A stretch of DNA of 64,000 bases from Dehalococcoides mccartyi CG5 (GTDB lineage: Bacteria; Chloroflexota; Dehalococcoidia; Dehalococcoidales; Dehalococcoidaceae): NCBI RefSeq assembly GCF_000830885.1, contig NZ_CP006951.1, forward strand, positions 558,001 through 622,000. Reading direction: 5' to 3'. This document shows, in pieces, positions 1 to 64,000 of this stretch. The notes under the pieces were generated by a model. The model worked only from the letters and a program-made list of their open reading frames with translations, had not been told where the DNA came from and did not search any database. A program made the translations under genes and the position numbers. How positions within the stretch are numbered: position 1 is the first letter of the stretch; the number at the start of each line of letters is the position of its first letter.

Positions 1-298
1 CCGATAATCCGCCATGCTGGCGAAGCGTGGCAAATTGTTCGCGGCGGCCGGTTAAAAGCTTGTGGGCATAAGACTGATGGCCCACATCCCAGATTATTTT
101 ATCTTTGGGGCTTTCAAAAACGCGATGCAACGCAATCGTAAGCTCAACGACGCCTAAGCTTGAGGCTAAATGTCCCCCGTTTAAAGTCACTCGGTTAACG
201 AGCTCTTCGCGGATTTGGACAGCCAGCTCTCTTAGTTCGTCCAGAGAAAGCTTTTTCAGGTCTGAGGGACTATTTATTGTGTCTAGCAGTTTTGACAT
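1..298 (-). CDS. dxs: 1-deoxy-D-xylulose-5-phosphate synthase, N-terminal part
   Basis: Only the first 99 codons are in the window; the gene runs off the left edge. DXS is the cytosolic, thiamine-diphosphate-dependent enzyme that condenses pyruvate and glyceraldehyde 3-phosphate, the first step of the MEP isoprenoid pathway. The visible part reads [18 protein letters not shown] and then [17 protein letters not shown], both hallmark N-terminal DXS segments; the second holds the cofactor-site His. The ATG at 298 begins [18 protein letters not shown], the usual position for this family. Identity is sure; completeness cannot be judged. Confidence 0.93.
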
Positions 299-461
299 TT
301 CCAAGTTGTGTAGAATAGAAATTTCCAATCCTGTATTCAAATTATAGTAACAGTTGTGTTCATACTAGTCAAGCTAGAAAATGTTGACTATCCTAGCAGT
401 ATTTGCTAGAGTTTTGGGGACAATAGGCATATAAAATGCCAAAAGAGGTTATAAAAAGGAC

Positions 462-1013
462 TTGTCATCAGAATTTTGGCTTGGCTTGGGGTTACCACCG
501 GAGTTGCTGGTTTTCCTGGCAGCAGTTCTGCCTGTTTCTGAGTTACGCGGGGCTTTGCCGCTGGCTATAAATGTGCTTGGTATACCATGGTATTGGGCGT
601 ACTTGATTGCACTGGCAGGTAATCTATTGCCAATACCAGTTATATTAGTTTTGCTGGAAAAAGTATTAAACCTGCTTGAGCGTTTCAGTTTTATGCGTGG
701 TTTTACCCGGTGGATTTATGCTTTGGGTCAAAGAAGAAGCACTCCGGTTGAAAAGTATAAACGCATCGGGCTTATGATGTTGGTGGCTGTACCACTGCCC
801 GTTACCGGTGCTTGGACAGGCTCATTGGTGGCAGTAGTACTGGGTCTTAACTACAAAGAGGCTTTGATTTATATCAGTCTGGGGGTGGCTATTGCAGGGG
901 TAATAGTGACCTCTTTGTGTTTGCTGGGCTGGTTCGGAGCTATACTTGCGGGAGGAGTGCTGGGTGGTATCGGGGTTTACCGCATAATACACTCAAAAAA
1001 CCGACCTCTTTAA
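462..1013 (+). CDS. Small multidrug-export-like membrane protein (COG2426 type)
   Basis: A 183-residue, strongly hydrophobic protein with about four to five membrane segments. The N-terminal PVSELRGALPLAI segment, the PVTGAWTGSLVA loop and the overall length match the small multidrug-export family (PF06695). The transport function of that family is annotated rather than proved, so substrate is unknown. The start is a TTG. It lies only one base after an AAAAGGA stretch, so an earlier AGAGG at about 444-448 may be the real ribosome site; no in-frame ATG lies upstream. It stands alone, followed by tRNA-Arg on the same strand. Confidence 0.7.
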   Translation: MSSEFWLGLGLPPELLVFLAAVLPVSELRGALPLAINVLGIPWYWAYLIALAGNLLPIPVILVLLEKVLNLLERFSFMRGFTRWIYALGQRRSTPVEKYKRIGLMMLVAVPLPVTGAWTGSLVAVVLGLNYKEALIYISLGVAIAGVIVTSLCLLGWFGAILAGGVLGGIGVYRIIHSKNRPL

Positions 1014-1014
1014 C

Positions 1015-1044
1015 TTGACCTTAAAAGCTGTAAAATGGTAGCAT
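1015..1044 (+). promoter_or_regulatory. Probable promoter of tRNA-Arg
   Basis: TTGACC at 1015-1020, an 18-base spacer, and TAGCAT at 1039-1044, ending nine bases before the tRNA. It matches a sigma-70 type promoter except for a weak -10 box. Confidence 0.5.
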
Positions 1045-1052
1045 TTTGTCGT

Positions 1053-1129
<77 letters not shown>

Positions 1130-1224
1130 CTTGATTTTTCCTCCTGCTGCTATAAAAATATTTCCCCTGTTCCAAGCGTCATATATGTCAAATATTTAAT
1201 AGATTTGCGAATACTAAACTAATT

Positions 1225-1249
1225 AAGGGTGTATGAGAGCGCCCTTTTC
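1225..1249 (+). terminator. Probable rho-independent terminator after tRNA-Arg
   Basis: AAGGGTG (1225-1231) pairs with CGCCCTT (1240-1246), with one G-T pair and an eight-base loop, followed by a short T run. It is about 95 bases past the tRNA. Confidence 0.5.
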
Positions 1250-1251
1250 AT

Positions 1252-1522
1252 TTACACAGGTGTGGATAGTTTTAAATACGGTTGCTGGTGTATCAGCGGG
1301 TGTGGCATATTAAAACTGTCCCAAGTGACCGAAGCAATGGCGACGGAAACTGACCCAGATAACCTTAGTAAGTTCTACCAAAATACGGAGCTAGGTAATC
1401 TAAAGAGCCCTCTCTGAAGATTGTCCAGGAACTGGGTAGGTAGAAACCGAAAGGGAGCTCCAAGGTTAAAACGTCCCGAATGCATAGGCTACTTGGGGCA
1501 ACTATTTTATCAGGGTTTAAAA
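1252..1522. other. Noncoding stretch with strong inverted repeats, possibly a structured RNA
   Basis: No convincing gene lies between the tRNA-Arg terminator and the stop of the minus-strand fusion gene. The left part can fold: GATAGTTTTAA (about 1265-1275) pairs with TTAAAACTGTC (about 1310-1320), and inside it GCTG and CAGC enclose a six-base loop. A self-complementary GGAGCTCC lies near 1455. I compared it by eye with RNase P RNA, tmRNA, SRP RNA, T-box, cobalamin and TPP motifs and found no match. It could be an unrecognised RNA or the leader or tail of one. Confidence 0.35.
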
Positions 1523-2923
1523 TCAGGGGTTCTGTTTTATACCGGGTATGCCTATAAACGGAAGATTCCGGTATTCCTCATGGTAATCCAGCCCATACCC
1601 TACCACAAATTCATCCGGCAGTTCAAAACCTACATAGTCAATATTTATGTCAATAAGTCGTCTTACCTTGCGGTCAAGAAGGGTGCAAACCTTGAGGCTG
1701 GCAGGATTTTTAGACCTGAGATGGTTTAACAGATAGTTCAGGGTTATGCCTGTATCCACAATGTCTTCAACAAGCAGCACATCTCTGCCAGCTACCTCCA
1801 GATCCATGTCCTTGGTGATGCGTACCATAGATGCATTGCTGCCGCTGTAATAGGATATGGTCATAAAATCTATATCCAGCGGAATAGCTATCTGGCGTAT
1901 TAGGTCTGCCATAAAACAGATAAATCCCCTTTGCACCCCGATAAGTATGGGGCGGTTATCCGGGTAATCATCAGATATTTGGCGTGCCAAGCTGGCCACT
2001 CTCTCGGCGATATCCCCGGCGGTATAAAGCACCCTGTCTATGCCGTGAGCTCTGGTCTGAGCCAATGGGCCGCACCCGTACTTGGATAACAGACGTGCAT
2101 AATCATTTTTATATAACAGGCTTATTTTTATATCAGGGTAAAGCTCTCTTAGCATTTTGAGTTTATGGTTTTTGGTAGTAACCAGACTTTGCTTCAAAGT
2201 GGTCAGCTCTATATACATGTCCAACCCCGGCAGATAAAAATCAGGGGTAAACATTTCAGTAACCAGTTCACCTTCCCAATCCAGCGGGAAAGAACGGGGT
2301 TCATATATCCACTCTATATTATAGAAATCCAGTAAACGGGCAAATTCAGTCTCGCTCTGGTGGGCAAAGGTGATATTTTGGGCGGTTTTCAGGTTTGAAG
2401 CTGGCATTGAGGCAGTGTTATCCACAGGTGCTGTGGTTGTCGGCAATGTACAAAAGGCCAAAGAGATTATACGTGCCATATTTTCAGCAAAAGTTATATC
2501 CTGCTGGCTGAATTCGTAAAAATCTTTGCAGTAAAACCTTATACTGCCGATAACTTTTTCCCGATAAATAATAGGACTACCCAAGATAGAAGAAAATCCG
2601 GCTTTTAAAGCCATCTGCGGGAACTGGATACGGTGGTCATTTTGGACATCGGTTATGGCTGTAGTTTGAATGTTTACCGTTTCTCCTATGCTGTCTGCGG
2701 CTGAAAGAACGCCTTTGTGGATATAAAACTGGGGCAGACCGAAGGAGATATTGTGGGAAAGTTTTTGTCCTGCCGCATCTATAAGCAGTAGTGATACGGC
2801 ACAATGACTGGCCCGTGCCGCCAGACGGATAATCCCTTCCAGCTTTGCCTTAAGTTCAGCCGGGGTGTTTAGACTTTGGATTGACCGGCTAACGGCTTTG
2901 TAAAAAGCCCGCTCTTTGTTCAA
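1523..2923 (-). CDS. Three-part protein: GAF domain, nuclease-fold-like middle, hypoxanthine phosphoribosyltransferase-like domain
   Basis: A 466-residue protein. Residues about 1-155 look like a GAF sensor domain (SILGSPIIYREKVIGSIRFY). Residues about 180-280 hold TPDFYLPGLDMYIELTTLKQ, which resembles a PD-(D/E)xK nuclease-type fold, although catalytic function is unproven. Residues about 295-466 are a phosphoribosyltransferase of the HPRT type, with the PRPP loop VEDIVDTGITLNYLL and a C-terminal DFVVGYGLDY-like segment (DEFVVGYGLDYHEEYRN). HPRT converts hypoxanthine or guanine to nucleotide. TTG at 2923 is chosen because GGGAG lies seven bases upstream; longer in-frame extensions run through the upstream terminator. 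A second, stand-alone hpt lies at 41.7 kb, so this one may be regulatory. Confidence 0.75.
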   Translation of the reverse strand: MNKERAFYKAVSRSIQSLNTPAELKAKLEGIIRLAARASHCAVSLLLIDAAGQKLSHNISFGLPQFYIHKGVLSAADSIGETVNIQTTAITDVQNDHRIQFPQMALKAGFSSILGSPIIYREKVIGSIRFYCKDFYEFSQQDITFAENMARIISLAFCTLPTTTAPVDNTASMPASNLKTAQNITFAHQSETEFARLLDFYNIEWIYEPRSFPLDWEGELVTEMFTPDFYLPGLDMYIELTTLKQSLVTTKNHKLKMLRELYPDIKISLLYKNDYARLLSKYGCGPLAQTRAHGIDRVLYTAGDIAERVASLARQISDDYPDNRPILIGVQRGFICFMADLIRQIAIPLDIDFMTISYYSGSNASMVRITKDMDLEVAGRDVLLVEDIVDTGITLNYLLNHLRSKNPASLKVCTLLDRKVRRLIDINIDYVGFELPDEFVVGYGLDYHEEYRNLPFIGIPGIKQNP

Positions 2924-2983
2924 GGCACACTCCCTTAATGCAATTGTAAAATGGCAGATGGGGTATGTCAATTTAATAAATGG

Positions 2984-3009
2984 AAAAACCGCTGTTTTTC
3001 GACAGCGGT
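2984..3009 (-). terminator. Rho-independent terminator of the thrS-infC-rpmI-rplT operon
   Basis: Read on the minus strand, ACCGCTGT (3009-3002) pairs perfectly with ACAGCGGT (2995-2988) across a six-base loop and is followed by five T. It sits just past the rplT stop, so the fusion gene beyond it probably has its own promoter or depends on readthrough. Confidence 0.85.
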
Positions 3010-3035
3010 CAATTATCCATTTGGGTGGTTTAGGC

Positions 3036-3395
3036 TTAGTTAGCTTTAGCAGCAGCGGCTTTGGCAGCCACAGCGGCGAAAGCAACAGTGTCTGATATGG
3101 CCATATCGGCTAAAACTTTACGGTTTATATCAATACCGGCAACCTTAAGCCCTGATATAAGCTCACCATAAGTAAGCCCTTCAGCCCTGGCAGCCGCATT
3201 GATACGGGTAATCCAAAGCCTGCGCATATCACCTTTGCGTGCTCGTCTGTGGGCAAAAGCATAGCTCATGGCATGAACCATGGACTCATGTGCCCGCTTG
3301 AACAGCGAATGTCTGGTTGAAGCGTGGCCCTTTGTTAAGGCCAGGACCTTCTTATGTCTTTTATGTGTGGCTAAGCCACCTTTAATACGTGCCAA
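3036..3395 (-). CDS. rplT: 50S ribosomal protein L20
   Basis: A 119-residue basic protein with the L20 signature: MARIKGG at the start, [33 protein letters not shown] and the RINAAAR segment. L20 binds 23S rRNA early in large-subunit assembly. It is the last gene of the minus-strand operon thrS-infC-rpmI-rplT, 18 bases after rpmI, with a clear terminator beyond. The C-terminal tail is alanine and lysine rich and slightly longer than usual. Confidence 0.97.
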
Positions 3396-3413
3396 TGTAA
3401 TACCCCTCCCTAG

Positions 3414-3617
3414 TTAGCTTACACCATACGGAATTAATTTCTGAATACGAGCCCTGTCCACTCCGGCCACCTGAGACATTTCGTCAAACTGACGGAGTAC
3501 TCTGGCGGATTTATTACGGCGCAGGTGGCTTTTCATGCCCTTGCTGCGCATAATTTTGCCGGTACCGGTTACATGAAAGCGCTTTGCAGCGGTCTTTCTG
3601 GTTTTCATTTTAGGCAT
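3414..3617 (-). CDS. rpmI: 50S ribosomal protein L35
   Basis: A 67-residue basic protein with the family pattern MPKMKTRKTAAKRF, TGTGKIMRSKGMKSHL and a C-terminal RIQKLIPYG. It is a component of the large ribosomal subunit. Its start overlaps the 3' end of infC by eight bases, the usual infC-rpmI-rplT order, which suggests translational coupling. Confidence 0.96.
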   Translation of the reverse strand: MPKMKTRKTAAKRFHVTGTGKIMRSKGMKSHLRRNKSARVLRQFDEMSQVAGVDRARIQKLIPYGVS

Positions 3618-4167
3618 TCGCGGTTTCCTGTCCTTCCTTTACCTTAGACACTTTGATAGCTGCCTTAGGCAAAAGTGTTAAATGCATTCTGGATCCGAGT
3701 AACGAAGGTTGTCCTTCTATAGTTGCAATATCAGTTAACGAATCAGCCATTTTCTTAAGTAACCTCAGCCCCAGTTCAGCGTGGGTTATTTCCCGTCCCC
3801 GGAACATAACAGTTAGCTTTACTTTATCTCCGCTTTCAAGTTGTTTGCGGGCGGATCGGGCTTTAGCATCAAAATCATGCTCACCAATTTTGGGACGCAC
3901 ACGTATCTCTTTTAACAGGGATACCTTCTGCGTTCTCTTAGCCTCACGGTCCTTCTTGGTTTGTTCAAAGCGGTATTTACCGTAATCCATCAAACGGCAC
4001 ACGGGGGGTACCGCTGTAGGAGCAACTTCAACCAAATCAAGATTGATTTTCCTGGCCTGTTCCCGGGCCTGTAAAATTGGCAAAATTCCTAACTGTTCAC
4101 CTTTGTCACCTACAAGGCGACATTCCCGGGCAGTTATTTGATTATTGATGCGAAGTTCCTTAAATAT
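3610..4167 (-). CDS. infC: Translation initiation factor IF-3, probable non-AUG start
   Basis: IF-3 binds the 30S subunit, prevents premature joining of subunits and checks start codons. The frame gives RINNQITARECRLVGDKGEQLGI, the classic IF-3 N-terminal start, then VAPTAVPPVCRLMDYGKYRFEQ and the C-terminal RGREITH segment. No ATG, GTG or TTG covers this N terminus: the frame is closed by TAG just upstream. The best start is ATA at 4167, nine bases after a perfect AAGGAGG; ATC at 4149 with AAGGAA is the alternative. A rare start codon fits the known autoregulation of infC in E. coli (AUU). A start at 4083 would delete the conserved N terminus. Confidence 0.9.
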   Translation of the reverse strand: MFKELRINNQITARECRLVGDKGEQLGILPILQAREQARKINLDLVEVAPTAVPPVCRLMDYGKYRFEQTKKDREAKRTQKVSLLKEIRVRPKIGEHDFDAKARSARKQLESGDKVKLTVMFRGREITHAELGLRLLKKMADSLTDIATIEGQPSLLGSRMHLTLLPKAAIKVSKVKEGQETANA

Positions 4168-4173
4168 TCCTGG

Positions 4174-4183
4174 CTACCTCCTT
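4174..4183 (-). promoter_or_regulatory. Ribosome binding site of infC
   Basis: The minus strand reads AAGGAGGTAG, close to a full anti-16S match. Its spacing of nine bases to ATA at 4167 decides the proposed start of infC. Confidence 0.7.
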
Positions 4184-4233
4184 AACGGACAAGTGTCTAT
4201 TCTGGCAAAATATACCATAGTTCAGCTAGGTAA

Positions 4234-5982
4234 TCAAATCTCAGTTGACTTGGTTTTTATTTTAGCAAGGAGCATAGATTTAAACTCTGCAAATGGCATT
4301 ACCTGTTGGCTGCCGGTGCGGGTTCTTACAGCTACACTCTGGGTTTCAATCTCTTTGTCCCCAACTACCAGCATATATGGTATCTTGGCAAGCTGGGCCT
4401 GACGGATTTTCTGGTTCATGGTCTCAGAGCGGCTGTCTACCTCTACCCTTACTTCTTCTTCCCTCAGTTCACAAGCCAGCTTTTCGGCAAATTCGGTATG
4501 GCGATCTGCAATTGGTATTACTATAGCCTGCTTTGGTGATAACCATGCAGGGAAAGCCCCGCCATATTGTTCAGTCAAACAGGACATGAACCGTTCCATA
4601 CTGCCTAGTACTGTGCGGTGCACCATAGCAACCGGTTGGTCTTTGCCATCTTCGCCTACTACGCTTACATCAAAACGTTCGGGTAGCTGGAAATCCACCT
4701 GAATAGTTGGGCCTTGCCATGCACGTCCCAGTGCATCTTCAAACTTTATGTCAATCTTTGGACCATAGAAGACACCCTCTCCGGGGTCTACCTGATAAGG
4801 AATCTGGTTGGCTTCCAGCGCTTTTGCCAAAATATCAGTGGCATATTCCCATTTATCCAGCTCGCCTACGTATTTTTCGGGGCGGGTGGAAAGCATAACC
4901 TTGTATTTGGTAAAACCAAATGTATCAATCATGAATTTAGCCAGATCCAGCACTTTTACAACTTCTTTTTCCAGTTGATCATACAAACAGAAAATATGGG
5001 CATCATCCTGAGTAAATCCGCGTACTCTTGAAAGTCCGTGCAGCACACCGGAACGTTCATAGCGGTAAACAGTACCCAGTTCAGCCATGCGGATAGGCAG
5101 TTCTTTATATGAGCGGGTGCGGTTTTTGAACATGAGTATATGATAAACGCAGTTCATCGGTTTAAGTACATACTCTTCGCCGTCAATATCCATCGGGCTG
5201 TACATATTCTCACGGTAAAAACCCCAGTGGCCGCTTGTCTTCCAGAGGTCTACTTTGGCTATATGGGGTGTATAGACCAGGTCATAACCCCGTTTCAGGT
5301 GTTCTTTCTTCCAGAACTCTTCAATGAGATGGCGCACTATGGCACCGTTTGGCAGCCAGTTTACCAAACCGCCACCTATCTCCTGGTGAAGTGAAAACAG
5401 TTCCAGTTCTTTGCCCAATTTGCGGTGGTCGCGTTTAGCGGCTTCTTCAAGCATATTCAAATATTCGGCCAGAGAGGCCTTGTCCAGAAAGGCTGCCCCG
5501 TATATACGCTGCAACATGGGGCGTTTTTCGTCACCTCTCCAATATGCACCGGCAATAGACAAAAGCTTAAAGGCCTTGACCTTGCTGGTGTAGTTGACGT
5601 GAGGCCCGCGGCAAAGGTCGCAAAAATTACCCTGTCGGTAAATACTTACGGTCTCATCAGTTATATCATTTAGCAGTTCCAGTTTATACGGCTGGTTGGC
5701 AAAGAGTTTTCGGGCTTCGTCCTTGGACATTTCTTCACGTCTGAAGGGGAGATTAGATTTAACCAGCTGGTTCATTCGGGTTTCTATTTCCGGCAGGTCT
5801 TCGGGAGTGAGGGTGCGTGGCAGGTCAAAATCATAGTAGAAACCGGTATCAATAGCCGGCCCTATGCCAAGCTTGGCCTCAGGAAACATGGACAAGACCG
5901 CTTCAGCCATAATATGGGCGGCGGAGTGACGCATGATTTCAAGGTCGCTTATGGGTTTTGATTCGTCTATTTGGTTGGCCAT
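4234..5982 (-). CDS. thrS: Threonyl-tRNA synthetase, without the N-terminal TGS domain
   Basis: A 582-residue class II synthetase that charges tRNA-Thr. The protein begins directly at the editing domain (MRHSAAHIMAEAV, with the HxxxH zinc-type motif). It continues with the catalytic core (LKPMNCVYHILMFK, ELGTVYRYERSGVLHGLSRVRGFTQDDAHIF) and the anticodon-binding domain after about residue 485. The usual first 60-residue TGS/N1 domain is absent. ATG at 5982 is preceded by AGAGGTGA; an upstream TTG-type extension adds only a few residues derived from the terminator. It is first gene of the operon with infC, rpmI and rplT. Confidence 0.95.
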   Translation of the reverse strand: MANQIDESKPISDLEIMRHSAAHIMAEAVLSMFPEAKLGIGPAIDTGFYYDFDLPRTLTPEDLPEIETRMNQLVKSNLPFRREEMSKDEARKLFANQPYKLELLNDITDETVSIYRQGNFCDLCRGPHVNYTSKVKAFKLLSIAGAYWRGDEKRPMLQRIYGAAFLDKASLAEYLNMLEEAAKRDHRKLGKELELFSLHQEIGGGLVNWLPNGAIVRHLIEEFWKKEHLKRGYDLVYTPHIAKVDLWKTSGHWGFYRENMYSPMDIDGEEYVLKPMNCVYHILMFKNRTRSYKELPIRMAELGTVYRYERSGVLHGLSRVRGFTQDDAHIFCLYDQLEKEVVKVLDLAKFMIDTFGFTKYKVMLSTRPEKYVGELDKWEYATDILAKALEANQIPYQVDPGEGVFYGPKIDIKFEDALGRAWQGPTIQVDFQLPERFDVSVVGEDGKDQPVAMVHRTVLGSMERFMSCLTEQYGGAFPAWLSPKQAIVIPIADRHTEFAEKLACELREEEVRVEVDSRSETMNQKIRQAQLAKIPYMLVVGDKEIETQSVAVRTRTGSQQVMPFAEFKSMLLAKIKTKSTEI

Positions 5983-6004
5983 AAGATTCACCTCTAATCT
6001 AAAT

Positions 6005-6047
6005 AAAAGCCTCTCACCCACCGTTTCCGGTTAATGAGAGGCTTTTT
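6005..6047 (-). terminator. Terminator after the long alanine-rich gene
   Basis: AAAAGCCTCTCA (6005-6016) pairs with TGAGAGGCTTTT (6035-6046). On the minus strand the stem is followed by TTTTATTT. It lies between the stop of the alanine-rich gene and thrS and so isolates thrS. The near-symmetric flanks would also stop plus-strand transcripts. Its arm sequence recurs in the terminator at 8680. Confidence 0.8.
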
Positions 6048-6107
6048 CTCTCTGGGTTAGCTTTTGTAACTAATTATACATGGGCTAAGCCAAATTAGGC
6101 AATATTA

Positions 6108-8639
6108 TTAGATAAGTGCGCCAAATGCGGTAGCCAGGAGTACGGCTGCAAAAACTATACTTAAGTTTATGATAACCAAGATTGAAATCCACTCCCAGCT
6201 GGTAAGGCGTTTGATAACGGCCTTGACCAAAGCTTCTTGGGCTTTGCTCATAGCTTCTTCGGCAGCCAGTTTGGCCGCATTGGCAATGCTTTCTGCTTTG
6301 GCACCGGCATCTTCAGCTGCACGGCGGGCTTTTTCAACCTCGGCTGCGGCTTTCATCTGGGCATCACGCATCATAGCTTCTGCCTGAGAGCGGGATATTT
6401 TGGCAAAGTCTTCGGCTGAACGTTTGGCATCAATACCCACCTGTTCAGCTCTGTTTATAAGGTCCTGAATAATACTCATTGAAGCATGGATAGCGGCATC
6501 CCCTGCTTCATCAGCCAAAGTAGCCTTTTTGCGGGTTTCCTCAGCTACCTTAAACCCTGACTTGGCGGATTCCTTAGCAGCATATCCGGCATCCTCAGCC
6601 CGTTTGGCAATGTCACCGCTGACTCTGGTTGCGGCTTCAAGGGCTTCATCTCCGGCCATCTCAGCCAGGGAAGCTTTGCGGGCAGTTTCTTCGGCCAGTT
6701 GAAGGGCAGCAGTAGCCGCCATTTTAGCCTTGCGGCCGGCTTCGTCTGCCTTACGGGCACTGTTAGCATCTTTCCGTGTATTGGCTTCAGTAGTTGCCGT
6801 ATTGGCAGCAGCAGTTGCCTCAGTAGCATTATTTCCAGCCTTATTAGCGGCCAGAATGGTTTTATCAAGCTCTGCCTTTGCAGTCAAAGCTATCTGGCTG
6901 GCCCGGATAGCAGATGCCTCAGCAGCTTTTTTATTGGCCAAAGCAGTTTCTTTGGCAGTGAGAGCTACTTCGTCTGCCCGGTTGGTAGCTTCTTCAGCTG
7001 CCAGTTTGGCGGCTTTGGCGGTATCTTCAGCCTTATAGGCAGCTTCTTCTGCCCTCGAAGCAGCAGCGGCGGCAGCAGCAGCGGCGGCGGCAGAAGCCTG
7101 TTCAGCTCTGCGGGTAGCTTCCTCTGCGGCTAGTTGAGCTTTCTTGGCGGCATCTTCAGCGGCTTTGGTGGCAGCCTTTACAGCATCATCAACAGCTAGT
7201 TTGGCAGCTGCTATAGCTTCTTCAGCCTTTTTAGTAGCAGCGGCAGCGGCAGCTTCAGCTCTTTTTGCTGCTTCGTTGGCAGCATTTGTGGCATTGGCAG
7301 CAGCCAGTTTGGCGGCTTCGCCAGCAATTTTAACGGCCTCATCGGCTTTTTGTGTAGCAGCCAAAGCAGCCGCTTCGGCCCGTTTGGCCGCTAGATCGGC
7401 AGCTTTTATGGCATCTTCAGCCTTTTGAGTGGAAAGCAGGCTGGCATTCTCGGCTTTTTTAGATGCCTCAGCAGCAGCAGCTTCAGCTTTTCGGGCGGCA
7501 TCTTCAGCTACCAAAATAGCTTTTTCAGCCGAAGACTTGGCAGCGGCAACCGCCGCTTCAGATTTCATAGCCGCAGACATAGCAGCTTCACTGGCTGAAG
7601 CTATAGCCTCAGCGGCAGCTTTTTTTGAAGCCAAAAGGGCTTCCTCTGCTTTTAAGGTGGCGGCTTTGGCCGCAGCTTCGGCTCTAAGTGCAGCCTCATT
7701 GGCTGCTTTTATAGCTTGTTCGGCTGCAGATTTCGCAATAGCACTGGCTTCCTCTGCTTTTTTAGCAGCAGCCATAGCGGCGGCAGTAGCCATAGCGGCA
7801 GCTTCTTTGGCAGCCAGACTGGCGGCTTCGGCCCTTTTAGCTGCTTCACTGGCAGATTTGGTAGCATTTTCAGCTGCATTGGTAGCAGCTAAACTAGCCG
7901 CTTCGGCTTTACGAGCAGCTTCTTCAGCTTTTAACACTGCTTCACGAGAAGCATTAGTAGCATCTTCAGCGGTTTTTCTGGCTAAGGCAGAAGCCTGTTC
8001 GGCTCTATGGGCAGCGTCTTCAGCAGCGTTGGTCGCCAGTTCCGAAGCCTGAATAGCCGCAATCGTGGCATCTTGGGCTTCGCGAATGGCTTTTTCAGCT
8101 GCCTGACGGGCATTTTCACCGGCATCTTCAGCCCTTTGGGCGGCGGATTCAGCCACAAGTATGGCATTATCTGCTGCATCACGGGCGGCTTGACTGGCGG
8201 CCTCTGCACGTCTAGCAGCTTCTTCCGCTACTCTTTTAAAATCATCAGCAGCCTTAGCTGCCCCTCTTTCAGCATCTTCAGCTTTACGGGAAGCTAATTC
8301 TGCGGCTTTCAGGGCTTCATTGGCAGCGTTAGTAGCTAATTTAGCAGTTTTTTCGGCTGCAGCAGCAGCTTCAGCAGCGGCTCTGGTAGCGGTTTCAGCT
8401 GCTTTTTCACCAGCCAAACGGGCATCTTCTGCTCGTTTTTCAGCTAAATTGGCAGCATGGGTAGCACTTTCAGCAGCTTTGCCGGCAGTGACAGCCGCTT
8501 CTTGTGCCCGGCGGGCGGCTTCGGCAGCCGCACGTATATTAGCATCCATTTCATCAAGAATCTGGGGTAAGGGCTTAGTTAAAATCTTGGGTTGGGCAAC
8601 AGGCTCATTATTTGAAGAAATATTTTTCTTTCCTTCCAT
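6108..8639 (-). CDS. Very long alanine-rich coiled-coil protein with C-terminal membrane anchor
   Basis: An 843-residue protein, largely Ala, Glu, Lys and Arg, arranged as near-continuous helix repeats such as AARKAEAASLAA. A unit of about 25 residues (seven helical turns) is clear around residues 239-315. Residues 18-48 (PKILTKPLPQILDEMDANI) and the last 40 residues (LTSWEWISILVIINLSIVF) match the paralogue at 8781-10187 closely. No signal peptide is seen; the only membrane segment is the last 25 residues, so it is probably tail-anchored with the helical rod in the cytoplasm. ATG 8639 has AGAGG nine bases upstream. Function is unknown; a structural rod or scaffold is an inference. Confidence 0.85.
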   Translation of the reverse strand: MEGKKNISSNNEPVAQPKILTKPLPQILDEMDANIRAAAEAARRAQEAAVTAGKAAESATHAANLAEKRAEDARLAGEKAAETATRAAAEAAAAAEKTAKLATNAANEALKAAELASRKAEDAERGAAKAADDFKRVAEEAARRAEAASQAARDAADNAILVAESAAQRAEDAGENARQAAEKAIREAQDATIAAIQASELATNAAEDAAHRAEQASALARKTAEDATNASREAVLKAEEAARKAEAASLAATNAAENATKSASEAAKRAEAASLAAKEAAAMATAAAMAAAKKAEEASAIAKSAAEQAIKAANEAALRAEAAAKAATLKAEEALLASKKAAAEAIASASEAAMSAAMKSEAAVAAAKSSAEKAILVAEDAARKAEAAAAEASKKAENASLLSTQKAEDAIKAADLAAKRAEAAALAATQKADEAVKIAGEAAKLAAANATNAANEAAKRAEAAAAAATKKAEEAIAAAKLAVDDAVKAATKAAEDAAKKAQLAAEEATRRAEQASAAAAAAAAAAASRAEEAAYKAEDTAKAAKLAAEEATNRADEVALTAKETALANKKAAEASAIRASQIALTAKAELDKTILAANKAGNNATEATAAANTATTEANTRKDANSARKADEAGRKAKMAATAALQLAEETARKASLAEMAGDEALEAATRVSGDIAKRAEDAGYAAKESAKSGFKVAEETRKKATLADEAGDAAIHASMSIIQDLINRAEQVGIDAKRSAEDFAKISRSQAEAMMRDAQMKAAAEVEKARRAAEDAGAKAESIANAAKLAAEEAMSKAQEALVKAVIKRLTSWEWISILVIINLSIVFAAVLLATAFGALI
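7695..7925 (-). repeat. Tandem repeat of about 75 bases inside the alanine-rich gene
   Basis: Three consecutive degenerate units begin EAARKAEAASL, EAAKRAEAASL and AAAKKAEEASA, each 25 residues long. The repetition is visible at protein level and only loosely at DNA level, so it is old. Confidence 0.5.
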
Positions 8640-8679
8640 TTTTTAGATTCCTCTCACCATTATTAACCAAAAAACCTAA

Positions 8680-8716
8680 AGCCTCCCAGCCGAGTTAAAC
8701 GGTTGAGAGGCTTTTG
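8680..8716 (-). terminator. Terminator after the shorter alanine-rich gene
   Basis: On the minus strand GCCTCTCA (8711-8704) pairs with TGGGAGGC (8688-8681) with one G-U pair, followed by a T-rich stretch. The wobble pair forms only in the minus-strand RNA, which fixes the direction. Sequence is related to the terminator at 6005-6047, so gene and terminator were probably duplicated together. Confidence 0.7.
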
Positions 8717-8780
8717 TATCAGGTTTGACCACCACGAAGTGATTATATCACCCGTAATAGACCATCAACAAGATATATTA

Positions 8781-10187
8781 TTAAATCAAGGCGCCAAGAG
8801 CAGTAGCAATAAGTACTGCTGCGAATACTATACTAAGGTTAATTACTACCAGAATTACGATCCATTCCCAGCTGGTAAGGCGTTTGATGACGGCTTTGAC
8901 CAGAGCCTCCTCGGCCTTGGCAAGTGCCTCTTCAGCAGCTCTACGCGCACTTTGGGCAACTTCTTCGGCTGTCTGCCTGACCCGTGATACCTCTGCTACG
9001 GCTCTATCTGCAGCAGCTCTGGCGGTAGTTTCAGCGCCGGTGGCCCGTTCAGCAGCAGCTTTGGCGGTAGCTTCAGCACCGGTGGCTCGCTCAGCGGCAG
9101 ATTTGGCGGTGCTTTCAGCCCGGCTAGCTAGCTCTTGCAAGATGGACATAGCAGTCCGGATAGCATCATCGCCGGCTTTGTCTGCAGATACAGCTTGCTG
9201 AGCCATGTTTTCGGCAATTTTAAAACCATTGGCAGCAGATTCTTTGGCCATTCGGCCAGCTTCATCAACTGCTGTTGCCAATTTGCCGCTAACCTTGGTG
9301 GCAGCTTCAATGGCTTCATCTCCGGCCACATCGGCCATTTCAGCCTTGTGGGACAATTGTTCAGATAAGTGTAAAGCAGATATCGCCATTTCCTTGGCTT
9401 TGCGCCCGGCATCATCAGCGGTTTTACCTGCTTCGGTAGTTAGTTTGATAGTGGCATCTTTGCCGGCAGATTTGGCGGCAGCTATAGCGGCTGCAACTTC
9501 AACACTGTTTTTTTCAGCCTGTTTAATAAGCCTCTCAAGGGCTTCTTTGGCGGCTTTTGCAATTTCTTCAGCCCTGATTGCAGCTTGTTCAGCGGCTCTT
9601 TGGGCAGCTAAGGCAGCTTCTTTTGAGGAACGGGCAACTTCATCAGCTTTAGCAGTTGCTTCCTCAGCAGCATATATGGCGGCTCTAGCCGTTTCTTCGG
9701 CACGCATGGCGGCTTCTTCAGCCCGTCTGGCGGCTTCTTCAGCAGATAAACTAGCTTGAGCAGCTGCCTCAGCGGCAGAGGCTCTAGCTTTTTCGCTGGC
9801 TTCTTCAGCCGCTTTCTTGAAAGTTTCAGCTGCTTTTACTGCGGCCCTATCAGCTTCTACTGAACGTAAAATAGCTTCCTGAGCCTTTGCAGTAGCTTCG
9901 GCAGCTTTAGCAACTGCTTCGGCAGCAGCTTTTTTGGCTACCGCTGCAGCGTTTTCGCCTGCAAGCCGGGCATCTTCAGCCCGTTTTTCCGCCACCTCAG
10001 CGGCACGCATAGAAGTACCGGCAGATGCACTTGCTTGTTTGGCTGCTTCCTCTGCACGTCTGGCAGCTTCCGCGGCAGCGCGGATATTGGCTTCCATTTC
10101 GTCCAGAATGATAGGCAGAGGCTTGGTCATAATCTTGGGACCGGGTTGGTCTACATGCTGACCCAGAGCGGGGCTTTTATTCTCCAT
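8781..10187 (-). CDS. Alanine-rich coiled-coil protein with C-terminal membrane anchor, paralogue
   Basis: A 468-residue shorter version of the neighbouring 843-residue protein. The N-terminal KIMTKPLPIILDEMEANI motif, the region around AGDEAIEAATKVSGKLA, and the final LTSWEWIVILVVINLSIVF anchor are shared; the middle helical repeats are fewer. Near residues 355-395 a 14-residue unit (AAERATGAEATAKA) is repeated almost exactly. ATG 10187 is preceded by AGAGG; an upstream extension lacks similarity to the paralogue. The two form a duplicated pair, each probably transcribed alone. Function unknown. Confidence 0.85.
   Translation of the reverse strand: MENKSPALGQHVDQPGPKIMTKPLPIILDEMEANIRAAAEAARRAEEAAKQASASAGTSMRAAEVAEKRAEDARLAGENAAAVAKKAAAEAVAKAAEATAKAQEAILRSVEADRAAVKAAETFKKAAEEASEKARASAAEAAAQASLSAEEAARRAEEAAMRAEETARAAIYAAEEATAKADEVARSSKEAALAAQRAAEQAAIRAEEIAKAAKEALERLIKQAEKNSVEVAAAIAAAKSAGKDATIKLTTEAGKTADDAGRKAKEMAISALHLSEQLSHKAEMADVAGDEAIEAATKVSGKLATAVDEAGRMAKESAANGFKIAENMAQQAVSADKAGDDAIRTAMSILQELASRAESTAKSAAERATGAEATAKAAAERATGAETTARAAADRAVAEVSRVRQTAEEVAQSARRAAEEALAKAEEALVKAVIKRLTSWEWIVILVVINLSIVFAAVLIATALGALI
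9010..9119 (-). repeat. 42-base tandem repeat
   Basis: Two nearly identical 42-base units (9010-9051 and 9052-9093), with a third degenerate copy beginning at 9094. The near-identity at DNA level suggests a recent slippage expansion inside the coding sequence. Confidence 0.75.
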
Positions 10188-10689
10188 TTCATCCTCTTTC
10201 CTTGGCCGGCTAGTAGTACCAATGCCACAAATAGCCGTTGCCAAAAACTATATATAGCTCTGACAATTAAAACGCACTATTAAACAAGCAAGTACTTATA
10301 TATCACTCACGTGTAGTCTAATCTATGCTCAAGGCAGAGTCAATACGAAATCATGAGTGATCAAGAATAAATTCTATTATGTAAAGAAGTCTTAATGGGT
10401 TACATTGTAGAAATTTTAGTAGAAATGGGTAAATATATCTGTGTTAAATTACCCGAAGAAAAAATACTGCTTAGTAACATATAGATAATGCTGCCAAATT
10501 GGATTGGCAATATTTTATATAATTTGTAAACCTTCGTTTCTGTGGATGTGAAGAACGCCTGCTGATATAGTACTTGAAGGTAATCAATTGTTGTCCTAGA
10601 AGACCTTTTGCCGGGTGATCAATAATATACTGGCATAGCGAAAGATAATTGGGGGTTATGTTGAGCTATGATTTCAGGTTTGAATTTAG
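10188..10689. other. AT-rich intergenic region without a recognisable gene
   Basis: About 500 bases with frequent stops in all frames and no tRNA or other RNA family I recognise. It holds an inverted repeat ATCACTCA / TGAGTGAT (near 10303 and 10354), each arm beside a short AT run. It must include the promoter of the minus-strand alanine-rich gene, but I cannot single out a convincing pair of boxes. Confidence 0.5.
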
Positions 10690-10774
10690 TGGTGGGGAAG
10701 CGGGGACTCGAACCCCGACGCCTTTCGACACATGATCCTAAGTCATGCCCGTCTGCCAATTCCGGCACTCCCCC
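10690..10774 (-). tRNA. tRNA-Leu (anticodon TAG)
   Basis: On the minus strand GGGGGAG pairs with CTTCCCC, followed by A and an encoded CCA. The anticodon stem CATGA/TCATG encloses CTTAGGA with TAG in the middle. The long variable arm typical of leucine tRNAs is present (TGTCGAAAGGCG region). Confidence 0.96.
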
Positions 10775-10787
10775 ACTTTGAAAGTAC

Positions 10788-10816
10788 ATATTAACATTTT
10801 GTGATGTGCCTCTCAA
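10788..10816 (-). promoter_or_regulatory. Promoter of tRNA-Leu
   Basis: On the minus strand TTGAGA (10816-10811), a 17-base spacer and TAATAT (10793-10788), 14 bases before the tRNA. Confidence 0.75.
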
Positions 10817-10836
10817 GCTAAAGACAGATAATCAGT

Positions 10837-10865
10837 TTGACAAGCGGGCCTTTCCATTATAACAT
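10837..10865 (+). promoter_or_regulatory. Promoter of the zinc-ribbon gene, predicting a leaderless mRNA
   Basis: TTGACA (10837-10842), a 17-base spacer, TAACAT (10860-10865). The ATG at 10872 begins six bases later, where transcription would be expected to start. Confidence 0.65.
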
Positions 10866-10871
10866 CACTCT

Positions 10872-11240
10872 ATGATTGTTCTGTTTGGAAACAAAGCTTA
10901 CTTTGATATTTTAGGATATATGGTCACTACCTGTCCGGGATGCAAGACCACCTCCGTAATGACTGTCGAGCAGCAACGCAAAAAACTTACGGTTTATTTT
11001 ATTCCCACCTTTGATTTTTCCCGTAAGCAATACATGTATTGCGGCCATTGCCATGAGCGGTTTGAAATTGATAAAAGTCTCCAATCCACGGTGAAAGCTC
11101 GCCTGCTTAGCAAAAAACAGATGGAAAAACTGATGGTGGAACTGGAGATGGAAAAACCCCGGTACGAATGTGCAAATTGTGAATCAAGAATAGAAGCCGG
11201 TATGAAGTTCTGTCCTCAATGCGGAAATAATTTGGGTTGA
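10872..11240 (+). CDS. Zinc-ribbon protein with two CxxC pairs at each end
   Basis: A 122-residue soluble protein. The first ribbon uses CPGC (about residue 21) and CGHC (about 56); the second uses CANC and CPQC at the C terminus. The opening MIVLFGNKAY resembles the usual start of this zinc-ribbon family (MFLIFGF-type), which supports ATG 10872 over the internal ATG at 10920. No Shine-Dalgarno precedes 10872 but a good promoter does, so translation may be leaderless. The role is unknown. The next gene follows after ten bases on the same strand, so they are probably co-transcribed. Confidence 0.75.
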   Translation: MIVLFGNKAYFDILGYMVTTCPGCKTTSVMTVEQQRKKLTVYFIPTFDFSRKQYMYCGHCHERFEIDKSLQSTVKARLLSKKQMEKLMVELEMEKPRYECANCESRIEAGMKFCPQCGNNLG

Positions 11241-11250
11241 CGGTGAATGC

Positions 11251-11913
11251 ATGTACGAAAATATTGCCCAAAACATAAGAGATATTCTGGCGGAGCTACC
11301 GCCTGACGTAGTGCTTGTGGCAGCTGTCAAAAAACGCCAACCGGCTGAAATATTAGCTGCTATAGCCGCTGGGGTAAAAATTATCGGGCATAACTATCTC
11401 TCCGAGGCTGAAGAAACCTATCCTTTTATCGGTGATAAGGCCGAGTGGCACTTTATCGGAAAACTCCAATCAAATAAATGCAAAAAGATAGCCCGACTGT
11501 TCTCAGTTGTGGAAACAGTGGATAGCTTTGAAATAGCATCTGAGCTAAATCGCAGAGCCGCCGAAATTGATAAAGTTATGTCGGTTTTTATAGAAATAAA
11601 CAGCGGCAGGGAAAAACAGAAATCAGGGGTATTGCCTGAAGAAACTGTAGAACTGGCAAAGCGGATATCCGGCTTGTCTAATCTTAAACTGGCCGGTTTG
11701 ATGACTATGGGGCCGGCACTGGAAGATCCTGAGGAACTCCGCACCATATTCCGTCTTACCAAGATAAAATTTGACGAAATAGCTGTTATGGGTTTGCCGA
11801 ACACCGAGCTTAAGTTTCTTTCCATGGGCATGTCAGTCTCTTACAAAGTGGCCGTTCAGGAAGGGACCAATCTGGTTAGGTTGGGCACGCGTATCTTTGG
11901 CAACCGCCCCTAG
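11251..11913 (+). CDS. YggS-family pyridoxal-phosphate homeostasis protein
   Basis: A 220-residue single-domain PLP-binding protein of the alanine-racemase fold. It has the PLP lysine in VAAVKKR (about residue 28), the EWHFIGKLQSNK segment, GLMTMGP and a final LSMGMSVSYKVAVQEGTNLVRLGTRIFG. Members bind PLP without a known reaction and balance vitamin B6 and amino-acid pools. It overlaps the convergent HAD gene by four bases. Confidence 0.93.
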   Translation: MYENIAQNIRDILAELPPDVVLVAAVKKRQPAEILAAIAAGVKIIGHNYLSEAEETYPFIGDKAEWHFIGKLQSNKCKKIARLFSVVETVDSFEIASELNRRAAEIDKVMSVFIEINSGREKQKSGVLPEETVELAKRISGLSNLKLAGLMTMGPALEDPEELRTIFRLTKIKFDEIAVMGLPNTELKFLSMGMSVSYKVAVQEGTNLVRLGTRIFGNRP

Positions 11914-12569
11914 CGGGGTATTGTTTTCAGACGGGATACAACGTCATGCAGGTCTTGAAACGGATAACAGGGTAAATTGCTCTGTTTAAAGCGGTCTAGA
12001 AGCATATCCGTAGCAAAAGTATATTCACAAAGTTTGGCGGGTGGGAAATCCGAAGGGCCGTTGCCTGCATAAATGACCTGATAGTTCTGTGAGATAAAAT
12101 GATTGGTATAGCTTTCCTTAAAACCATTCTCCACCATTTTGCCGTCGGGGCCGTAATAGCGGGCATCCAGCCCGTTACTGGTGAAAAGTGTACGAGCAGC
12201 GTTTATCTCAATATCCTTAAATCCCAGTTCTTCCAACATGGTATGAATATAAAAGTCTAATCCATTGCTTACCACCGAAAAGCGGATATTTTCCTGGCGG
12301 CAGTAATTGATAAGTTCATATATGCCTTTCTTGGGTACGGCATTCTTGCGGATAAATTCAACCAGTGTTTCCCTGTCTTCCTTTACCAGTGCAAAAGCCC
12401 TGTAGTTAAAATCACCCACACTTATTTTGCCTTGTTGATACTCGCGTAAAATGGCACACCAATCACCTTGAGCATATTTCTCAAGTATTAAAAAGCTTAC
12501 ATCCCCTTCGGTAAGGGTGCCGTCAAAATCACTCTGAAACATTAGTTTCGGGTTATGAGAAAAAGGCAT
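11910..12569 (-). CDS. HAD-family phosphatase, MtnX/phosphoserine-phosphatase-like
   Basis: A 219-residue cytosolic protein with the HAD motif I SDFDGTLTEGD near residue 13 (nucleophile and acid Asp), motif II VVSNGLDFYI near residue 94, and motif III/IV region YAGNGPSDFPPA. The helical cap with QGKISVGDF resembles MtnX, the methionine-salvage phosphatase, but no other salvage genes are nearby, so the substrate is open. Confidence 0.8.
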   Translation of the reverse strand: MPFSHNPKLMFQSDFDGTLTEGDVSFLILEKYAQGDWCAILREYQQGKISVGDFNYRAFALVKEDRETLVEFIRKNAVPKKGIYELINYCRQENIRFSVVSNGLDFYIHTMLEELGFKDIEINAARTLFTSNGLDARYYGPDGKMVENGFKESYTNHFISQNYQVIYAGNGPSDFPPAKLCEYTFATDMLLDRFKQSNLPCYPFQDLHDVVSRLKTIPR

Positions 12570-12592
12570 ATATAACAGTCCTATTCGTTTGG

Positions 12593-13096
12593 CTATTCAC
12601 GGATTTCTTCGGGCATTTCATCATCCGGCCCTATCTCGTGCAATTGGTCTTCACTCTCAAGGTGGTCTATATAAAGGATACCGTCCAGATGTTCGGTTTC
12701 ATGTTCCAGTAGCTGGGCTACAATACCGGTTCCTTTTATACGGCAGGCCTTGCCATGGCGGTCAAGACCTTTGGCAGTTACTGTTTCGGCTCTGGTAAGT
12801 TCACCAAAATAACCCGGAATGGAGAGACAACCTTCGGTAACCTGTCTCTGACCTTCTTTTTTGACAATCTCCGGGTTGATAAGCACGGTGGCTTCTTTGG
12901 TATCTGGTTCACGGAAAACCACTAACCTTAAAGATACGCCTACTTGAGGGGCGGCTAACCCCGCTCCGTCAGCGCTATTCATAGTTTCTATCATGTCATC
13001 AATGAGAGTTTGGATAGAACCATCAATAGAAGGCACTTTTTTGGCTTTTTTCCTTAAAACTGGCTCAGGCAACTCACAGATGCGGCGGATAGCCAT
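12593..13096 (-). CDS. def: Peptide deformylase
   Basis: A 167-residue metalloenzyme that removes formyl groups from nascent proteins. All three motifs are visible: [10 protein letters not shown] near residue 44, EGCLSIPG near 88, and [11 protein letters not shown] near 130. The metal motif reads HETEH instead of the more usual HExDH; the three ligands (Cys and both His) are kept. It sits 23 bases upstream of the HAD phosphatase on the same strand, so the two may share a transcript. Confidence 0.95.
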
Positions 13097-13180
13097 GAAA
13101 CATTTCTCCGTTTACGAATTAGTTTATAAAATTACACTATAACTATAACATATTTAGCTTTACCGGACAAAAATTCAGAC

Positions 13181-13209
13181 TTGCTCAAAGTTAATCTCTG
13201 TGCTACCAT
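13181..13209 (+). promoter_or_regulatory. Promoter of tRNA-Pro
   Basis: TTGCTC (13181-13186), a 17-base spacer and TACCAT (13204-13209), 12 bases before the tRNA. Confidence 0.6.
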
Positions 13210-13221
13210 ATCTTGCACAGT

Positions 13222-13298
13222 CGGGGTGTAGCGCAGCCTGGTAGCGCACCTGAATGGGGTTCAGGTGGTCGGAGGTTCAAATCCTCTCACCCCGACCA
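13222..13298 (+). tRNA. tRNA-Pro (anticodon GGG)
   Basis: The acceptor stem CGGGGTG pairs with CACCCCG, followed by A and CCA. The stem CCTGA/TCAGG encloses ATGGGGT with GGG at the anticodon position. The T arm GGAGGTTCAAATCCTCT is canonical. Confidence 0.97.
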
Positions 13299-13313
13299 TT
13301 TTCTCTAAACTAA

Positions 13314-13342
13314 AGCCCTCTTTCAAAAGAGGGCTTTTTTAT
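13314..13342 (+). terminator. Terminator after tRNA-Pro
   Basis: AGCCCTCTT (13314-13322) pairs perfectly with AAGAGGGCT (13327-13335) across a four-base loop, followed by TTTTTTATT. Confidence 0.9.
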
Positions 13343-13381
13343 TAGGTAAATAATTAATCTTATGTAGCTATATGATTTAGC

Positions 13382-14185
13382 TTAAGAACCACCCGCCAGT
13401 GCTCCGCCAAATACCTGCCAGGCAAGAGCTGTCTTGGCTGTAAGGCTCAGGAATATATAAACCCTCTCACCGAATAGATAATCCCGCCACTTGCCTACTT
13501 TTTTGTACTGCAGCCACATATTTAAAGCGAAGCTGAAGAAGAAAATGAACAGAGTAGGCAAAATGAAGTAAACAAAGGTTGGAATATTATCGCTGGCTTG
13601 TGATATTGCTCCGAAGAAATAAATACTGATAGCTACCCATGGCATAAATCCGGCAAAACACCCGAAAGTATAAGAAAGCCAGTTGGTTTTGGGAGTAGTC
13701 TGGTTGTGAAGCTCCATCATCAGCCCGAACAGGTTCATGGCGGCATTTGCCCCGAAAATAGCAATCAAAGTAGCCACGTCATATATGCCGCTAAGCATGG
13801 CAATCAGGACAATCATAATGGAGGAACTCAAGGCATATTCATACCAGCGGGCGTAGTTAATGCCTTTGCTAAGGTTTGTCTTGTACCATTCAAATACGCC
13901 CGGTGAAGACAGCAGGAAGTGGGCTATGGCCGAAAGCAATAGGAATATAGCTACCATAGGGCCTATGGGCAGGTCAAATAGCATTTCCGGTGGTTTAAAA
14001 GTAATGCCGCCGGGGCCGCCGCCAATAAAGTTGGTAGTGACCGGGAGCGAAAAATTGTTGCTAAGAAACAGAATAAGTATTGACTGGGCCAAATGGAAAC
14101 TACCCATAACGAGGTTGTAAACCCGCAGTTTCTTAAAGGTTTGCAACTGGTTTGATTCAGACTGTTTAGCTTTCTTGTTAGCCAT
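13382..14185 (-). CDS. Heliorhodopsin
   Basis: A 267-residue seven-helix membrane protein of the heliorhodopsin family, retinal-binding proteins with inverted topology and mostly sensory or unknown roles. The Schiff-base lysine is K251 in SLTAKTALAWQVFG (helix 7). Helix 3 has YARWYEYALSSSIMI with E116 at the counterion position, and the long first loop between helices 1 and 2 is present. ATG 14185 has AGGAGG five bases upstream. It is third in an operon after a hydrolase and a DUF2177 membrane protein. No retinal-forming dioxygenase is in the window, so the source of retinal is unclear. The family call is strong; the function is not known. Confidence 0.92.
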   Translation of the reverse strand: MANKKAKQSESNQLQTFKKLRVYNLVMGSFHLAQSILILFLSNNFSLPVTTNFIGGGPGGITFKPPEMLFDLPIGPMVAIFLLLSAIAHFLLSSPGVFEWYKTNLSKGINYARWYEYALSSSIMIVLIAMLSGIYDVATLIAIFGANAAMNLFGLMMELHNQTTPKTNWLSYTFGCFAGFMPWVAISIYFFGAISQASDNIPTFVYFILPTLFIFFFSFALNMWLQYKKVGKWRDYLFGERVYIFLSLTAKTALAWQVFGGALAGGS

Positions 14186-14242
14186 GTTGCCTCCTATTAC
14201 CCTTTCTTTGTTGGCAGAAAAACAGGCAAACTCCTAGAAAGG

Positions 14243-14644
14243 TTACAGACTATACAAAATACCGCCTGTTAAACCGGCGGCAGCACCCAAAAAAGTCCCC
14301 CAGCCTATATCTACCAGAGCCATTTTCAGGCTGAAGCTATTAAGGGTGGAATAATTAGTCAAGTCGTGAATGCCATAAGTAATAAACCCGAAAAGGCCGC
14401 CATACGCCAGAGCAGCAAAAATATTATCTTCCGCTAAAGGCAGTGCCATGGCTACGATACCCAAACTGATAAGCAGATAAACCAGTATGGCCGAAGGCCA
14501 GTCAGGTGACATCCCTCCTCCGCTCCAGCGGGCAATAGGAGAAAGTTCGGTTACATAAAATTTTTTGGCAATCAATCCAATCCAGATAAGATCCAGAACA
14601 AAGACAAGCACCAACACTATCAAGTAGACCAGTAGACTGCTCAT
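14243..14644 (-). CDS. DUF2177-family membrane protein
   Basis: A 133-residue protein with four membrane segments. It has DLIWIGLIAKKFY near residue 18 and GIHDLTNYSTL near 90, both signatures of DUF2177. The function is unknown in the family. The start has AAGGAGG seven bases upstream and lies ten bases after the hydrolase; the heliorhodopsin gene follows after 57 bases, so the three are probably one transcript. Confidence 0.82.
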   Translation of the reverse strand: MSSLLVYLIVLVLVFVLDLIWIGLIAKKFYVTELSPIARWSGGGMSPDWPSAILVYLLISLGIVAMALPLAEDNIFAALAYGGLFGFITYGIHDLTNYSTLNSFSLKMALVDIGWGTFLGAAAGLTGGILYSL

Positions 14645-14653
14645 CTTTCCTCC

Positions 14654-15313
14654 TTAAACTTGCTTTTCCATGTATTCTATAAACCAGCCACCTGCCAGTT
14701 CGGCTACTTTTTCCAATGCACCCGGTTCTTCAAAAAGGTGACCGGCTCCCGGTAATATGCAGAGATGGTTGGGGGCGCGCATTTGCTTTTGAGACTGGGT
14801 ATTCAGCTTTAATACCTGAGAGTCATTTTCGCCAACTATAAATAAAGTGGGAGATTCCACCATGGGCAGCAGTTCTCTGGCAAGGTCAGGCCTTCCCCCC
14901 CTTGAGACAACGGCTTTAATTTGTCTGGGCAGTAATGCGGATGCATAAAGTGCAACTGCGGCCCCGGTGCTTGCCCCGAAATAACCTAACGGCAGGTCTT
15001 GGGTTTCTTCTCTGGCCTTCAGCATTTCGGTTACTTTTATAACCCTGTCTGCCAGAAAACGGAAATTGTAGCGGGTATTGGCAATAAGGATATCCACCAT
15101 ATCCTCTTTGGGTGTCAACAAATCAAATAGAAAGGTAGCCAGCCCGTAGCTGTTTAATTGATGAGCAACCTGACGGTTACGCGGACTCTGGTGGTTAGAA
15201 CCTGAACCATGTACAAATATCACCAGCCCTATAGGTTCTGGTGGTATAGCCAAATCACCGGGCAAATTGGTAGTGCCTATCACAACATTTATGGTTTTTT
15301 CGTATATCTGCAT
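14654..15313 (-). CDS. Alpha/beta hydrolase, dienelactone-hydrolase-like
   Basis: A 219-residue single-domain hydrolase. The oxyanion segment is FVHGSGSNHQS near residue 33. The nucleophile elbow GASTGAAV (Ser near residue 115) is a GxSxG variant. The acid lies in VGENDSQ and the His in GAGHLFEEPG, giving a full catalytic triad. Substrate unknown. First gene of the transcript with DUF2177 and heliorhodopsin. Start ATG 15313 with AGGA seven bases upstream. Confidence 0.82.
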   Translation of the reverse strand: MQIYEKTINVVIGTTNLPGDLAIPPEPIGLVIFVHGSGSNHQSPRNRQVAHQLNSYGLATFLFDLLTPKEDMVDILIANTRYNFRFLADRVIKVTEMLKAREETQDLPLGYFGASTGAAVALYASALLPRQIKAVVSRGGRPDLARELLPMVESPTLFIVGENDSQVLKLNTQSQKQMRAPNHLCILPGAGHLFEEPGALEKVAELAGGWFIEYMEKQV

Positions 15314-15525
15314 AAAAATTCCTAGCTATAGTATAGGATATTACTGTGCCAAAGTCATTATAAATAAAGCAAAGTTGTTAATTTTTATTTAAAAATAGGT
15401 GTTTTCCCATAGGTCAAATAAGTACTAATACGCATTATCTTTGATGGTCAACTATTGTAACCTTCTAACACATACAGACTCTCTACCCCACCGTGTTTGA
15501 GTCAATTAAAGTGGAGGAGGCCGCC
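15314..15525. other. Divergent intergenic region
   Basis: About 210 AT-rich bases between the minus-strand hydrolase operon and the plus-strand CxxC gene. It must carry both promoters. I see AT-rich -10-like boxes (TATACT on the minus strand just upstream of the hydrolase) but no pair with a matching -35 box that I would call. Confidence 0.4.
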
Positions 15526-15690
15526 ATGAAAGTTACAATAAACGCCTGCCCCAAATGTAAAAAGGAAAGGGTCATTCGGATAGAGGACGAAAATAACCTC
15601 TATGAATATCGGGAAAAATATGTGCATCAGGACTGCACTAAGTGTGTAGCAAAAGAAATGGAATCTAAAGCAGTGGGTGCTTCAGCCTGA
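15526..15690 (+). CDS. Small CxxC protein
   Basis: A 54-residue protein with two cysteine pairs, CPKC near residue 8 and a DCTKC segment near residue 37, suggesting a zinc-binding or redox knuckle. ATG 15526 is chosen because GGAGGAGG lies five bases upstream; the longer frame from 15493 has no ribosome site. Standalone gene followed by a strong terminator. Function unknown. Confidence 0.6.
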   Translation: MKVTINACPKCKKERVIRIEDENNLYEYREKYVHQDCTKCVAKEMESKAVGASA

Positions 15691-15708
15691 CCGTTAATAT
15701 GTTATAAA

Positions 15709-15753
15709 ATCAAAGCCCCCCGGTCTTGCAACCCGGGGGCTTTGATTTTAACT
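15709..15753. terminator. Bidirectional terminator between the CxxC gene and hppA
   Basis: TCAAAGCCCCCCGG and CCGGGGGCTTTGA form a long GC-rich stem with A runs on the left and T runs on the right, so it can serve both convergent genes. Confidence 0.85.
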
Positions 15754-15763
15754 AACTATTTTA

Positions 15764-17890
15764 CTAGATAAAGAGAGGTGCCAATACCAAAGTAATGGTG
15801 GAGAGCAACTTTATCAGTACGTGGATTGACGGTCCGGCAGTATCCTTGAAGGGGTCACCTACTGTATCACCTACCACGGTTGCGGCGTGGGTGACTGTAT
15901 GTTTAAGAACAGGACTGCCATCTTTTTCCAGCATTTCGCCGGTCTCAATGTACTTTTTGGCATTGTCCCAAGCACCGCCTGAGTTATTCAGATATGCAGC
16001 CATCATAATGCCGCCTATGGTGCCAACCATCAGGAATCCGGCAATGGCCATAGCTGAATCATAGCCAGTCAGTTTCAGGAAAACACCCAGCACTATGGGA
16101 GAAAGTACGGGTAGCAGGCCGGGGAAAATCATTTCGCGCAGACCGGCGGCAGCGGTGATATCCACTGCACGGGCATAATCCGGGCGTGAAGTTCCCGCCA
16201 GAATACCGGGGTCAGCTTTGAACTGACGGCGTACTTCTTCAATAATCTTGGAAGCAGTTCTGCCTACAGCCTTGATGGCTACAGCGGAGAAGAAGAATAC
16301 CAAAGCAACAGCCAATAAACCACCTACGAATACTTCTATACGTGAAAGGTCGACTGCCATCATCTCTGTTTCACCGCGAAGGAAGGCAACCCGCTCCAGA
16401 TAGGCTTCAAAGAGCAGGAAGGCGGCCAGACCGGCAGAGGCCAAAGCATAACCTTTGGTCAAAGCCTTGGTGGTATTACCAACGGCATCCAGACGGTCAG
16501 TAATTTTTCTTACCTTGCCGCCTACTCCGGCCATTTCAATAACACCGTTTGCGTTATCGGTAATAGGGCCGAAGGTATCCATGGCCAGAATGAAGGGACA
16601 GGTCATAAGCATACCCATGGTAGCAGCGGCAGTACCAAACACTGCGCCTCCTGCGATACCGGTTTGTCCGCCCATCCAGTAAGAAAGAAGCAGAGCGGCA
16701 CCAATAGTAATAGCGGTAGGCATGGCGGTCTCAAGACCGACAGCCGTACCGGAAACGATATTGGTAGCAGCACCGGTGCGTGAAGCGTTAGCAATTTCTT
16801 GTACCGGTTTATAGCGGAATTCAGTGTAGTACTGGGTTATGAAAACCATGGCTACACTGGTCAGGATACCGATAACGCCTGCGCCAAACAGCCACAGGTC
16901 ACCACCAATGGTTTGGTTAGCTATAAAGATACCGATTATAGATAAACCTACAGCAGTAAAATAGCCGCGGTTGAGGGCATTCATGGGGCTTTCGTTATCT
17001 TTACCGCGTACAAACATAATACCCACTATTGAGGCCAAGATGCCGAAGGCACGGACAACCAACGGGAAGAGTACCCATGCGGCGTTTCCGGTAGCCAGAT
17101 ACAGGGTAATACCCAATATCATAGCACCTATGTTTTCGGCGGCAGTAGATTCAAATAAATCAGCACCGCGGCCGGCGCAGTCACCTACATTATCGCCCAC
17201 CAGGTCTGCGATAACTGCGGCATTGCGGGGGTCGTCTTCGGGGATACCGGCTTCAACTTTACCAACCAGGTCAGCCCCCATGTCAGCGGCCTTGGTATAA
17301 ATACCTCCACCCAGCTGGGCAAACAGGGCTACAAAGCTGGCACCGAAACCAAAACCGATGATAAGATGGGGAGTTACTTCGGGGTTTCCGCCGTACATGT
17401 AGTAGATGCCGGCAACACCCAGTAAACTTAAGGCTACAATAAGGAAACCGGAAACAGCGCCACCTCTGATAGCTACAGTAACAGCTTCAGAGAGGCCACC
17501 TTTTGCGGCAGCGGCAGCACATCTAAGGTTTGATTTCACCGAGATGTACATACCGATAACGCCGGAGATACCAGAGCACAGAGCACCTGCCAGGAAGGCA
17601 AGGGCAGTTCGCCAGGCAATACCGATTCCGGTTATGCCATAGGCTTCCAACCCGCGTTCGCCACCTAGCAAACCAACCACTGCACCCACAGCTACCGCAG
17701 CCACAACGGCCAGAATAGCAATGGTGCGATATTGTCGCCGCAAGAAGGCAACAGCGCCTTCAAGAATACGGCCGGCAATATCCTGCATAGCCGGGGTACC
17801 GGAATCACGACGCATAACATCGCGAATCAGGTAGAGGGCAAATAGCACGGCAATCAGCCCTGCTGTCCACACCAACCAGGAAAGATCCAC
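15764..17890 (-). CDS. hppA: Membrane-bound proton-pumping pyrophosphatase, K+-independent type
   Basis: A 708-residue integral membrane enzyme with about 15-16 helices that couples pyrophosphate hydrolysis to ion pumping. The substrate loops are visible: KAADMGADLVGKVEAGIPEDD, NVGDCAGRGADLFES and the C-terminal GDTVGDPFKDTAGPS. The diagnostic site reads GNTTKA; Lys there marks the K+-independent class, which pumps protons. A second, Ala-type copy lies at 32575, so the cell has both classes. It is monocistronic, with a terminator beyond the stop. Confidence 0.96.
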   Translation of the reverse strand: MDLSWLVWTAGLIAVLFALYLIRDVMRRDSGTPAMQDIAGRILEGAVAFLRRQYRTIAILAVVAAVAVGAVVGLLGGERGLEAYGITGIGIAWRTALAFLAGALCSGISGVIGMYISVKSNLRCAAAAAKGGLSEAVTVAIRGGAVSGFLIVALSLLGVAGIYYMYGGNPEVTPHLIIGFGFGASFVALFAQLGGGIYTKAADMGADLVGKVEAGIPEDDPRNAAVIADLVGDNVGDCAGRGADLFESTAAENIGAMILGITLYLATGNAAWVLFPLVVRAFGILASIVGIMFVRGKDNESPMNALNRGYFTAVGLSIIGIFIANQTIGGDLWLFGAGVIGILTSVAMVFITQYYTEFRYKPVQEIANASRTGAATNIVSGTAVGLETAMPTAITIGAALLLSYWMGGQTGIAGGAVFGTAAATMGMLMTCPFILAMDTFGPITDNANGVIEMAGVGGKVRKITDRLDAVGNTTKALTKGYALASAGLAAFLLFEAYLERVAFLRGETEMMAVDLSRIEVFVGGLLAVALVFFFSAVAIKAVGRTASKIIEEVRRQFKADPGILAGTSRPDYARAVDITAAAGLREMIFPGLLPVLSPIVLGVFLKLTGYDSAMAIAGFLMVGTIGGIMMAAYLNNSGGAWDNAKKYIETGEMLEKDGSPVLKHTVTHAATVVGDTVGDPFKDTAGPSIHVLIKLLSTITLVLAPLFI

Positions 17891-18028
17891 AGTCTTCTCC
17901 TTTTCTTTTTTTGATCTTCTATTTTTAAACGCCGTAAGTATAAGTTATAAGTGCATTTTCGTCAAACATGCAGACACCATGTAAGTAAGTGGCATATACG
18001 TATAGGCACATTAAGGCTGGATGTTGTT

Positions 18029-18057
18029 TTGCAAAGCCGGTTATATTCTGATATAAA
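18029..18057 (+). promoter_or_regulatory. Promoter of the small membrane protein gene at 18080
   Basis: TTGCAA (18029-18034), a 17-base spacer and TATAAA (18052-18057). The transcript would have a short leader with AGGAG before the ATG. Confidence 0.6.
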
Positions 18058-18079
18058 TACCCTCTAGGAGATAGGGTGT

Positions 18080-18310
18080 ATGGGTATTGCCAGTTTTGTA
18101 ATAGGGCTTTTTAGTCTGGTCAGTATGGGAGTGGGCTTAATTCCTCTGCTGGGGACGATTAATTTTTTCAATTTATTCTTTGCGCTTATCGGTTTGGGAT
18201 TAGGGGTAGGCGGTATGCTGCGTTCTCCCCGTCACCGCCTTAGTCTGACAGGGATTGTGCTGTGCGGACTATCTTTGGTGCTGGGTTTTGTAAAATATAT
18301 TCTGGGTTAA
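18080..18310 (+). CDS. Small membrane protein of unknown function
   Basis: A 76-residue protein with two or three hydrophobic segments separated by glycine-rich turns and a short basic stretch (RSPRHRLSL), likely inner membrane. ATG 18080 has AGGAGAT eight to ten bases upstream and a good promoter. No family recognised, though the pattern resembles DUF4190-type small membrane proteins. Confidence 0.6.
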   Translation: MGIASFVIGLFSLVSMGVGLIPLLGTINFFNLFFALIGLGLGVGGMLRSPRHRLSLTGIVLCGLSLVLGFVKYILG

Positions 18311-18330
18311 TAAAAAATCTGTCTAATATA

Positions 18331-18356
18331 AAAAAGCCAGACTTCGCGTCTGGCTT
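18331..18356 (-). terminator. Terminator after the DUF4870 pseudogene
   Basis: AAGCCAGAC (18334-18342) and GTCTGGCTT (18348-18356) form a perfect nine-pair stem with loop TTCGC. Read on the minus strand it ends in five T; it can also serve the plus-strand gene. Confidence 0.85.
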
Positions 18357-18377
18357 AATGTTATCCCCGGGTTTAGG

Positions 18378-18707
18378 TTATTTGTTTGCCCAGCGTTCGG
18401 CAATATCACCCGCAATGGGCAGTTTGTATTTAAGCCCCTGTGAAGCCTTTACTATCAGGACTATCCACAGTATAAATGAGAGTACGCTTATTGCCCAGCT
18501 GATAAATACGCCAAGCACAGGTATTATGTTAAAAACCAAGACGATAATCTGAAGTGAACCGAAAACCACCAGTGATTGATACGCATGGAAGCAGACAAAT
18601 TTATTGTCTTTCTCAAGGATAAGGAATATGATAGCGGAAACCTAGGCGAGTACGTAACACAGTAATCCGGCAACATTTTCTTGCAAACCGGTAGAGGTTT
18701 TGGTCAT
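18378..18707 (-). pseudogene. DUF4870-like membrane protein gene broken by an in-frame TAG
   Basis: Translated from ATG 18707 (preceded by AAGGAGAT) the frame reads MTKTSTGLQENVAGLLCYVLA, then TAG at 18644-18642, then VSAIIFLILEKDNKFVCFHAY and further hydrophobic segments to a normal stop at 18378. The whole, 109 codons, matches the layout of DUF4870 proteins, in which a Trp normally stands where the stop is (TGG to TAG). There is no frameshift. The remaining open frame from 18569 lacks the first helix. This suggests a recent nonsense mutation; a sequencing error or readthrough are alternatives. Confidence 0.75.
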
Positions 18708-18778
18708 TAATATCTCCTTTGATGATGTAATTTAAGACTATATTATTTTAATTCACCCGTCAATACATTTGTTATATT

Positions 18779-19918
18779 TTAATGTTTGGAATTCAGCTGT
18801 CCTGTTTCTATTTCCTGCCGCATCTGAAGGTATTCTATCAGATTGGTGCGGGAAATCAGTCCTATCAGTTTACCTTCAGACAAGACTGGCAACTGGTTGA
18901 TATCTTCGGATTGCAGCAAGTTCAGTACATTACCAAGGTGTTCTTCAGGACCTACCGTCCGCAGTTTTTCAAAAGGGGTCATCGCTTGCCGTACAGATGT
19001 TTGATTGAGTTGGTTTGTTGGTATTTTTTTAATATCACTCAGGCTTATCAGGCCGGCTAGTTTTCCGTTTTCAAATACCGGTAGTGCTCTCTGGTTAAGG
19101 GGCAATATATATTCATGCAGTGCCTGATAAAGTGTGTTGTCAGGTTCAATGGTTTTAAATTCCCGTTTCATCACCCTGCTTATATTTACTTCTCGGAGTA
19201 TTTCGGAGATAACCGTCTGCTGGAATGACCCTTGGGCAGCGGAAGCCAGAAACCAGCCGATAAGCGCCAGCCAGAGGCCGCTTATGCCTATACCAAGGAA
19301 AGCAGCGGCAATCCCCCCAAATATAAGCAGATAGGCGAAGCCCAGTCCCACCCCGGCAGAAATTCTGGTTGCCCGTCTGATGTCATTTGAGGCATTCCAG
19401 ATAATAGCTCTGAGTACCCGCCCGCCATCCAGAGGGAAACCGGGGATAAGGTTAAAAATAGCCAGCATGGCATTTATCTGAGCCAGATATAAAAATACTC
19501 CGGCCAAAGTGGCATTTTGTGAGGAAAAGACTATCTGGAATACCCAGAATACCAGTGCCAGTACAATGCTGACTGCCGGGCCGGAGATAGCCATACGGAA
19601 TTCGGCTGCAGGATTATCCGGTTCTTTTGTGAGGTTTGAAACCCCGCCGAAAATGAAAAGGTCTATGCTTTTAACGGGTATTCCCTGGCGTATGGCTATA
19701 AAAGAGTGCCCCAGTTCGTGGGCTAAAACCGAGCCGAAAAGGAGCAGGCTACTTAGAATACCCAGTGTCCAGCCGGTAAAGGGGCTTATATTTTCGTCTA
19801 TTGAAGGGTAATAAGCCACAGACAGAGACCAGCTGAGCAGGGCGAAGATAATAAACCATGAGGCATGAATGCCTATTTCTATGCCCAGAATTCGTCCAAG
19901 CTTGAAAGAGGATTTCAT
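18779..19918 (-). CDS. Site-2 protease family zinc metalloprotease with two CBS domains
   Basis: A 379-residue membrane protease. The zinc motif HELGH lies near residue 67 in a membrane helix; the third ligand is in NLIPGFPLDGGR near residue 160. After about residue 245 come two CBS motifs (around LAGLISLSDIKK and KLIGLISRTNLIEYL) that may sense nucleotides. Such enzymes cut membrane proteins, for example anti-sigma factors; the substrate is unknown. ATG 19918 has GGAGGGAG upstream. It follows the GreA-like gene by 26 bases. A paralogue is at 23013. Confidence 0.9.
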   Translation of the reverse strand: MKSSFKLGRILGIEIGIHASWFIIFALLSWSLSVAYYPSIDENISPFTGWTLGILSSLLLFGSVLAHELGHSFIAIRQGIPVKSIDLFIFGGVSNLTKEPDNPAAEFRMAISGPAVSIVLALVFWVFQIVFSSQNATLAGVFLYLAQINAMLAIFNLIPGFPLDGGRVLRAIIWNASNDIRRATRISAGVGLGFAYLLIFGGIAAAFLGIGISGLWLALIGWFLASAAQGSFQQTVISEILREVNISRVMKREFKTIEPDNTLYQALHEYILPLNQRALPVFENGKLAGLISLSDIKKIPTNQLNQTSVRQAMTPFEKLRTVGPEEHLGNVLNLLQSEDINQLPVLSEGKLIGLISRTNLIEYLQMRQEIETGQLNSKH

Positions 19919-19944
19919 GGTCTCCCTCCAGTAACTGTAAGGAG

Positions 19945-20745
19945 TTATTTAAAGCTTATATCTTCTATTACGTATTGTAAAGTACCGGAAGGGACTTCTA
20001 TTTCTATATTGTCTCCCTTGCTTCGGTTGAAGAGAGCTTTGCCAATGGGTGATGAGGCTGATATTCTGCCCTTCAAGGGTTCTATTTCTTTAGGGCTTAC
20101 CAAAGTATAAATGCACTGTTCCCCGTTTTTCAGGTCACGGAGTTTTACAGTGTTGCCCATATTCACTTTTGAGGTGTTGTTATCGGTATATTCGCTGACT
20201 TCGGCATGTTTCAGCTCATGTTCTATTTCTTTTATGCGTCCTTCTATTTGGCCGCGTTGTTCCTTGGCGGCATGGTAAGGGGCATTTTCACGCATATCCT
20301 TATCCAGGGCAGCCAGTCGCATTTCTTCGATAACTGCAATCCGTTTTACCTTCAAGATACCCAGTTCGTCTTCCAGTTTTTTGTAACCACTGGCGGTCAT
20401 GGGTATCTTTTCAACCGCATTCTGGCTTGTGCGGGTGGCGGATTTACGCGAAGCCAGTTTTTTTATCTTGATGTGTGAAGAAAGGTTGTAATCTACCCAA
20501 CCCTGTTCATTTAGGTACGTAAGAAAAGCCCGTATTGACTGGAGTTTGACAGATACTTCTTTGTCGGAAGATGATATGCATTCAGGGTAGCGGGATACCT
20601 CAATGGCAGTCATGCGGCAGACAAGCTTGTCTTTTCCGCACCAACGGGTAAAATGAACCAGCGAATTCTGATGGATTTTCTTGTTACTGTTATCGTTAAG
20701 GTATTGATTTAATGCTTCGTCAAGGTTAATGCCGCTGTTTTGCAT
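19945..20745 (-). CDS. GreA/GreB-type transcription factor with an extra N-terminal domain
   Basis: A 266-residue protein. Residues about 110-266 match GreA: the coiled coil PMTASGYKKLEDEL, the LAALDKDMRENAPYHAAKEQRG tip region with the acidic tip pair, and the FKBP-like C terminus (SSPIGKALFNRSKGDNIEIEVP). GreA rescues backtracked RNA polymerase. Residues 1-105 are extra: they look like the SAM-like core-binding domain found at the N terminus of tyrosine recombinases (SLVHFTRWCG, IRAFLTYLNEQGWVDYN). The extra part may bind DNA. It precedes the M50 protease on the same strand. Confidence 0.82.
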   Translation of the reverse strand: MQNSGINLDEALNQYLNDNSNKKIHQNSLVHFTRWCGKDKLVCRMTAIEVSRYPECISSSDKEVSVKLQSIRAFLTYLNEQGWVDYNLSSHIKIKKLASRKSATRTSQNAVEKIPMTASGYKKLEDELGILKVKRIAVIEEMRLAALDKDMRENAPYHAAKEQRGQIEGRIKEIEHELKHAEVSEYTDNNTSKVNMGNTVKLRDLKNGEQCIYTLVSPKEIEPLKGRISASSPIGKALFNRSKGDNIEIEVPSGTLQYVIEDISFK

Positions 20746-20873
20746 AAAAATTCTGATTGACTCCGATTTTCTTTTTTAACTGCGAACAAGGTCAAACGGA
20801 TTCTTTAGCAAGTGGCCAAATGCTTTGCCATGCCAGTCAAATCTCAGGTGACTCTTTGCAGCCATCTTCTCAA

Positions 20874-21914
20874 TCATACCACTTGTAGCACATTTTTTAA
20901 AAATTTGTTCAAGCAGACGGTCATCAATCCCCGTGTATGCCCTGCTGAGAAGTCTGCCAATGTATAGCTCAGACCCGATAAGGGATTTCCAGTTTTTTCA
21001 TATTCAGCCAGATTGGCTTTGGAAAGTTTATTGGTTTTTATATTTTTGTCCAAACAGGACACAGCCAAATCAGCACACAGCAAACCAAAATATATTCCCC
21101 CTCCGGTAGTCGGTTTTAACTGGCCGGCAAAATCACCTACTGCCAGTACTCTGTCCCCAAAGCTGGCAGAAAGATTGCCTATAGGAACCGGGCGGCAGAC
21201 ATAGTTAATATGCTTAGCGGTTATCAACCCTTGCTTGTATAAAGTATTATGTAAAGCACTCCAGCATTCAAATGGATTTTTGCGGGTAAGCAGTCCCATT
21301 TTGGCGGTGCAGTCATTTATGGAGCTAAGCCAACCGAAATATCCCTGAGATATGGCTTTGCCGGTAAAAAGTGACAAATTGGACGGAATAGAAGTATCAA
21401 CTTCGGCCTGAAGTCCGTAAGCGAAGTTATTTATTTCCCCCAGTCCGGTTGCCCGGCTGAGAGCAGTATTGTAACCTGCGGCCAGAACAACCGCTTTGGC
21501 GGTGAAAGACTGCCCTTCTTTGGTGGTTATGCGAAGCCCGTTTTCAATATATTCAATACTGTTTGCCTGAAAACCGAAGCTTGTTCGCACCCCGCAGTTA
21601 ATTGCCTGTTGTAATAATTTGGCCTGAAAGCTTGCTCTGTCCAGCATTATTGCCTGCGGTGTATCCCGTTTGAGCAACAGCTTTTGACCGCCGGGTGAAT
21701 ATACGCTTGCCTCTGAAAAATAATTTTGTATGTATTTGCCATCGAAGCCGTATTTAGAGGCGCACTCGGTGCTGATTATGCCTGTACAGCAAACCTGCTT
21801 TGCCGCTTCAGGTTTTTTTTCCAGTAGCCGTACTTCGTAGCCGCACTCGGCCAGACACTTGGCGGTATGCAGCCCTACAGGGCCTGCCCCTATTACCAGT
21901 ACATCGGTATTCAT
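20874..21914 (-). CDS. FAD-dependent oxidoreductase, geranylgeranyl-reductase-like
   Basis: A 346-residue flavoprotein with the N-terminal dinucleotide motif VIGAGPVGLHTAKCLAE, a CCTGIIS segment and the FAD-contacting VLAVGDFAGQLKPTTGGGI near residue 265, the layout of geranylgeranyl reductases that saturate isoprenoid chains. Possible substrates here are quinone or lipid side chains, which would fit with dxs at the left edge, but this is not shown. ATG 21914 is chosen because the fold begins there; upstream Met codons add a nonconserved tail. The ribosome site is weak. Confidence 0.8.
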   Translation of the reverse strand: MNTDVLVIGAGPVGLHTAKCLAECGYEVRLLEKKPEAAKQVCCTGIISTECASKYGFDGKYIQNYFSEASVYSPGGQKLLLKRDTPQAIMLDRASFQAKLLQQAINCGVRTSFGFQANSIEYIENGLRITTKEGQSFTAKAVVLAAGYNTALSRATGLGEINNFAYGLQAEVDTSIPSNLSLFTGKAISQGYFGWLSSINDCTAKMGLLTRKNPFECWSALHNTLYKQGLITAKHINYVCRPVPIGNLSASFGDRVLAVGDFAGQLKPTTGGGIYFGLLCADLAVSCLDKNIKTNKLSKANLAEYEKTGNPLSGLSYTLADFSAGHTRGLMTVCLNKFLKNVLQVV

Positions 21915-22054
21915 AGTTACATTATCCGGTTTTTTAGCAAAAAAGACAATTGGCATATAAAACACAAAAGGGTATTGTGCTTAAAAAGTATTAAAGCTAT
22001 AATGGAAGACAAAAGTATAGTATTATGCTTTCTAACTGGTTTTGAGGTGCGTAT

Positions 22055-22291
22055 ATGATAGTCACTGTAACCAGTGTGACCACTGCGACTGCGGCTGGTT
22101 TGGCATCTGTTATCGGCGGTGTTTCACTGGCCTCTCTGATAGTGTTTCTGATTGCCCGTGAAATGGCACTGGCCCGGAAGTCAGATGTTTCAATGAGGAT
22201 TGCGCGTTACCTGCATATCAGCATTTTGCCGTTGTTTTTGGTAATGGGTGTTATTGTTATTACCAGAGTGCTGGAAACTCTAGCCCAGTAA
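22055..22291 (+). CDS. Small two-helix membrane protein
   Basis: A 78-residue protein with hydrophobic segments at about residues 12-33 and 52-72 flanking a basic loop (REMALARKSDVSMRIARY). ATG 22055 has GAGGTG a few bases upstream. It converges with and overlaps the CPBP protease gene by 12 bases. No family recognised. Confidence 0.6.
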   Translation: MIVTVTSVTTATAAGLASVIGGVSLASLIVFLIAREMALARKSDVSMRIARYLHISILPLFLVMGVIVITRVLETLAQ

Positions 22292-23020
22292 AAGTGGCGC
22301 TATGGCAAAGAGTATTATGTTGGTTAGCCCGTGAGCTATTGTTACACCCAGTATGGAGCCGGTTTTTTTGACCAGATAGCCAAATACGAGTGCTACCCCA
22401 AAGACAAAAAATATATCCAATATAGAAAAAAACCCTATATGAAGCACGGCAAATATCAGGCTTATATAGATTATGCCTCTTGATCCGAATGAATCCAGCG
22501 CTGCTTTCTGTAAAACTCCCCTGAAAATCAGTTCCTCTACAAATCCGGTTGTGAGCAGTAGTATTATGCCGGGCAATATCAGATTACTCCAGCTCAGTGT
22601 TTCTGCAATAGCATCAGGTTTCAAGATAGCGTATTCGGCAAAACCCAGTCCTATACCTGTCAGTCCTATCAGTATCTGCACCGGTATTTTGCCCCAGATG
22701 AGGCCTATATCTTTTAAAGTGTATTCCAGCATTTTGGCTACCATGATCGTCGCTATCAGTAAAGGCAGGTAGATAATCGGATACCACCATATCTGGGGAA
22801 TGTCTGAAAGTGGCATAGCCAGGCTTATTATCCGTATCAAGGCTACCAGCGAAAGTGCCAGAATAAGCCGGTCAGGATGAAAACGGTTAGTCTTGGCAAC
22901 CTGTATGATGATGCTGAATAGAAGGACTGTATAGATGCCCAGACCTAAAAGAGGGTGGAAGGCTACTGTGACAATCTCGGCGGTGGTGATTATCAGCAGG
23001 TAGAACAGGGCACTAGGCAT
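22280..23020 (-). CDS. CPBP-family intramembrane metalloprotease
   Basis: A 246-residue protein with about eight membrane helices. The glutamate motif GFVEELIFRGVLQ near residue 160 and the later His residues in FAVLHIGFF and IAHGLTNII are the CPBP (CAAX/ABI) catalytic signature. Substrates of bacterial members are mostly unknown. Its start overlaps the end of the M50 gene at 23013 by eight bases, so the two proteases are co-expressed. Confidence 0.88.
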   Translation of the reverse strand: MPSALFYLLIITTAEIVTVAFHPLLGLGIYTVLLFSIIIQVAKTNRFHPDRLILALSLVALIRIISLAMPLSDIPQIWWYPIIYLPLLIATIMVAKMLEYTLKDIGLIWGKIPVQILIGLTGIGLGFAEYAILKPDAIAETLSWSNLILPGIILLLTTGFVEELIFRGVLQKAALDSFGSRGIIYISLIFAVLHIGFFSILDIFFVFGVALVFGYLVKKTGSILGVTIAHGLTNIILFAIAPLLLG

Positions 23021-24125
23021 CCGTAAAGCCCTTTTCTGAGGCTTTATTCATATATGCTATAAGGCTGTCCAGAGTTATAAAACTTACTCGGGTATCTTCA
23101 CTAGCTAGCCTGACTATTTCTATTTTGTCTTCATTCATGCGCCGGGCAATATCCAGAGCATTTGTGTCTGATGGTATGACGGGTATTTCATTGATAGGCG
23201 TATATAATTCAGCCAGAGTAGACTTAAGGTTATCTTTATTTTTCAGGCTGTGCTGGTTTATTATACCCGCCAGTCCGTTTTCATCTTCAACCAGTATATA
23301 ATCCCCGTTTGGTGTTTGGGTCAGATAGTCAGCAAAAATCTGGGTGGATTTGGCTCTGGGTATATCTGATGCTACCACTTCTACAGGAGTGACTCTTTTC
23401 AAAATCTGCTGTAAAGTATATTGGCGAAAGCTGTTACGGGCAGTATCAGATAAATACCAACCCAATAACCCCAGCCAGATGCCGGAAAGCCAGTCTTGGG
23501 TGCGTATCAGTATAAATACACCTGCCAGTATAAACAGATAGCCGAATATCTGGCCGGCTATGGTGGAAATACGGGTGGATTTAGCCAAGTCTTTGGTAGT
23601 TTGCCAGAAAACTGCCCTAAGAATACGCCCCCCGTCCAGAGGGAAACCCGGTATCAGGTTGAATACAGCCAGTATCAGGTTAATTTGAGCCAGCCAGTAA
23701 TTCATTATAGCCAGTTCAGGGCTTTGGCCGTTGAGGTTTATATATAGTACATAAAATATACCTGACAGCCCCAGACTTGCGGCCGGACCGGCCAGTGCCA
23801 TTTTAAATTCACTGCCGGCAGTTTCTGCTTCTTCACTCATATTAGCAGCACCGCCGAATATAAACAGGGTGATGCTTTTTACCTTCATCCCGTTAGCTTT
23901 GCCTACCAGACTGTGGGCAAGTTCATGGACAATTACCGAAGCAAAAAACAGCAGGCTGGTACAAATGCCCATAATCCAGAGTTGTAGATTGGTAGCATTA
24001 TCCAGAGTATCAGGAAACACTTGGGTAGCTAGAAACACAGATACCAGACCGAATATGATAAACCAGCCGTAATGAAGGCGAAATTGGATACCGAAGAGTT
24101 TACCTATATTTATGCCCTGTTCCAT
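23013..24125 (-). CDS. Site-2 protease family zinc metalloprotease, second copy
   Basis: A 370-residue paralogue of the protein at 18779. HELAH near residue 66 and NLIPGFPLDGGRILRA near residue 158 supply the zinc ligands. The C-terminal 110 residues lie where the CBS domains are in the paralogue but are more divergent. ATG 24125 follows AGGTGAT; the alternative TTG at 24137 is less likely. It is followed by the overlapping CPBP protease gene and preceded by thiC. Confidence 0.88.
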   Translation of the reverse strand: MEQGINIGKLFGIQFRLHYGWFIIFGLVSVFLATQVFPDTLDNATNLQLWIMGICTSLLFFASVIVHELAHSLVGKANGMKVKSITLFIFGGAANMSEEAETAGSEFKMALAGPAASLGLSGIFYVLYINLNGQSPELAIMNYWLAQINLILAVFNLIPGFPLDGGRILRAVFWQTTKDLAKSTRISTIAGQIFGYLFILAGVFILIRTQDWLSGIWLGLLGWYLSDTARNSFRQYTLQQILKRVTPVEVVASDIPRAKSTQIFADYLTQTPNGDYILVEDENGLAGIINQHSLKNKDNLKSTLAELYTPINEIPVIPSDTNALDIARRMNEDKIEIVRLASEDTRVSFITLDSLIAYMNKASEKGFTDA

Positions 24126-24160
24126 ATCACCTGACAATCTTTTAAAAAATATATCTTATG

Positions 24161-25456
24161 CTAGCACCGTGAGACAGAAACGCCAAGATGTTTTTCAGCC
24201 AGTTCCATGGCGCAAAAGTCTCCGCACATGCTGCAGGCTTTCCCTCTGGTTTTAAAACGGTCGCGGGTAACTCTGGCGTGTTCAGGGTCAAGTGAAAGCT
24301 TAAGTTGGGTTTCCCAGTCCAGTTTTTTGCGGGCAATGGCCATCTGGCGGTCCCGTTCAGCCGCCCCGTTGACCCCTTTTACAATATCGGCGGCATGGGC
24401 GGCAATGCGTGAAGCGATTACCCCGTTTCTGACATCTGTTACGTCCGGCAGAGACAGATGCTCAGCAGGGGTAACGTAGCACAGGAAATCCGCTCCGGCG
24501 GCCGCGGCAATAGCCCCGCCGATAGCTCCGGTGATATGGTCGTAGCCGGGGGCGATATCCGTAACCAGCGGGCCCAGCACATAAAAAGGAGCATCTTCGC
24601 AGATGGATTTCTGCAGTCGTACATTGGCCTCTATCTGGTTCAAAGGTACATGCCCGGGTCCTTCCACCATTACCTGTACTTCAGCTTCTCTGGCTCTTTT
24701 TACCAGTTCGCCCAGCACCAGCAGTTCAGCTACCTGTGCCCGATCAGTTGCATCTGCAATACAGCCGGGACGCAGTCCGTCACCCAGACTCAGGGTGACA
24801 TCATATTCCCGGCAGATATCCAGCAGACGGTCAAAATGTTCGTACAGCGGGTTTTCAGCGCCATGAAACACCATCCAGCCGGCAGTAAAAGTGCCCCCGC
24901 GGGATACTATATCTGTAAGTCTGCCCTGTCCTTTAAATGTATCTATTACCTGACGGGTGACCCCGCAGTGTACGGTTACAAAGTCCACCCCTTCTCTGGC
25001 TTGGGATTCTATGGCACCGAACAGGTCGTCAGCCGTCATCTTTACCATAGCCCCGTAACGGTCTTTGGCTTCAACAGCGGCTTGATATACAGGTACAGTC
25101 CCCAGCGGCAGGCAGGTATTTTCCAGTATGGCCTTACGGATAGTGTTTATCTTGGGGCCGGTGGATAGGTCCATTATGGTATCGGCACCCACCATTTCGG
25201 CCATTTTCAGCTTTTCAACTTCACTTGCCACTGAACCAAAGTCTGTGGAAGTGCCTATGTTGGCGTTTACCTTGGTGGAAAGCCCCTTGCCTATACCGCA
25301 CAGCTTCAGGTTTTTACGGAGTTTATTGACAGGTATTACAATATTGCCGTCAGCTATGCCTTTAAGGATAAACTCCGGCTGGAGTCCTTCAGTTTTGGCT
25401 ACAGCTTCCATTTCGGGAGTGACGATGCCTTTTCGGGCTTGCTTGAGTTGGGTCAT
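24161..25456 (-). CDS. thiC: Phosphomethylpyrimidine synthase
   Basis: A 431-residue radical-SAM-type enzyme that converts aminoimidazole ribotide to the thiamine pyrimidine. Visible motifs include [43 protein letters not shown] and the C-terminal iron-sulfur motif CSMCGDFC (CxxCxxxxC type). Cytosolic. ATG 25456 has AGGGGA five bases upstream, and a TPP riboswitch lies in the leader, so expression should fall when TPP is plentiful. thiE lies far away at 30866. Confidence 0.97.
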
Positions 25457-25517
25457 GATTTTCCCCTGAAAATAAATTAACCAAGGCAAAGCGTTAACTT
25501 TAGACCCTGGTCTCAAA

Positions 25518-25599
25518 GTTCGCTTCCCTACGCTCGCATTACCGAGTTCAGGTTTTAGGGTTGGCTATGTGCCTCTCAGCCTTGAGCACCCCTAGCGAG
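25518..25599 (-). promoter_or_regulatory. TPP riboswitch (THI element) upstream of thiC
   Basis: On the minus strand the leader reads GCTAGGGGTGC, GGCTGAGAGG, ACCCT, ACCTGAACT, GGTAATGC and GCGTAGGGAAGCGAA in order. This is the full conserved THI box, with P1 closed by TCGC and GCGA. It ends 61 bases before the thiC ATG. Confidence 0.96.
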
Positions 25600-25667
25600 T
25601 TTATGTAAATCAATGATAACATGATTAATTTGTTAAATGCAAAAATAGAGCCTGAAATTTGGCTTTG

Positions 25668-25676
25668 TGATATATT
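25668..25676 (+). promoter_or_regulatory. Extended -10 promoter of rsmG
   Basis: TGA followed by TATATT (25671-25676) is an extended -10 element. The rsmG ATG at 25684 lies seven bases past it and no Shine-Dalgarno is visible, which suggests a leaderless mRNA. Confidence 0.5.
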
Positions 25677-25683
25677 ACTATGC

Positions 25684-26391
25684 ATGAATGAACTTGTTTA
25701 CGGCTTATCTGCTCTGGGTATTTCTTTGAATTCTGTCCAGCTTGGGCAGTTTGAAACCTATTACCAAGAACTGGTGGACTATAACAGCCGGATAAACCTG
25801 ACTGCCATTACCGAATATAAAGACGTCCAGATAAAACACTTTTTGGATTCTGTTTCATTGGTATTAGCTGGTATCAAGGGTGACGAAAAATTGCTGGATG
25901 TGGGCAGCGGAGCCGGTTTTCCCGGTCTGCCTCTTAAGATACTTTTCCCCGCTATACAGCTTGGATTGCTGGAAGCCACTCAGAAAAAGGCCCGATTTTT
26001 AAGCGAAATTACTGTCAAACTGGGTTTATCCGGTGTTGAGATAATATCCCAAAGGGCGGAAGATACCGCCCAAAACCCTCTCTACCGCCAGAAATATAGT
26101 CTGGTTACCTCACGGGCAGTGGCAGATATGGCTACTCTAGCCGAACTGACTCTGCCGTTTTGTGCTATCGGAGGTCGGGTTATTGCCCCCAAAAAAGGTG
26201 ATATTGAGGAAGAGATGGACAGAGCAGCTACCGCTGTTAAAAAGATGGGGGGGAGGGTTTTCAAAGTAATAAAAGTGGAACTGCCGGGGCTGGAAGACGG
26301 CCGTAAGCTGGTTTTGCTGGAAAAAATTTCAAATACCCCTGCTTTGTATCCCCGCCGGGCAGGAATACCGGCTAAAACCCCCCTGATTTAG
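25684..26391 (+). CDS. rsmG: 16S rRNA (guanine-N7) methyltransferase RsmG
   Basis: A 235-residue SAM-dependent methyltransferase that modifies G527 of 16S rRNA in E. coli. The SAM motif [17 protein letters not shown] is near residue 72, preceded by the [10 protein letters not shown] and HFLDSV segments typical of Rsm[10 protein letters not shown] follows. ATG 25684 is chosen as the family start (MNELVYG); the longer frame from 25621 has no ribosome site. Confidence 0.95.
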
Positions 26392-26610
26392 CTTGTTTGG
26401 GGTATAATATAAATAGTAAAATACAAGCGGATAGTACAGGGGGCAATATCCCTCAGGGGAGATTAGATATAGAAGTCTTTGCTATCAAAGAAAATCTAGT
26501 CCAGATATTCCAAGGATTGGGTGCTGTCATGCCCCATACGGGTATAAAGCAGATAGAGCCCGATAAACTGATTTCCCTGAGGGGTTGGTAAAAAGATTAC
26601 GGAGGCAGAT
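26392..26610 (+). promoter_or_regulatory. Leader region before the R3H ATPase gene with a TATAAT box
   Basis: A perfect TATAAT at 26403-26408 starts a 200-base leader without a matching -35 box at the normal distance. A short open frame from 26397 has no ribosome site and no recognisable sequence, so I do not call it a gene. The leader ends with GGAGGC before ATG 26611. Confidence 0.35.
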
Positions 26611-28140
26611 ATGCCTGAACTTTTAACTGATGACCTTAATGCTTTACTGGAGGTACTGCCTCCCCATATACGCCAGCCACTGACAGACCCTGCCAACCGC
26701 GAAAATCTCATAGAGATTGTTATGGATTTGGGGCGTACCCCTGAAGCCCGTTTCCCTGACCGTGAGATTATCCTGTCTGAGCGGGATGTTACCCAGGAAG
26801 ATATAGATTATGTTTCTTCCCGTACCGGGGATTTTGGTGATGATAACCGGGCAGGTATTGAGCGTACCTTGCATCGCATTTCAGCCATACGTAACCGCAA
26901 AGGCAAAATAGTAGGTCTGACCCTTAGAGTAGGACGGGCGGTTTTCGGTACTATCAAAATTATCCAAGACCTTATCAAGTCAGACCAGAGTGTGCTAATG
27001 CTGGGCAGACCGGGTGTGGGTAAAACTACCATGCTCAGGGAAGTGGCCAGAGTACTGGCTGGCGACCTGAAAAAACGGGTGGTAATCGTGGATACCTCCA
27101 ACGAAATTGCAGGAGATGGTGATATCCCCCACCCCGCCATCGGGCATGCCCGCCGCATGCAGGTACGCACACCGGATATGCAGCATGCTGTCATGATAGA
27201 GGCGGTTGAAAATCACATGCCGCAGGTGATTGTGATAGACGAAATAGGCACAGAGCTTGAGGCACTGGCCGCCCGTACTATTGCTGAACGGGGTGTCCAA
27301 CTTGTAGGCACGGCTCACGGCAATGTGCTGGACAACCTGATGCTCAACCCCACCTTAAGTGACCTTATCGGCGGTATTCAGTCTGTTACACTGGGTGATG
27401 AAGAAGCCCGCAGACGCGGCACTCAGAAAACCATACTGGAACGGCGCGCCCCGCCCACTTTTCAGGTGATTGTGGAAATACAGGATAGGAATAAAGTGGC
27501 TGTTCACCCTGATGTGGGTGCGGCGGTAGACTCTATTTTGAGGGGTGTGTCCCCTTCTGCCGAAATCCGCTATCTTGATGGAAACGGTGAAGTGGTTATC
27601 AGCAAACAACAGCCCAGTGAAGAAAAGGTAAAATCCGCACCGGAAAGCCTGACTGTTTTCAGGGGTAAAGAACTGCCGATAATGTATCTTTTCGGGGTAA
27701 ACCGCAGCCGAATGGAAGAAATTGCCCGTGAAATGCATCTGGATATCCAAATATCTGAACGCCTTGAGCAGGCACAGTTGATGGTTACTTCGCGGAATTA
27801 CTACCGCAGTAAACCTCAAAGAGTACGTGATGCCGAAAATATGAATATACCTATATATGTACTTAAGAGCCATACTCCGGGGCAGTTCCAACAGCTTTTG
27901 GCTACTCTGAGCGGCAGAGATGTGGCTTATGCTGTAGAAAAGCCCCCTGAGATAGATGTAGCCATACATGAAGCCGAAGAAGCGGTAGCACAGGTTAAAA
28001 CTTCCCACATACCTGTGGAGCTAAGTCCTCAGGGCGCATATATAAGACGGTTTCAGCATATTATAGCCGAAAAAGAGCATCTTTCCTCACACAGTTTGGG
28101 CAGGGAACCGCATCGCAGGGTAAGAATATCAAGGGGTTAA
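26611..28140 (+). CDS. AAA ATPase with C-terminal R3H-type domain (SpoIIIAA/Ycf45-like)
   Basis: A 509-residue protein. The P-loop [17 protein letters not shown] is near residue 133, Walker B VIVIDEIG near residue 208, and a GTAHG segment follows, as in SpoIIIAA and Ycf45. The C-terminal 60 residues ([22 protein letters not shown]) look like an R3H single-strand nucleic-acid-binding domain. A role in nucleic acid handling is inferred from domains only. It opens an operon: tmk follows after two bases. Confidence 0.87.
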
Positions 28141-28142
28141 AT

Positions 28143-28769
28143 ATGTCTTTATTTATTACATTTGAGGGCGGAGAAGGCTGCGGTAAAAGCACCCAGTCCA
28201 AAGCTTTGTACCGTTATTTGAAAAAACTGGGGCTGGGGTGTGTGCTCACTCACGAACCCGGCGGTAGCAAATCAGGCGATAAAATAACCCGTTTGCTTAA
28301 ATGGTCTAAAGAAGAACACATCTCACCACTTACGGAACTGCTTCTCTTCAATGCCTCACGTTCTATCCTTATAGACAATGTTATCAAACCTGCCTTGCAG
28401 GATGGCAAAATAGTTATATGTGACCGTTATACAGATTCTACTCTGGCATATCAGGGTTATGGGCGGGGACTTGATTTGGATACGGTAAAGTGTGTAAACA
28501 GTCTGGCAAGCGGGGGTCTTGTTCCTGACCTTACTATCTGGCTGGATATGGATGACAAAGCTGCCCTGCTTCGCAAAGGTGAGTTGCCGCCTGACCGCTT
28601 TGAGAGTGAAAATAACGGCTTTCACCAGAGAGTCAGAAATGGTTTTGGAGCCATTTATGCTACCGAACCGGACAGATTCCTGAAGCTGGATGCTTCACTT
28701 CCTCAGTCAGAGATTTTCAGCCGCATTAAACAAAGGGTGACTATACTGCTTGGTTGCCGAAATGAGTGA
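28143..28769 (+). CDS. tmk: Thymidylate kinase
   Basis: A 208-residue cytosolic P-loop kinase making dTDP from dTMP. Visible are [12 protein letters not shown] (residue 6 on), the [16 protein letters not shown] substrate segment near residue 90, and the [10 protein letters not shown] region. The gene lies two bases after the R3H ATPase and overlaps mnmA by eight bases. Confidence 0.96.
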
Positions 28770-29835
28770 CAGTTCTGAACTGGTAATGGTGGCTATGAGT
28801 GGCGGGGTGGATTCTTCGGTTACAGCCATGTTGCTTCTTGAACAGGGCTATAACGTAGCCGGGGTGAGTCTGCAACTTAAATCCAACAATGAACCCTATG
28901 GAAACGGGTACAACCTTAAACTTATTAACCGGGCACGTGAAGTGGCTGCCGCCCTAAATATTCCTCATTATGTGGTGGATTTGAGTGATATTTTTTCCCA
29001 AAGAGTTATTGCAGATTTTTGCCAGCAGTATTCGCAAGGCCGTACCCCCAACCCCTGTATCCGTTGTAATTATTATGTAAAGATAGGCGCCCTGTTGAAT
29101 AAAATACAGGATTTCAAGGCGGATTATCTGGCAACCGGGCATTATGCCCGCATTGTTTCAGATGAAAATGGCACTCACCTCCTTCGGGGTGCGGATGGAA
29201 AAAAAGACCAGTCATATTTTCTGTATACCCTGCCGCCAGAATCTCTATCACGCCTGATGTTTCCATTGGGGCAAAAATACAAAAAGGATATTGTCCGTTT
29301 AGCCACTAATATGAAACTGCCGGTTTCCCAAAAAGAAAGCCAGGATGTATGTTTTATACCTGACGGTGATTATAAATCTTTTCTGGCCACCCGTATGGGA
29401 TTTACCCCCGGCAAAATTCTGGACACCACAGGTAAAATACTGGGAGAGCATCAGGGACTGCCCCTTTATACCGTAGGCCAAAGGCAAGGGCTGGGGTTGG
29501 CTTCAAATGAAAAGCTGTTTGTATCTGACATGAATGCAGATGCTAATACAATTACGGTTGCCGGCCATGACCAGCTCTATACCAGCCGTATTTTACTGAG
29601 TAATTTTATCTGGAGGGAAAGCGGTATCCCTCTGGATACCTCCGGCATGATAGTCAAAGTCCGCTACAAAGCCGCTCCCGCTGAGGTTAAAAAGATATCT
29701 CAATCAGGTGATTTTTATATACTGGAATTGGCAAGCCCGGTCTGGGCAGCCACTCCCGGTCAAGCGGCAGTAATCTATCTGGATGATATGGTGCTTGGCG
29801 GTGGTATTATCGAATCCGGCGGAGATACTATCTGA
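28762..29835 (+). CDS. mnmA: tRNA-specific 2-thiouridylase
   Basis: A 357-residue enzyme that thiolates U34 of tRNAs for Lys, Glu and Gln. It has the PP-loop [12 protein letters not shown] at residue 12, the catalytic cysteines in NPCIRCN (about 98) and QDVCFI (about 195), and GQRQGLG. ATG 28762 overlaps the tmk stop. An upstream TTG in the same frame would add four residues only. Confidence 0.96.
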
Positions 29836-29836
29836 T

Positions 29837-30475
29837 ATGCCTGCAACTGTTATTTGCCCCAGCCGGGCTGAAGAAAAACTGCTTCGTAAACAGGGTTTTA
29901 TCCTTATTGCAGGTTTGGATGAAGCCGGCAGAGGTTGTCTGGCTGGGCCGGTGGTGGCAGGAGCTGTTATCATGCCGCCACGTTTAAAGGGTGACTGGGT
30001 GGAGATGGTAAGGGATAGTAAGGTCCTCAGCCCCGCAAAACGCGAATATCTTTACTGTCACATTGTTTCCATGGCTGTAACCTTCGGGGTGGGTGCGGTA
30101 GATAACGAACAGATTGACAGCATGGGCATTGCCCCCGCTACCAGACTGGCCATGAAACAGGCCGTGGAAGACTTAACTTGCCAGCCGGATTTTCTGCTGG
30201 TTGATTACCTTAAGCTGCCGGATATTCCCCTGCCTCAAAAGGGTATTGTAGACGGTGATGCTCTCTGTTTCAGTATTGCCTGCGCCTCCATTGTGGCCAA
30301 GGTTAGCCGTGACCGCCTGATGTCCAAGCTGGATATGGAGTATCCCGGATACTATCTTGCCAAACACAAGGGGTACGGTACGGCCCTGCATGTGGAGTGT
30401 ATTTGCCAAAAGGGTATTTCTCCTATTCACCGCCGCACTTTTGCCCCATTGAAGGGTATGATTGATGGCCTATAA
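29837..30475 (+). CDS. rnhB: Ribonuclease HII
   Basis: A 212-residue nuclease that cuts RNA in RNA-DNA hybrids. Signature [18 protein letters not shown] near residue 27 gives the first two acidic residues; [11 protein letters not shown] and the later [10 protein letters not shown] and [18 protein letters not shown] supply the others. The gene starts one base past the mnmA stop and overlaps yraN by 11 bases. Confidence 0.96.
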
Positions 30476-30830
30476 CCGCAAGGAAACAGGCGAATTTGGG
30501 GAAAAACTGGCCGCAGAGTACCTAAAAGGCATGGGATACAGCATCATCCAGACCAACTGCCGTTTGCCCGAAGGTGAAATTGATATAGTCGGGCAAGACG
30601 GTGAGTATCTGGTATTCATTGAGGTGCGAACCAAACGCCGTTTGGGCTATGGCTTGCCTGCCGAATCTGTTACACCGCGTAAAAAGGCCCATCTTATGGC
30701 CAGTGCCGAAAGTTATATTCAAAAACACCGGCTGGAACATTTCCCCTGCCGGATAGATTTTGTTTCGGTAGACCTCAGCCAGCCTGAGCCTAGGCTGGAA
30801 CTAATCAAAAATGCACTGGGTGAAGAATGA
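30465..30830 (+). CDS. UPF0102/YraN-family protein
   Basis: A 121-residue protein with a restriction-endonuclease-like fold. The family pattern [39 protein letters not shown] and the C-terminal [10 protein letters not shown] is complete. The E-x(n)-D-x(n)-ExK-type residues suggest nuclease ancestry, but no activity is established for most members. Adjacent rnhB is a common partner. ATG 30465 is preferred over TTG 30462. Confidence 0.9.
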
Positions 30831-30850
30831 AGACGACAGATACAGGTTTG

Positions 30851-30859
30851 TGTTAAAAT
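30851..30859 (+). promoter_or_regulatory. Extended -10 promoter before thiE
   Basis: TGT directly followed by TAAAAT (30854-30859). The GTG start of thiE is seven bases downstream, so an internal leaderless transcript is likely. Confidence 0.5.
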
Positions 30860-30865
30860 CTTGCC

Positions 30866-31924
30866 GTGGATAACCTTGAAAAATTGTGGCGGATAGTTGA
30901 TGTAAACCAGAACCGATTGAGTGAAGGTTTGCGGATACTGGAAGAGATTGCCCGCCTATACCTTGAAAATGAAACGCTGACTCTGCGTTTAAAAAATCTG
31001 CGTCACGCACTTACTCTGCAGGATACTGCCTCCAACTGCCATCTTTTATTCTCCCGCCAGGCTGATACGGATATAGGTGCTCATCTGAAAACGGTTGACC
31101 AGTCCAAACCTGAAACCCTGTTTTCGCTTATCAGTGCCAATGCCAAGCGGGCTGAACAATCACTGCGGGTTTTGGAAGAATTTGCCGGTCTGCTTGAACT
31201 TGGTCTTGACACCTCTATTTACAGCCGGGGGCGTTTTGAACTTTATACCCTTGAAAAAGATTTGGCGGCCATACTCTTGCGGAAAAACCGCCGGGATATG
31301 ATAAAAGGTCTGTATGTAGCGATAGATGTGGATTATTTGGCCGGGCGGGATATACCACGGGTTACTAAAGAAGTCCTTGAAGGCGGTTGCCGCCTTGTCC
31401 AGCTAAGAGCCAAAACCGCTTCTGCCAGACAATTTCTGTCATTGGCACTCAGCTTAAAAGAACTTTGTATTGAGTATGGTGCGGTGTTTATTGTAAATGA
31501 CCGTCTGGATATTGCTCTTGCCTGCGGGGCTGACGGGCTTCATCTGGGGCAGACAGATTTGCCTCTGTCGCAAGCCCGCCGCCTTATGCCGGCCGGCAGT
31601 ATTATAGGTATTTCGGCGGATTCGCCTGAAGATGCTGCTTCGGCACAGGCAGGAGATGCGGATTATGTAGCCGCCGGGGCGGTTTTTCCCACCCAAACCA
31701 AGCTGGACGTTCTTTATGGCGGTCTTTCAGGCTTAAAAGCCATACGACAGGTGGTTAACATACCTTTGGTTGCTATCGGCGGAATAAATAAGTCCAATTA
31801 CAATGAAGCCTTGCAGGCAGGCGCAGACAGCCTCTGCCTGATAAGTGCTGTTTTAGGTGCACCTGATATCAAAAAGGCTACTTCTGAATTTATGACCCTT
31901 GTGGAGGCAGAAAAAAATGACTAA
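30866..31924 (+). CDS. thiE: Thiamine-phosphate synthase with N-terminal ThiD2-like domain
   Basis: A 352-residue two-domain protein. Residues about 145-352 are ThiE, with LVQLRAKTASARQF, FIVNDRLDIALACGADGLHLGQ and PLVAIGGIN; it joins the pyrimidine and thiazole halves of thiamine. Residues 1-135 (RIVDVNQNRLSEGLRILEEIAR) match the domain I recall as ThiD2, proposed to phosphorylate the pyrimidine. The protein may then carry out two successive steps. GTG 30866 is the only start that keeps the full N terminus. It overlaps the translin gene by eight bases. Confidence 0.9.
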   Translation: MDNLEKLWRIVDVNQNRLSEGLRILEEIARLYLENETLTLRLKNLRHALTLQDTASNCHLLFSRQADTDIGAHLKTVDQSKPETLFSLISANAKRAEQSLRVLEEFAGLLELGLDTSIYSRGRFELYTLEKDLAAILLRKNRRDMIKGLYVAIDVDYLAGRDIPRVTKEVLEGGCRLVQLRAKTASARQFLSLALSLKELCIEYGAVFIVNDRLDIALACGADGLHLGQTDLPLSQARRLMPAGSIIGISADSPEDAASAQAGDADYVAAGAVFPTQTKLDVLYGGLSGLKAIRQVVNIPLVAIGGINKSNYNEALQAGADSLCLISAVLGAPDIKKATSEFMTLVEAEKND

Positions 31925-32570
31925 CATCAGCGTCAAAATGGAACAAATATCTGATAGCATACGGGAAAATTTCAAGACCCGTGATGCCGCCCGTGAAAAA
32001 TCTCTGCCTATCAGCCGGGAAGCTATCCGATATTGCAGTCTGGCCATTAGGGCGGTTCACCGGCAGGAACTGGCGCAGGCAAGGGAAATGCTGGTTTCAG
32101 CCAGAGCCCTTATCAAAGAGGCCGGGCAGGCCATAGATGATTGCGGTGAACTGTCCAACACCACTTTTTTTCTGGATGCCCAGAAAGAGTACGCTGAAGC
32201 TAATACGGTACTGGCTCTGGTAAACGGGAAGGATATGCCCTCGCCTGAGGAACTGGAAGTGGACAATGCCGCATATTTAAACGGCATAGGTGAGGCGGCA
32301 GGTGAACTGCGGCGTTATATACTGGACGGCCTGCGAAAGGGTGAAGACACCCGCGGCGAAGAGCTTCTTCAGGCTATGGACGATATCTACGAAGTACTGG
32401 TTACCATGGACTTTCCGGATGCTATTACCGGCGGGCTTCGCCGTACTACTGACATGGTACGGGGAGTGCTGGAACGAACCAGAAGTGATCTTACTTTGTA
32501 CATTCAGCAAAAGGGGCTTGAACAAAAACTGGAAGTATTCCAGTCAAAACTGACCCGGAAAGGGGAATAA
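31917..32570 (+). CDS. Translin-family protein
   Basis: A 217-residue all-helical protein. The pattern of an N-terminal REKSLPISREAIRYCSLAIRAVHR segment, a central KEYAEA helix, and FPDAITGGLRRTTDMVRGVLERTRSDL near the C terminus matches prokaryotic translin relatives, nucleic-acid-binding proteins whose bacterial role is unclear. ATG 31917 overlaps the thiE stop. hppA follows after four bases. Confidence 0.75.
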   Translation: MTNISVKMEQISDSIRENFKTRDAAREKSLPISREAIRYCSLAIRAVHRQELAQAREMLVSARALIKEAGQAIDDCGELSNTTFFLDAQKEYAEANTVLALVNGKDMPSPEELEVDNAAYLNGIGEAAGELRRYILDGLRKGEDTRGEELLQAMDDIYEVLVTMDFPDAITGGLRRTTDMVRGVLERTRSDLTLYIQQKGLEQKLEVFQSKLTRKGE

Positions 32571-32574
32571 TTTA

Positions 32575-34614
32575 GTGTCTATCTGGATTGCATTGGTTGT
32601 CGGTTTGGTAGGTCTGGCAGTTGCCGGACTGCTTGCCAAATTTGTCCTCAAACAAGATGAGGGCACACCCAAGGTGCGGGAAATCGCAGCTGCCATCAAG
32701 GAAGGTGCCATGGCCTTTATTACCCGTGAATACACGGTGATGGCTATCTTCGTGGCGGCAGTAACTATCATACTGGCGTTTTTACCCTCGCTGGGTTGGC
32801 CGGTATCGGTTTCATTCCTGTTTGGGGCATTATGCTCAGGTCTGGCTGGTTTTATTGGTATGAGCATCGCCGTCAGGGCTAACTCACGCACCACCACTGC
32901 CGCCAGCCACAGCCTTAATCAGGGCTTAAAACTTTCTTTTAGAGCCGGTTCGGTAATGGGCATGTGTGTAGTTGGCATAGGCATTATTGGTCTTTCAATA
33001 ATGTACTTTGCTTTCGGCAGTGACGTAGACTTTATCAAGATTTTGCCCGGATATGGTTTTGGTGCTTCCTCTGTGGCTATCTTTGCCAGAGTGGGCGGGG
33101 GTATTTTTACCAAGGCGGCTGATACCGGTGCGGATATTGTTGGTAAGGTAGAAAAAGGTATCCCCGAAGATGACCCCCGCAATGCGGCAGTAGTAGCTGA
33201 CTTTGTGGGTGACAACGTGGGTGATGTAGCCGGCATGGGTGCTGACCTTTTTGAATCTTATGTGGATTCCATTATCGCTACCATGGCGTTGGCTACTATC
33301 GGGGCTTTTTCCATGAAACTGGGATATGCCCTTGTTCCGTCTCAGGAAGCCGCTTTCTTCCTGCCCATGCTGGTTGCGGCCGGCGGCATATTGGCTTCTG
33401 TTATTGGTATTTTTCTGGTACGTACCGGAGAAAAACTTCAGATGAAGGCCTTGCTGGCGGCTTTGCGCAAGGGCACTCTGGCGGCAGCCTTTTTATCGGC
33501 GGTATTCTCCTTTTTAGCTGTATGGTATCTTCAGGCAGATTTGGGTCTTTTCTTTGCCATTCTAGCCGGCCTAGTGGCTGGTGTGCTTATAGGTGAGAGT
33601 ACCAACTACTTTACTTCTTATGTTTATAAACCCACTCTGGGTATTGCTGCATCCTGCCAGACGGGTGCGGCCACCAATATTATTTCGGGTTTTTCAGTAG
33701 GGCTTATGAGTGTAGTTCCTCCAATAGTTCTGGTGGTAATAGCCATCGTAATTTCCTATGCTTTTGGTGATGTTTACGGCGTAGCTCTGGCGGGAGTTGG
33801 TATGCTGGCTACTCTGGGTATACAGGATGCCACCGATGCTTACGGTCCGGTTGCGGACAATGCCGGTGGTATCGCCGAAATGTCCGGTTTACCCAAAGAA
33901 GTACGCGAACGGACTGATGCACTTGATTCCCTTGGCAACACTACTGCCGCCATTGGCAAAGGTTTTGCCATAGGCTCAGCCGGGCTTACTTCACTGGCAC
34001 TTTTACTTTCTTATACTCAGGCTGTGGGTATATCTGCTTCGCAAGTCAGCTTACTGGATGTTAAAGTTCTGGCAGGACTTTTGCTGGGTGTTATGATGCC
34101 GGCTGTTTTCTGTTCACTCACCCTAAAAGCGGTGGGTGTTACCAGTTTTTCCATTGTGAATGAAGTGCGGCGTCAGTTCAAAGAGATTGCAGGTATAATG
34201 GAAGGCACCGCCAAACCCGAATACGGCAAATGCGTAGACATCTGCACCCGTGATTCAATCAAGCAGATGATTCTGCCCGGTGTTATCACAGTGGTTTCAC
34301 CGGTGATAGTCGGTTGGTTATTGGGTCCGGTAGCGGTAGTGGGTTTCCTGACGGGCACTATCCTGTGCGGGTTTATACTGGCGGTTACTTTTGCCAATGC
34401 CGGCGGTGCCTGGGACAACGCCAAGAAATGGGTTGAAACGGGTGCTTATGGCGGTAAAGGATCAGATGCCCATAAAGCAGCAGTGGTAGGTGATACGGTT
34501 GGTGATCCTATGAAGGATACTGCCGGACCTTCGCTTAATATAATGATTAAGCTGGTTGCCATTATTGCCCTGGTTATGGCACCTATACTGGCTACTTTCA
34601 ACGGCATAATTTAA
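32575..34614 (+). CDS. hppA: Membrane-bound ion-pumping pyrophosphatase, K+-dependent type
   Basis: A 679-residue enzyme of the same family as that at 15764. It has KAADTGADIVGKVEKGIPEDD, NVGDVAGMGADLFES and GDTVGDPMKDTAGPS. The diagnostic site reads GNTTAA; Ala there marks the K+-dependent class, which includes both Na+ and H+ pumps. The pumped ion cannot be settled from what I see. GTG 32575 has AAAGGGGA upstream. It ends an eight-gene operon. Confidence 0.95.
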   Translation: MSIWIALVVGLVGLAVAGLLAKFVLKQDEGTPKVREIAAAIKEGAMAFITREYTVMAIFVAAVTIILAFLPSLGWPVSVSFLFGALCSGLAGFIGMSIAVRANSRTTTAASHSLNQGLKLSFRAGSVMGMCVVGIGIIGLSIMYFAFGSDVDFIKILPGYGFGASSVAIFARVGGGIFTKAADTGADIVGKVEKGIPEDDPRNAAVVADFVGDNVGDVAGMGADLFESYVDSIIATMALATIGAFSMKLGYALVPSQEAAFFLPMLVAAGGILASVIGIFLVRTGEKLQMKALLAALRKGTLAAAFLSAVFSFLAVWYLQADLGLFFAILAGLVAGVLIGESTNYFTSYVYKPTLGIAASCQTGAATNIISGFSVGLMSVVPPIVLVVIAIVISYAFGDVYGVALAGVGMLATLGIQDATDAYGPVADNAGGIAEMSGLPKEVRERTDALDSLGNTTAAIGKGFAIGSAGLTSLALLLSYTQAVGISASQVSLLDVKVLAGLLLGVMMPAVFCSLTLKAVGVTSFSIVNEVRRQFKEIAGIMEGTAKPEYGKCVDICTRDSIKQMILPGVITVVSPVIVGWLLGPVAVVGFLTGTILCGFILAVTFANAGGAWDNAKKWVETGAYGGKGSDAHKAAVVGDTVGDPMKDTAGPSLNIMIKLVAIIALVMAPILATFNGII

Positions 34615-34625
34615 GAGTACTAAAG

Positions 34626-35243
34626 CTAAATAAACGGGTTGCCGGTCTTTTCTTTGCCGATAGTTGTTTCCCGGCCGTGTCCGGGGAAGACTAGGGTTTC
34701 AGGGGGAAGGCTGAGCAATCCGTTTACTATATTCTGGCGTAAAGCTTCCGTGTCACTTTTATCAAAATCTGACCGCCCTATTCCTGAGTTAAAAAGGGTG
34801 TCTCCGCTGAATAAATAGCCCCTAGTATACAGGCAGATACCACCCGGTGTATGACCGGGGATAGAAATAACCGAAAATTTGATTTTACCTAGTTCCAGCG
34901 TACTGCCTTCGCTTAGCGGGATATCAGGTGCAAGGGTTGGCAAGGCGGACATTCCCAAATAACTTACCAGCTCAACGTTTTCACTTAAACTGGCATCTGC
35001 CGGGTGAAAACACAGTTTAGCTTCCGGGTAAAGTTTTCTTGCATATTCCAGCCCTGCCAAATGGTCAAGATGCCCGTGTGTAAGTACGATATATTTTACA
35101 TCAAGGTGATATTCAGTAACTGTTTCGGGGATGGAGTTTGAGATAGCAGCCGGGTCAATTATAAGCCCATGGCGGCTTTCCTCATCACCCAGTATATAGC
35201 AGTTTGTACCCAGTAAACCTAAACGGAGTTTGCGGTTAAGCAT
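34626..35243 (-). CDS. Metallo-beta-lactamase fold hydrolase, glyoxalase-II-like
   Basis: A 205-residue protein with the metal motif THGHLDH near residue 55, further ligands in IPGHTPGG, SGDTLF and the final FPGHGRETTIG. The last is typical of hydroxyacylglutathione-hydrolase-like proteins, though glutathione itself is not expected here. ATG 35243 begins at the first beta strand; the longer frame has no support. Convergent with the preceding hppA. Confidence 0.88.
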   Translation of the reverse strand: MLNRKLRLGLLGTNCYILGDEESRHGLIIDPAAISNSIPETVTEYHLDVKYIVLTHGHLDHLAGLEYARKLYPEAKLCFHPADASLSENVELVSYLGMSALPTLAPDIPLSEGSTLELGKIKFSVISIPGHTPGGICLYTRGYLFSGDTLFNSGIGRSDFDKSDTEALRQNIVNGLLSLPPETLVFPGHGRETTIGKEKTGNPFI

Positions 35244-35313
35244 GTTTGTATAAGCCTCAAGGATAATATTTTGGCACATTCTAGCACTAAAGCTGGTATC
35301 CGCCAAAATATTT

Positions 35314-35342
35314 TTGACTTATTTGCCCAAAGCTGATAACTT
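35314..35342 (+). promoter_or_regulatory. Promoter of the gene at 35350, predicting a leaderless mRNA
   Basis: TTGACT (35314-35319), a 17-base spacer, TAACTT (35337-35342). ATG 35350 follows after seven bases with no room for a ribosome site. Confidence 0.65.
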
Positions 35343-35349
35343 TTTATTC

Positions 35350-35895
35350 ATGAGTATAGATAATCAGCCGAATCTGCCTGCCGCTTCATTCAGGTTTCGT
35401 CCTGTTTATTTTATGGCACCCCTGATGGTATTGGTTATTTCACTTCTCCTTACGGCTGTCTATTATGGTCGTTTGCCGTCAGACGTAGCTTACCGCTTCA
35501 GCATTGACGGTGCACCTGTTACCTATATAGATGCCGGGCTTATAACAGGAGTGCTCCTCGGTGTGCAGCTCCTGCTGGTACTATTTGCGTTTGGTCTGGC
35601 GATTTTTTTGCCAAGACTTGGTTTTTTCAAAAACAACCAGACTGATTTCTGGGTAAAACCGGGAACACTGCTTGGTTTTATGGGTAATATCATGGCTGTA
35701 CCCCAGCTTATACTGGCGTATGCCCTTCTGGATGTTTTTGTTTATAATGTTCATCAAATCCACCTGTTGCCGCTCTGGTTGTTTGCCATTATCCTTATAG
35801 TTATAGCGGCTATAGTGATAGGTATATTTGCCATTCCGGTATTTGTCAGGGCCTACAAAACTTTCAATGGCCCAAGTGCAAGCAAAAAGGAGTAA
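35350..35895 (+). CDS. DUF1648-like membrane protein
   Basis: A 181-residue protein with four hydrophobic segments. After the first helix the segment PSDVAYRFSIDGAPVTYID resembles the DUF1648 pattern, in which an extracytoplasmic loop follows helix 1. The function is unknown. ATG 35350 fits the promoter just upstream. glyS follows almost directly, so they are probably co-transcribed. Confidence 0.65.
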   Translation: MSIDNQPNLPAASFRFRPVYFMAPLMVLVISLLLTAVYYGRLPSDVAYRFSIDGAPVTYIDAGLITGVLLGVQLLLVLFAFGLAIFLPRLGFFKNNQTDFWVKPGTLLGFMGNIMAVPQLILAYALLDVFVYNVHQIHLLPLWLFAIILIVIAAIVIGIFAIPVFVRAYKTFNGPSASKKE

Positions 35896-35901
35896 TTGAC
35901 C

Positions 35902-37233
35902 TTGTCTGAAAACATTTCTCAGCCTGTTGCCATGGATAAAATAGTTTCTCTGGCCCGCCGCAGGGGGTTTATATTCCCCAGCAGTGAAATTTACGGCGGC
36001 CTGAATAGTTGCTGGGACTATGGTCCCTTGGGCGTAGAACTGAAACGCAATGTTAAAGAAGCCTGGTGGCGCTATATGGTACGTGACCGGGATGATGTGG
36101 TTGGTTTGGATGCCAGCATTATCATGCACCCCCGCGTTTGGGAAGCCAGCGGTCACGTGGCCGGTTTTTCCGACCCGATGGTTGACTGCAAAAAATGTAA
36201 AATGCGCTGGCGTCCGACAGATTTGGCTGAACCCAAGTGTCCTGCCTGCGGCGGTGAACTTACCGAATCACGCCAGTTTAACCTTATGTTTAAAACTTTT
36301 ATGGGACCAGTTGAAGAAGCCGCCAGTATTGTTTACCTGCGGCCGGAAACTGCTCAGGGTATATTTGTAAATTTTGAAAATGTTTTAAATACCACCCGCA
36401 AAAAACTCCCCTTTGGTATTGCCCAGATAGGTAAATCATTCCGTAATGAAATCACCACCGGAAACTTCATTTTCCGTTCCCGCGAATTTGAACAGATGGA
36501 ACTGGAGTATTTTGTAAAACCGGGTGCGGATGATGCCTGCTTGGAAGAATGGACTCAGTACCGCCTGAACTGGTATAAAAATTTGGGTATGAATCCGGAA
36601 AATCTGCGGCTTCGGGCTCACCGCTCTGACGAACTTGCTCACTATGCTAAAGGTTGCTATGACGTGGAATACAATTTCCCTATGGGTTGGAGTGAGCTTG
36701 AAGGTATAGCCAACCGGCGTGACTTTGATCTGACCCAACATGCCAAATACAGTGGCAAGTCACTGGAGTATTTTGACGAAGAAACCAAGGAACATTTTGT
36801 GCCTTATGTAATAGAACCTTCGGCTGGGGTTGAACGTTCTACTCTGGCTTTCCTGATTGATGCTTATGCCGAAGAACCTGACAAGGACGAGATACGGACT
36901 GTTTTGCACCTGCACCCGGCACTTGCCCCTTACAAAATAGCCGTATTGCCCCTTTCCAAAAAGGAAATACTGTCTGATTATGCCCGCAAGATTTATGCAG
37001 ACCTCAGAAAGTGCTGGATGGTAGCTTACGATGATTCCCAGAGTATCGGCCGCCGTTACCGCCGTCAGGACGAAATAGGTACTCCCTACTGTGTGACGGT
37101 GGATTTCCAGTCTCTGGAGGACGGCATGGTTACCGTCCGTGACCGAGACAGCATGGCTCAGATACGGGTAAAGGTTTCCGAGCTGAGTTATATACTGGCA
37201 GCTAAACTTTCGGGTGAGCCGTTCAATAGCTGA
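35902..37233 (+). CDS. glyS: Glycyl-tRNA synthetase, dimeric class II type
   Basis: A 443-residue enzyme charging tRNA-Gly. Motifs include [20 protein letters not shown] at residue 18, the zinc-type pairs CKKC and CPAC near residues 95-115, motif 2 [29 protein letters not shown], and [14 protein letters not shown] (motif 3). The anticodon-binding domain is C-terminal. TTG 35902 is nine bases after AAGGAG and is preferred; TTG 35896 is only three bases away from it. Confidence 0.95.
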
Positions 37234-37246
37234 TTTGGAGGCGAAA

Positions 37247-38494
37247 TTGAAAATTCTCCACTTTGCAGATCTGCACATAGGGGTGGAGAATTATGGCCGT
37301 TTTGACAGTGCAACCGGGCTTTCCTCCCGGTTGGCTGATTTTTTAACTGCGTTTGATCGTTTGGTAGCATATGCCATTGATAAAAAAGTGGATCTGGTGG
37401 TTTTCAGCGGAGATGCTTACAAGAGCCGTGACCCCTCCCAGACCCAGCAACGGGAATTTGCCCGCCGTGTAAGTACTCTGGCAAGTAGCGGTATTCAGGT
37501 GTTTTTACTGGTGGGCAACCATGACCAGCCTAATGCTGCCGGGCGGGCTACTACTACCGAAATATTTGATACTCTGGATATTGCCAATGTGCATGTTTCC
37601 GGCAAGGCCGAGGTGCATCTGATAAATACCCGAAACGGACCTATTCAGATAGCCTCCCTGCCATGGTTACGCCGTTCATCTGTTCTTTCAGTATCAAACC
37701 AAAAGGAAGAAAAGAACTTAAGCATTGAGGAACTGAACCAGAGGGTGGAGAGCTATCTGGCAGGTATTATAGAAAATCTGGCAGGCCAGCTTGATAAAAA
37801 TATACCGTCCATTCTCTCTGCTCATCTTTCGGTCAATACTGCCAAAGTAGGTTCAGAGCGGAATATTTCCATAGGGTATGAACCTACAGTTATGTTAAGC
37901 AATATTGCCAACCCTGCTTTTGATTATGTTGCCTTGGGGCATATTCATAAACAGCAGGTCTTGTCTTCTGCCCCTCCGGTTATTTACCCCGGCAGTTTGG
38001 AAAGGCTGGATTTTGGTGAGGAAAAAGATGATAAAGGTTTTTATCTGGTTGAGATAGACCCGCTAAGCCATAAAACTGATTTTGAGTTTATAAAGCTGGA
38101 AGGCCGCCGTTTTCTGACTATAGAGCTGAATCTGAACGCTGACAGTCTTGACCCCACGCTGGAAGTAATAAATATATTACAGGCAAGGCAGCAAGATATA
38201 AAAGATGCCATAGTCCGCTTGAAACTGGAGTTGCCGGCGGAGATTGGCGGGCAACTGCGGGATAGCGATATAAGAGAAGCTCTTCGCGAAGCTCACAATT
38301 TCACTATCTCTAAAAATGTTATAAGATTAACTCGACAGAGGGCAGATGGCTTCAAGGTGGAAGGTCTGGATCCTATTCAGGCCTTGGAACATTATCTGGA
38401 AATAAAGCAAACATCCGCACAGGAAAAGAAGACCCTGCTGGAATATGGCCGCAGGCTTTACAGTACACTGGATAACAAGCAGACAAAAATTTAA
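37247..38494 (+). CDS. DNA repair exonuclease, SbcD/Mre11-like
   Basis: A 415-residue calcineurin-like phosphoesterase. Metal motifs in order: HFADLHIG at residue 5, VVFSGDAYKSRDPS near 50, VGNHDQP near 87, SAHLSVN near 190 and ALGHIHKQQ near 230. The C-terminal cap resembles SbcD. The usual partner sbcC is not next to it. TTG 37247 has GGAG six bases upstream; the longer frame overlaps glyS without support. Confidence 0.88.
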   Translation: MKILHFADLHIGVENYGRFDSATGLSSRLADFLTAFDRLVAYAIDKKVDLVVFSGDAYKSRDPSQTQQREFARRVSTLASSGIQVFLLVGNHDQPNAAGRATTTEIFDTLDIANVHVSGKAEVHLINTRNGPIQIASLPWLRRSSVLSVSNQKEEKNLSIEELNQRVESYLAGIIENLAGQLDKNIPSILSAHLSVNTAKVGSERNISIGYEPTVMLSNIANPAFDYVALGHIHKQQVLSSAPPVIYPGSLERLDFGEEKDDKGFYLVEIDPLSHKTDFEFIKLEGRRFLTIELNLNADSLDPTLEVINILQARQQDIKDAIVRLKLELPAEIGGQLRDSDIREALREAHNFTISKNVIRLTRQRADGFKVEGLDPIQALEHYLEIKQTSAQEKKTLLEYGRRLYSTLDNKQTKI

Positions 38495-38517
38495 TATCCG
38501 GTATAAAGGAACATTAA

Positions 38518-39267
38518 ATGGCCTACAATTCTTCTTCAGATACCTCACTGGTCAAAGTTCTGGTGGAAGCCAGGCTTGGCTCACGCCGCAAAATGGCCGA
38601 GGCTATAAAACAAGGGTTGGTTACCCTGAACGGGCAAAAAGCGGAATCTTATTCCCAGCCGGTAAATACCCAAAAGGATAAGGTAACCTTTGAGGGCAAA
38701 CTTGTTGTACTTAGCCGCGTACGCCGCATTTACCTTATGTTAAATAAGCCCCCCGAAATAGTATCAACCACCAGTGATGAATTGGGCCGTAAAACAGTGA
38801 TGGATTTGCTCCACCGCCGTTATGAAGGGGCTGGTCTCTTCCCTGTGGGCAGGCTGGATGAAGCCACTACCGGTCTTATATTGCTGACCAACGACGGTGA
38901 AATGACTAACCGCCTTACTCACCCCAGTTATGAAATAGAAAAAGAATACCTTATATCTATTGATGCTGCTCTGACTCAGGCAGATAAAGAAAGTCTGGAA
39001 AAGGGTATCCTGCTGGATGACGGGCTTACCTCGCCTGCCCGCTTGAGCAGGGTTACGGATGAACCACCGTATAACTACAAGCTGATAATCCATGAAGGTA
39101 AAAAAAGGATAGTCCGCCGCATGTTTGCCCGTTTGGGGCATCCGATAAAAGCTTTGAAGCGAAGCCGTATAGCTACACTGCGTTTAGGTAAACTGGAAGA
39201 AGGTAAAACCCGTGAGCTTACTCCGGGAGAGATAGCCGCTCTCAGGCGTATTACCCGCCTTAAATAA
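38518..39267 (+). CDS. Pseudouridine synthase, RsuA/RluB type
   Basis: A 249-residue enzyme with an N-terminal S4 RNA-binding domain (GSRRKMAEAIKQGLVTLNG) and the catalytic GRLDEATTGLILLTNDG near residue 118. YLMLNKPPEIVST and KRIVRRMFARLGHPI complete the RsuA/RluB/E/F pattern. It should modify a uridine in rRNA; 23S position specificity is inferred, not shown. It ends in a convergent eight-base overlap with the next gene. Confidence 0.92.
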   Translation: MAYNSSSDTSLVKVLVEARLGSRRKMAEAIKQGLVTLNGQKAESYSQPVNTQKDKVTFEGKLVVLSRVRRIYLMLNKPPEIVSTTSDELGRKTVMDLLHRRYEGAGLFPVGRLDEATTGLILLTNDGEMTNRLTHPSYEIEKEYLISIDAALTQADKESLEKGILLDDGLTSPARLSRVTDEPPYNYKLIIHEGKKRIVRRMFARLGHPIKALKRSRIATLRLGKLEEGKTRELTPGEIAALRRITRLK

Positions 39268-39997
39268 GGGGTTTACGACGCATGGTCATGCTGGGCGGAG
39301 GCAGGTTTTCCGGGCGGAGATTCAGGTTTTGACGGCGCATTTGCCAGTCTTTAAACACCTTTAAACTCTGCTCGTCATCCAATACGTTCCAGTAACGGTA
39401 ATAATCTGATACATAAAACTTGGGCATAAACCCGTCTGCTACTGTAATAACTTCGTCAGCCACTTTTTCCACCAGCTTGCGGGCAGTTGCTGAAGCGGCG
39501 GGTACGGCAGCCACTATTCTGGCCGGCTTTTTGCGTCTTACAGATTCGATTGCGGCCAGCATGGTGTAACCTGAAGCCAACCCGTCATCAATGATAATGG
39601 CTATTCGTCCGTTCAGTATTGAAAGTGAGCGGTGCCCCCGGTACAGCAGGCTTCTCTGCTGAACTTCCGCCCGTACCTTATTAACAGTGTAGTTTATTTG
39701 CTGTTCTGTCATATGCAGGTAGTTTACTACTTCATGGTTAAGCATGACTGCTCCGTCATCTGCTACTGCCCCGAAGCCTCCTTCCGGCCGAAGAGGTATG
39801 GGCAATTTACGGGAAATGATCATATCCATATCGGCATCCAGTGCCAGTGCCACCTGAGTAGCAATGGGTATGCCTCCGTTCGGAATAGCTAAGACTATGG
39901 CAGATTTATCTTTATAGTGGCTTAGTTTTTCAGCCAGTTGCCTGCCTGCGTCAAATCGGTTTTCAAATATTGGCGATACCAGCGGTCTATGCATCAT
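39260..39997 (-). CDS. Phosphoribosyltransferase-like protein
   Basis: A 245-residue protein with an early segment AIPNGGIPIATQVALALDADMD and the PRPP loop IAIIIDDGLASGYTMLAA near residue 130, a type I phosphoribosyltransferase fold of the kind seen in stand-alone predicted PRTases. The substrate is unknown. Its start overlaps the ade stop by four bases (ATGA) and it follows hpt and ade, pointing to purine salvage. Confidence 0.82.
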   Translation of the reverse strand: MMHRPLVSPIFENRFDAGRQLAEKLSHYKDKSAIVLAIPNGGIPIATQVALALDADMDMIISRKLPIPLRPEGGFGAVADDGAVMLNHEVVNYLHMTEQQINYTVNKVRAEVQQRSLLYRGHRSLSILNGRIAIIIDDGLASGYTMLAAIESVRRKKPARIVAAVPAASATARKLVEKVADEVITVADGFMPKFYVSDYYRYWNVLDDEQSLKVFKDWQMRRQNLNLRPENLPPPSMTMRRKPLI

Positions 39998-41709
39998 GTC
40001 TCCTGTGGTATAAGTTTAAAAGTCTTTACGTCTACCAACCCAAGGTCAGTCAAACGGAGTTCCGGTATAACGGGCAGTGCCATAAATGAGAGGGTGGCAA
40101 ACGGGGTGCTTAACTTGCAGCCCAGTTTGGCTACCTGATTATTTATTTCTTCCAGTTCGGTTACTACTTCTTCAAGTGGTTTGGTGGAAAGCAGCCCGGC
40201 AACCGGCAGGGATACCGAAGCTGTCACCTGACCGTCCACCGCCAGAGCAATACCCCCGTTTATTCTTTCCAATTCCTTTATGGCGGTATACAGGTCAGCA
40301 TCATTAGTGCCCACTGCTACTACATTATGTGAATCATGGGCCACAGATGAGGCGATAGCCCCTTTTTTAAGACCAAAACCTCTTATAAGCCCGTGTCCCA
40401 TGTTGCCGCTTTGGTGGTGTCTCTCCATCACCACTATTTTTAGCAAATCCAGTTCAGTGTTTGCCTTGATAACTCCGTTTTCGGCGGGTATTTTCAGGTC
40501 CAGCCTGCGGGTTACTATTTGGCCGGGTATTACCTCTATTACCGGTATTTGGGGCTGGATGGTTTTCAGAATCAGGTCTTCGGTATCAAAGGGCCTTATA
40601 TGGATACTATTAAGGAGTGATTTGGGTATGCGGCTTTGGGGTTTAAATAAAGCCTGGCCTTTTTCCGCTACCAGTTTACCTTTGTGAAAGACCATATCTA
40701 TATCCAGTTGCTCAAGGTTTTGGCAAACTATCATATTGGCCAGATATCCGGGTGCAATTGCCCCATGACCCTGCAAATGGAAATATTCGGCGGTATTTAT
40801 ACTGGCTAACTGGATAGCCCTTACGGGGTCAAGTCCCAGACGGATAGCTTTGCGTACCACCGCATCAATATCCCCGTCACTTTTCAGATCAGCACAACTT
40901 CGGTCATCCACCACAAAAAGGCAGCGTTTGTAGGTTTGGTCAGTTACCAGCGGTAAAAGCTCTGCCAGATTTTTTTCTGAAGAACCTTCCCGTATCATTA
41001 TATACATGCCGCGAGCCAGTTTTTCTTTGGCTTCGGCAAGGTGGATGCATTCATGGTCAGAGTGGATTCCGGCAGATATATAGGCATTCAGGTCTTTACC
41101 TGACAGACCGGGGGCATGTCCGTCCATCACTTTGCCCGTGGCGGCGATAATCTTGTCCAGTACCGAAGGAACACCAAAGAGCACTCCGGGGAAATTCATC
41201 ATTTCTCCCAGTCCGGTTACGTTTGGAAGACGGAGCAAGTCGGCTACATCTTGGGAGTTTATCTCCGCTCCGGCAGTTTCCAGATGGGTGGCAGGTACGC
41301 AAGAAGGTACCTGTAAAAAAATGCTCAAAGGTAAATCTGCTGAGGCATCCAAGACATAATCAATGCCCTCTTTACCGCAGACATTACTAATCTCATGCAA
41401 GTCTGTTATTAATGCCAAAGTACCGTTGGAGACTACTGCTCTGGCATATTGGGCAATATCCAGCATAGAGCTTTCCACATGGGTATGGCCGTTTATGAGT
41501 CCGGGGAGAAGATAAGCCCCCTTCAGGTCTATCACCTCTTTGCCATGCCTGTAGTCACCCACGCCGGCTATCTTGCCGTCAAAAACTGCCACATTGGTTT
41601 GTTCTATTTCGGCGTTAAATACATTTATAACTCGGGCATTTAAAAGCACCAAGTCGGCTTCGGTTTCGCCTCTGGCAACTTTTATCAACTGGCTAAGGTT
41701 TGTCTGCAT
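39994..41709 (-). CDS. ade: Adenine deaminase
   Basis: A 571-residue amidohydrolase that converts adenine to hypoxanthine and ammonia. The metal motif GLINGHTHVESSML is near residue 65, followed by DLHEISNVCG, the GHAPGLSGKDLNAYISAGI segment, and the C-terminal HDSHNVVAVGTND. ATG 41709 has GGAGG nine bases upstream and lies in the 3' end of hpt, so the two are coupled. Product hypoxanthine is the substrate of the neighbour. Confidence 0.95.
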   Translation of the reverse strand: MQTNLSQLIKVARGETEADLVLLNARVINVFNAEIEQTNVAVFDGKIAGVGDYRHGKEVIDLKGAYLLPGLINGHTHVESSMLDIAQYARAVVSNGTLALITDLHEISNVCGKEGIDYVLDASADLPLSIFLQVPSCVPATHLETAGAEINSQDVADLLRLPNVTGLGEMMNFPGVLFGVPSVLDKIIAATGKVMDGHAPGLSGKDLNAYISAGIHSDHECIHLAEAKEKLARGMYIMIREGSSEKNLAELLPLVTDQTYKRCLFVVDDRSCADLKSDGDIDAVVRKAIRLGLDPVRAIQLASINTAEYFHLQGHGAIAPGYLANMIVCQNLEQLDIDMVFHKGKLVAEKGQALFKPQSRIPKSLLNSIHIRPFDTEDLILKTIQPQIPVIEVIPGQIVTRRLDLKIPAENGVIKANTELDLLKIVVMERHHQSGNMGHGLIRGFGLKKGAIASSVAHDSHNVVAVGTNDADLYTAIKELERINGGIALAVDGQVTASVSLPVAGLLSTKPLEEVVTELEEINNQVAKLGCKLSTPFATLSFMALPVIPELRLTDLGLVDVKTFKLIPQET

Positions 41710-42241
41710 CCGGTTTTTCCTCCAGAGCAAATATTTCGGGCAACTGGCGGTAGCATTCTGCCCAGTCCAGTCCGTAACCTACCAGAAACTTGTCCTCAAC
41801 TTCGCAGCCCAGATAGTCTATTTCTACCGGACAGACTCTTCGGCTGGGTTTACTGAGAAGGGCGCACAGCTTCACAGAGTTTGTGCGGCGTTTTTTCAGA
41901 TACTTTAGCAGGTAAGAAACAGTTAACCCTGAATCTACAATATCTTCAATCACCAGTATATCTTTTTCCGCGATATCCCGGTTAAGCGGTCTGGTCAGGT
42001 GTACTTTGCCACAGCTTTGAGTATTTTTGCCATAGCTGGCCAGACCTACAAAATCCAGTTCAACCGGCATATTCAGGCGGCGGACAAGGTCAGCCATAAA
42101 GACAAAAGATCCCTTGAGTACGCCTATAACTACCAGAGGTCTATCCTTGAAATCACGGTTAATCTCATAGGCCAAACGCTCAAGATAAACTTCTATTTCA
42201 GTCTTGGGAATAAAAAGTGAAAGTTTCATCCTGTTCATCAT
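41693..42241 (-). CDS. hpt: Hypoxanthine phosphoribosyltransferase
   Basis: A 182-residue enzyme turning hypoxanthine or guanine plus PRPP into IMP or GMP. Signature segments: VIGVLKGSFVFMADLVRR near residue 38, the PRPP loop VIEDIVDSGLTVSYLL near 95, and FLVGYGLDWAECYRQLP at the end. The first Met could be at 42241, 42238 or 42229; no clear ribosome site decides it. It leads the salvage cluster hpt-ade-PRTase. Confidence 0.95.
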   Translation of the reverse strand: MMNRMKLSLFIPKTEIEVYLERLAYEINRDFKDRPLVVIGVLKGSFVFMADLVRRLNMPVELDFVGLASYGKNTQSCGKVHLTRPLNRDIAEKDILVIEDIVDSGLTVSYLLKYLKKRRTNSVKLCALLSKPSRRVCPVEIDYLGCEVEDKFLVGYGLDWAECYRQLPEIFALEEKPDADKP

Positions 42242-42526
42242 CTGGTTGTGATTATAGCCTGCAAATCTCCACCTGTCTAGAAACAGGGGTATTTTTGTTG
42301 GTATCTGCCGTTTGTTATTTCAAGCCTAACCTTGGAGTATAAAATACGTTATAGGAAAAGGTGGCTGATTTGGCTTTTTGGGGAGGTGTTTACGGGTGTA
42401 GCTTTTTGGGCAACAGGATTGCCTAAACTTTAGTTCTGCAATTATAAGTTTTAAAGCTAAATGGTATGCTTCGGGGAAAAAGAGTGTTATAATTTGTCAG
42501 CTAAATTGATAGATAACGAGGATTTT
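42242..42526. other. Divergent intergenic region between hpt and the zinc-ribbon gene
   Basis: About 285 bases. On the right it carries the extended -10 promoter of the gene at 42527. I see no RNA gene in it. Confidence 0.4.
42485..42493 (+). promoter_or_regulatory. Extended -10 promoter of the gene at 42527
   Basis: TGT directly followed by TATAAT (42488-42493). This gives a leader of about 27 bases carrying CGAGGA before the ATG. Confidence 0.6.
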
Positions 42527-43192
42527 ATGAAGTGTTTGAATTGTTCCCGTGATTTTGAGGATAATCTGGTTGAATCGGGTTTGCTGTTTTGCCCTTTCTG
42601 CGGGGTTGGCCAGCCCAGAGGTTCCCAAAACCCTGATATCAATAATATGACTTTTTGCAGTTGCGGTCAGGGTATTGTTGGTAAAGTAAATTATTGCCCG
42701 GGTTGCGGGCAGATGTTAAACCCTGATGCCCCTCCGCTTGAACTAACCGGCCGTCTCTACAAGAACACAACCCGCCGTGAAACAGCCGACAAGACCCCGC
42801 CAGTGGTTCAGGAAATCCCTGAAGATACCGAATATGAAAATGATGAACAGTTAGAGTTTGCCCGTAGGCCACAGGTTTACCGGGATAATGAAGAAACTCC
42901 CCCTTCTGCCAGACCTGCCAGGCAAGCCTATCCCTATTATGACCAGCATGAAGAACGGTCTCGTAGCCGTACGTCCCGCCGTTATGCCGCTGATGATGAT
43001 TATTATGAAGATGAAGAGCCTATTCGTTACCGCAATTCCCGCCGCCCTGCTAAGGCCTACCGCGAAGAACGCAGTTACCGGCCTAACCGCCGAAATGATG
43101 TAATGCCGCTCCTTGTGGTACTTTTGATTGCCGGAGTGGGTGTACTGGGCTATGGTATTTATCTGCTCATTCAAAACTTTATCGGCAGTTAG
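42527..43192 (+). CDS. Zinc-ribbon protein with disordered middle and C-terminal membrane anchor
   Basis: A 221-residue protein. The first 65 residues hold two cysteine clusters: CLNC with CPFC, and CSCG with CPGC. Residues about 80-185 are low-complexity, rich in Arg, Glu, Asp, Tyr and Pro and probably disordered. The last 30 residues form one membrane helix (VMPLLVVLLIAGVGVLGYGI), so the rest faces the cytoplasm. ATG 42527 begins at the first ribbon; the longer frame is not supported. Confidence 0.75.
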   Translation: MKCLNCSRDFEDNLVESGLLFCPFCGVGQPRGSQNPDINNMTFCSCGQGIVGKVNYCPGCGQMLNPDAPPLELTGRLYKNTTRRETADKTPPVVQEIPEDTEYENDEQLEFARRPQVYRDNEETPPSARPARQAYPYYDQHEERSRSRTSRRYAADDDYYEDEEPIRYRNSRRPAKAYREERSYRPNRRNDVMPLLVVLLIAGVGVLGYGIYLLIQNFIGS

Positions 43193-43216
43193 GCATCTTA
43201 ATCTGTCCTTAATATT

Positions 43217-43233
43217 ATTGATATATAATCAAT
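43217..43233. promoter_or_regulatory. Palindrome upstream of the ABC transporter genes
   Basis: ATTGAT, five bases, ATCAAT: a perfect palindrome in the 94-base gap before the ABC ATPase gene. A regulator site is possible, but AT-rich palindromes also occur by chance. Confidence 0.35.
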
Positions 43234-43286
43234 CTTTATATCAGGGTTGATTATTCCCTTTTACTGCAAATAGAGAAAGGAAACAG

Positions 43287-44204
43287 ATGGTTATTCAAGT
43301 GCAAAATCTGGTAAAGGTCTACGGCTCGATTCGGGCAGTGGACGGTATCAGTTTTGAGGTTAAAAAAGGTGAAGTTTTTGGCATGCTTGGTCCTAACGGG
43401 GCTGGCAAAACTACCACTGCTGAAATCATTGAAGGTTTGCGTGATGCAGATTCCGGCAGTGTCAGTGTAATGGGTTTGGACGTGCGTAAACAACGTGACC
43501 AGATTAAGCAGCTTATCGGTATCCAGCTGCAGGCTCCGGCCTTGTTACCTCTATTAAATGTAGAGGAAATACTTAAACTCTTTACCTCTTTCTATCGTAA
43601 TTCAGTGCCGGTGGAAAAACTGCTGGACATGGTGTCTCTTACCGAGAGCCGCAAGGTGCTTTCCAAAAATCTTTCAGGCGGTCAGCAACAGCGTTTGTCG
43701 GTTGCTATGGCTATGGTAAATAATCCGGAGATTACATTTTTGGATGAACCTACCACAGGGCTTGACCCTCAGGCTCGGCGTGGTTTGTGGTCAGTGATTG
43801 AAGAGCTGCGTTCCCAAGGGAAAACAGTTTTCCTTACCACCCATTATATGGATGAGGCTGAAAGGCTTTGTGACCGTATTGCGGTAGTAGACCATGGCAA
43901 GATAATAGCTTTGGATACTCCTAAAAAACTTATCTCAGGCAACTTTAAAGAAAGCGCTATTGAGTTCGAAATGGAACCTGTTCCTTCAGGCGAACTTCTG
44001 GGTTCTTTCCCCTGTGTGACCAGTGCGTCTGTAGAAGGGTTTGAAGTTATTTTGTACTCAAATAATGTCCCCAAAACTATGGGTGCCATACTTGATTATG
44101 CAGACAAAAACAGGGGTAATACCGAACTGCGTAATTTGCATGTTCGTCAGGCCACTCTGGAAGATGTATTTTTGAAGCTGACTGGCAGGAAGATACGGGA
44201 ATGA
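43287..44204 (+). CDS. ABC transporter ATP-binding protein, ABC-2 type
   Basis: A 305-residue ATPase. Walker A GPNGAGKTTTAE is near residue 38, the signature LSGGQQQRLSVAMAMV near 130, Walker B ITFLDEPTTGLD, and the switch His in LTTHYMD. The extra C-terminal domain is as in drug or lipid exporters (daunorubicin-resistance type). It overlaps the permease gene by four bases. Confidence 0.93.
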   Translation: MVIQVQNLVKVYGSIRAVDGISFEVKKGEVFGMLGPNGAGKTTTAEIIEGLRDADSGSVSVMGLDVRKQRDQIKQLIGIQLQAPALLPLLNVEEILKLFTSFYRNSVPVEKLLDMVSLTESRKVLSKNLSGGQQQRLSVAMAMVNNPEITFLDEPTTGLDPQARRGLWSVIEELRSQGKTVFLTTHYMDEAERLCDRIAVVDHGKIIALDTPKKLISGNFKESAIEFEMEPVPSGELLGSFPCVTSASVEGFEVILYSNNVPKTMGAILDYADKNRGNTELRNLHVRQATLEDVFLKLTGRKIRE

Positions 44205-45283
44205 ACTCATTTATTAGCATGCTAAACGCCAATTTCAAGCAATTTCTTCGGGACAAGACCGCTTTGTTTTTTACACTGGCTTTTCCGGTACTGTTTATTA
44301 TTATGTTTGGGTTGGTTTTCAGCGGCACAGACAAGATTAGCTATGATGTTGCTCTGGTAAACGAAGACAATTCCCAGATAAGTCAGGGTATCACCGAGGC
44401 TTTCAGCCAGGTAACCATCTTTTCGGTAAAAGACAGCCCCCGTGATGAAAGCCTGCAACTGCTCAAAGACGGTAAACTGAAGGCCGTTATAATAATACCT
44501 GAGGGTTTGGGAATAGCTGCTCTGTCAGGACAAACTACCGATATCCAAGTTTACTATGATGGTTCTCAAACCAACGTAAATCAGATTCTATTGCCGGTGA
44601 TTAAAGAAATACTCCAGACCATAAACCGTGAGATAACCCAGACGCCTGTTTTATTTCAAATCAGTGAAGAAACTATCCAGACCAAAGATATGAGCATGAT
44701 GAGTTTCTTTATACCGGGCGTACTGGCTATGTCCATTATGTTTCTGGGACTTTACTCTGCCATGCCGCTTATACAGCAGAGGGAAAAGAAGATTTTAAAA
44801 CGGCTGGGGGCTTCCCCTATTTCCCGTTCCACTATTATATTCAGTCAGGTGGTTCTCAGACTGGGGCTGGCAGTACTTCAGACTATTATTATTATAGTCA
44901 TAGGCCAGCTTATGTTTGGCGTGGAAATTTTGGGTAACTGGTGGCTTCTCTTGGGGCTGGTGATGCTGGGTACACTTTCATTTATCAGTTTGGGGTTTCT
45001 GGTGGCCTCGCTTGCCAAGACCGAAGAAGGTGCTATGCCCATCGTTCAGCTTATTCAGTTCCCCATGATGTTCCTTTCCGGTATTTTCTTCCCGCTGGAA
45101 TTCATGCCTGATTTTATGCGTCCGGTGGTAAACGCTTTACCGCTTACCTATCTGGGAGATGCTTTCAGACAGGTAATGGTGGATGGCGCACCCGCTTTTC
45201 CGCTGGGAGTTGATTTACTGGTAGTCACAGGCTGGCTGGTGGTCTGTATGGCTGTATCAATCCGCTTTTTCCGCTGGGAATAA
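44201..45283 (+). CDS. ABC-2 type transporter permease
   Basis: A 360-residue membrane protein with one N-terminal helix, a large outer domain of about 140 residues (DVALVNEDNSQISQG onward), and five C-terminal helices after residue 165. This is the ABC2_membrane_3 layout of exporters. It pairs with the ATPase just upstream. The substrate is unknown. Confidence 0.92.
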   Translation: MNSFISMLNANFKQFLRDKTALFFTLAFPVLFIIMFGLVFSGTDKISYDVALVNEDNSQISQGITEAFSQVTIFSVKDSPRDESLQLLKDGKLKAVIIIPEGLGIAALSGQTTDIQVYYDGSQTNVNQILLPVIKEILQTINREITQTPVLFQISEETIQTKDMSMMSFFIPGVLAMSIMFLGLYSAMPLIQQREKKILKRLGASPISRSTIIFSQVVLRLGLAVLQTIIIIVIGQLMFGVEILGNWWLLLGLVMLGTLSFISLGFLVASLAKTEEGAMPIVQLIQFPMMFLSGIFFPLEFMPDFMRPVVNALPLTYLGDAFRQVMVDGAPAFPLGVDLLVVTGWLVVCMAVSIRFFRWE

Positions 45284-45308
45284 GCAATACAGAAAAGTGC
45301 AAATATTA

Positions 45309-45340
45309 AAGGCCGGGTTAAATCCCCGGCCTTGGTTTTT
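45309..45340. terminator. Terminator between the ABC permease and queA
   Basis: A GGCCGGG/CCCCGGCC stem, followed by TTGGTTTTT on the plus strand and TTTAATATTT on the minus strand, so it can serve both convergent genes. Confidence 0.8.
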
Positions 45341-45365
45341 CAAGACTATTTTGGGGTTATCTGTT

Positions 45366-46400
45366 TTACAGAATCAGCATGGCATCACCAAAGCTGTAAA
45401 AACGGTAATGCTCGCTTATGGCCTTTTCATAAGCTTTCCGGAGAAATGGCCAGCCGGCAAAGGCAGAAGTAAGCATAAGGGGGGTAGAACGCGGGAGGTG
45501 GAAATTGGTAATAAAACAGTCTGCCACCCTAAATTTATACCCCGGGAGAATAAATAAATCTGCCCAGCCGGAATAAGATGTGATAAGGCTGGTCTGGCTC
45601 AGATGAGAAGCCTGTTCCACCAGTCTGGTTGCCGAAGTGCCTACGCAAAATACCCGTTTGCCGGTTTCTTTGGCACAACAGATAGCCGAAGCTGTTTCCT
45701 TGCTTAATATCCCGTATTCGCGGTGGATTTTATGGTCTTTTGGGTCTTCTTCCTTGACCGGGCGAAAGGTATCCAGCCCTATATGCAGGGTTACATAAGT
45801 GCATATTACTCCCATTTCAGTCAGCCGCTTTAATAACTCTGGGGTAAAATGAAGCCCCGCGGTGGGTGCGGCTACACTGCCGTTGGTCAGGGCGTACACT
45901 GTCTGGTAGCGTTCAGGGTCTGCAACAGGGGTATGAATATAAGGCGGCAAGGGTACTTCACCCAATTTCATCAGGTGGGTTTCATCTGAAAAACGCAAAA
46001 GCTTGATGCCGTCTTCTTTATCTGCCAGTACTTCCGCTTGGATAGATACTACTCCCCCCCCTTTCTGATGTATATCAATAATTGTGCCGGGTTTGGTGCG
46101 TTTGCTCGGTTTCAAAAGGGCTTCCCAGCAGCCTTCTCCGTCACGTTTTAGCAGGAGGATTTCAATTTTGGCAGAAGTATCCTGTTTGATACCTTTTATA
46201 CGGGCCGGCAGTACCCTGCTATCATTCATTACCAGCACATCCCCCGGTTTGAAATAGTCAGTGATTTCTCCGAAGATGCGATTGGTCAGCTCTTCGCTTT
46301 GGCGGTTCAAAACCAGCAAACGCGAACTATCACGTGGCTCGGCTGGTTTCTGGGCAATGTATTCCTGTGGCAGGTTATAATCAAAATCGCTGGTTTTCAT
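45366..46400 (-). CDS. queA: S-adenosylmethionine:tRNA ribosyltransferase-isomerase
   Basis: A 344-residue enzyme that attaches the ribosyl part of SAM to preQ1 in tRNA, giving epoxyqueuosine. The family start [47 protein letters not shown] and [19 protein letters not shown] are all visible. ATG 46400 follows GAGGATTC. No other queuosine gene is adjacent. Confidence 0.97.
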
Positions 46401-46562
46401 GAATCCTCAAACAAATATGTAAGGCTGGAATAATTGGTTTTTACTTTCTGTAAGTATATCTGGCAGAGATTTTTTAAGCAATTTGGATAACTTGCCTGTA
46501 TCTGTGTAATGGATACCGATGGTTTGCCCTGTTTTTAAGGGTATGCTAAACTCATCTTTGTT

Positions 46563-47360
46563 ATGAGAATACTGGTAAGCAATGACGATGGTATTTATTC
46601 ACCCGGCCTGTGGGCATTGGTGAAAAGGCTTAAAGAAGTTGGCGAAGTGATAGTGGTGGCGCCTGACCGTGAGCAAAGTGCCACCGGTACTCAGGTGACC
46701 CTGCGCCAGCCGCTCAGGGTGCAGAAGACTCACCCGCTTATTCCGGGGATTGAGGCTTATGCGGTAGAAGGCAGCCCCTGTGACTGTGTAATACTGGGTT
46801 TAGCCAAGCTAATAACCGAACCGGTAGATCTAGTGGTTTCGGGTATCAATCACGGTCTGAACTTGGGGGATGATGTGCTTATCTCGGGTACAGTGGGTGC
46901 CGCTCTTCAGGGTTATTTGCGTAACATACCTTCAATAGCCATCTCCATACCCGTTACCATGGAAGAACCGGAAAATCTGGATAGTGCCGCCTGTATTACA
47001 GCGGAGGTAGCACGCCGGATACAAAACGGAGATATTACAAAGAATTCTTTTCTAAATATAAATATACCTGACCTGCCGCTTTCCCAAATTGAAGAACTTA
47101 GGGTTACCCCGCTGGCACATAAAACCCATATAGAAACGGTTGAAGAGGGACATGATGGCAGGAAACGGTATTTTTGGCTTAGACGCCGCCAGTTAAGTTC
47201 GGCGGATAATAAAAAAACCGATATCTGGGCTATAGAAAATGGGTATATCACTATAAGCGCTCTCCATGAAAGGCTTTTCCAACAACCCGTGTTTACTCTT
47301 AAAGATGCTGAAACTGCCGGGATATTGGCAGCTGCCAGATCCTGCCAGGATAAAATCTAG
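46563..47360 (+). CDS. surE: 5'/3'-nucleotidase SurE
   Basis: A 265-residue metal-dependent phosphatase for nucleoside monophosphates, often tied to survival in stationary phase. It starts MRILVSNDDGIYSPGLWAL with the paired Asp metal ligands at residues 8-9. APDREQSATGT and SGINHGLNLGDDVLISGTVGAA follow. No good ribosome site precedes the ATG. Standalone. Confidence 0.96.
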   Translation: MRILVSNDDGIYSPGLWALVKRLKEVGEVIVVAPDREQSATGTQVTLRQPLRVQKTHPLIPGIEAYAVEGSPCDCVILGLAKLITEPVDLVVSGINHGLNLGDDVLISGTVGAALQGYLRNIPSIAISIPVTMEEPENLDSAACITAEVARRIQNGDITKNSFLNINIPDLPLSQIEELRVTPLAHKTHIETVEEGHDGRKRYFWLRRRQLSSADNKKTDIWAIENGYITISALHERLFQQPVFTLKDAETAGILAAARSCQDKI

Positions 47361-47493
47361 GTTTGTAAAGACCTTGCCTGCACATATCTAGTTTTTTAGG
47401 CAATATCAGATACAACAAGTGGTCTTTTGCTTGACCGGATAGGTTATGTGGTATATCATTTTAAGGTATCACTATGACACCTGAGGTATTAAG

Positions 47494-48048
47494 ATGAATA
47501 AAATTTCGAACGGCAAATTTTTGAGAAGTCTGGCGCTCTCTTCACCGGTACTTATTATTGCAGCAGTAAGCATAGTTTTCTCAATATCTACAGCTTTTGA
47601 AGGTAAGGTAGCCAGTTCTCCGACCGGAAATACCGATGACAACACACAGGTCACCGCACCTATTGATGATACGTCGACTGACGGTTCAGTTGACCTGACT
47701 ATAACAGCTGAAACTTTGTATTCGCATTATGTAAACGCCGGTGAAACCAATCCGGACCAATATTATAAAAATAAAAATATAAAGGTTACGGGTTCAGTGG
47801 CCGCTGTGGCATACGGCAAGGCTCCCAATAGTTGCTGGGTTACACTTAAAACTGATCAGGGTAACGGTGCCAATATAGTTTGTTATTTTGGCACCAATGT
47901 TATTAAAGGAAGTTTTACTGTAGAAATCGGCAGTCATATTGAGATTACAGGTATTTGCATGGGACTGACAGATGGGCGGATAATCTTCATAAATTCGCTT
48001 ACCGACGATATACTGCTTGAGCCATATGACCAGAATATTGAAGCTTAG
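47494..48048 (+). CDS. Secreted or membrane-anchored OB-fold protein, tRNA_anti-like
   Basis: A 184-residue protein. Residues 1-35 are a signal anchor (a basic start, then SSPVLIIAAVSIVFSISTAF). A Thr, Asp and Gly rich linker follows to about residue 72, then ETLYSHYVNAGETNPDQYYKNKNIKVTG..., the pattern of the tRNA_anti-like OB-fold family, probably outside the cytoplasm. The function is unknown. ATG 47494 has a GAGG-like site upstream. Confidence 0.75.
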   Translation: MNKISNGKFLRSLALSSPVLIIAAVSIVFSISTAFEGKVASSPTGNTDDNTQVTAPIDDTSTDGSVDLTITAETLYSHYVNAGETNPDQYYKNKNIKVTGSVAAVAYGKAPNSCWVTLKTDQGNGANIVCYFGTNVIKGSFTVEIGSHIEITGICMGLTDGRIIFINSLTDDILLEPYDQNIEA

Positions 48049-48163
48049 CTAAACAGATATATGCCACCGACCGTAACCGGCGGTGAGCGCTTAGAGACTT
48101 TAAATTAAATAGATCCCCGCTTGGATCGTAAAACGGCCGAGACGGTAAATAAAAAGATTTTTT

Positions 48164-48197
48164 AAATGCCTTCTTCGGTTTGCCGGGGAAGGCATTT
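48164..48197 (+). terminator. Hairpin in the leader of the pantothenate cluster
   Basis: AAATGCCTTC (48164-48173) pairs perfectly with GAAGGCATTT (48188-48197). The stem is followed by AATATTA rather than a T run, so it may be a weak terminator of the upstream gene or a leader attenuator. The GTG of the first pan gene is 20 bases further on. Confidence 0.5.
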
Positions 48198-48216
48198 AAT
48201 ATTATGGGGGTAGCAG

Positions 48217-49074
48217 GTGCAGAGTATAGGGTTTATAGGGGCTGGTACAGTGGGTAGTGCTTTGGCGCTGGGTTTGTCTGAAAAAGGTTACCCGATTTCA
48301 GGCATTGCCAGCCGAACAAGGTTGTCTGCGGAAAAACTTTGCCGGAAAATCCCTTCTGCCAAATTTTGTAATAGTCCCCAGGCAGTGGTTGATACTGCCG
48401 ATATTGTATTCATTACTACTCCAGATGATACTATCGCCGAAATATGTCGAAGTCTTCACTGGCATTCTAACCAATACGTTATTCACTGTTCCGGGGCTTA
48501 TTCACTGGAACTGTTGCAGACCGCCCAAGGGTTTGGGGCGTATACAGGGGTACTGCATCCCCTCCAGAGTTTCAGTTTACAGGCAGACCCGGTAAAAAAT
48601 CTTGAGGGTATTACTTATGCGCTGGAGGGTGATGACCAGACTCTGCCTTTGCTTAAGGATATGGTCAAGGTGCTTGGCGGGGAGTGGATAGTGCTGAAAC
48701 CATCGGATAAGGTAGCTTACCATGTGGCGGCAGTTTTGGCTTCCAATTATCTGGTTACCCTTATTAAAATGGCTACCGGGCTTTGGCAGAGTTTTGGTAT
48801 CCCCGAAGATAAAGCCGTAAAAGCCCTTATGCCGCTGGTGCGCGGTACCCTTTCAAATATAGAAAAAGCAGGTGCAACCAATGCTTTGTCAGGGCCTATT
48901 GCCAGAGGGGATTGCGGGACGGTTTCAAAACATCTGGCAGCACTTGAAAATATTGCCCCCGAACTGATACCTGCCTATAAAGAATTAGGTAGGCAAACCG
49001 TCAAAATCGCACTTGAAAAAGAAAAACCCAATATCACCGGTATAGAAAAGTTATCTCGGATACTGGCAAATTAA
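48217..49074 (+). CDS. Rossmann-fold oxidoreductase with DUF2520, candidate ketopantoate reductase
   Basis: A 285-residue protein. The N-terminal FIGAGTVGSALALGLSEKG is an NAD(P)-binding motif at residue 5, followed by ITTPDDTIAEIC; the C-terminal half is helical with the DUF2520 pattern (HPLQSF, YHVAAVLASNYLVTL). It is the first gene before panD, panB and panC, and no panE or ilvC is nearby, so ketopantoate reduction is the obvious missing step. That assignment is from context. GTG 48217 has a GGGGG stretch about 8-12 bases upstream. Confidence 0.75.
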   Translation: MQSIGFIGAGTVGSALALGLSEKGYPISGIASRTRLSAEKLCRKIPSAKFCNSPQAVVDTADIVFITTPDDTIAEICRSLHWHSNQYVIHCSGAYSLELLQTAQGFGAYTGVLHPLQSFSLQADPVKNLEGITYALEGDDQTLPLLKDMVKVLGGEWIVLKPSDKVAYHVAAVLASNYLVTLIKMATGLWQSFGIPEDKAVKALMPLVRGTLSNIEKAGATNALSGPIARGDCGTVSKHLAALENIAPELIPAYKELGRQTVKIALEKEKPNITGIEKLSRILAN

Positions 49075-49087
49075 GGAGACATATACA

Positions 49088-49471
49088 GTGAGAATCATGC
49101 TGAAAAGCAAAATCCACCGGGCTACCATCACGGATGCCTGCATAGACTATGAAGGCAGTATTACCATTGATAAAAACCTTATGCAGGCAGCCAACTTGCT
49201 GCCTTACGAACAGGTACATGTGGTAAATGTAAATAACGGGACACGGTTGGAAACCTATGTTATAGAGGGTTCAGCCGGCAGTGGCCAGATATGCCTAAAC
49301 GGGGCGGCCGCCCGCATGGGCATGAAGGGTGACAAGATAATCATACTGGGCTATAGCCTGATAACCGAAGAAGATACTCTTATTCACCAGCCAAATCTGG
49401 TGTATGTAGATGCGCTTAACCGTATAACCAAAGTAAAAAACGGGGTTGCCAATCAGGGTTTAGAGGTATAA
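49088..49471 (+). CDS. panD: Aspartate 1-decarboxylase
   Basis: A 127-residue proenzyme making beta-alanine from aspartate. The self-cleavage site Gly-Ser is seen in DYEGSITID near residue 21; KSKIHRATIT and NGAAARMG are family signatures. The Ser becomes the pyruvoyl group. GTG start with GGAGACA upstream, 13 bases after the preceding gene; panB follows after two bases. Confidence 0.97.
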   Translation: MRIMLKSKIHRATITDACIDYEGSITIDKNLMQAANLLPYEQVHVVNVNNGTRLETYVIEGSAGSGQICLNGAAARMGMKGDKIIILGYSLITEEDTLIHQPNLVYVDALNRITKVKNGVANQGLEV

Positions 49472-49473
49472 AC

Positions 49474-50313
49474 ATGCGTACCACTATCAGCCAACTTAAA
49501 GAAATGAAACAAAACAAACAGAAGATAGCCATTTTGACTGCTTATGACTATCCCACTGCCCAAATACTGGATAAAGCCGGTATCCCGGCCATACTGGTAG
49601 GAGACAGTCTGGGTATGGTAGTGCTGGGGTATGATTCTACCGTAAGCGTTACTATGGAAGATATGCTGCACCATCTGAAAGCCGTAGTCAGGGGCAGTCA
49701 AAAAGCCCTGATTATAGCAGATATGCCATTTATGACCTACCATCTGAGTCCGGAACAGGCGCTGTTAAATGCCGGTCGTTTTATTCAGGAGGGCGGTGCT
49801 CAGGCAGTCAAGCTGGAGGGTGGAGTAAATGTGGCTGACAAGGTTAAAAGAATAGTAGACTGCGGTATACCTGTTATGGGGCATATCGGACTTACCCCCC
49901 AATCTGTAAACCAGTTAAGCGGATTTAAGGTGCAGGGGAAAACTCTGGCAACTGCCCTATCCCTTATAGAAGATGCCAAGGCTCTGGAAAAAGCCGGGGC
50001 CTTTGCAATAGTGCTGGAGACTATGCCGGCTGAACTGGCGGCTATTATTACAGCCGGTATTTCCATACCTACCATAGGTATAGGTGCCGGAGAAGAATGT
50101 GACGGGCAGGTACAGGTGATATCAGATATGCTGGGTATGTTTACTGATTTTGTACCCAAGCACACCAAACGGTATGCTGATTTAAATGGCAGTATTACAA
50201 AAGCTGTATCTGAATATGCCGCTGAAGTCACTAAAGGTGCGTTTCCCACTTTAAAGGAGAGCTTCACCCTTGATAAAAAGGTACTGGAGGAACTGAAAAA
50301 GTGCGTATTATAA
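49474..50313 (+). CDS. panB: 3-methyl-2-oxobutanoate hydroxymethyltransferase
   Basis: A 279-residue enzyme of pantothenate synthesis, making ketopantoate with a folate one-carbon donor. [33 protein letters not shown], the substrate site VKLEGG and the [12 protein letters not shown] segment are all present. Two bases after panD and overlapping panC by 13 bases. Confidence 0.97.
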
Positions 50314-51134
50314 GAACAGTAGACGAGATGAAAAAACTGCACCGTGAGATTTGCGGGCCGGTTGGTTTGGTGCCTACCATGGGCTATCTTCACGAGGGGC
50401 ATTTATCGTTGGTTAGAGCTTCTAAAAAACAGGATATAAATACTGTTGCCAGTATCTTTGTTAATCCTACCCAGTTTGGTCCGCATGAGGATTTCAAGAA
50501 GTACCCCCGTGATGAAAAACGGGATATGGCCATGCTGGAAAATGCCGGAGTGGATTACGTCTTTGCGCCATCTGTTGAAGATATGTATCCGGCAGGGTTT
50601 GATTCTTGGGTAGAGCCCGGTATTTTACAGCAATGTTTGGAAGGTGCAGTCCGTCCGGGACATTTCCGCGGGGTGTGCACCGTAGTGGCCAAGCTTTTTA
50701 CTATAATTCGCCCCGACAGGGCATATTTCGGCCAGAAAGATTATCAGCAGTATTTGATAATAAAGAGAATGGCTTCAGACCTTAATCTGGATGTATCGGT
50801 GGAAATGCTACCTATTATACGTGAAAATGACGGGTTAGCCTTAAGCAGCCGTAACACCTATCTCTCTCCGGCTGAACGGCAAGCTGCTCTGGTTCTTTAC
50901 CGTTCCCTGCTTACGGCACGAAGTTTATTTGATGAAAAAGAACACCGGGCAGAGGTTATCCGCAAGAAAATGACTGATGTAATTCAGCATGAATCTATGG
51001 CAGAAATAGATTATGTTAGCTTGTCACACCAGGATACCCTCTGTGAATCGGATGAAGTATCTGCCAAGACTATTGCTTTAGTAGCCGCCAGATTTGGCAA
51101 AACCCGCCTGATAGATAATATGTTTTTAGCCTAA
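50301..51134 (+). CDS. panC: Pantothenate synthetase
   Basis: A 277-residue ATP-dependent ligase joining pantoate and beta-alanine. [18 protein letters not shown] holds the HxGH nucleotide motif, [12 protein letters not shown] and YFGQKDYQQ follow, and the KMSKS-like site is in [11 protein letters not shown] 50301 begins within the panB 3' end. It converges with the MFS gene with a four-base overlap. Confidence 0.97.
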
Positions 51135-52393
51135 CTTACAGTGGGTGTTTTCTTGGGCGGTTCTTTAATGAATACCAACAAACCTATCACTGCAAGTAAC
51201 GCCAGTACTGCCCCGAAGTAAAAAGGTGCTGCCGAACCCACCCTGTCCCACAGAATACCCGCTATAAGGCTGGCGGGAAGCAGAGTCAGCCCGACTACAC
51301 CCTGATACAAACCATAGGCAGTCCCCCGTTTATCAGATGGTATCATATCTGCCACAAAAGCCTTTGCCACCCCATCCACAATCCCGTAGTAAAGCCCGTA
51401 ACAACCAAACAGTATCCAGATGCCAATCTGGTTTTGGGTAACGGCAAAACCCAGATACACAAGTGCATAAAACAGCCAACCTATGGCTATCACTTTCCTC
51501 CGCCCTATTTTGTCTGAAAGCATCCCGGCGGGAAGTGAGACCAGTGTGTAAGTTATGTTAAATACGACCAGCATTAGGCTTATTGCCAATACTGAAACAC
51601 CCATATCCTGGGCGCGCAGAATTACGAAATAATCGCTGGAATTGCCCAAGGTAAACAAAAACATGACTAACAGAAATAGCTTAAACCGGCTGTCCATGCC
51701 CAAAAACAGATTACGAAAATTGAAGCGAACCTTTTCACCTTTGAGTGAGGTGGTTTGCGGATGGTGTTTTTCTTTTACAAATACGGCTAGTACCAACACT
51801 GCCAGAAAAGCCGGAATTATCCCCCACCATACCAAAGTTTTATACGTTTCCAGTTCGAGTGTCAGGCTGCCGCTTTGGGTAAAATATATAACCGCTGCCG
51901 CAATACCCAAACCCAGAGTTGCACCCAGACTATCCATGGCTTTATGTAAACCGAAACTGCGGCCTCTTTCATGAGGTTCTACCGAATTGGCAATCAAGGC
52001 GTCTCTTGGTGAAGACCTTACCCCCTTGCCCACCCTATCTGCGAAGCGGACACCGGTTACTATCCCCCAGTTGTTTGCCAAAAGCATAAATGGCTTGGCA
52101 AGGGCGGAAAACCCGTAACCGAATAATGCCAGACTTTTACATCGGTTAATCTTATCACTCAGGTAGCCGCTGAAAATTTTAAAAACAGCTTCAGTAGAAT
52201 CTGAAAGCCCGCCCACAAAGCCGATTACAGTGGTAGTTGCTCCCAGTACATTGGCCAGAAAAAGAGGAACAAGGGTAAAAATAATCTCACTGGAGATATC
52301 TGTTAGGAAACTTACCAGCCCCAAAAAAAATACATTGGGTGCAAAACCCAAAATTCTCTTTTCAGAAGCCGCAGGTTTTATTTCTTGCTCCAT
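51131..52393 (-). CDS. MFS transporter
   Basis: A 420-residue inner-membrane protein with 12 hydrophobic segments. Motif A variants are seen after helix 2 ([12 protein letters not shown]) and helix 8 ([12 protein letters not shown]), and [21 protein letters not shown] lies between helices 4 and 5, typical of this subfamily. Substrate unknown. ATG 52393 shares a base with the PadR stop (TAATG), so they are translationally coupled; the longer frame into padR is not real. Confidence 0.9.
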
Positions 52394-52692
52394 TATTCCA
52401 GCACCTCGTCTACCAGCTCTCTTATCTGTTTGCGGCACTCGTTAAGCATCTCAGAGCCTTTGAGGGTGGTCCGGTAATACTTTCTCTGCTTGCCCTGCTC
52501 TACTCTGGGGAAACTTTCCAGATAGCCCTCAGCCTGCAATCTATGTAGAAGCGGGTAAAGGGTACCGGCAGTGATGGTGTAACAGTGTCTGCCAAGTTCA
52601 CGGGCTATTTCTGCTCCGAATATGGGCTCATTTTGGGCGTGGTATAATATGTGTATACGTATAAAACCCAGAAAAAATTCACGGTCAACCAT
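52393..52692 (-). CDS. PadR-family transcriptional regulator
   Basis: A 99-residue winged-helix protein. FGAEIARELGRHCYTITAGTLYPLLHRLQAEGYLES is the PadR DNA-binding core, followed by RKYYRTTLKG and a short helix for dimerisation. PadR repressors usually control an adjacent efflux pump, here the coupled MFS gene. ATG 52692 or an upstream TTG at 52707 are possible starts; neither has a strong ribosome site. Confidence 0.9.
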   Translation of the reverse strand: MVDREFFLGFIRIHILYHAQNEPIFGAEIARELGRHCYTITAGTLYPLLHRLQAEGYLESFPRVEQGKQRKYYRTTLKGSEMLNECRKQIRELVDEVLE

Positions 52693-52703
52693 TATATCGT
52701 CTC

Positions 52704-52748
52704 GCAATATCAGTATGCGATATAATATGCTTGTTATTCTGGTATTGC
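52704..52748. promoter_or_regulatory. Inverted repeat upstream of padR, candidate operator
   Basis: GCAATATCAG (52704-52713) and CTGGTATTGC (52739-52748) are inverted with one mismatch. They are 25 bases apart and bracket the likely padR promoter, which fits autoregulation. Confidence 0.4.
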
Positions 52749-52782
52749 AAGATAAAGAGAGCCTTAAAACAGGCTAAAATTC

Positions 52783-52811
52783 TTGACACCTTTAGCGCTT
52801 AAGGCTACAAT
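52783..52811 (+). promoter_or_regulatory. Promoter of the tRNA cluster
   Basis: TTGACA (52783-52788), a 17-base spacer, TACAAT (52806-52811), the strongest consensus promoter in the window, 13 bases before tRNA-Phe. Confidence 0.85.
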
Positions 52812-52824
52812 ACTACATGTTTTC

Positions 52825-52900
<76 letters not shown>

Positions 52901-52974
52901 TTTGATATCGGTATTGTAGTTGCTTAAAATAGCTTTAATCAGCAAACGTAGCCAGCAAAAGTAATCTTAAACCG

Positions 52975-53061
52975 GCCGAAGTGGCGGAATGGCAGACGCG
53001 GCAGTCTCAAACACTGCTGGGGGTAAACCTCGTGTCGGTTCGAGTCCGACCTTCGGCACCA
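52975..53061 (+). tRNA. tRNA-Leu (anticodon CAA)
   Basis: The stem GCCGAAG pairs with CTTCGGC, then A and CCA. GCAGT/ACTGC encloses CTCAAAC with CAA in the middle. A long variable arm is present, as expected for leucine. Confidence 0.96.
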
Positions 53062-53091
53062 TGAGGACTTGAAAGATTTACTTTTAGGCTA

Positions 53092-53165
53092 TGGCGAGTT
53101 GTGTAGTGGTAGCACAGAGGACTTTGAATCCTTATGCCCAGGTTCGAATCCTGGCTCGCCAGCCA
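53092..53165 (+). tRNA. tRNA-Gln (anticodon TTG)
   Basis: The stem TGGCGAG pairs with CTCGCCA, then G and CCA. The loop CTTTGAA carries TTG, with stem GGA/TCC continued by flanking pairs. Confidence 0.96.
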
Positions 53166-53175
53166 AATAAAGCGT

Positions 53176-53250
53176 TCCCGAGTAGCTCAGTGGTAGAGCG
53201 GGCGGCTGTTAACCGCTTGGTCGTAGGTTCGAGTCCTACCTCGGGAGCCA
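53176..53250 (+). tRNA. tRNA-Asn (anticodon GTT)
   Basis: The stem TCCCGAG pairs with CTCGGGA, then G and CCA. The loop CTGTTAA carries GTT. The recombinase gene on the opposite strand ends inside it, so this tRNA marks the left border of the mobile element. Confidence 0.96.
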
Positions 53251-54821
53251 AATCTATCAATACGCAGAACTTCCTCTGTAGTGGTTAACCCATTTATCGG
53301 TAATGGCATGGTATAGTCAATTACTACTTGGGGTTCATTCAATTCAATCCTCTTAACGAAAGATCTCAAGAACGATTTCTGCTCAATAAAAGAGCTGCTA
53401 GCAAGAAGTGCCTTCATACTTGATACGTATTCTTGTATCGTTTTTAAATTTAGTGCTTGAGGAGACTCCTCATTCATCTCATCTAAAAGGCCGTTTCGTT
53501 TCTCTTCAAGTTCTTTTTGTTGAGACCTGAGTTCTTTTATGCGAGGTGCCAAATCTTCAAGGTCAATTTTTCCTGTTTCAAGAGCTGCATAGAGTTTGCT
53601 CAATTTACTTTGAACCTGCCCTAACTGTTGTCCGACCTCGCTAAGCTGTTCCTCAAAAAATCCACTATTCTTAACTAGCTCCTCGTTAACAAGCTGAACC
53701 AGTTGTTTAATATTCTCATCGGTGAGGATATTCTCTCTGATTCGTTCGAGAACAAAGCTTTCGAGTTTGTCTTTACTCATCAATCGACAATTACAGACTT
53801 CCTTTCCTTTTTTCTGGTGCTGGACGCAATCGTAGTAGAAATATTTCCCTGATTTAGCCCAGCATCCGCTCATGGCAGCCCCACACTTTCCGCAATGTAA
53901 TAAGCCGCTTAAAAGATATTGACTGGAGATAGTTCGAGGATGTTGAGAGACAGGGCGTCTCCTTGTGAGAAGCTGCTGAACTCGCCCAAAATCTTCAGTT
54001 GAAACGACAGCCTCATGACAATTTGGAACTCGGATGATATCATTAGATGCTGCCTTATGTGAATTTCCATAACCATTATTTCTAAATCTCCAGACGAGTG
54101 CACCGGTATAGACTTCGTTCCTTAAGATGTGGTTGATAGCTGTCGTACTGAATTGCTTGCCTAACTTTGTTCTAGTACCCGCAGCATTTAAGGCTTTGGT
54201 TATTTCTTTTCCACCTTGACCACCCACTGCCATTTCAAAAATCTTCTTAACGACATTGGATTCATTTTCATCGGGTATCAGTTTTGTCTTATCGGCCATT
54301 CCTATCTTTATCTTTGTTCTCTTGTAACCGAAGGGAGTAAATCCACCATTATAGAACCCCCTGCTAGCATTTTCTTTCATTCCCCTAACAGTATCCTGAG
54401 AAAGGTTTATCGAATAGAATTCATCTATGACTTCAATAATACCTTCAAGTAAATGTCCTGCCGGGCTTTCATCTACCTGCTCATTTATAGAGATTACCGA
54501 GATACCTCGTTTTCTAAGCAACGACTTATAGAGGATAGAGTCCTCGCGATTCCTGGCAAATCTGGAGAGTTTCCAGACCAGAATGGTATCAAAAGGCTTT
54601 TCCTTTTTCTTTGCCATGGCTATCATTTCTTTGAAGGCAGGACGATTTGCAGTGCGAGCACTTTCGGCTTCATCTACATACTCAATTACCACGTCCCATC
54701 CACGTTCCAATGCATATTTTCTTAAAGCTTTTATCTGGGCAGGTATCGATAGATCTTTTTCAGCTTGTCTTTCGGAAGATACCCTAGCATAAATAGCTGC
54801 CTTTCCAAGATTATTAACCAT
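53187..54821 (-). CDS. Large serine recombinase
   Basis: A 544-residue integrase. The resolvase domain starts AAIYARVSSERQAEKDLSIP (catalytic Ser near residue 14), then LVWKLSRFARN. The recombinase domain has GFTPFGYKR and TTAINHILRNEVYTG; a zinc ribbon follows (HCGKCGAAMSG, later CVQHQ and CNCR), then a long coiled coil. The last 20 or so residues (from GSRGRTRTYDQ) are encoded by the antisense of tRNA-Asn, so the natural C terminus was probably altered by integration. ATG 54821 has GGAGG six bases upstream. Confidence 0.93.
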   Translation of the reverse strand: MVNNLGKAAIYARVSSERQAEKDLSIPAQIKALRKYALERGWDVVIEYVDEAESARTANRPAFKEMIAMAKKKEKPFDTILVWKLSRFARNREDSILYKSLLRKRGISVISINEQVDESPAGHLLEGIIEVIDEFYSINLSQDTVRGMKENASRGFYNGGFTPFGYKRTKIKIGMADKTKLIPDENESNVVKKIFEMAVGGQGGKEITKALNAAGTRTKLGKQFSTTAINHILRNEVYTGALVWRFRNNGYGNSHKAASNDIIRVPNCHEAVVSTEDFGRVQQLLTRRRPVSQHPRTISSQYLLSGLLHCGKCGAAMSGCWAKSGKYFYYDCVQHQKKGKEVCNCRLMSKDKLESFVLERIRENILTDENIKQLVQLVNEELVKNSGFFEEQLSEVGQQLGQVQSKLSKLYAALETGKIDLEDLAPRIKELRSQQKELEEKRNGLLDEMNEESPQALNLKTIQEYVSSMKALLASSSFIEQKSFLRSFVKRIELNEPQVVIDYTMPLPINGLTTTEEVLRIDRFGSRGRTRTYDQAVNSRPLYH

Positions 54822-54841
54822 ATTTGCCTCCAACTTAACCG

Positions 54842-55771
54842 TCATAAGTGTCGATGGAATTCTTCTATTATGGTCGGACTTGTCCGCTCGATTTGCGGAA
54901 CGAGTAAGTATCTATTATTTCCAAGCAAAACCACCTGTGCTACTTTAACTAGAGTTCCTCGAATAACTAAAGGTGTAGCGATAGCTATAAGTCCATCATC
55001 GTCTCTGCTGTCGAGGATGGTGATCCGGCTGACTAGGTGTGTTTTTTTGGTTTTAATTACCATATCCACGAGCGACCCGGGGAGAATCGTCCTTCCCTTC
55101 CTTGGGAATAATCCATCTGCTCCATAGATATTGGCTTCTGGATCATTGTTGTTGGCACTACCAGTCCAGTAGTTTAATATCCAATTATCCACCTCAGGAC
55201 CCTGCTCATAAAGGGCGCTATATAGAAAAACACTCCCTTGAAGCACCTCGCCCATTCGGAGAAGCACCTGGGAGCAGCTCTTTGAATAGAGCTTTGAAAG
55301 AGCGATAACGTCAAACCCGGTCTCGTAGACTTTGTTCCGGAATTCATCAGTTGGCAACAAGACAGCCGTAGCAAACTTATTAGCAGCTAAGTGTACTGCG
55401 TTTGTCCTCAAGGGGCTGTATTCTGTGCACAACTCGGCAAAAACCGGCTCTATCATCTCTCTGAACTCATGAAGAACCGTGTTTTCGATGCCGCTTTTTG
55501 TGTCGCCCTTTTTGTAGTAGATGTTTCTCTTATCTTCAAAGACATCATGGTAGCCTCTAATATTTTGCGGCAGCTTCTTGCTATCGACTCCATTTACATA
55601 GATGCCGCAAGCTGAGGCGATGGCTCTAAGTGTTCTGATATCTAAAGGTAAATCCCGCAAGTATATCTTACGGAACTCCTGAGCCTTTTCTTCCTCTGAA
55701 GCATTTGAGGGCGAGCCGTATTTATTTACAATGTACTCACAAAAATAGCGCAGGTCGCTGAAGTTTTTCAA
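54842..55771 (-). CDS. ImmA/IrrE-like putative metallopeptidase
   Basis: A 309-residue protein. A VLHEFREMIEP segment near residue 100 stands where ImmA peptidases have HExxH; the second His is replaced by Glu (HEFRE), so zinc binding is doubtful. AANKFATAVLLPTDEF follows at the usual distance. ImmA proteins cut a neighbouring XRE repressor to switch on mobile elements, and an XRE gene lies just upstream. The C-terminal half (about residue 200 on) is not recognised. TTG 55771 has GGAGG six bases upstream, inside the stop region of the repressor gene. Confidence 0.75.
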   Translation of the reverse strand: MKNFSDLRYFCEYIVNKYGSPSNASEEEKAQEFRKIYLRDLPLDIRTLRAIASACGIYVNGVDSKKLPQNIRGYHDVFEDKRNIYYKKGDTKSGIENTVLHEFREMIEPVFAELCTEYSPLRTNAVHLAANKFATAVLLPTDEFRNKVYETGFDVIALSKLYSKSCSQVLLRMGEVLQGSVFLYSALYEQGPEVDNWILNYWTGSANNNDPEANIYGADGLFPRKGRTILPGSLVDMVIKTKKTHLVSRITILDSRDDDGLIAIATPLVIRGTLVKVAQVVLLGNNRYLLVPQIERTSPTIIEEFHRHL

Positions 55772-55774
55772 AGG

Positions 55775-56170
55775 CTATCCTCCAGGCAATAGCTTCTTAC
55801 CGGTCGCTTTTTCGTACATCTCTACGATGAAACGCTTGACATCGGTAGTAAGCCCCCCCTTGATACGGGTACCGGATTTATACCTGGGATCATTCATAAC
55901 GTAGTTGAAGGCCATCTCAATTTCATCATTCTCGCTAATAGAGATGTCTTCATCTTTCAGGTACCCGGCAGCCTTGAGTAGATCCCTTACCGGCACATCA
56001 TAGACAGGAGCGAGCTTCTTCAGTATATCTGCGCCCGGTATAGGACGTTGACCGCGCTCGATGAGTCCCAGATATGAGTTCGAGACACCGGACTGCTGCT
56101 CAACTTCCCGCAGTGATAGCCTTTTCTCAACCCTCAGGGTACGGAGATATTCACCGAAGTTCTCCACCAT
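55775..56170 (-). CDS. XRE-family repressor
   Basis: A 131-residue protein with an N-terminal HTH (residues 6-60): LRTLRVEKRLSLREVEQQSGVSNSYLGLIERGQRPIP. The C-terminal part is helical. ATG 56170 has AGGAGG upstream. It is divergent from the next XRE gene across a 158-base control region and coupled to the ImmA-like gene, the common arrangement of an element repressor with its cleaving partner. Confidence 0.9.
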   Translation of the reverse strand: MVENFGEYLRTLRVEKRLSLREVEQQSGVSNSYLGLIERGQRPIPGADILKKLAPVYDVPVRDLLKAAGYLKDEDISISENDEIEMAFNYVMNDPRYKSGTRIKGGLTTDVKRFIVEMYEKATGKKLLPGG

Positions 56171-56328
56171 AGCTCCTCACCTCCTTTTGAAACATAATAG
56201 CACTTTTTGTATACCAAGTCAAACACTATTGACACCAATATGCTATCTACAGTGACATTTATCTATTGACAGTCTATGATTAGCCTTTGGTATACTACAG
56301 AAAGCGTAATGAGTTCTGAGGTAGCTCA
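56171..56328. promoter_or_regulatory. Divergent control region with paired operator-like repeats
   Basis: On the plus strand TTGACA (56266-56271), a 19-base spacer, TATACT (56291-56296). On the minus strand TATACA sits at the mirrored position with TTGGTG 19 bases upstream. GTATACCAA (56209-56217) and TTGGTATAC (56287-56295) form an inverted repeat covering both -10 boxes. CTATTGACA is present twice as a direct repeat (56226-56234, 56263-56271). The symmetric layout suggests one repressor controls both directions. Confidence 0.65.
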
Positions 56329-56571
56329 ATGGTTAAGGTAAAGTTGAATCGGGTTGCTTTTGAAGTCGCTTTGTCGAGAAAAAACCTCTCCCAGCGTGAC
56401 CTTGCCGAGAAGATTGGATTTTCCCGCAGTCACTTGTCGCACATCATTAACGGGAGAAGAGAACCCTCACCGGTACTAAGGCGTCTCATCCTGGAGCATC
56501 TGCCCGAATACACTTTCGATGACCTATTCATCATTGAGGAGAACGGTAGCAATGTCCGAACGGAAGATTAG
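56329..56571 (+). CDS. Small XRE-family HTH protein
   Basis: An 80-residue Cro-like protein that is almost only an HTH domain: LSRKNLSQRDLAEKIGFSRSHLSHIINGRREPSPVLRRLILEHLP. It is first in the rightward transcript and faces the repressor, as Cro faces CI. ATG 56329 follows GAGGTAGCTCA with modest spacing. Confidence 0.87.
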   Translation: MVKVKLNRVAFEVALSRKNLSQRDLAEKIGFSRSHLSHIINGRREPSPVLRRLILEHLPEYTFDDLFIIEENGSNVRTED

Positions 56572-56770
56572 CGAGTTCGATAACGGGCTAAGGATACTGG
56601 CTCGAATAATTGCGCGAGCCTATCTGAAAGACCTTGCTCAAAAGTTAAATAAGCATAATGCATTTGTGGAAAAGAAGGAGGATGACAATGCCAATCAAAG
56701 GTGTGACCGGAGTGGTGAGGCTTCCCCGCCTGGGAAAAGTAAGGCTGGGAGTAAAGAAAGAAAATGCTAG
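56552..56770 (+). CDS. Small protein of unknown function
   Basis: A 72-residue frame from ATG 56552, with GAGGAG nine bases upstream, overlapping the HTH gene by 20 bases. The first 40 residues look like a normal helix (NGLRILARIIARAYLKDLAQKL). The last third overlaps the next gene in another frame and has a low-complexity, basic composition, so the true end is uncertain. Confidence 0.45.
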   Translation: MSERKISEFDNGLRILARIIARAYLKDLAQKLNKHNAFVEKKEDDNANQRCDRSGEASPPGKSKAGSKERKC

Positions 56771-57668
56771 CGGAATATCTTATCCCTGCCCGACGGATCA
56801 TTTTGTCTGCCCGGAAGAGGTCAAGAAGGTCTTTGGTGAAAAGCCCAAAGAGCTGCGAATCATGTTCCCTACCGATGACCAGACCCAGTGGGCCAGCCAG
56901 TATTTAAGATGTTACTCGGCATCGAGAGGACTCGTTTGCCGCGGCGACGGTGAAACGGCAGTCGCCAAGATTGACACCCGTACCGGTGAGATTGCCAACA
57001 GAGATTCTGTTGAGACAGAAATGAAGGAAATCACCTGTAATCCGGCCAAGTGTACCTTCTATCAAGTAGCACGGTGCCGCCGGGTGATGAACCTACAATT
57101 CCTTTTGCCTGACTGTCCCGGTTTCGGCGTTTACCAGCTCGATACCAGCTCTTTTTATTCTATTGTAAATATTAATTCCAGCCTTGAACTGATTCGCGGC
57201 ACCTGCGGACGACTGTCTATGATTCCGCTATCACTGAAGCTTGTTGAACAGGAAGTACAGCCGGAAGGAAAGAAAAAGACAGTCAGGGTTCTCAGCATGA
57301 CGGCGCCATTTTCATTGGTAGAAATCCAACGATACGCACAAATTCCACCCGGGCAGGTACTTCTTTTACCTCCGCCTGACAATGAAGCACCTGATGACCT
57401 TTTCCCGGATGAAATCCTGGGTAAAGAAGAAACCCCGAAAACAATCATGGGCACGGACAAAGATTTAATGCTGCTCTGGGACCGTGTCAAGAGTAAGGTC
57501 TGGCAAATGAACATGCAGGATTACCAGGTATCAAACTGGTTTCAAAAGAACTATAACCTTGATGTCCATATAACCGACTTTGATCTTTTGACCCCTCCGA
57601 ACAGGATTAAGTCCGAGTACCTGGAAAACTTCCTGAAGACCCTGGAACGATATACAGATCGCAGCTAG
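56688..57668 (+). CDS. Element protein of unknown function, possible single-strand or metal-binding role
   Basis: A 326-residue soluble protein that I cannot place in a family by eye. It begins MPIKGVTGVVRLPRLGKVRLG. It has a cysteine cluster (YPCPTDHFVCP near residue 24, CYSASRGLVC near 66, and CNPAKCTFYQVARCRR near 105) suggesting a zinc or iron-sulfur site. A later segment is rich in Asp and Pro (LLLPPPDNEAPDDLFPDE). ATG 56688 has AAGGAGG upstream. Its place just before the primase-like gene suggests a replication role, which is inference only. Confidence 0.65.
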   Translation: MPIKGVTGVVRLPRLGKVRLGVKKENASGISYPCPTDHFVCPEEVKKVFGEKPKELRIMFPTDDQTQWASQYLRCYSASRGLVCRGDGETAVAKIDTRTGEIANRDSVETEMKEITCNPAKCTFYQVARCRRVMNLQFLLPDCPGFGVYQLDTSSFYSIVNINSSLELIRGTCGRLSMIPLSLKLVEQEVQPEGKKKTVRVLSMTAPFSLVEIQRYAQIPPGQVLLLPPPDNEAPDDLFPDEILGKEETPKTIMGTDKDLMLLWDRVKSKVWQMNMQDYQVSNWFQKNYNLDVHITDFDLLTPPNRIKSEYLENFLKTLERYTDRS

Positions 57669-57717
57669 AACACAGGATTCTAATCACCTCGTAGAAAAGT
57701 GTTCCTGAAGGATTGCC

Positions 57718-59913
57718 ATGACTGAACTTGTTTTTTCAGAAGCTGTCCCGCAACTCCTGGCTGAGCATCTTACTCATCTAAGTGAAGGAAGCGGTATCAG
57801 TCTCGATGTTATCAAAGAAAGAGGATACCGGAGCATACTCGGTAAAAACGAGCTTGCCAAAGCGGGGTTTATCTCGTCTCAGCAGAGAACTGCCGGTATC
57901 CTCATTCCCCTGTGGGGAGTTGATGGAGGGCAAGTAGGCTGCCAGTATCGCCCGGATAACCCCCGTTCGGACTCAAGGCAGCGACCGGTGAAATACGAGT
58001 CTCCGGTAGGTTCCTCCAATCACCTGGATTGTCCACCTCGCTGCAAACAGATGCTCGGCGACCCAAAGACGCCATTATGGATAACTGAAGGCTCCAAGAA
58101 AGCTGACGCCCTGGCTACACATGGAGCCTGCGTAATTTCGCTCACCGGTGTCTGGGGCTTCAAGGGCAAGAATGAGTTCGGTGCTATTACTATACTTTCG
58201 GACTGGGACCGCATTGCCATCAAAGACAGGCTAGTCTATCTCGCTTTCGACTCTGACATTGTTTCCAAGGAGATGGTACGAAAAGCCCTCGAACACCTGG
58301 GCGAACATCTCAACCGCAAAGGCGCCACTATCCTGGTCGTTTATCTTCCTCAAGAAGGTAACCAGAAAGTCGGCATCGATGACTATTTGCTTAAACATAC
58401 ACTGGAAGAAGCCCGGAAACTGGCGACTGATTTCAAGATTGATGATACCGCGAGCAGAGAGCGATTTGTCCCGGGCTTTGTCCTGCATGACGGCACCGTA
58501 GGTGAGATGGTAGTCAGCAATGAGGATGAGCGTGCCTTTATCATCGTGGTCAACGGCTCGGTGCGCAAGGTCTTTCGTTACGAGACACCCAAGGCTATAT
58601 ATCTTCCCACCGACGATCCCCTGGTAACCGAGGTGGTCCACTTCGCCACGACAGCCACCCCTTATGATTCACAAGCGCGTTTGTTTGAAGAGATACGGAG
58701 TTTTGTTCACAAGTATCTCGAACTGCCGGCTGACTTCGAGGAAATCTCTTCTCTCTACGTGCTTCTTACCTGGGTTTATGAATTTGCTCCCTCTATACCT
58801 TACCTCCGGGTAATAGGCGATTGGGGTACCGGTAAGACACGGTTTCTACAGGTGGTAGGCAGCATCTGCTTTCGACCGACATTTGCTTCTGGAGCGACCA
58901 CGCCGGCGCCGATATTCCGAATATTAGAGCAGTTCCGAGGGACACTGGTTTTAGATGAGGCGGACTTCAAAGACTCGTCGTCCTGGATGGAAATGGTCAA
59001 ACTCTTAAACAATGGCTACCGCCCCGGTATGCCGGTGCTCCGGGCAGATAAAGAAAATGGCAAATGGTTCCCGCGGGCATACCAGGTATTTGGCCCGAAA
59101 CTTATCGCCACCCGTTTCCCTTTCAAAGACGAGGCGTTGGAAAGCAGATGTTTGACTTCGGAGATGATGTCGCTGACGCGGGATGATATTCCCAGAGTAT
59201 TACCACCCTCTTTTGATAAAGAGATAGATGACCTGCGAGCGAAACTATTGACCTTCCGGCTGGCAAACCTGATTAAGCTAAAGGGTAAAACCTTCGGCAA
59301 TGACCTGCTGGAACCCAATCTCCAACCCCGGTTACAGGAGATACTCATACCGCTCAAAGCGATGCTTAATGGCGACCGCTCCATGGTCGAAGCAATCACC
59401 GGCTTCGTTCACCGTCTCCAGGATAGTCTCTTTATAAGAAGAAGGGAGAGCGCCCCGGGTAGAGTATTGGCGGCGCTGATGGAGCTTCATGAAGAAGGCA
59501 AAGAGCTGACATCTGAAAACGTGGCCAGGAAAGCCAATGAAACGGACGATGAAGTTGAGCAGCTCAGTGCTGAAAAAGTTGGCAGAATGACGAAGCGATT
59601 GGGCTTTGCCAAAGAGCGGACCGGAAAGTCACGGCAGCGCCTTATCTGCTGGGATGAGTCAAGAGTTACCAAACTAATAGGGTCCTACGGGTTGCAGATG
59701 GCTCTTCCATTATCCCAGGAAAAACCGTCCGAACCGTCCTTACTGTCCGCATTAGCTACAAAACAGGCGGACAGTAGTAAAGAGGGCTCCGTATACCGTC
59801 CGCCATACTGTCCGCCAAAAACTGAAGCTGACTCAAGCGTGGGGGCGGACAGTAGAACAGAGCGGACAGTAACTGACGATAAATTAACAAAGGAGGCAAG
59901 TGGCGGTGAGTAA
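57718..59913 (+). CDS. Primase-helicase-like replication protein (DUF3854/Toprim-like plus P-loop ATPase)
   Basis: A 731-residue protein. Residues about 60-230 match DUF3854/Toprim-like domains: the WITEGSKKAD glutamate near 124, VYLAFDSD near 178. Residues about 330-470 hold a P-loop ATPase with VIGDWGTGKTRFLQ near 365 and LVLDEADF near 410, in a DUF927-like or primase-associated helicase layout. The C-terminal 80 residues are low-complexity and carry the decamer repeats at DNA level. Function, probably initiation of element replication, is inferred. ATG 57718 follows a weak site (GAAGGATTGCC). Confidence 0.82.
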   Translation: MTELVFSEAVPQLLAEHLTHLSEGSGISLDVIKERGYRSILGKNELAKAGFISSQQRTAGILIPLWGVDGGQVGCQYRPDNPRSDSRQRPVKYESPVGSSNHLDCPPRCKQMLGDPKTPLWITEGSKKADALATHGACVISLTGVWGFKGKNEFGAITILSDWDRIAIKDRLVYLAFDSDIVSKEMVRKALEHLGEHLNRKGATILVVYLPQEGNQKVGIDDYLLKHTLEEARKLATDFKIDDTASRERFVPGFVLHDGTVGEMVVSNEDERAFIIVVNGSVRKVFRYETPKAIYLPTDDPLVTEVVHFATTATPYDSQARLFEEIRSFVHKYLELPADFEEISSLYVLLTWVYEFAPSIPYLRVIGDWGTGKTRFLQVVGSICFRPTFASGATTPAPIFRILEQFRGTLVLDEADFKDSSSWMEMVKLLNNGYRPGMPVLRADKENGKWFPRAYQVFGPKLIATRFPFKDEALESRCLTSEMMSLTRDDIPRVLPPSFDKEIDDLRAKLLTFRLANLIKLKGKTFGNDLLEPNLQPRLQEILIPLKAMLNGDRSMVEAITGFVHRLQDSLFIRRRESAPGRVLAALMELHEEGKELTSENVARKANETDDEVEQLSAEKVGRMTKRLGFAKERTGKSRQRLICWDESRVTKLIGSYGLQMALPLSQEKPSEPSLLSALATKQADSSKEGSVYRPPYCPPKTEADSSVGADSRTERTVTDDKLTKEASGGE
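59741..59871. repeat. Six copies of decamer TACTGTCCGC in both orientations, candidate iterons
   Basis: Exact copies at 59741, 59806 (plus) and 59767, 59845, 59862 (minus), and one with a single mismatch at 59794 (plus), within 131 bases. They fall in all three codon phases of the primase-like gene and encode different peptides (LLSA, YCPP, ADSS, ERTV). Selection therefore acts on the DNA. The arrangement fits binding sites for an initiator or repressor. Related CCGTCC partial copies lie just to the left (59724-59739). Confidence 0.8.
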
Positions 59914-60199
59914 AAAGAAAAAGAGGACGCTCTATGAATGTGCTCACGCACGGGTGAGAAACGAAAGAATTTGCTGTGATAAAGAATACCCTTTATCACA
60001 GGTGTGCGCAGACGGCAGCCTGGATATCCAGCACCTCGCGGAAGGAAAACCGTTAGCGCCAAAGATTTGCCAGCAATGCATCAGCTTCGACCGGATTGGA
60101 CCGCCCATACCTGAAGAGGAAAGGGGCTGGCTCAAGGTAAAGGAGGCAGTAAAACATGACCGGAATCATCGGCAAGCTTTACGAGAAGTTATGGCGTAA
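59906..60199 (+). CDS. Small cysteine-containing protein
   Basis: A 97-residue protein with a very basic start (SKKKKRTLYEC), then ICCDKEYP, VCADGS and ICQQC, suggesting zinc binding, and a helical C terminus. GTG 59906 is nine bases after AGGAGG and preferred to GTG 59900, which is three bases away. It overlaps the end of the primase-like gene and the start of the next gene. Confidence 0.6.
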   Translation: MSKKKKRTLYECAHARVRNERICCDKEYPLSQVCADGSLDIQHLAEGKPLAPKICQQCISFDRIGPPIPEEERGWLKVKEAVKHDRNHRQALREVMA

Positions 60200-60377
60200 G
60201 GTGGGCGGAAAGCCCTGGACGGAGATAGTTCGGGAAGACCAGAAGGCTTCACCCCTGGTGTACCTACTCATCTTTCTGGGACTGGGAATTCTGGTGGCCA
60301 GACTAGCTGGTAAAAACTGGTGGCAGATACTGGTCGGGTTTTTACTCGGCATAATTTGCGGACATTTCTGGTGGTAA
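60156..60377 (+). CDS. Small membrane protein
   Basis: A 73-residue protein with a charged N-terminal part (residues 1-30) and two hydrophobic segments (about 33-50 and 55-71, ending GHFWW). AAGGAGG precedes the ATG. It overlaps the preceding gene by 44 bases in another frame. Family unknown. Confidence 0.6.
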   Translation: MTGIIGKLYEKLWRKVGGKPWTEIVREDQKASPLVYLLIFLGLGILVARLAGKNWWQILVGFLLGIICGHFWW

Positions 60378-60381
60378 AGCC

Positions 60382-60729
60382 GTGGAAGATCAAGTAAAGA
60401 AAGCACAAAAGAGGATGACAGAAGCAACAGCAGAAATGATGTCAGGGTGGTTAAGCCAAATGTTGCAAGGTATGTGTAACGACCCGGTATTGGGAGAGCT
60501 TTGGTCGGCCATGAAGATGGAAAGTCAATCTACCCATCATGCCGGCATTGATTCCTACCAGGTACTCGGATTAGACAAAGCTGTTGCCGATGATCAGGTT
60601 AAGAAACGGTACCGGGAGCTAGTAGTTAGGCTGCATCCCGATACTGCTGGAGTAAAGGGAACCGAGTTTCTCTTCCAGCTCGTAACGGCAGCTTATCAGC
60701 AAATCTCAAAAGAAAGGGGGTGGCGATGA
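60382..60729 (+). CDS. J-domain (DnaJ-like) protein
   Basis: A 115-residue protein. Residues about 55-115 form a J domain: SYQVLGLDKAVADDQVKKRYRELVVRLHPDTAG, with the HPD motif near residue 86 that stimulates DnaK. The first 50 residues are a helix rich in Met and Gln. Mobile-element J-proteins are thought to recruit host DnaK to replication or assembly complexes. GTG 60382; it overlaps the AAA+ gene by four bases. Confidence 0.85.
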   Translation: MEDQVKKAQKRMTEATAEMMSGWLSQMLQGMCNDPVLGELWSAMKMESQSTHHAGIDSYQVLGLDKAVADDQVKKRYRELVVRLHPDTAGVKGTEFLFQLVTAAYQQISKERGWR

Positions 60730-61658
60730 TGAAAGACGGCGATATGGAGCTAATTACCGAGATCGCAAAGTTTGAGGCATCGGTGGATATGGAGAAAGAG
60801 TACCGGATCGGCTGGTCGTGGCGCCACGTTCGTATCTGGCCAGCGACACTGAGCAGGTTATTCAAAGATGGTTATCTGGATAATGTCTTTCGCTCTAACT
60901 CCTTTACCGGCTACAAGCTTACTGAGAAAGCAAAGGCCATTCTTCTAGCGAACCAACAAGAAGCTTCTACTGAATCTCATTCAGAATCACCGTTAAATCC
61001 CGGTGATGACCTCTTTACGGACATTATAGGGCATGAAGACGTCAAGGTTTTGCTTAAAGCAATTCTTCTGTCAGAAAAGCCGGTGCACGTCATGTTAACC
61101 GGACCGCCTGCCCTAGCCAAGACATTGTTCCTCTGGGACATCGAGCAAACCTTTGGCGAACAAGCAATCTGGCTGGTCGGCTCGGCTACTTCCAAGGCAG
61201 GACTTTGGGATCTGGTAGCCGAGAGAGAACCGAAGATACTACTGATTGACGAGATGGACAAGATGAATGCCGTCGATATGGCAGCTCTGCTCACCATGAT
61301 GGAAGGCGGCAGACTGGTCAGGGCCAAGCGAGGTCGAGAGCTCGACATCAATAATCCCCTCAAGGTCATTGCTGCCAGCAACCGGCTGGAGAAGCTATCC
61401 CCTGAACTGCGGTCCCGTTTTGCTATCCGCAAGCTTAATCCCTACAGCCGCAGCGAATTCTTGACCGTGGTGAAAGGTGTATTGGTACGTAAAGAAGGCT
61501 TGTCCAACGACCTAGCAGAAGAGATTGCCAGGAAACTCGACGGTCGGAGTCAGGATGTCCGGGACGCTACCCGCATAGCCCGGTTGGCACCGCAGGTCGG
61601 TGTGGATAAAGCAATCAGCCTCTTACTGGGAGGTGAAACAGGTACAAGTTCAGACTAG
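60726..61658 (+). CDS. AAA+ ATPase with N-terminal winged helix, RuvB/MCM-like
   Basis: A 310-residue protein. Residues about 1-80 look like a winged helix (HVRIWPATLSRLFKDGYLDNVF... YKLTEKAKAIL). Then an AAA+ core: IIGHEDVKVLLKAIL, Walker A MLTGPPALAKT near residue 126 (an Ala-Lys-Thr form as in MCM proteins), Walker B ILLIDEMDKM near 172, sensor 1 VIAASNR and arginine region ELRSRFAIR. Such a protein may load or act as a helicase on element DNA. ATG 60726 or 60729 after AAAGGGGG. Confidence 0.83.
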   Translation: MMKDGDMELITEIAKFEASVDMEKEYRIGWSWRHVRIWPATLSRLFKDGYLDNVFRSNSFTGYKLTEKAKAILLANQQEASTESHSESPLNPGDDLFTDIIGHEDVKVLLKAILLSEKPVHVMLTGPPALAKTLFLWDIEQTFGEQAIWLVGSATSKAGLWDLVAEREPKILLIDEMDKMNAVDMAALLTMMEGGRLVRAKRGRELDINNPLKVIAASNRLEKLSPELRSRFAIRKLNPYSRSEFLTVVKGVLVRKEGLSNDLAEEIARKLDGRSQDVRDATRIARLAPQVGVDKAISLLLGGETGTSSD

Positions 61659-61700
61659 ACCGGTGACCGGTCGGGAGACAAATTAGCTACGATTTTAAGG

Positions 61701-61844
61701 ATGGCAAGCGTGGTAAAAACCAGACCATTTAGCTTCAAGTGGTCTGACCAGATGACAGCCAGCCCAGATTTGAACGATAAACCAGTGAAAACCACATTAG
61801 CTTTGGTGGTCGGAAAGGAGGATATATGGACGACCAGTTTTTAG
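61701..61844 (+). CDS. Possible small protein, 47 residues
   Basis: A short frame (MASVVKTRPFSFKWSDQM...) in the 167-base gap before the HTH gene. ATG 61701 is too close to AAGG; GTG 61710 has good spacing to it and would give 44 residues. It overlaps the next gene by 19 bases. Low-complexity is absent and the composition is protein-like, but nothing more supports it. Confidence 0.3.
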   Translation: MASVVKTRPFSFKWSDQMTASPDLNDKPVKTTLALVVGKEDIWTTSF

Positions 61845-62647
61845 AAGAAGTCAAAAAACGCAAAGAGCAGGGACAATCGGAAAGGCAGATGGCAACCGAG
61901 CTCGGTGTCAGCCGCAGTAAGGTCCACAATGCTTTGCAGGATCTCAAGCTAACTGATACCGGCACTTCCCTAGTACCGGAAGACAAGCTGCGGGTAATTA
62001 TCCGGGAAGAGCTGGAACGGGTCCGTAACGGAGAGGAAGAAGAGGCAAAAACCAGCAGCGAGTTCCCCATCATCCGCAAGATGGGCGGTGGCATGGAGAT
62101 GATTGCGCCGGAAGCTGTGCTTAAGCACTACATGGGAGGCACTCCCGAAGGTGAGGTTGAGCTCAGGGCTATTATGAAATTCCGGGCGGCCATGCTAATG
62201 GTGATGGATTTGGTGAATATCCAGAAGGGTTCGGCTGAGGCTGACGCCAGGCGTATGGAGCCTATTTTGCGGCTGATGAAAGAGACACGCGAAGAGCAGG
62301 ATGCGGCGGCAGCCAGGGCAAAGGCTTCCAGTGAGGAAATCGCAGAACGAACCGCTCAGGCAACAGCAGGCCAACTATTTGGAGCAATCTCTCAAAGCAA
62401 TACCCAGGTAAATAGCACTCTTGCCCAAATCAAGCAAATGGTGGGGGGACAGTCGAATGACCCCTTCAGCCAGGTTGTAAGCATGCTCCAGTCCATGCAG
62501 CAGATGTCACAGATGTTCGGGATGCCATTACCCGGCATGATGCCGGGAGCGATGCCGGCAGGTGGACAGCCAGGCATTCAACCGCCGTCAGATCCACCGC
62601 CGATTGAAAAACACACAGCCAAAGAATGGGAGGAAAGAAATGTTTGA
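61826..62647 (+). CDS. HTH-containing element protein with coiled middle
   Basis: A 273-residue protein. Residues 10-42 (KRKEQGQSERQMATELGVSRSKVHNALQDL) are a helix-turn-helix, of the small resolvase or TrpR type. The middle (about 75-190) is helical with MIAPEAVLKHYMGG. The last 70 residues are rich in Gln, Met, Gly and Pro. ATG 61826 has AAGGAGG six bases upstream. A DNA-binding structural or partition role is possible. It overlaps the next gene by eight bases. Confidence 0.65.
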   Translation: MDDQFLEEVKKRKEQGQSERQMATELGVSRSKVHNALQDLKLTDTGTSLVPEDKLRVIIREELERVRNGEEEEAKTSSEFPIIRKMGGGMEMIAPEAVLKHYMGGTPEGEVELRAIMKFRAAMLMVMDLVNIQKGSAEADARRMEPILRLMKETREEQDAAAARAKASSEEIAERTAQATAGQLFGAISQSNTQVNSTLAQIKQMVGGQSNDPFSQVVSMLQSMQQMSQMFGMPLPGMMPGAMPAGGQPGIQPPSDPPPIEKHTAKEWEERNV

Positions 62648-62918
62648 TTTCATGCAGATGGCTAACTCACCCCAGGCAAGGGATATGCTCTTTAAAATGA
62701 TGAGCCGCCAGATGGGACAGTCTCCGCCGGACGTGAAAGAGGCGATCTCGAAAGTCGAGATTGCCATCAAAAGAAATGAGCGGGGTTTTGAGCTGCGTCT
62801 CGGCAAGAGCGAGCATCAGCAGGTCGAGAAGATGCTCCAGGAATCCACCGATAGCTGGATTGAAATGCTCAGCCGCGGCTTTCAGGCTGTAGGCTATAAG
62901 GTAAAAATCTATGAATAG
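62640..62918 (+). CDS. Small element protein of unknown function
   Basis: A 92-residue, charged, helical protein beginning MFDFMQMANSPQARDMLFKMM and containing many Lys, Glu and Arg. ATG 62640 has GGGAGGAAAG upstream and overlaps the previous stop. No family recognised. The next gene overlaps it by eight bases. Confidence 0.6.
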   Translation: MFDFMQMANSPQARDMLFKMMSRQMGQSPPDVKEAISKVEIAIKRNERGFELRLGKSEHQQVEKMLQESTDSWIEMLSRGFQAVGYKVKIYE

Positions 62919-63159
62919 CTGGTTTGCGCCCCTCCAGTGGCTGGTATTCCTGGCACTCTGGAGGATGTCCTACGAGACAGCCAATATCAATAAACCGGCC
63001 GACTCGTTAAAGAGCTTCCTGATCGAAAAGACACTGCCGGAGGAAACCGCTAACCCGAGGGAAAAAGAGTGGACGGAAAAGGCGGTTAAGAAATACGCCG
63101 AAGCTCAGGGAAAGAAATGGCAGCACTGGAACGAGGCCATGTTCGAGAGGTCGGATTGA
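62911..63159 (+). CDS. Small element protein with a hydrophobic N terminus
   Basis: An 82-residue protein with a short hydrophobic segment at residues 4-18 (WFAPLQWLVFLALW) that may anchor it, then a charged part with KKYAEAQGKKWQHWN. Start overlaps the previous gene; its TGA overlaps the AbrB ATG (TGATG). Function unknown. Confidence 0.6.
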   Translation: MNSWFAPLQWLVFLALWRMSYETANINKPADSLKSFLIEKTLPEETANPREKEWTEKAVKKYAEAQGKKWQHWNEAMFERSD

Positions 63160-63335
63160 TGCCGCTCATGGTGGAAAGGAAGCTTTTCAAGATCGGCGAA
63201 GGTGGCTTTGCTGTCACCCTTCCGAAAGCTTGGATAAACTACCACCGACTTAAACCCGGCGATACGGTCGAGGTCGTAGTAGATGGCGACCTTATTATCC
63301 GGGTCAAGGTGAAGACGGAAGAGAAGCTTATATAA
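63159..63335 (+). CDS. AbrB/SpoVT-type DNA-binding protein
   Basis: A 58-residue protein with the swapped-hairpin AbrB fold pattern: VERKLFKIGEGGFAVTLPKAW then LKPGDTVEVVVDGDLIIRVK. Such proteins bind DNA as dimers, as transition regulators or antitoxins. No toxin gene follows within the window. ATG 63159 has GAGAGG upstream and is coupled to the previous stop. Confidence 0.82.
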   Translation: MPLMVERKLFKIGEGGFAVTLPKAWINYHRLKPGDTVEVVVDGDLIIRVKVKTEEKLI

Positions 63336-63383
63336 GCGTTTATAGACTTGAAAGTCGCAGGGAGACGCGGTACGCTCTTAATG

Positions 63384-63425
63384 AAGCCCTGCGAGCTTGC
63401 CGGTGAAAGTCGGCTCGCAGGGCTT
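63384..63425 (+). terminator. Strong hairpin after the AbrB gene
   Basis: AAGCCCTGCGAGC (63384-63396) pairs perfectly over 13 bases with GCTCGCAGGGCTT (63413-63425) with a 16-base loop. There is no real T run, so it may be a processing or regulatory hairpin working with the terminator that follows. Confidence 0.65.
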
Positions 63426-63454
63426 GCTTTATTACCGGCAGCTTCGGGGCTTAA

Positions 63455-63505
63455 AAAAAGGGGTTAGCAACCTGGACCGGAAGGGTTCAAGGCTAACCCC
63501 TTTTT
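63455..63505 (+). terminator. Rho-independent terminator of the replication gene block
   Basis: AAAAAGGGGTTAGC (63455-63468) pairs with GCTAACCCCTTTTT (63492-63505), with a 23-base loop that can itself fold. It marks the end of the rightward transcript begun at 56329. Confidence 0.85.
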
Positions 63506-63576
63506 CCTTTTCAGCCAGGTTGCACCCCGCCATTACCCGGCCGCGACCGGGTACGAACGAAAGAGGAGGTGCCCAC

Positions 63577-63789
63577 ATGGGTAAGTACGCAAGCTGGAAC
63601 GAATTCGAGAAAAACGTCCCTATCACCTACAAGGAGAAGGCCACTCCCGAGGCTTTCCGCACCGGGATGAACGGCATTGCGCCGACCGGACTGAAGGTCA
63701 AAGAGGGGCGGGTAAATCACTACCGCGATGGCGTGGATGGTAAGGGCGAAGTCGTGGTCGCCGGCTACAAGCGCGCTATGTTCGAGTAG
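63577..63789 (+). CDS. Small element protein of unknown function
   Basis: A 70-residue basic protein starting MGKYASWNEFEKNVPITYKE and ending GYKRAMFE. ATG 63577 has AGAGGAGG eight bases upstream, which sets it apart from the longer frame that begins in the terminator. It starts a new transcription unit after the terminator. No family recognised; a structural or packaging role is only a guess. Confidence 0.6.
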   Translation: MGKYASWNEFEKNVPITYKEKATPEAFRTGMNGIAPTGLKVKEGRVNHYRDGVDGKGEVVVAGYKRAMFE

Positions 63790-63840
63790 CGCTTTTACCG
63801 CTTGATGCCTATCCAAACGAGGGCACTGCCCTTATCGGTT

Positions 63841-63864
63841 TTACCGCTGTCGCGGTAGCGGTAA
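63841..63864 (+). other. Small perfect hairpin upstream of the last gene
   Basis: TTACCGCT and AGCGGTAA form a perfect eight-pair stem with an eight-base loop, about 55 bases before the last ATG. Function unclear. Confidence 0.35.
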
Positions 63865-63918
63865 AGCTGATGGACCGGATGAGCATCGAGCCTGAAGATT
63901 TAGTTTTAGGAGGAGAAT

Positions 63919-64000
63919 ATGTTCACAGCACAGCAACTGACCGGGCCGGTAGCACCGGGGCAAATGAGCCCGATGCAGGTCAGCGGTCCGGGCGCCTACT
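63919..64000 (+). CDS. Partial gene at the right edge, unknown product
   Basis: ATG 63919 follows AGGAGG with four bases between and gives MFTAQQLTGPVAPGQMSPMQ and onward to the edge. The segment is rich in Gly, Pro, Gln and Met. Too little is visible to name it. It follows the small gene at 63577 on the same strand. Confidence 0.55.
   Translation, partial: MFTAQQLTGPVAPGQMSPMQVSGPGAY

Follow-up and report, generated by a model that had tools for sequence, protein, structure and literature searches.

What use is a heliorhodopsin (HeR) to a bacterium whose habitat is normally dark and anoxic? The gene that raises this question lies in a window of 64,000 nucleotides (positions 558,001 to 622,000 of NZ_CP006951.1) from the complete 1,362,151-bp genome of Dehalococcoides mccartyi CG5; positions below are those of the window. 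Dehalococcoides are obligate organohalide-respiring anaerobes, as the first-pass annotation had supposed the host to be. That annotation considered an HeR unexpected in such an organism, a view that needs correcting: MORN-HeRs are known from Firmicutes that are strict anaerobes (PMC8612252), and both partners in the operon described here have already been reported as frequent HeR neighbors (PMC11109279). The locus comprises the following features.

13382-14185, minus strand: heliorhodopsin, 267 amino acids (PF18761, NF038020 and 6is6 matches; key residues; dN/dS)
14243-14644, minus strand: DUF2177 protein, 133 amino acids, four predicted transmembrane helices (PF09945, E=6.5e-30; low-confidence AlphaFold model)
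14654-15313, minus strand: alpha/beta hydrolase of the dienelactone hydrolase family, 219 amino acids (2o2g, E=6e-60; Pfam DLH/Abhydrolase)
15330-15358, minus strand: promoter-like site ATGACT-17-TATACT (consensus match only)
13312-13337, unstranded: inverted repeat between the HeR stop codon and tRNA-Pro(GGG), likely terminator (conserved in three genomes)

The predicted product of 13382-14185 is a genuine heliorhodopsin. It matches PF18761 with E=4.4e-103 and 344 bits (Pfam cut-off 26.7) and, over its full length, the NCBIfam equivalog NF038020 with 348 bits (cut-off 100); phmmer aligns it with the solved TaHeR (6is6) at E=3.7e-79 and 269 bits, covering residues 12-263. By alignment, Glu108 of TaHeR corresponds to the counterion E116 in helix 3 and Lys238 to the Schiff-base lysine K251 in helix 7, the latter sitting in an SxxxK motif (S247-L-T-A-K251). 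The first-pass annotation had identified the gene from these same two residues, and its coordinates, gene order and residue numbers are exact. Loss of the Schiff-base lysine in relatives, which it had named as evidence that would tell against the idea, does not occur among the 120 full-length HeRs aligned: K251 and E116 are invariant in all of them, as are R113, Y117, E158, W183 and S247. Of the 53 columns in which other HeRs show at least 93% conservation, one differs in Dehalococcoides and none in the window copy. As regards the inverted topology of HeRs, with the N-terminus inside, which is putative here, about 15 lysines and arginines fall on the cytoplasmic side and 1 outside when helix limits are carried over manually from TaHeR; a simple hydropathy scan gave only six of the seven helices.

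The Schiff-base cavity has the residues of an ordinary prokaryotic HeR, including the His31/His89 pair, whose counterparts in 48C12 (His23 and His80) are plausible proton acceptors (PMC9726877). Most members of an order-wide HeR lineage have leucine in place of both histidines (window positions 31 and 89); the window HeR retains both. Across the alignment, 22 HeRs have leucine at both positions, always jointly and in two separate clades, and the remaining 98 keep both histidines. The double-leucine proteins come from Dehalococcoidia (L042-L048, L050, L053-L055, L136, L138, L151 and L155 in our numbering) and Actinomycetota (L088, L094, L100, L106, L110, L128 and L134), a pattern suggestive of convergence on another proton acceptor. 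The window protein resembles TaHeR (6is6, 7u55) and 48C12 (6su3) in its full-length family match, Schiff-base Lys and Glu, His pair and, apparently, positive cytoplasmic loops; what differs is the host, an obligate anaerobe that respires organohalides and lacks genes for carotenoid or retinal synthesis.

Does the gene belong to a larger unit? In the direction of transcription the order is hydrolase, DUF2177 and, last, HeR, with gaps of 9 and 57 bp. The Shine-Dalgarno sequence of DUF2177 contains the hydrolase stop codon (TAAGGAGG), and the HeR ribosome-binding site, AGGAGG, lies 6 nt 5' of the ATG. The trio is found in identical order on the same strand in all three Dehalococcoides genomes. 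Because of this spacing and conservation, co-transcription is strongly suggested and appears likely, so that the single transcript proposed at the outset stands as one probable operon, predicted from sequence. The 150 bp 5' of the hydrolase (about 15314-15463) are 89-92% identical among the three genomes, in contrast to the operon genes, whose dS among them is 0.3-0.9. The promoter-like site is conserved within this upstream block, sites of such a kind being no commoner than in shuffled sequences, and the inverted repeat at 13312-13337 has a strong T run on the plus strand, i.e., on the tRNA side. Values of dN/dS are 0.05-0.08 for HeR, 0.05-0.09 for DUF2177 and 0.04-0.05 for the hydrolase in the Dehalococcoides genomes, similar to those of the neighboring peptide deformylase, HAD and pyrophosphatase genes (0.02-0.07). 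Judged by these ratios, the trio is under purifying selection and the HeR gene is maintained, not decaying.

A link with the upstream H+-pyrophosphatase was set aside in view of the distance of about 450 bp and of an intervening hairpin (CCCCCGGG...CCGGGGG, recognized by eye). Divergent from the operon, positions 15526-15690 (plus strand) hold a 54-amino-acid, zinc-ribbon-like CxxC...CxxC open reading frame that is 93-98% identical in the two other Dehalococcoides and has no Pfam match. Elsewhere in the window, on the minus strand, 6108-8639 and 8781-10244 are tandem paralogues, very alanine-rich and coiled-coil-like with nearly identical C-terminal membrane anchors, the second having no Pfam match; 1523-3085 (minus strand) fuses a GAF domain to a phosphoribosyltransferase domain.

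The arrangement has the features by which Cho et al. 2024 define HeR operons (HeR adjacent, same strand, one predicted promoter), the promoter here being a consensus match only, and both neighbor families, alpha/beta hydrolase and DUF2177, are already among the ten linked HeR-operon groups given in that study (PMC11109279). The study differs from the present case in that its main text does not mention Dehalococcoides by name and tests only the ABC-transporter group. Our literature searches found no description of a Dehalococcoides HeR gene, and no light- or oxygen-stress transcriptomes, expression data or light responses for the genus; a search with locus tags DET0762-0767 (guessed for the region in strain 195) returned DET0767 only, unrelated to HeR. 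Elsewhere, experiments have shown HeR to be a regulator of its operon partners (PMC9529153, PMC9769723, PMC11109279). By likeness, the Dehalococcoides locus may work as do those HeR-partner systems, which involve glutamine synthetase, photolyase or an ABC transporter. With the HeR and CPD photolyase of Trichococcus (PMC9769723) it would share an HeR operon whose proposed regulated partner acts against light damage; unlike Trichococcus, Dehalococcoidaceae have no photolyase (none in 11 genomes), and an HeR-photolyase partnership was rejected on this ground.

Which neighbor would then be the partner? The hydrolase aligns with 2o2g over its whole length, including the GYFGASTG, Asp and HLFEE regions (Ser-Asp-His), and by this measure the predicted protein is a member of the dienelactone hydrolase family, with an alpha/beta-hydrolase fold and Ser-Asp-His. 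Comparison with defense families gave no match. Its relatives in the sister genus and the wider class (47-54% identical) lie away from the HeR loci examined, and among the genomes searched the trio with hydrolase is specific to Dehalococcoides. The three-gene synteny, which the first-pass annotation proposed to look for across Dehalococcoidia, is not conserved there: only in Dehalococcoides does the hydrolase adjoin the other two genes, and the wider unit is the DUF2177-HeR pair.

HeR is present in 10 of the 11 Dehalococcoidaceae genomes and in 76 of 393 genomes of the class Dehalococcoidia. The family's HeRs form two lineages; a single clade is rejected (AU p=5e-8), as is vertical descent of the family's copies from one HeR. 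To one lineage belong Dehalococcoides and three Dehalogenimonas genomes, placed where the tree is poorly resolved and other phyla also fall, and the other is shared across the order; a clade of Dehalococcoides with the HeRs of genomes G003, G006 and G009 is neither supported nor rejected (p=0.36). Two HeR genes (G120:C239 and G387:C110), split by an in-frame TAG or a frameshift, are possible pseudogenes or assembly errors.

Within the class, HeR occurs in 18 of the 34 genomes that have DUF2177, versus 76 of 393 overall (odds ratio 5.8, p=4e-6), a test that ignores phylogeny; the version with the family excluded gives an odds ratio of 3.75 (p=0.002). In 8 of the 18 co-occurring genomes the genes share a strand and are no more than about 1.7 kb apart, with DUF2177 upstream or downstream of HeR; such linkage counts are lower bounds, the class genomes being largely incomplete assemblies. 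Well-supported branches of the DUF2177 tree force at least three changes of linkage, and the pairing spans two HeR lineages for which a joint clade is rejected (AU p=5e-8). Such repeated pairing points to a functional connection beyond common descent. Four Dehalogenimonas genomes have no DUF2177, and three of them have kept HeR. In Dehalococcoides, DUF2177 has diverged to 26-34% identity with its counterparts beyond the genus; its AlphaFold model has four helices at low confidence (pLDDT 61, two sequences only). Profile searches of the PDB found no relative, and no viral relative was found. An iterative DUF2177 search drifted to unrelated open reading frames, and those additional matches were disregarded.

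Neighborhoods in relatives give an indication of what the pair might do. The gene order is DUF2177-HeR-DegV-(179 aa)-DUF1295, followed by a pyridine-nucleotide-disulfide oxidoreductase, in G003 and G009, and HeR-DegV-DUF1295-DUF2177 in G010; in G104, related at the level of the order, DUF2177-HeR has SOUL, SDR and DegV genes on the opposite strand, and in G361 TspO adjoins HeR. DegV next to HeR was noted earlier by others, as cited in PMC9385722. DUF2177 loci without HeR have SDR-amine oxidase-DUF1365, SOUL, DUF1295 or a MerR-B12 regulator; the amine oxidase and DUF1365 of L137 were identified by Pfam, and for neighbor families without a Pfam run the assignment rests on sequence similarity. 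The G009 module adjoins rplS-priA. Since a DUF1295 fragment of about 104 amino acids lies some 5.5 kb from this same site in Dehalogenimonas lykanthroporepellens (G007), which has no HeR, the fragment suggests the remnant of a decayed module.

A precedent for this gene set comes from Chlamydomonas, where SOUL, DUF2177, DUF1295, DUF1365 and CFA genes rank with the strongest genes of the SAK1-dependent singlet-oxygen response (PMC4067076). DUF2177, DUF1295, DUF1365 and SOUL appear together there as they do around HeR or DUF2177 in Dehalococcoidia; the Chlamydomonas set, however, is eukaryotic, is defined by co-regulation and not co-localization, and is without HeR. A literature search for DUF1295 and DUF1365 with light yielded nothing beyond that study. 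If DUF1295, DUF1365, SOUL, CFA, amine oxidase, MerR-B12 and photolyase are counted as module families, related loci elsewhere in the Dehalococcoidia, Dehalogenimonas included, show linkage to them. At the Dehalococcoides locus the photo-oxidative families are represented by DUF2177 alone, with no linkage to the families counted, and no DUF1295, photolyase or carotenoid genes were found in Dehalococcoides genomes. As these families are missing, a module role in Dehalococcoides is a deduction from its relatives, and the locus may be described as working like, or derived from, a photo-oxidative module, not as a full member. The lipid or stress system suggested by the first-pass annotation is supported, indirectly, by the neighborhoods in relatives.

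How could such an HeR obtain its chromophore? A retinal-forming oxygenase, already reported as missing from the window, was found neither in the whole genome nor in the family, and phytoene synthase is missing too. The latter is absent from all 11 family genomes, the same search having matched 7 of 14 control genomes; RPE65-type oxygenases are likewise absent from the 11, with two controls matched. Blh/BCD was found in none of the 11 and also in none of the 14 controls, a result that is weak alone and leans on the missing phytoene synthase; one sub-threshold BCD match occurs among the 393 class genomes. Carotenoid genes of their own together with Blh or RPE65 genes, the mark of retinal prototrophy, are thus found in 0 of 11 family genomes. 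With the known pathway lost throughout the family, either retinal is exogenous or the protein works differently. In the class, HeR and phytoene synthase are anticorrelated (both in 13 genomes, HeR only in 63, synthase only in 118; odds ratio 0.35, p=7e-4, kinship ignored), the synthase being present in 13 of 76 HeR genomes versus 118 of 317 others. In the order, the synthase occurs in 1 of 23 HeR genomes, G361, the one with TspO beside HeR. Other bacteria that cannot make retinal are documented to take it up from outside and to have functional rhodopsins (PMC12422013, PMC11561045).

Two further observations touch on isoprenoids. An FAD protein at 20874-21965 (minus strand) matches lycopene cyclase weakly (37.5 bits, cut-off 23.4); as phytoene synthase is missing, an enzyme of the geranylgeranyl-reductase type is the more likely identity. 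At two HeR loci, L150 and L153, a gene of the MpaB/Lcp rubber-oxygenase family, assigned by similarity in the former and by a Pfam match in the latter, adjoins HeR (461 and 456 bp, respectively) with a photolyase nearby. An isoprenoid-cleaving oxygenase beside a retinal protein might be worth considering as a source of retinal.

We put at about even chances the reading that HeR does not pump but regulates in response to light, as part of a photo-oxidative (singlet-oxygen type) membrane-stress module of which a reduced form remains. In its best-supported form, a retinal-auxotrophic HeR would regulate a membrane-protective DUF2177 function; we infer the uptake, the light step and the coupling. 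Trace retinal from aerobic or phototrophic neighbors would be taken up by the cell and would bond K251, with E116 as counterion. Should cells be washed or lifted into light and oxygen, photoisomerization and proton transfer via E116 to His89/His31 would change the cytoplasmic face of the protein. The altered face might in turn change the activity of the co-made DUF2177, and in Dehalococcoides possibly that of the hydrolase as well, perhaps through physical contact, so that the membrane would be protected or repaired. Against this reading count the divergent DUF2177 and its poor fold model, the absence of DUF1295, photolyase and carotenoid genes and of a known retinal route, the normally dark, anoxic habitat, and the three Dehalogenimonas that have HeR without DUF2177.

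It is conceivable, if rather unlikely, that the hydrolase is the real effector, bound and switched by HeR in the manner of glutamine synthetase or photolyase, and DUF2177 an accessory. Its gene lies directly upstream of the pair in all three Dehalococcoides genomes, its catalytic residues align with 2o2g, its dN/dS is as low as 0.04-0.05, and its family is among the ten HeR-operon groups of Cho et al. (PMC11109279); yet its relatives at 47-54% identity lie away from the HeR loci examined, and it is DUF2177 that stays with HeR in several lineages. A deeper departure would be an HeR that works without retinal, using another aldehyde or lipid-like ligand or partnering DUF2177 as an apoprotein with a structural or lipid-sensing role. 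The lack of phytoene synthase, Blh/BCD and RPE65 homologues in all 11 family genomes, the anticorrelation in the class (p=7e-4) and the dark habitat speak for it, but K251, E116, the SxxxK motif, the His pair and the other cavity residues are all kept under strong constraint and exogenous retinal is known to feed functional rhodopsins in auxotrophs (PMC12422013, PMC11561045), so we think it quite unlikely. Improbable, too, is its bolder extension, an HeR lineage fitted to permanently dark, anoxic cells with a non-retinal ligand or none, a lipid- or redox-sensing DUF2177 partner and a lysine kept for different chemistry.

The patchy distribution of HeR in the class (76/393), the two lineages within the family and the absence of HeR from D. 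lykanthroporepellens, with its DUF1295 remnant kept, would also fit a passenger acquired by transfer and retained with little function, its adjacency to DUF2177 incidental. A dN/dS of 0.05-0.08, 267 intact codons in a streamlined 1.36-Mb genome, the conserved upstream block and the presence of HeR in 10 of 11 family genomes leave this only a slim chance. As for light-driven proton transport of the V2HeR3 type, a viral HeR of the same fold family does transport protons (PMC9448325), but in most characterized cellular HeRs light brings about no pH change (PMC9385722), and the cavity of the window HeR has ordinary prokaryotic residues; we give this idea next to no credence.

The light-dependent regulator that we favor would make DUF2177 a specific HeR partner, as its recurrent pairing proposes, from a family otherwise found with photo-oxidative genes. 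Dehalococcoides being a cultured and well-studied bioremediation genus, its maintained HeR, for which it has no known route to retinal, makes the role of such proteins in dark anaerobes directly testable. If the cells do respond to light, the way in which dechlorinating cultures are handled in the light could matter in practice.
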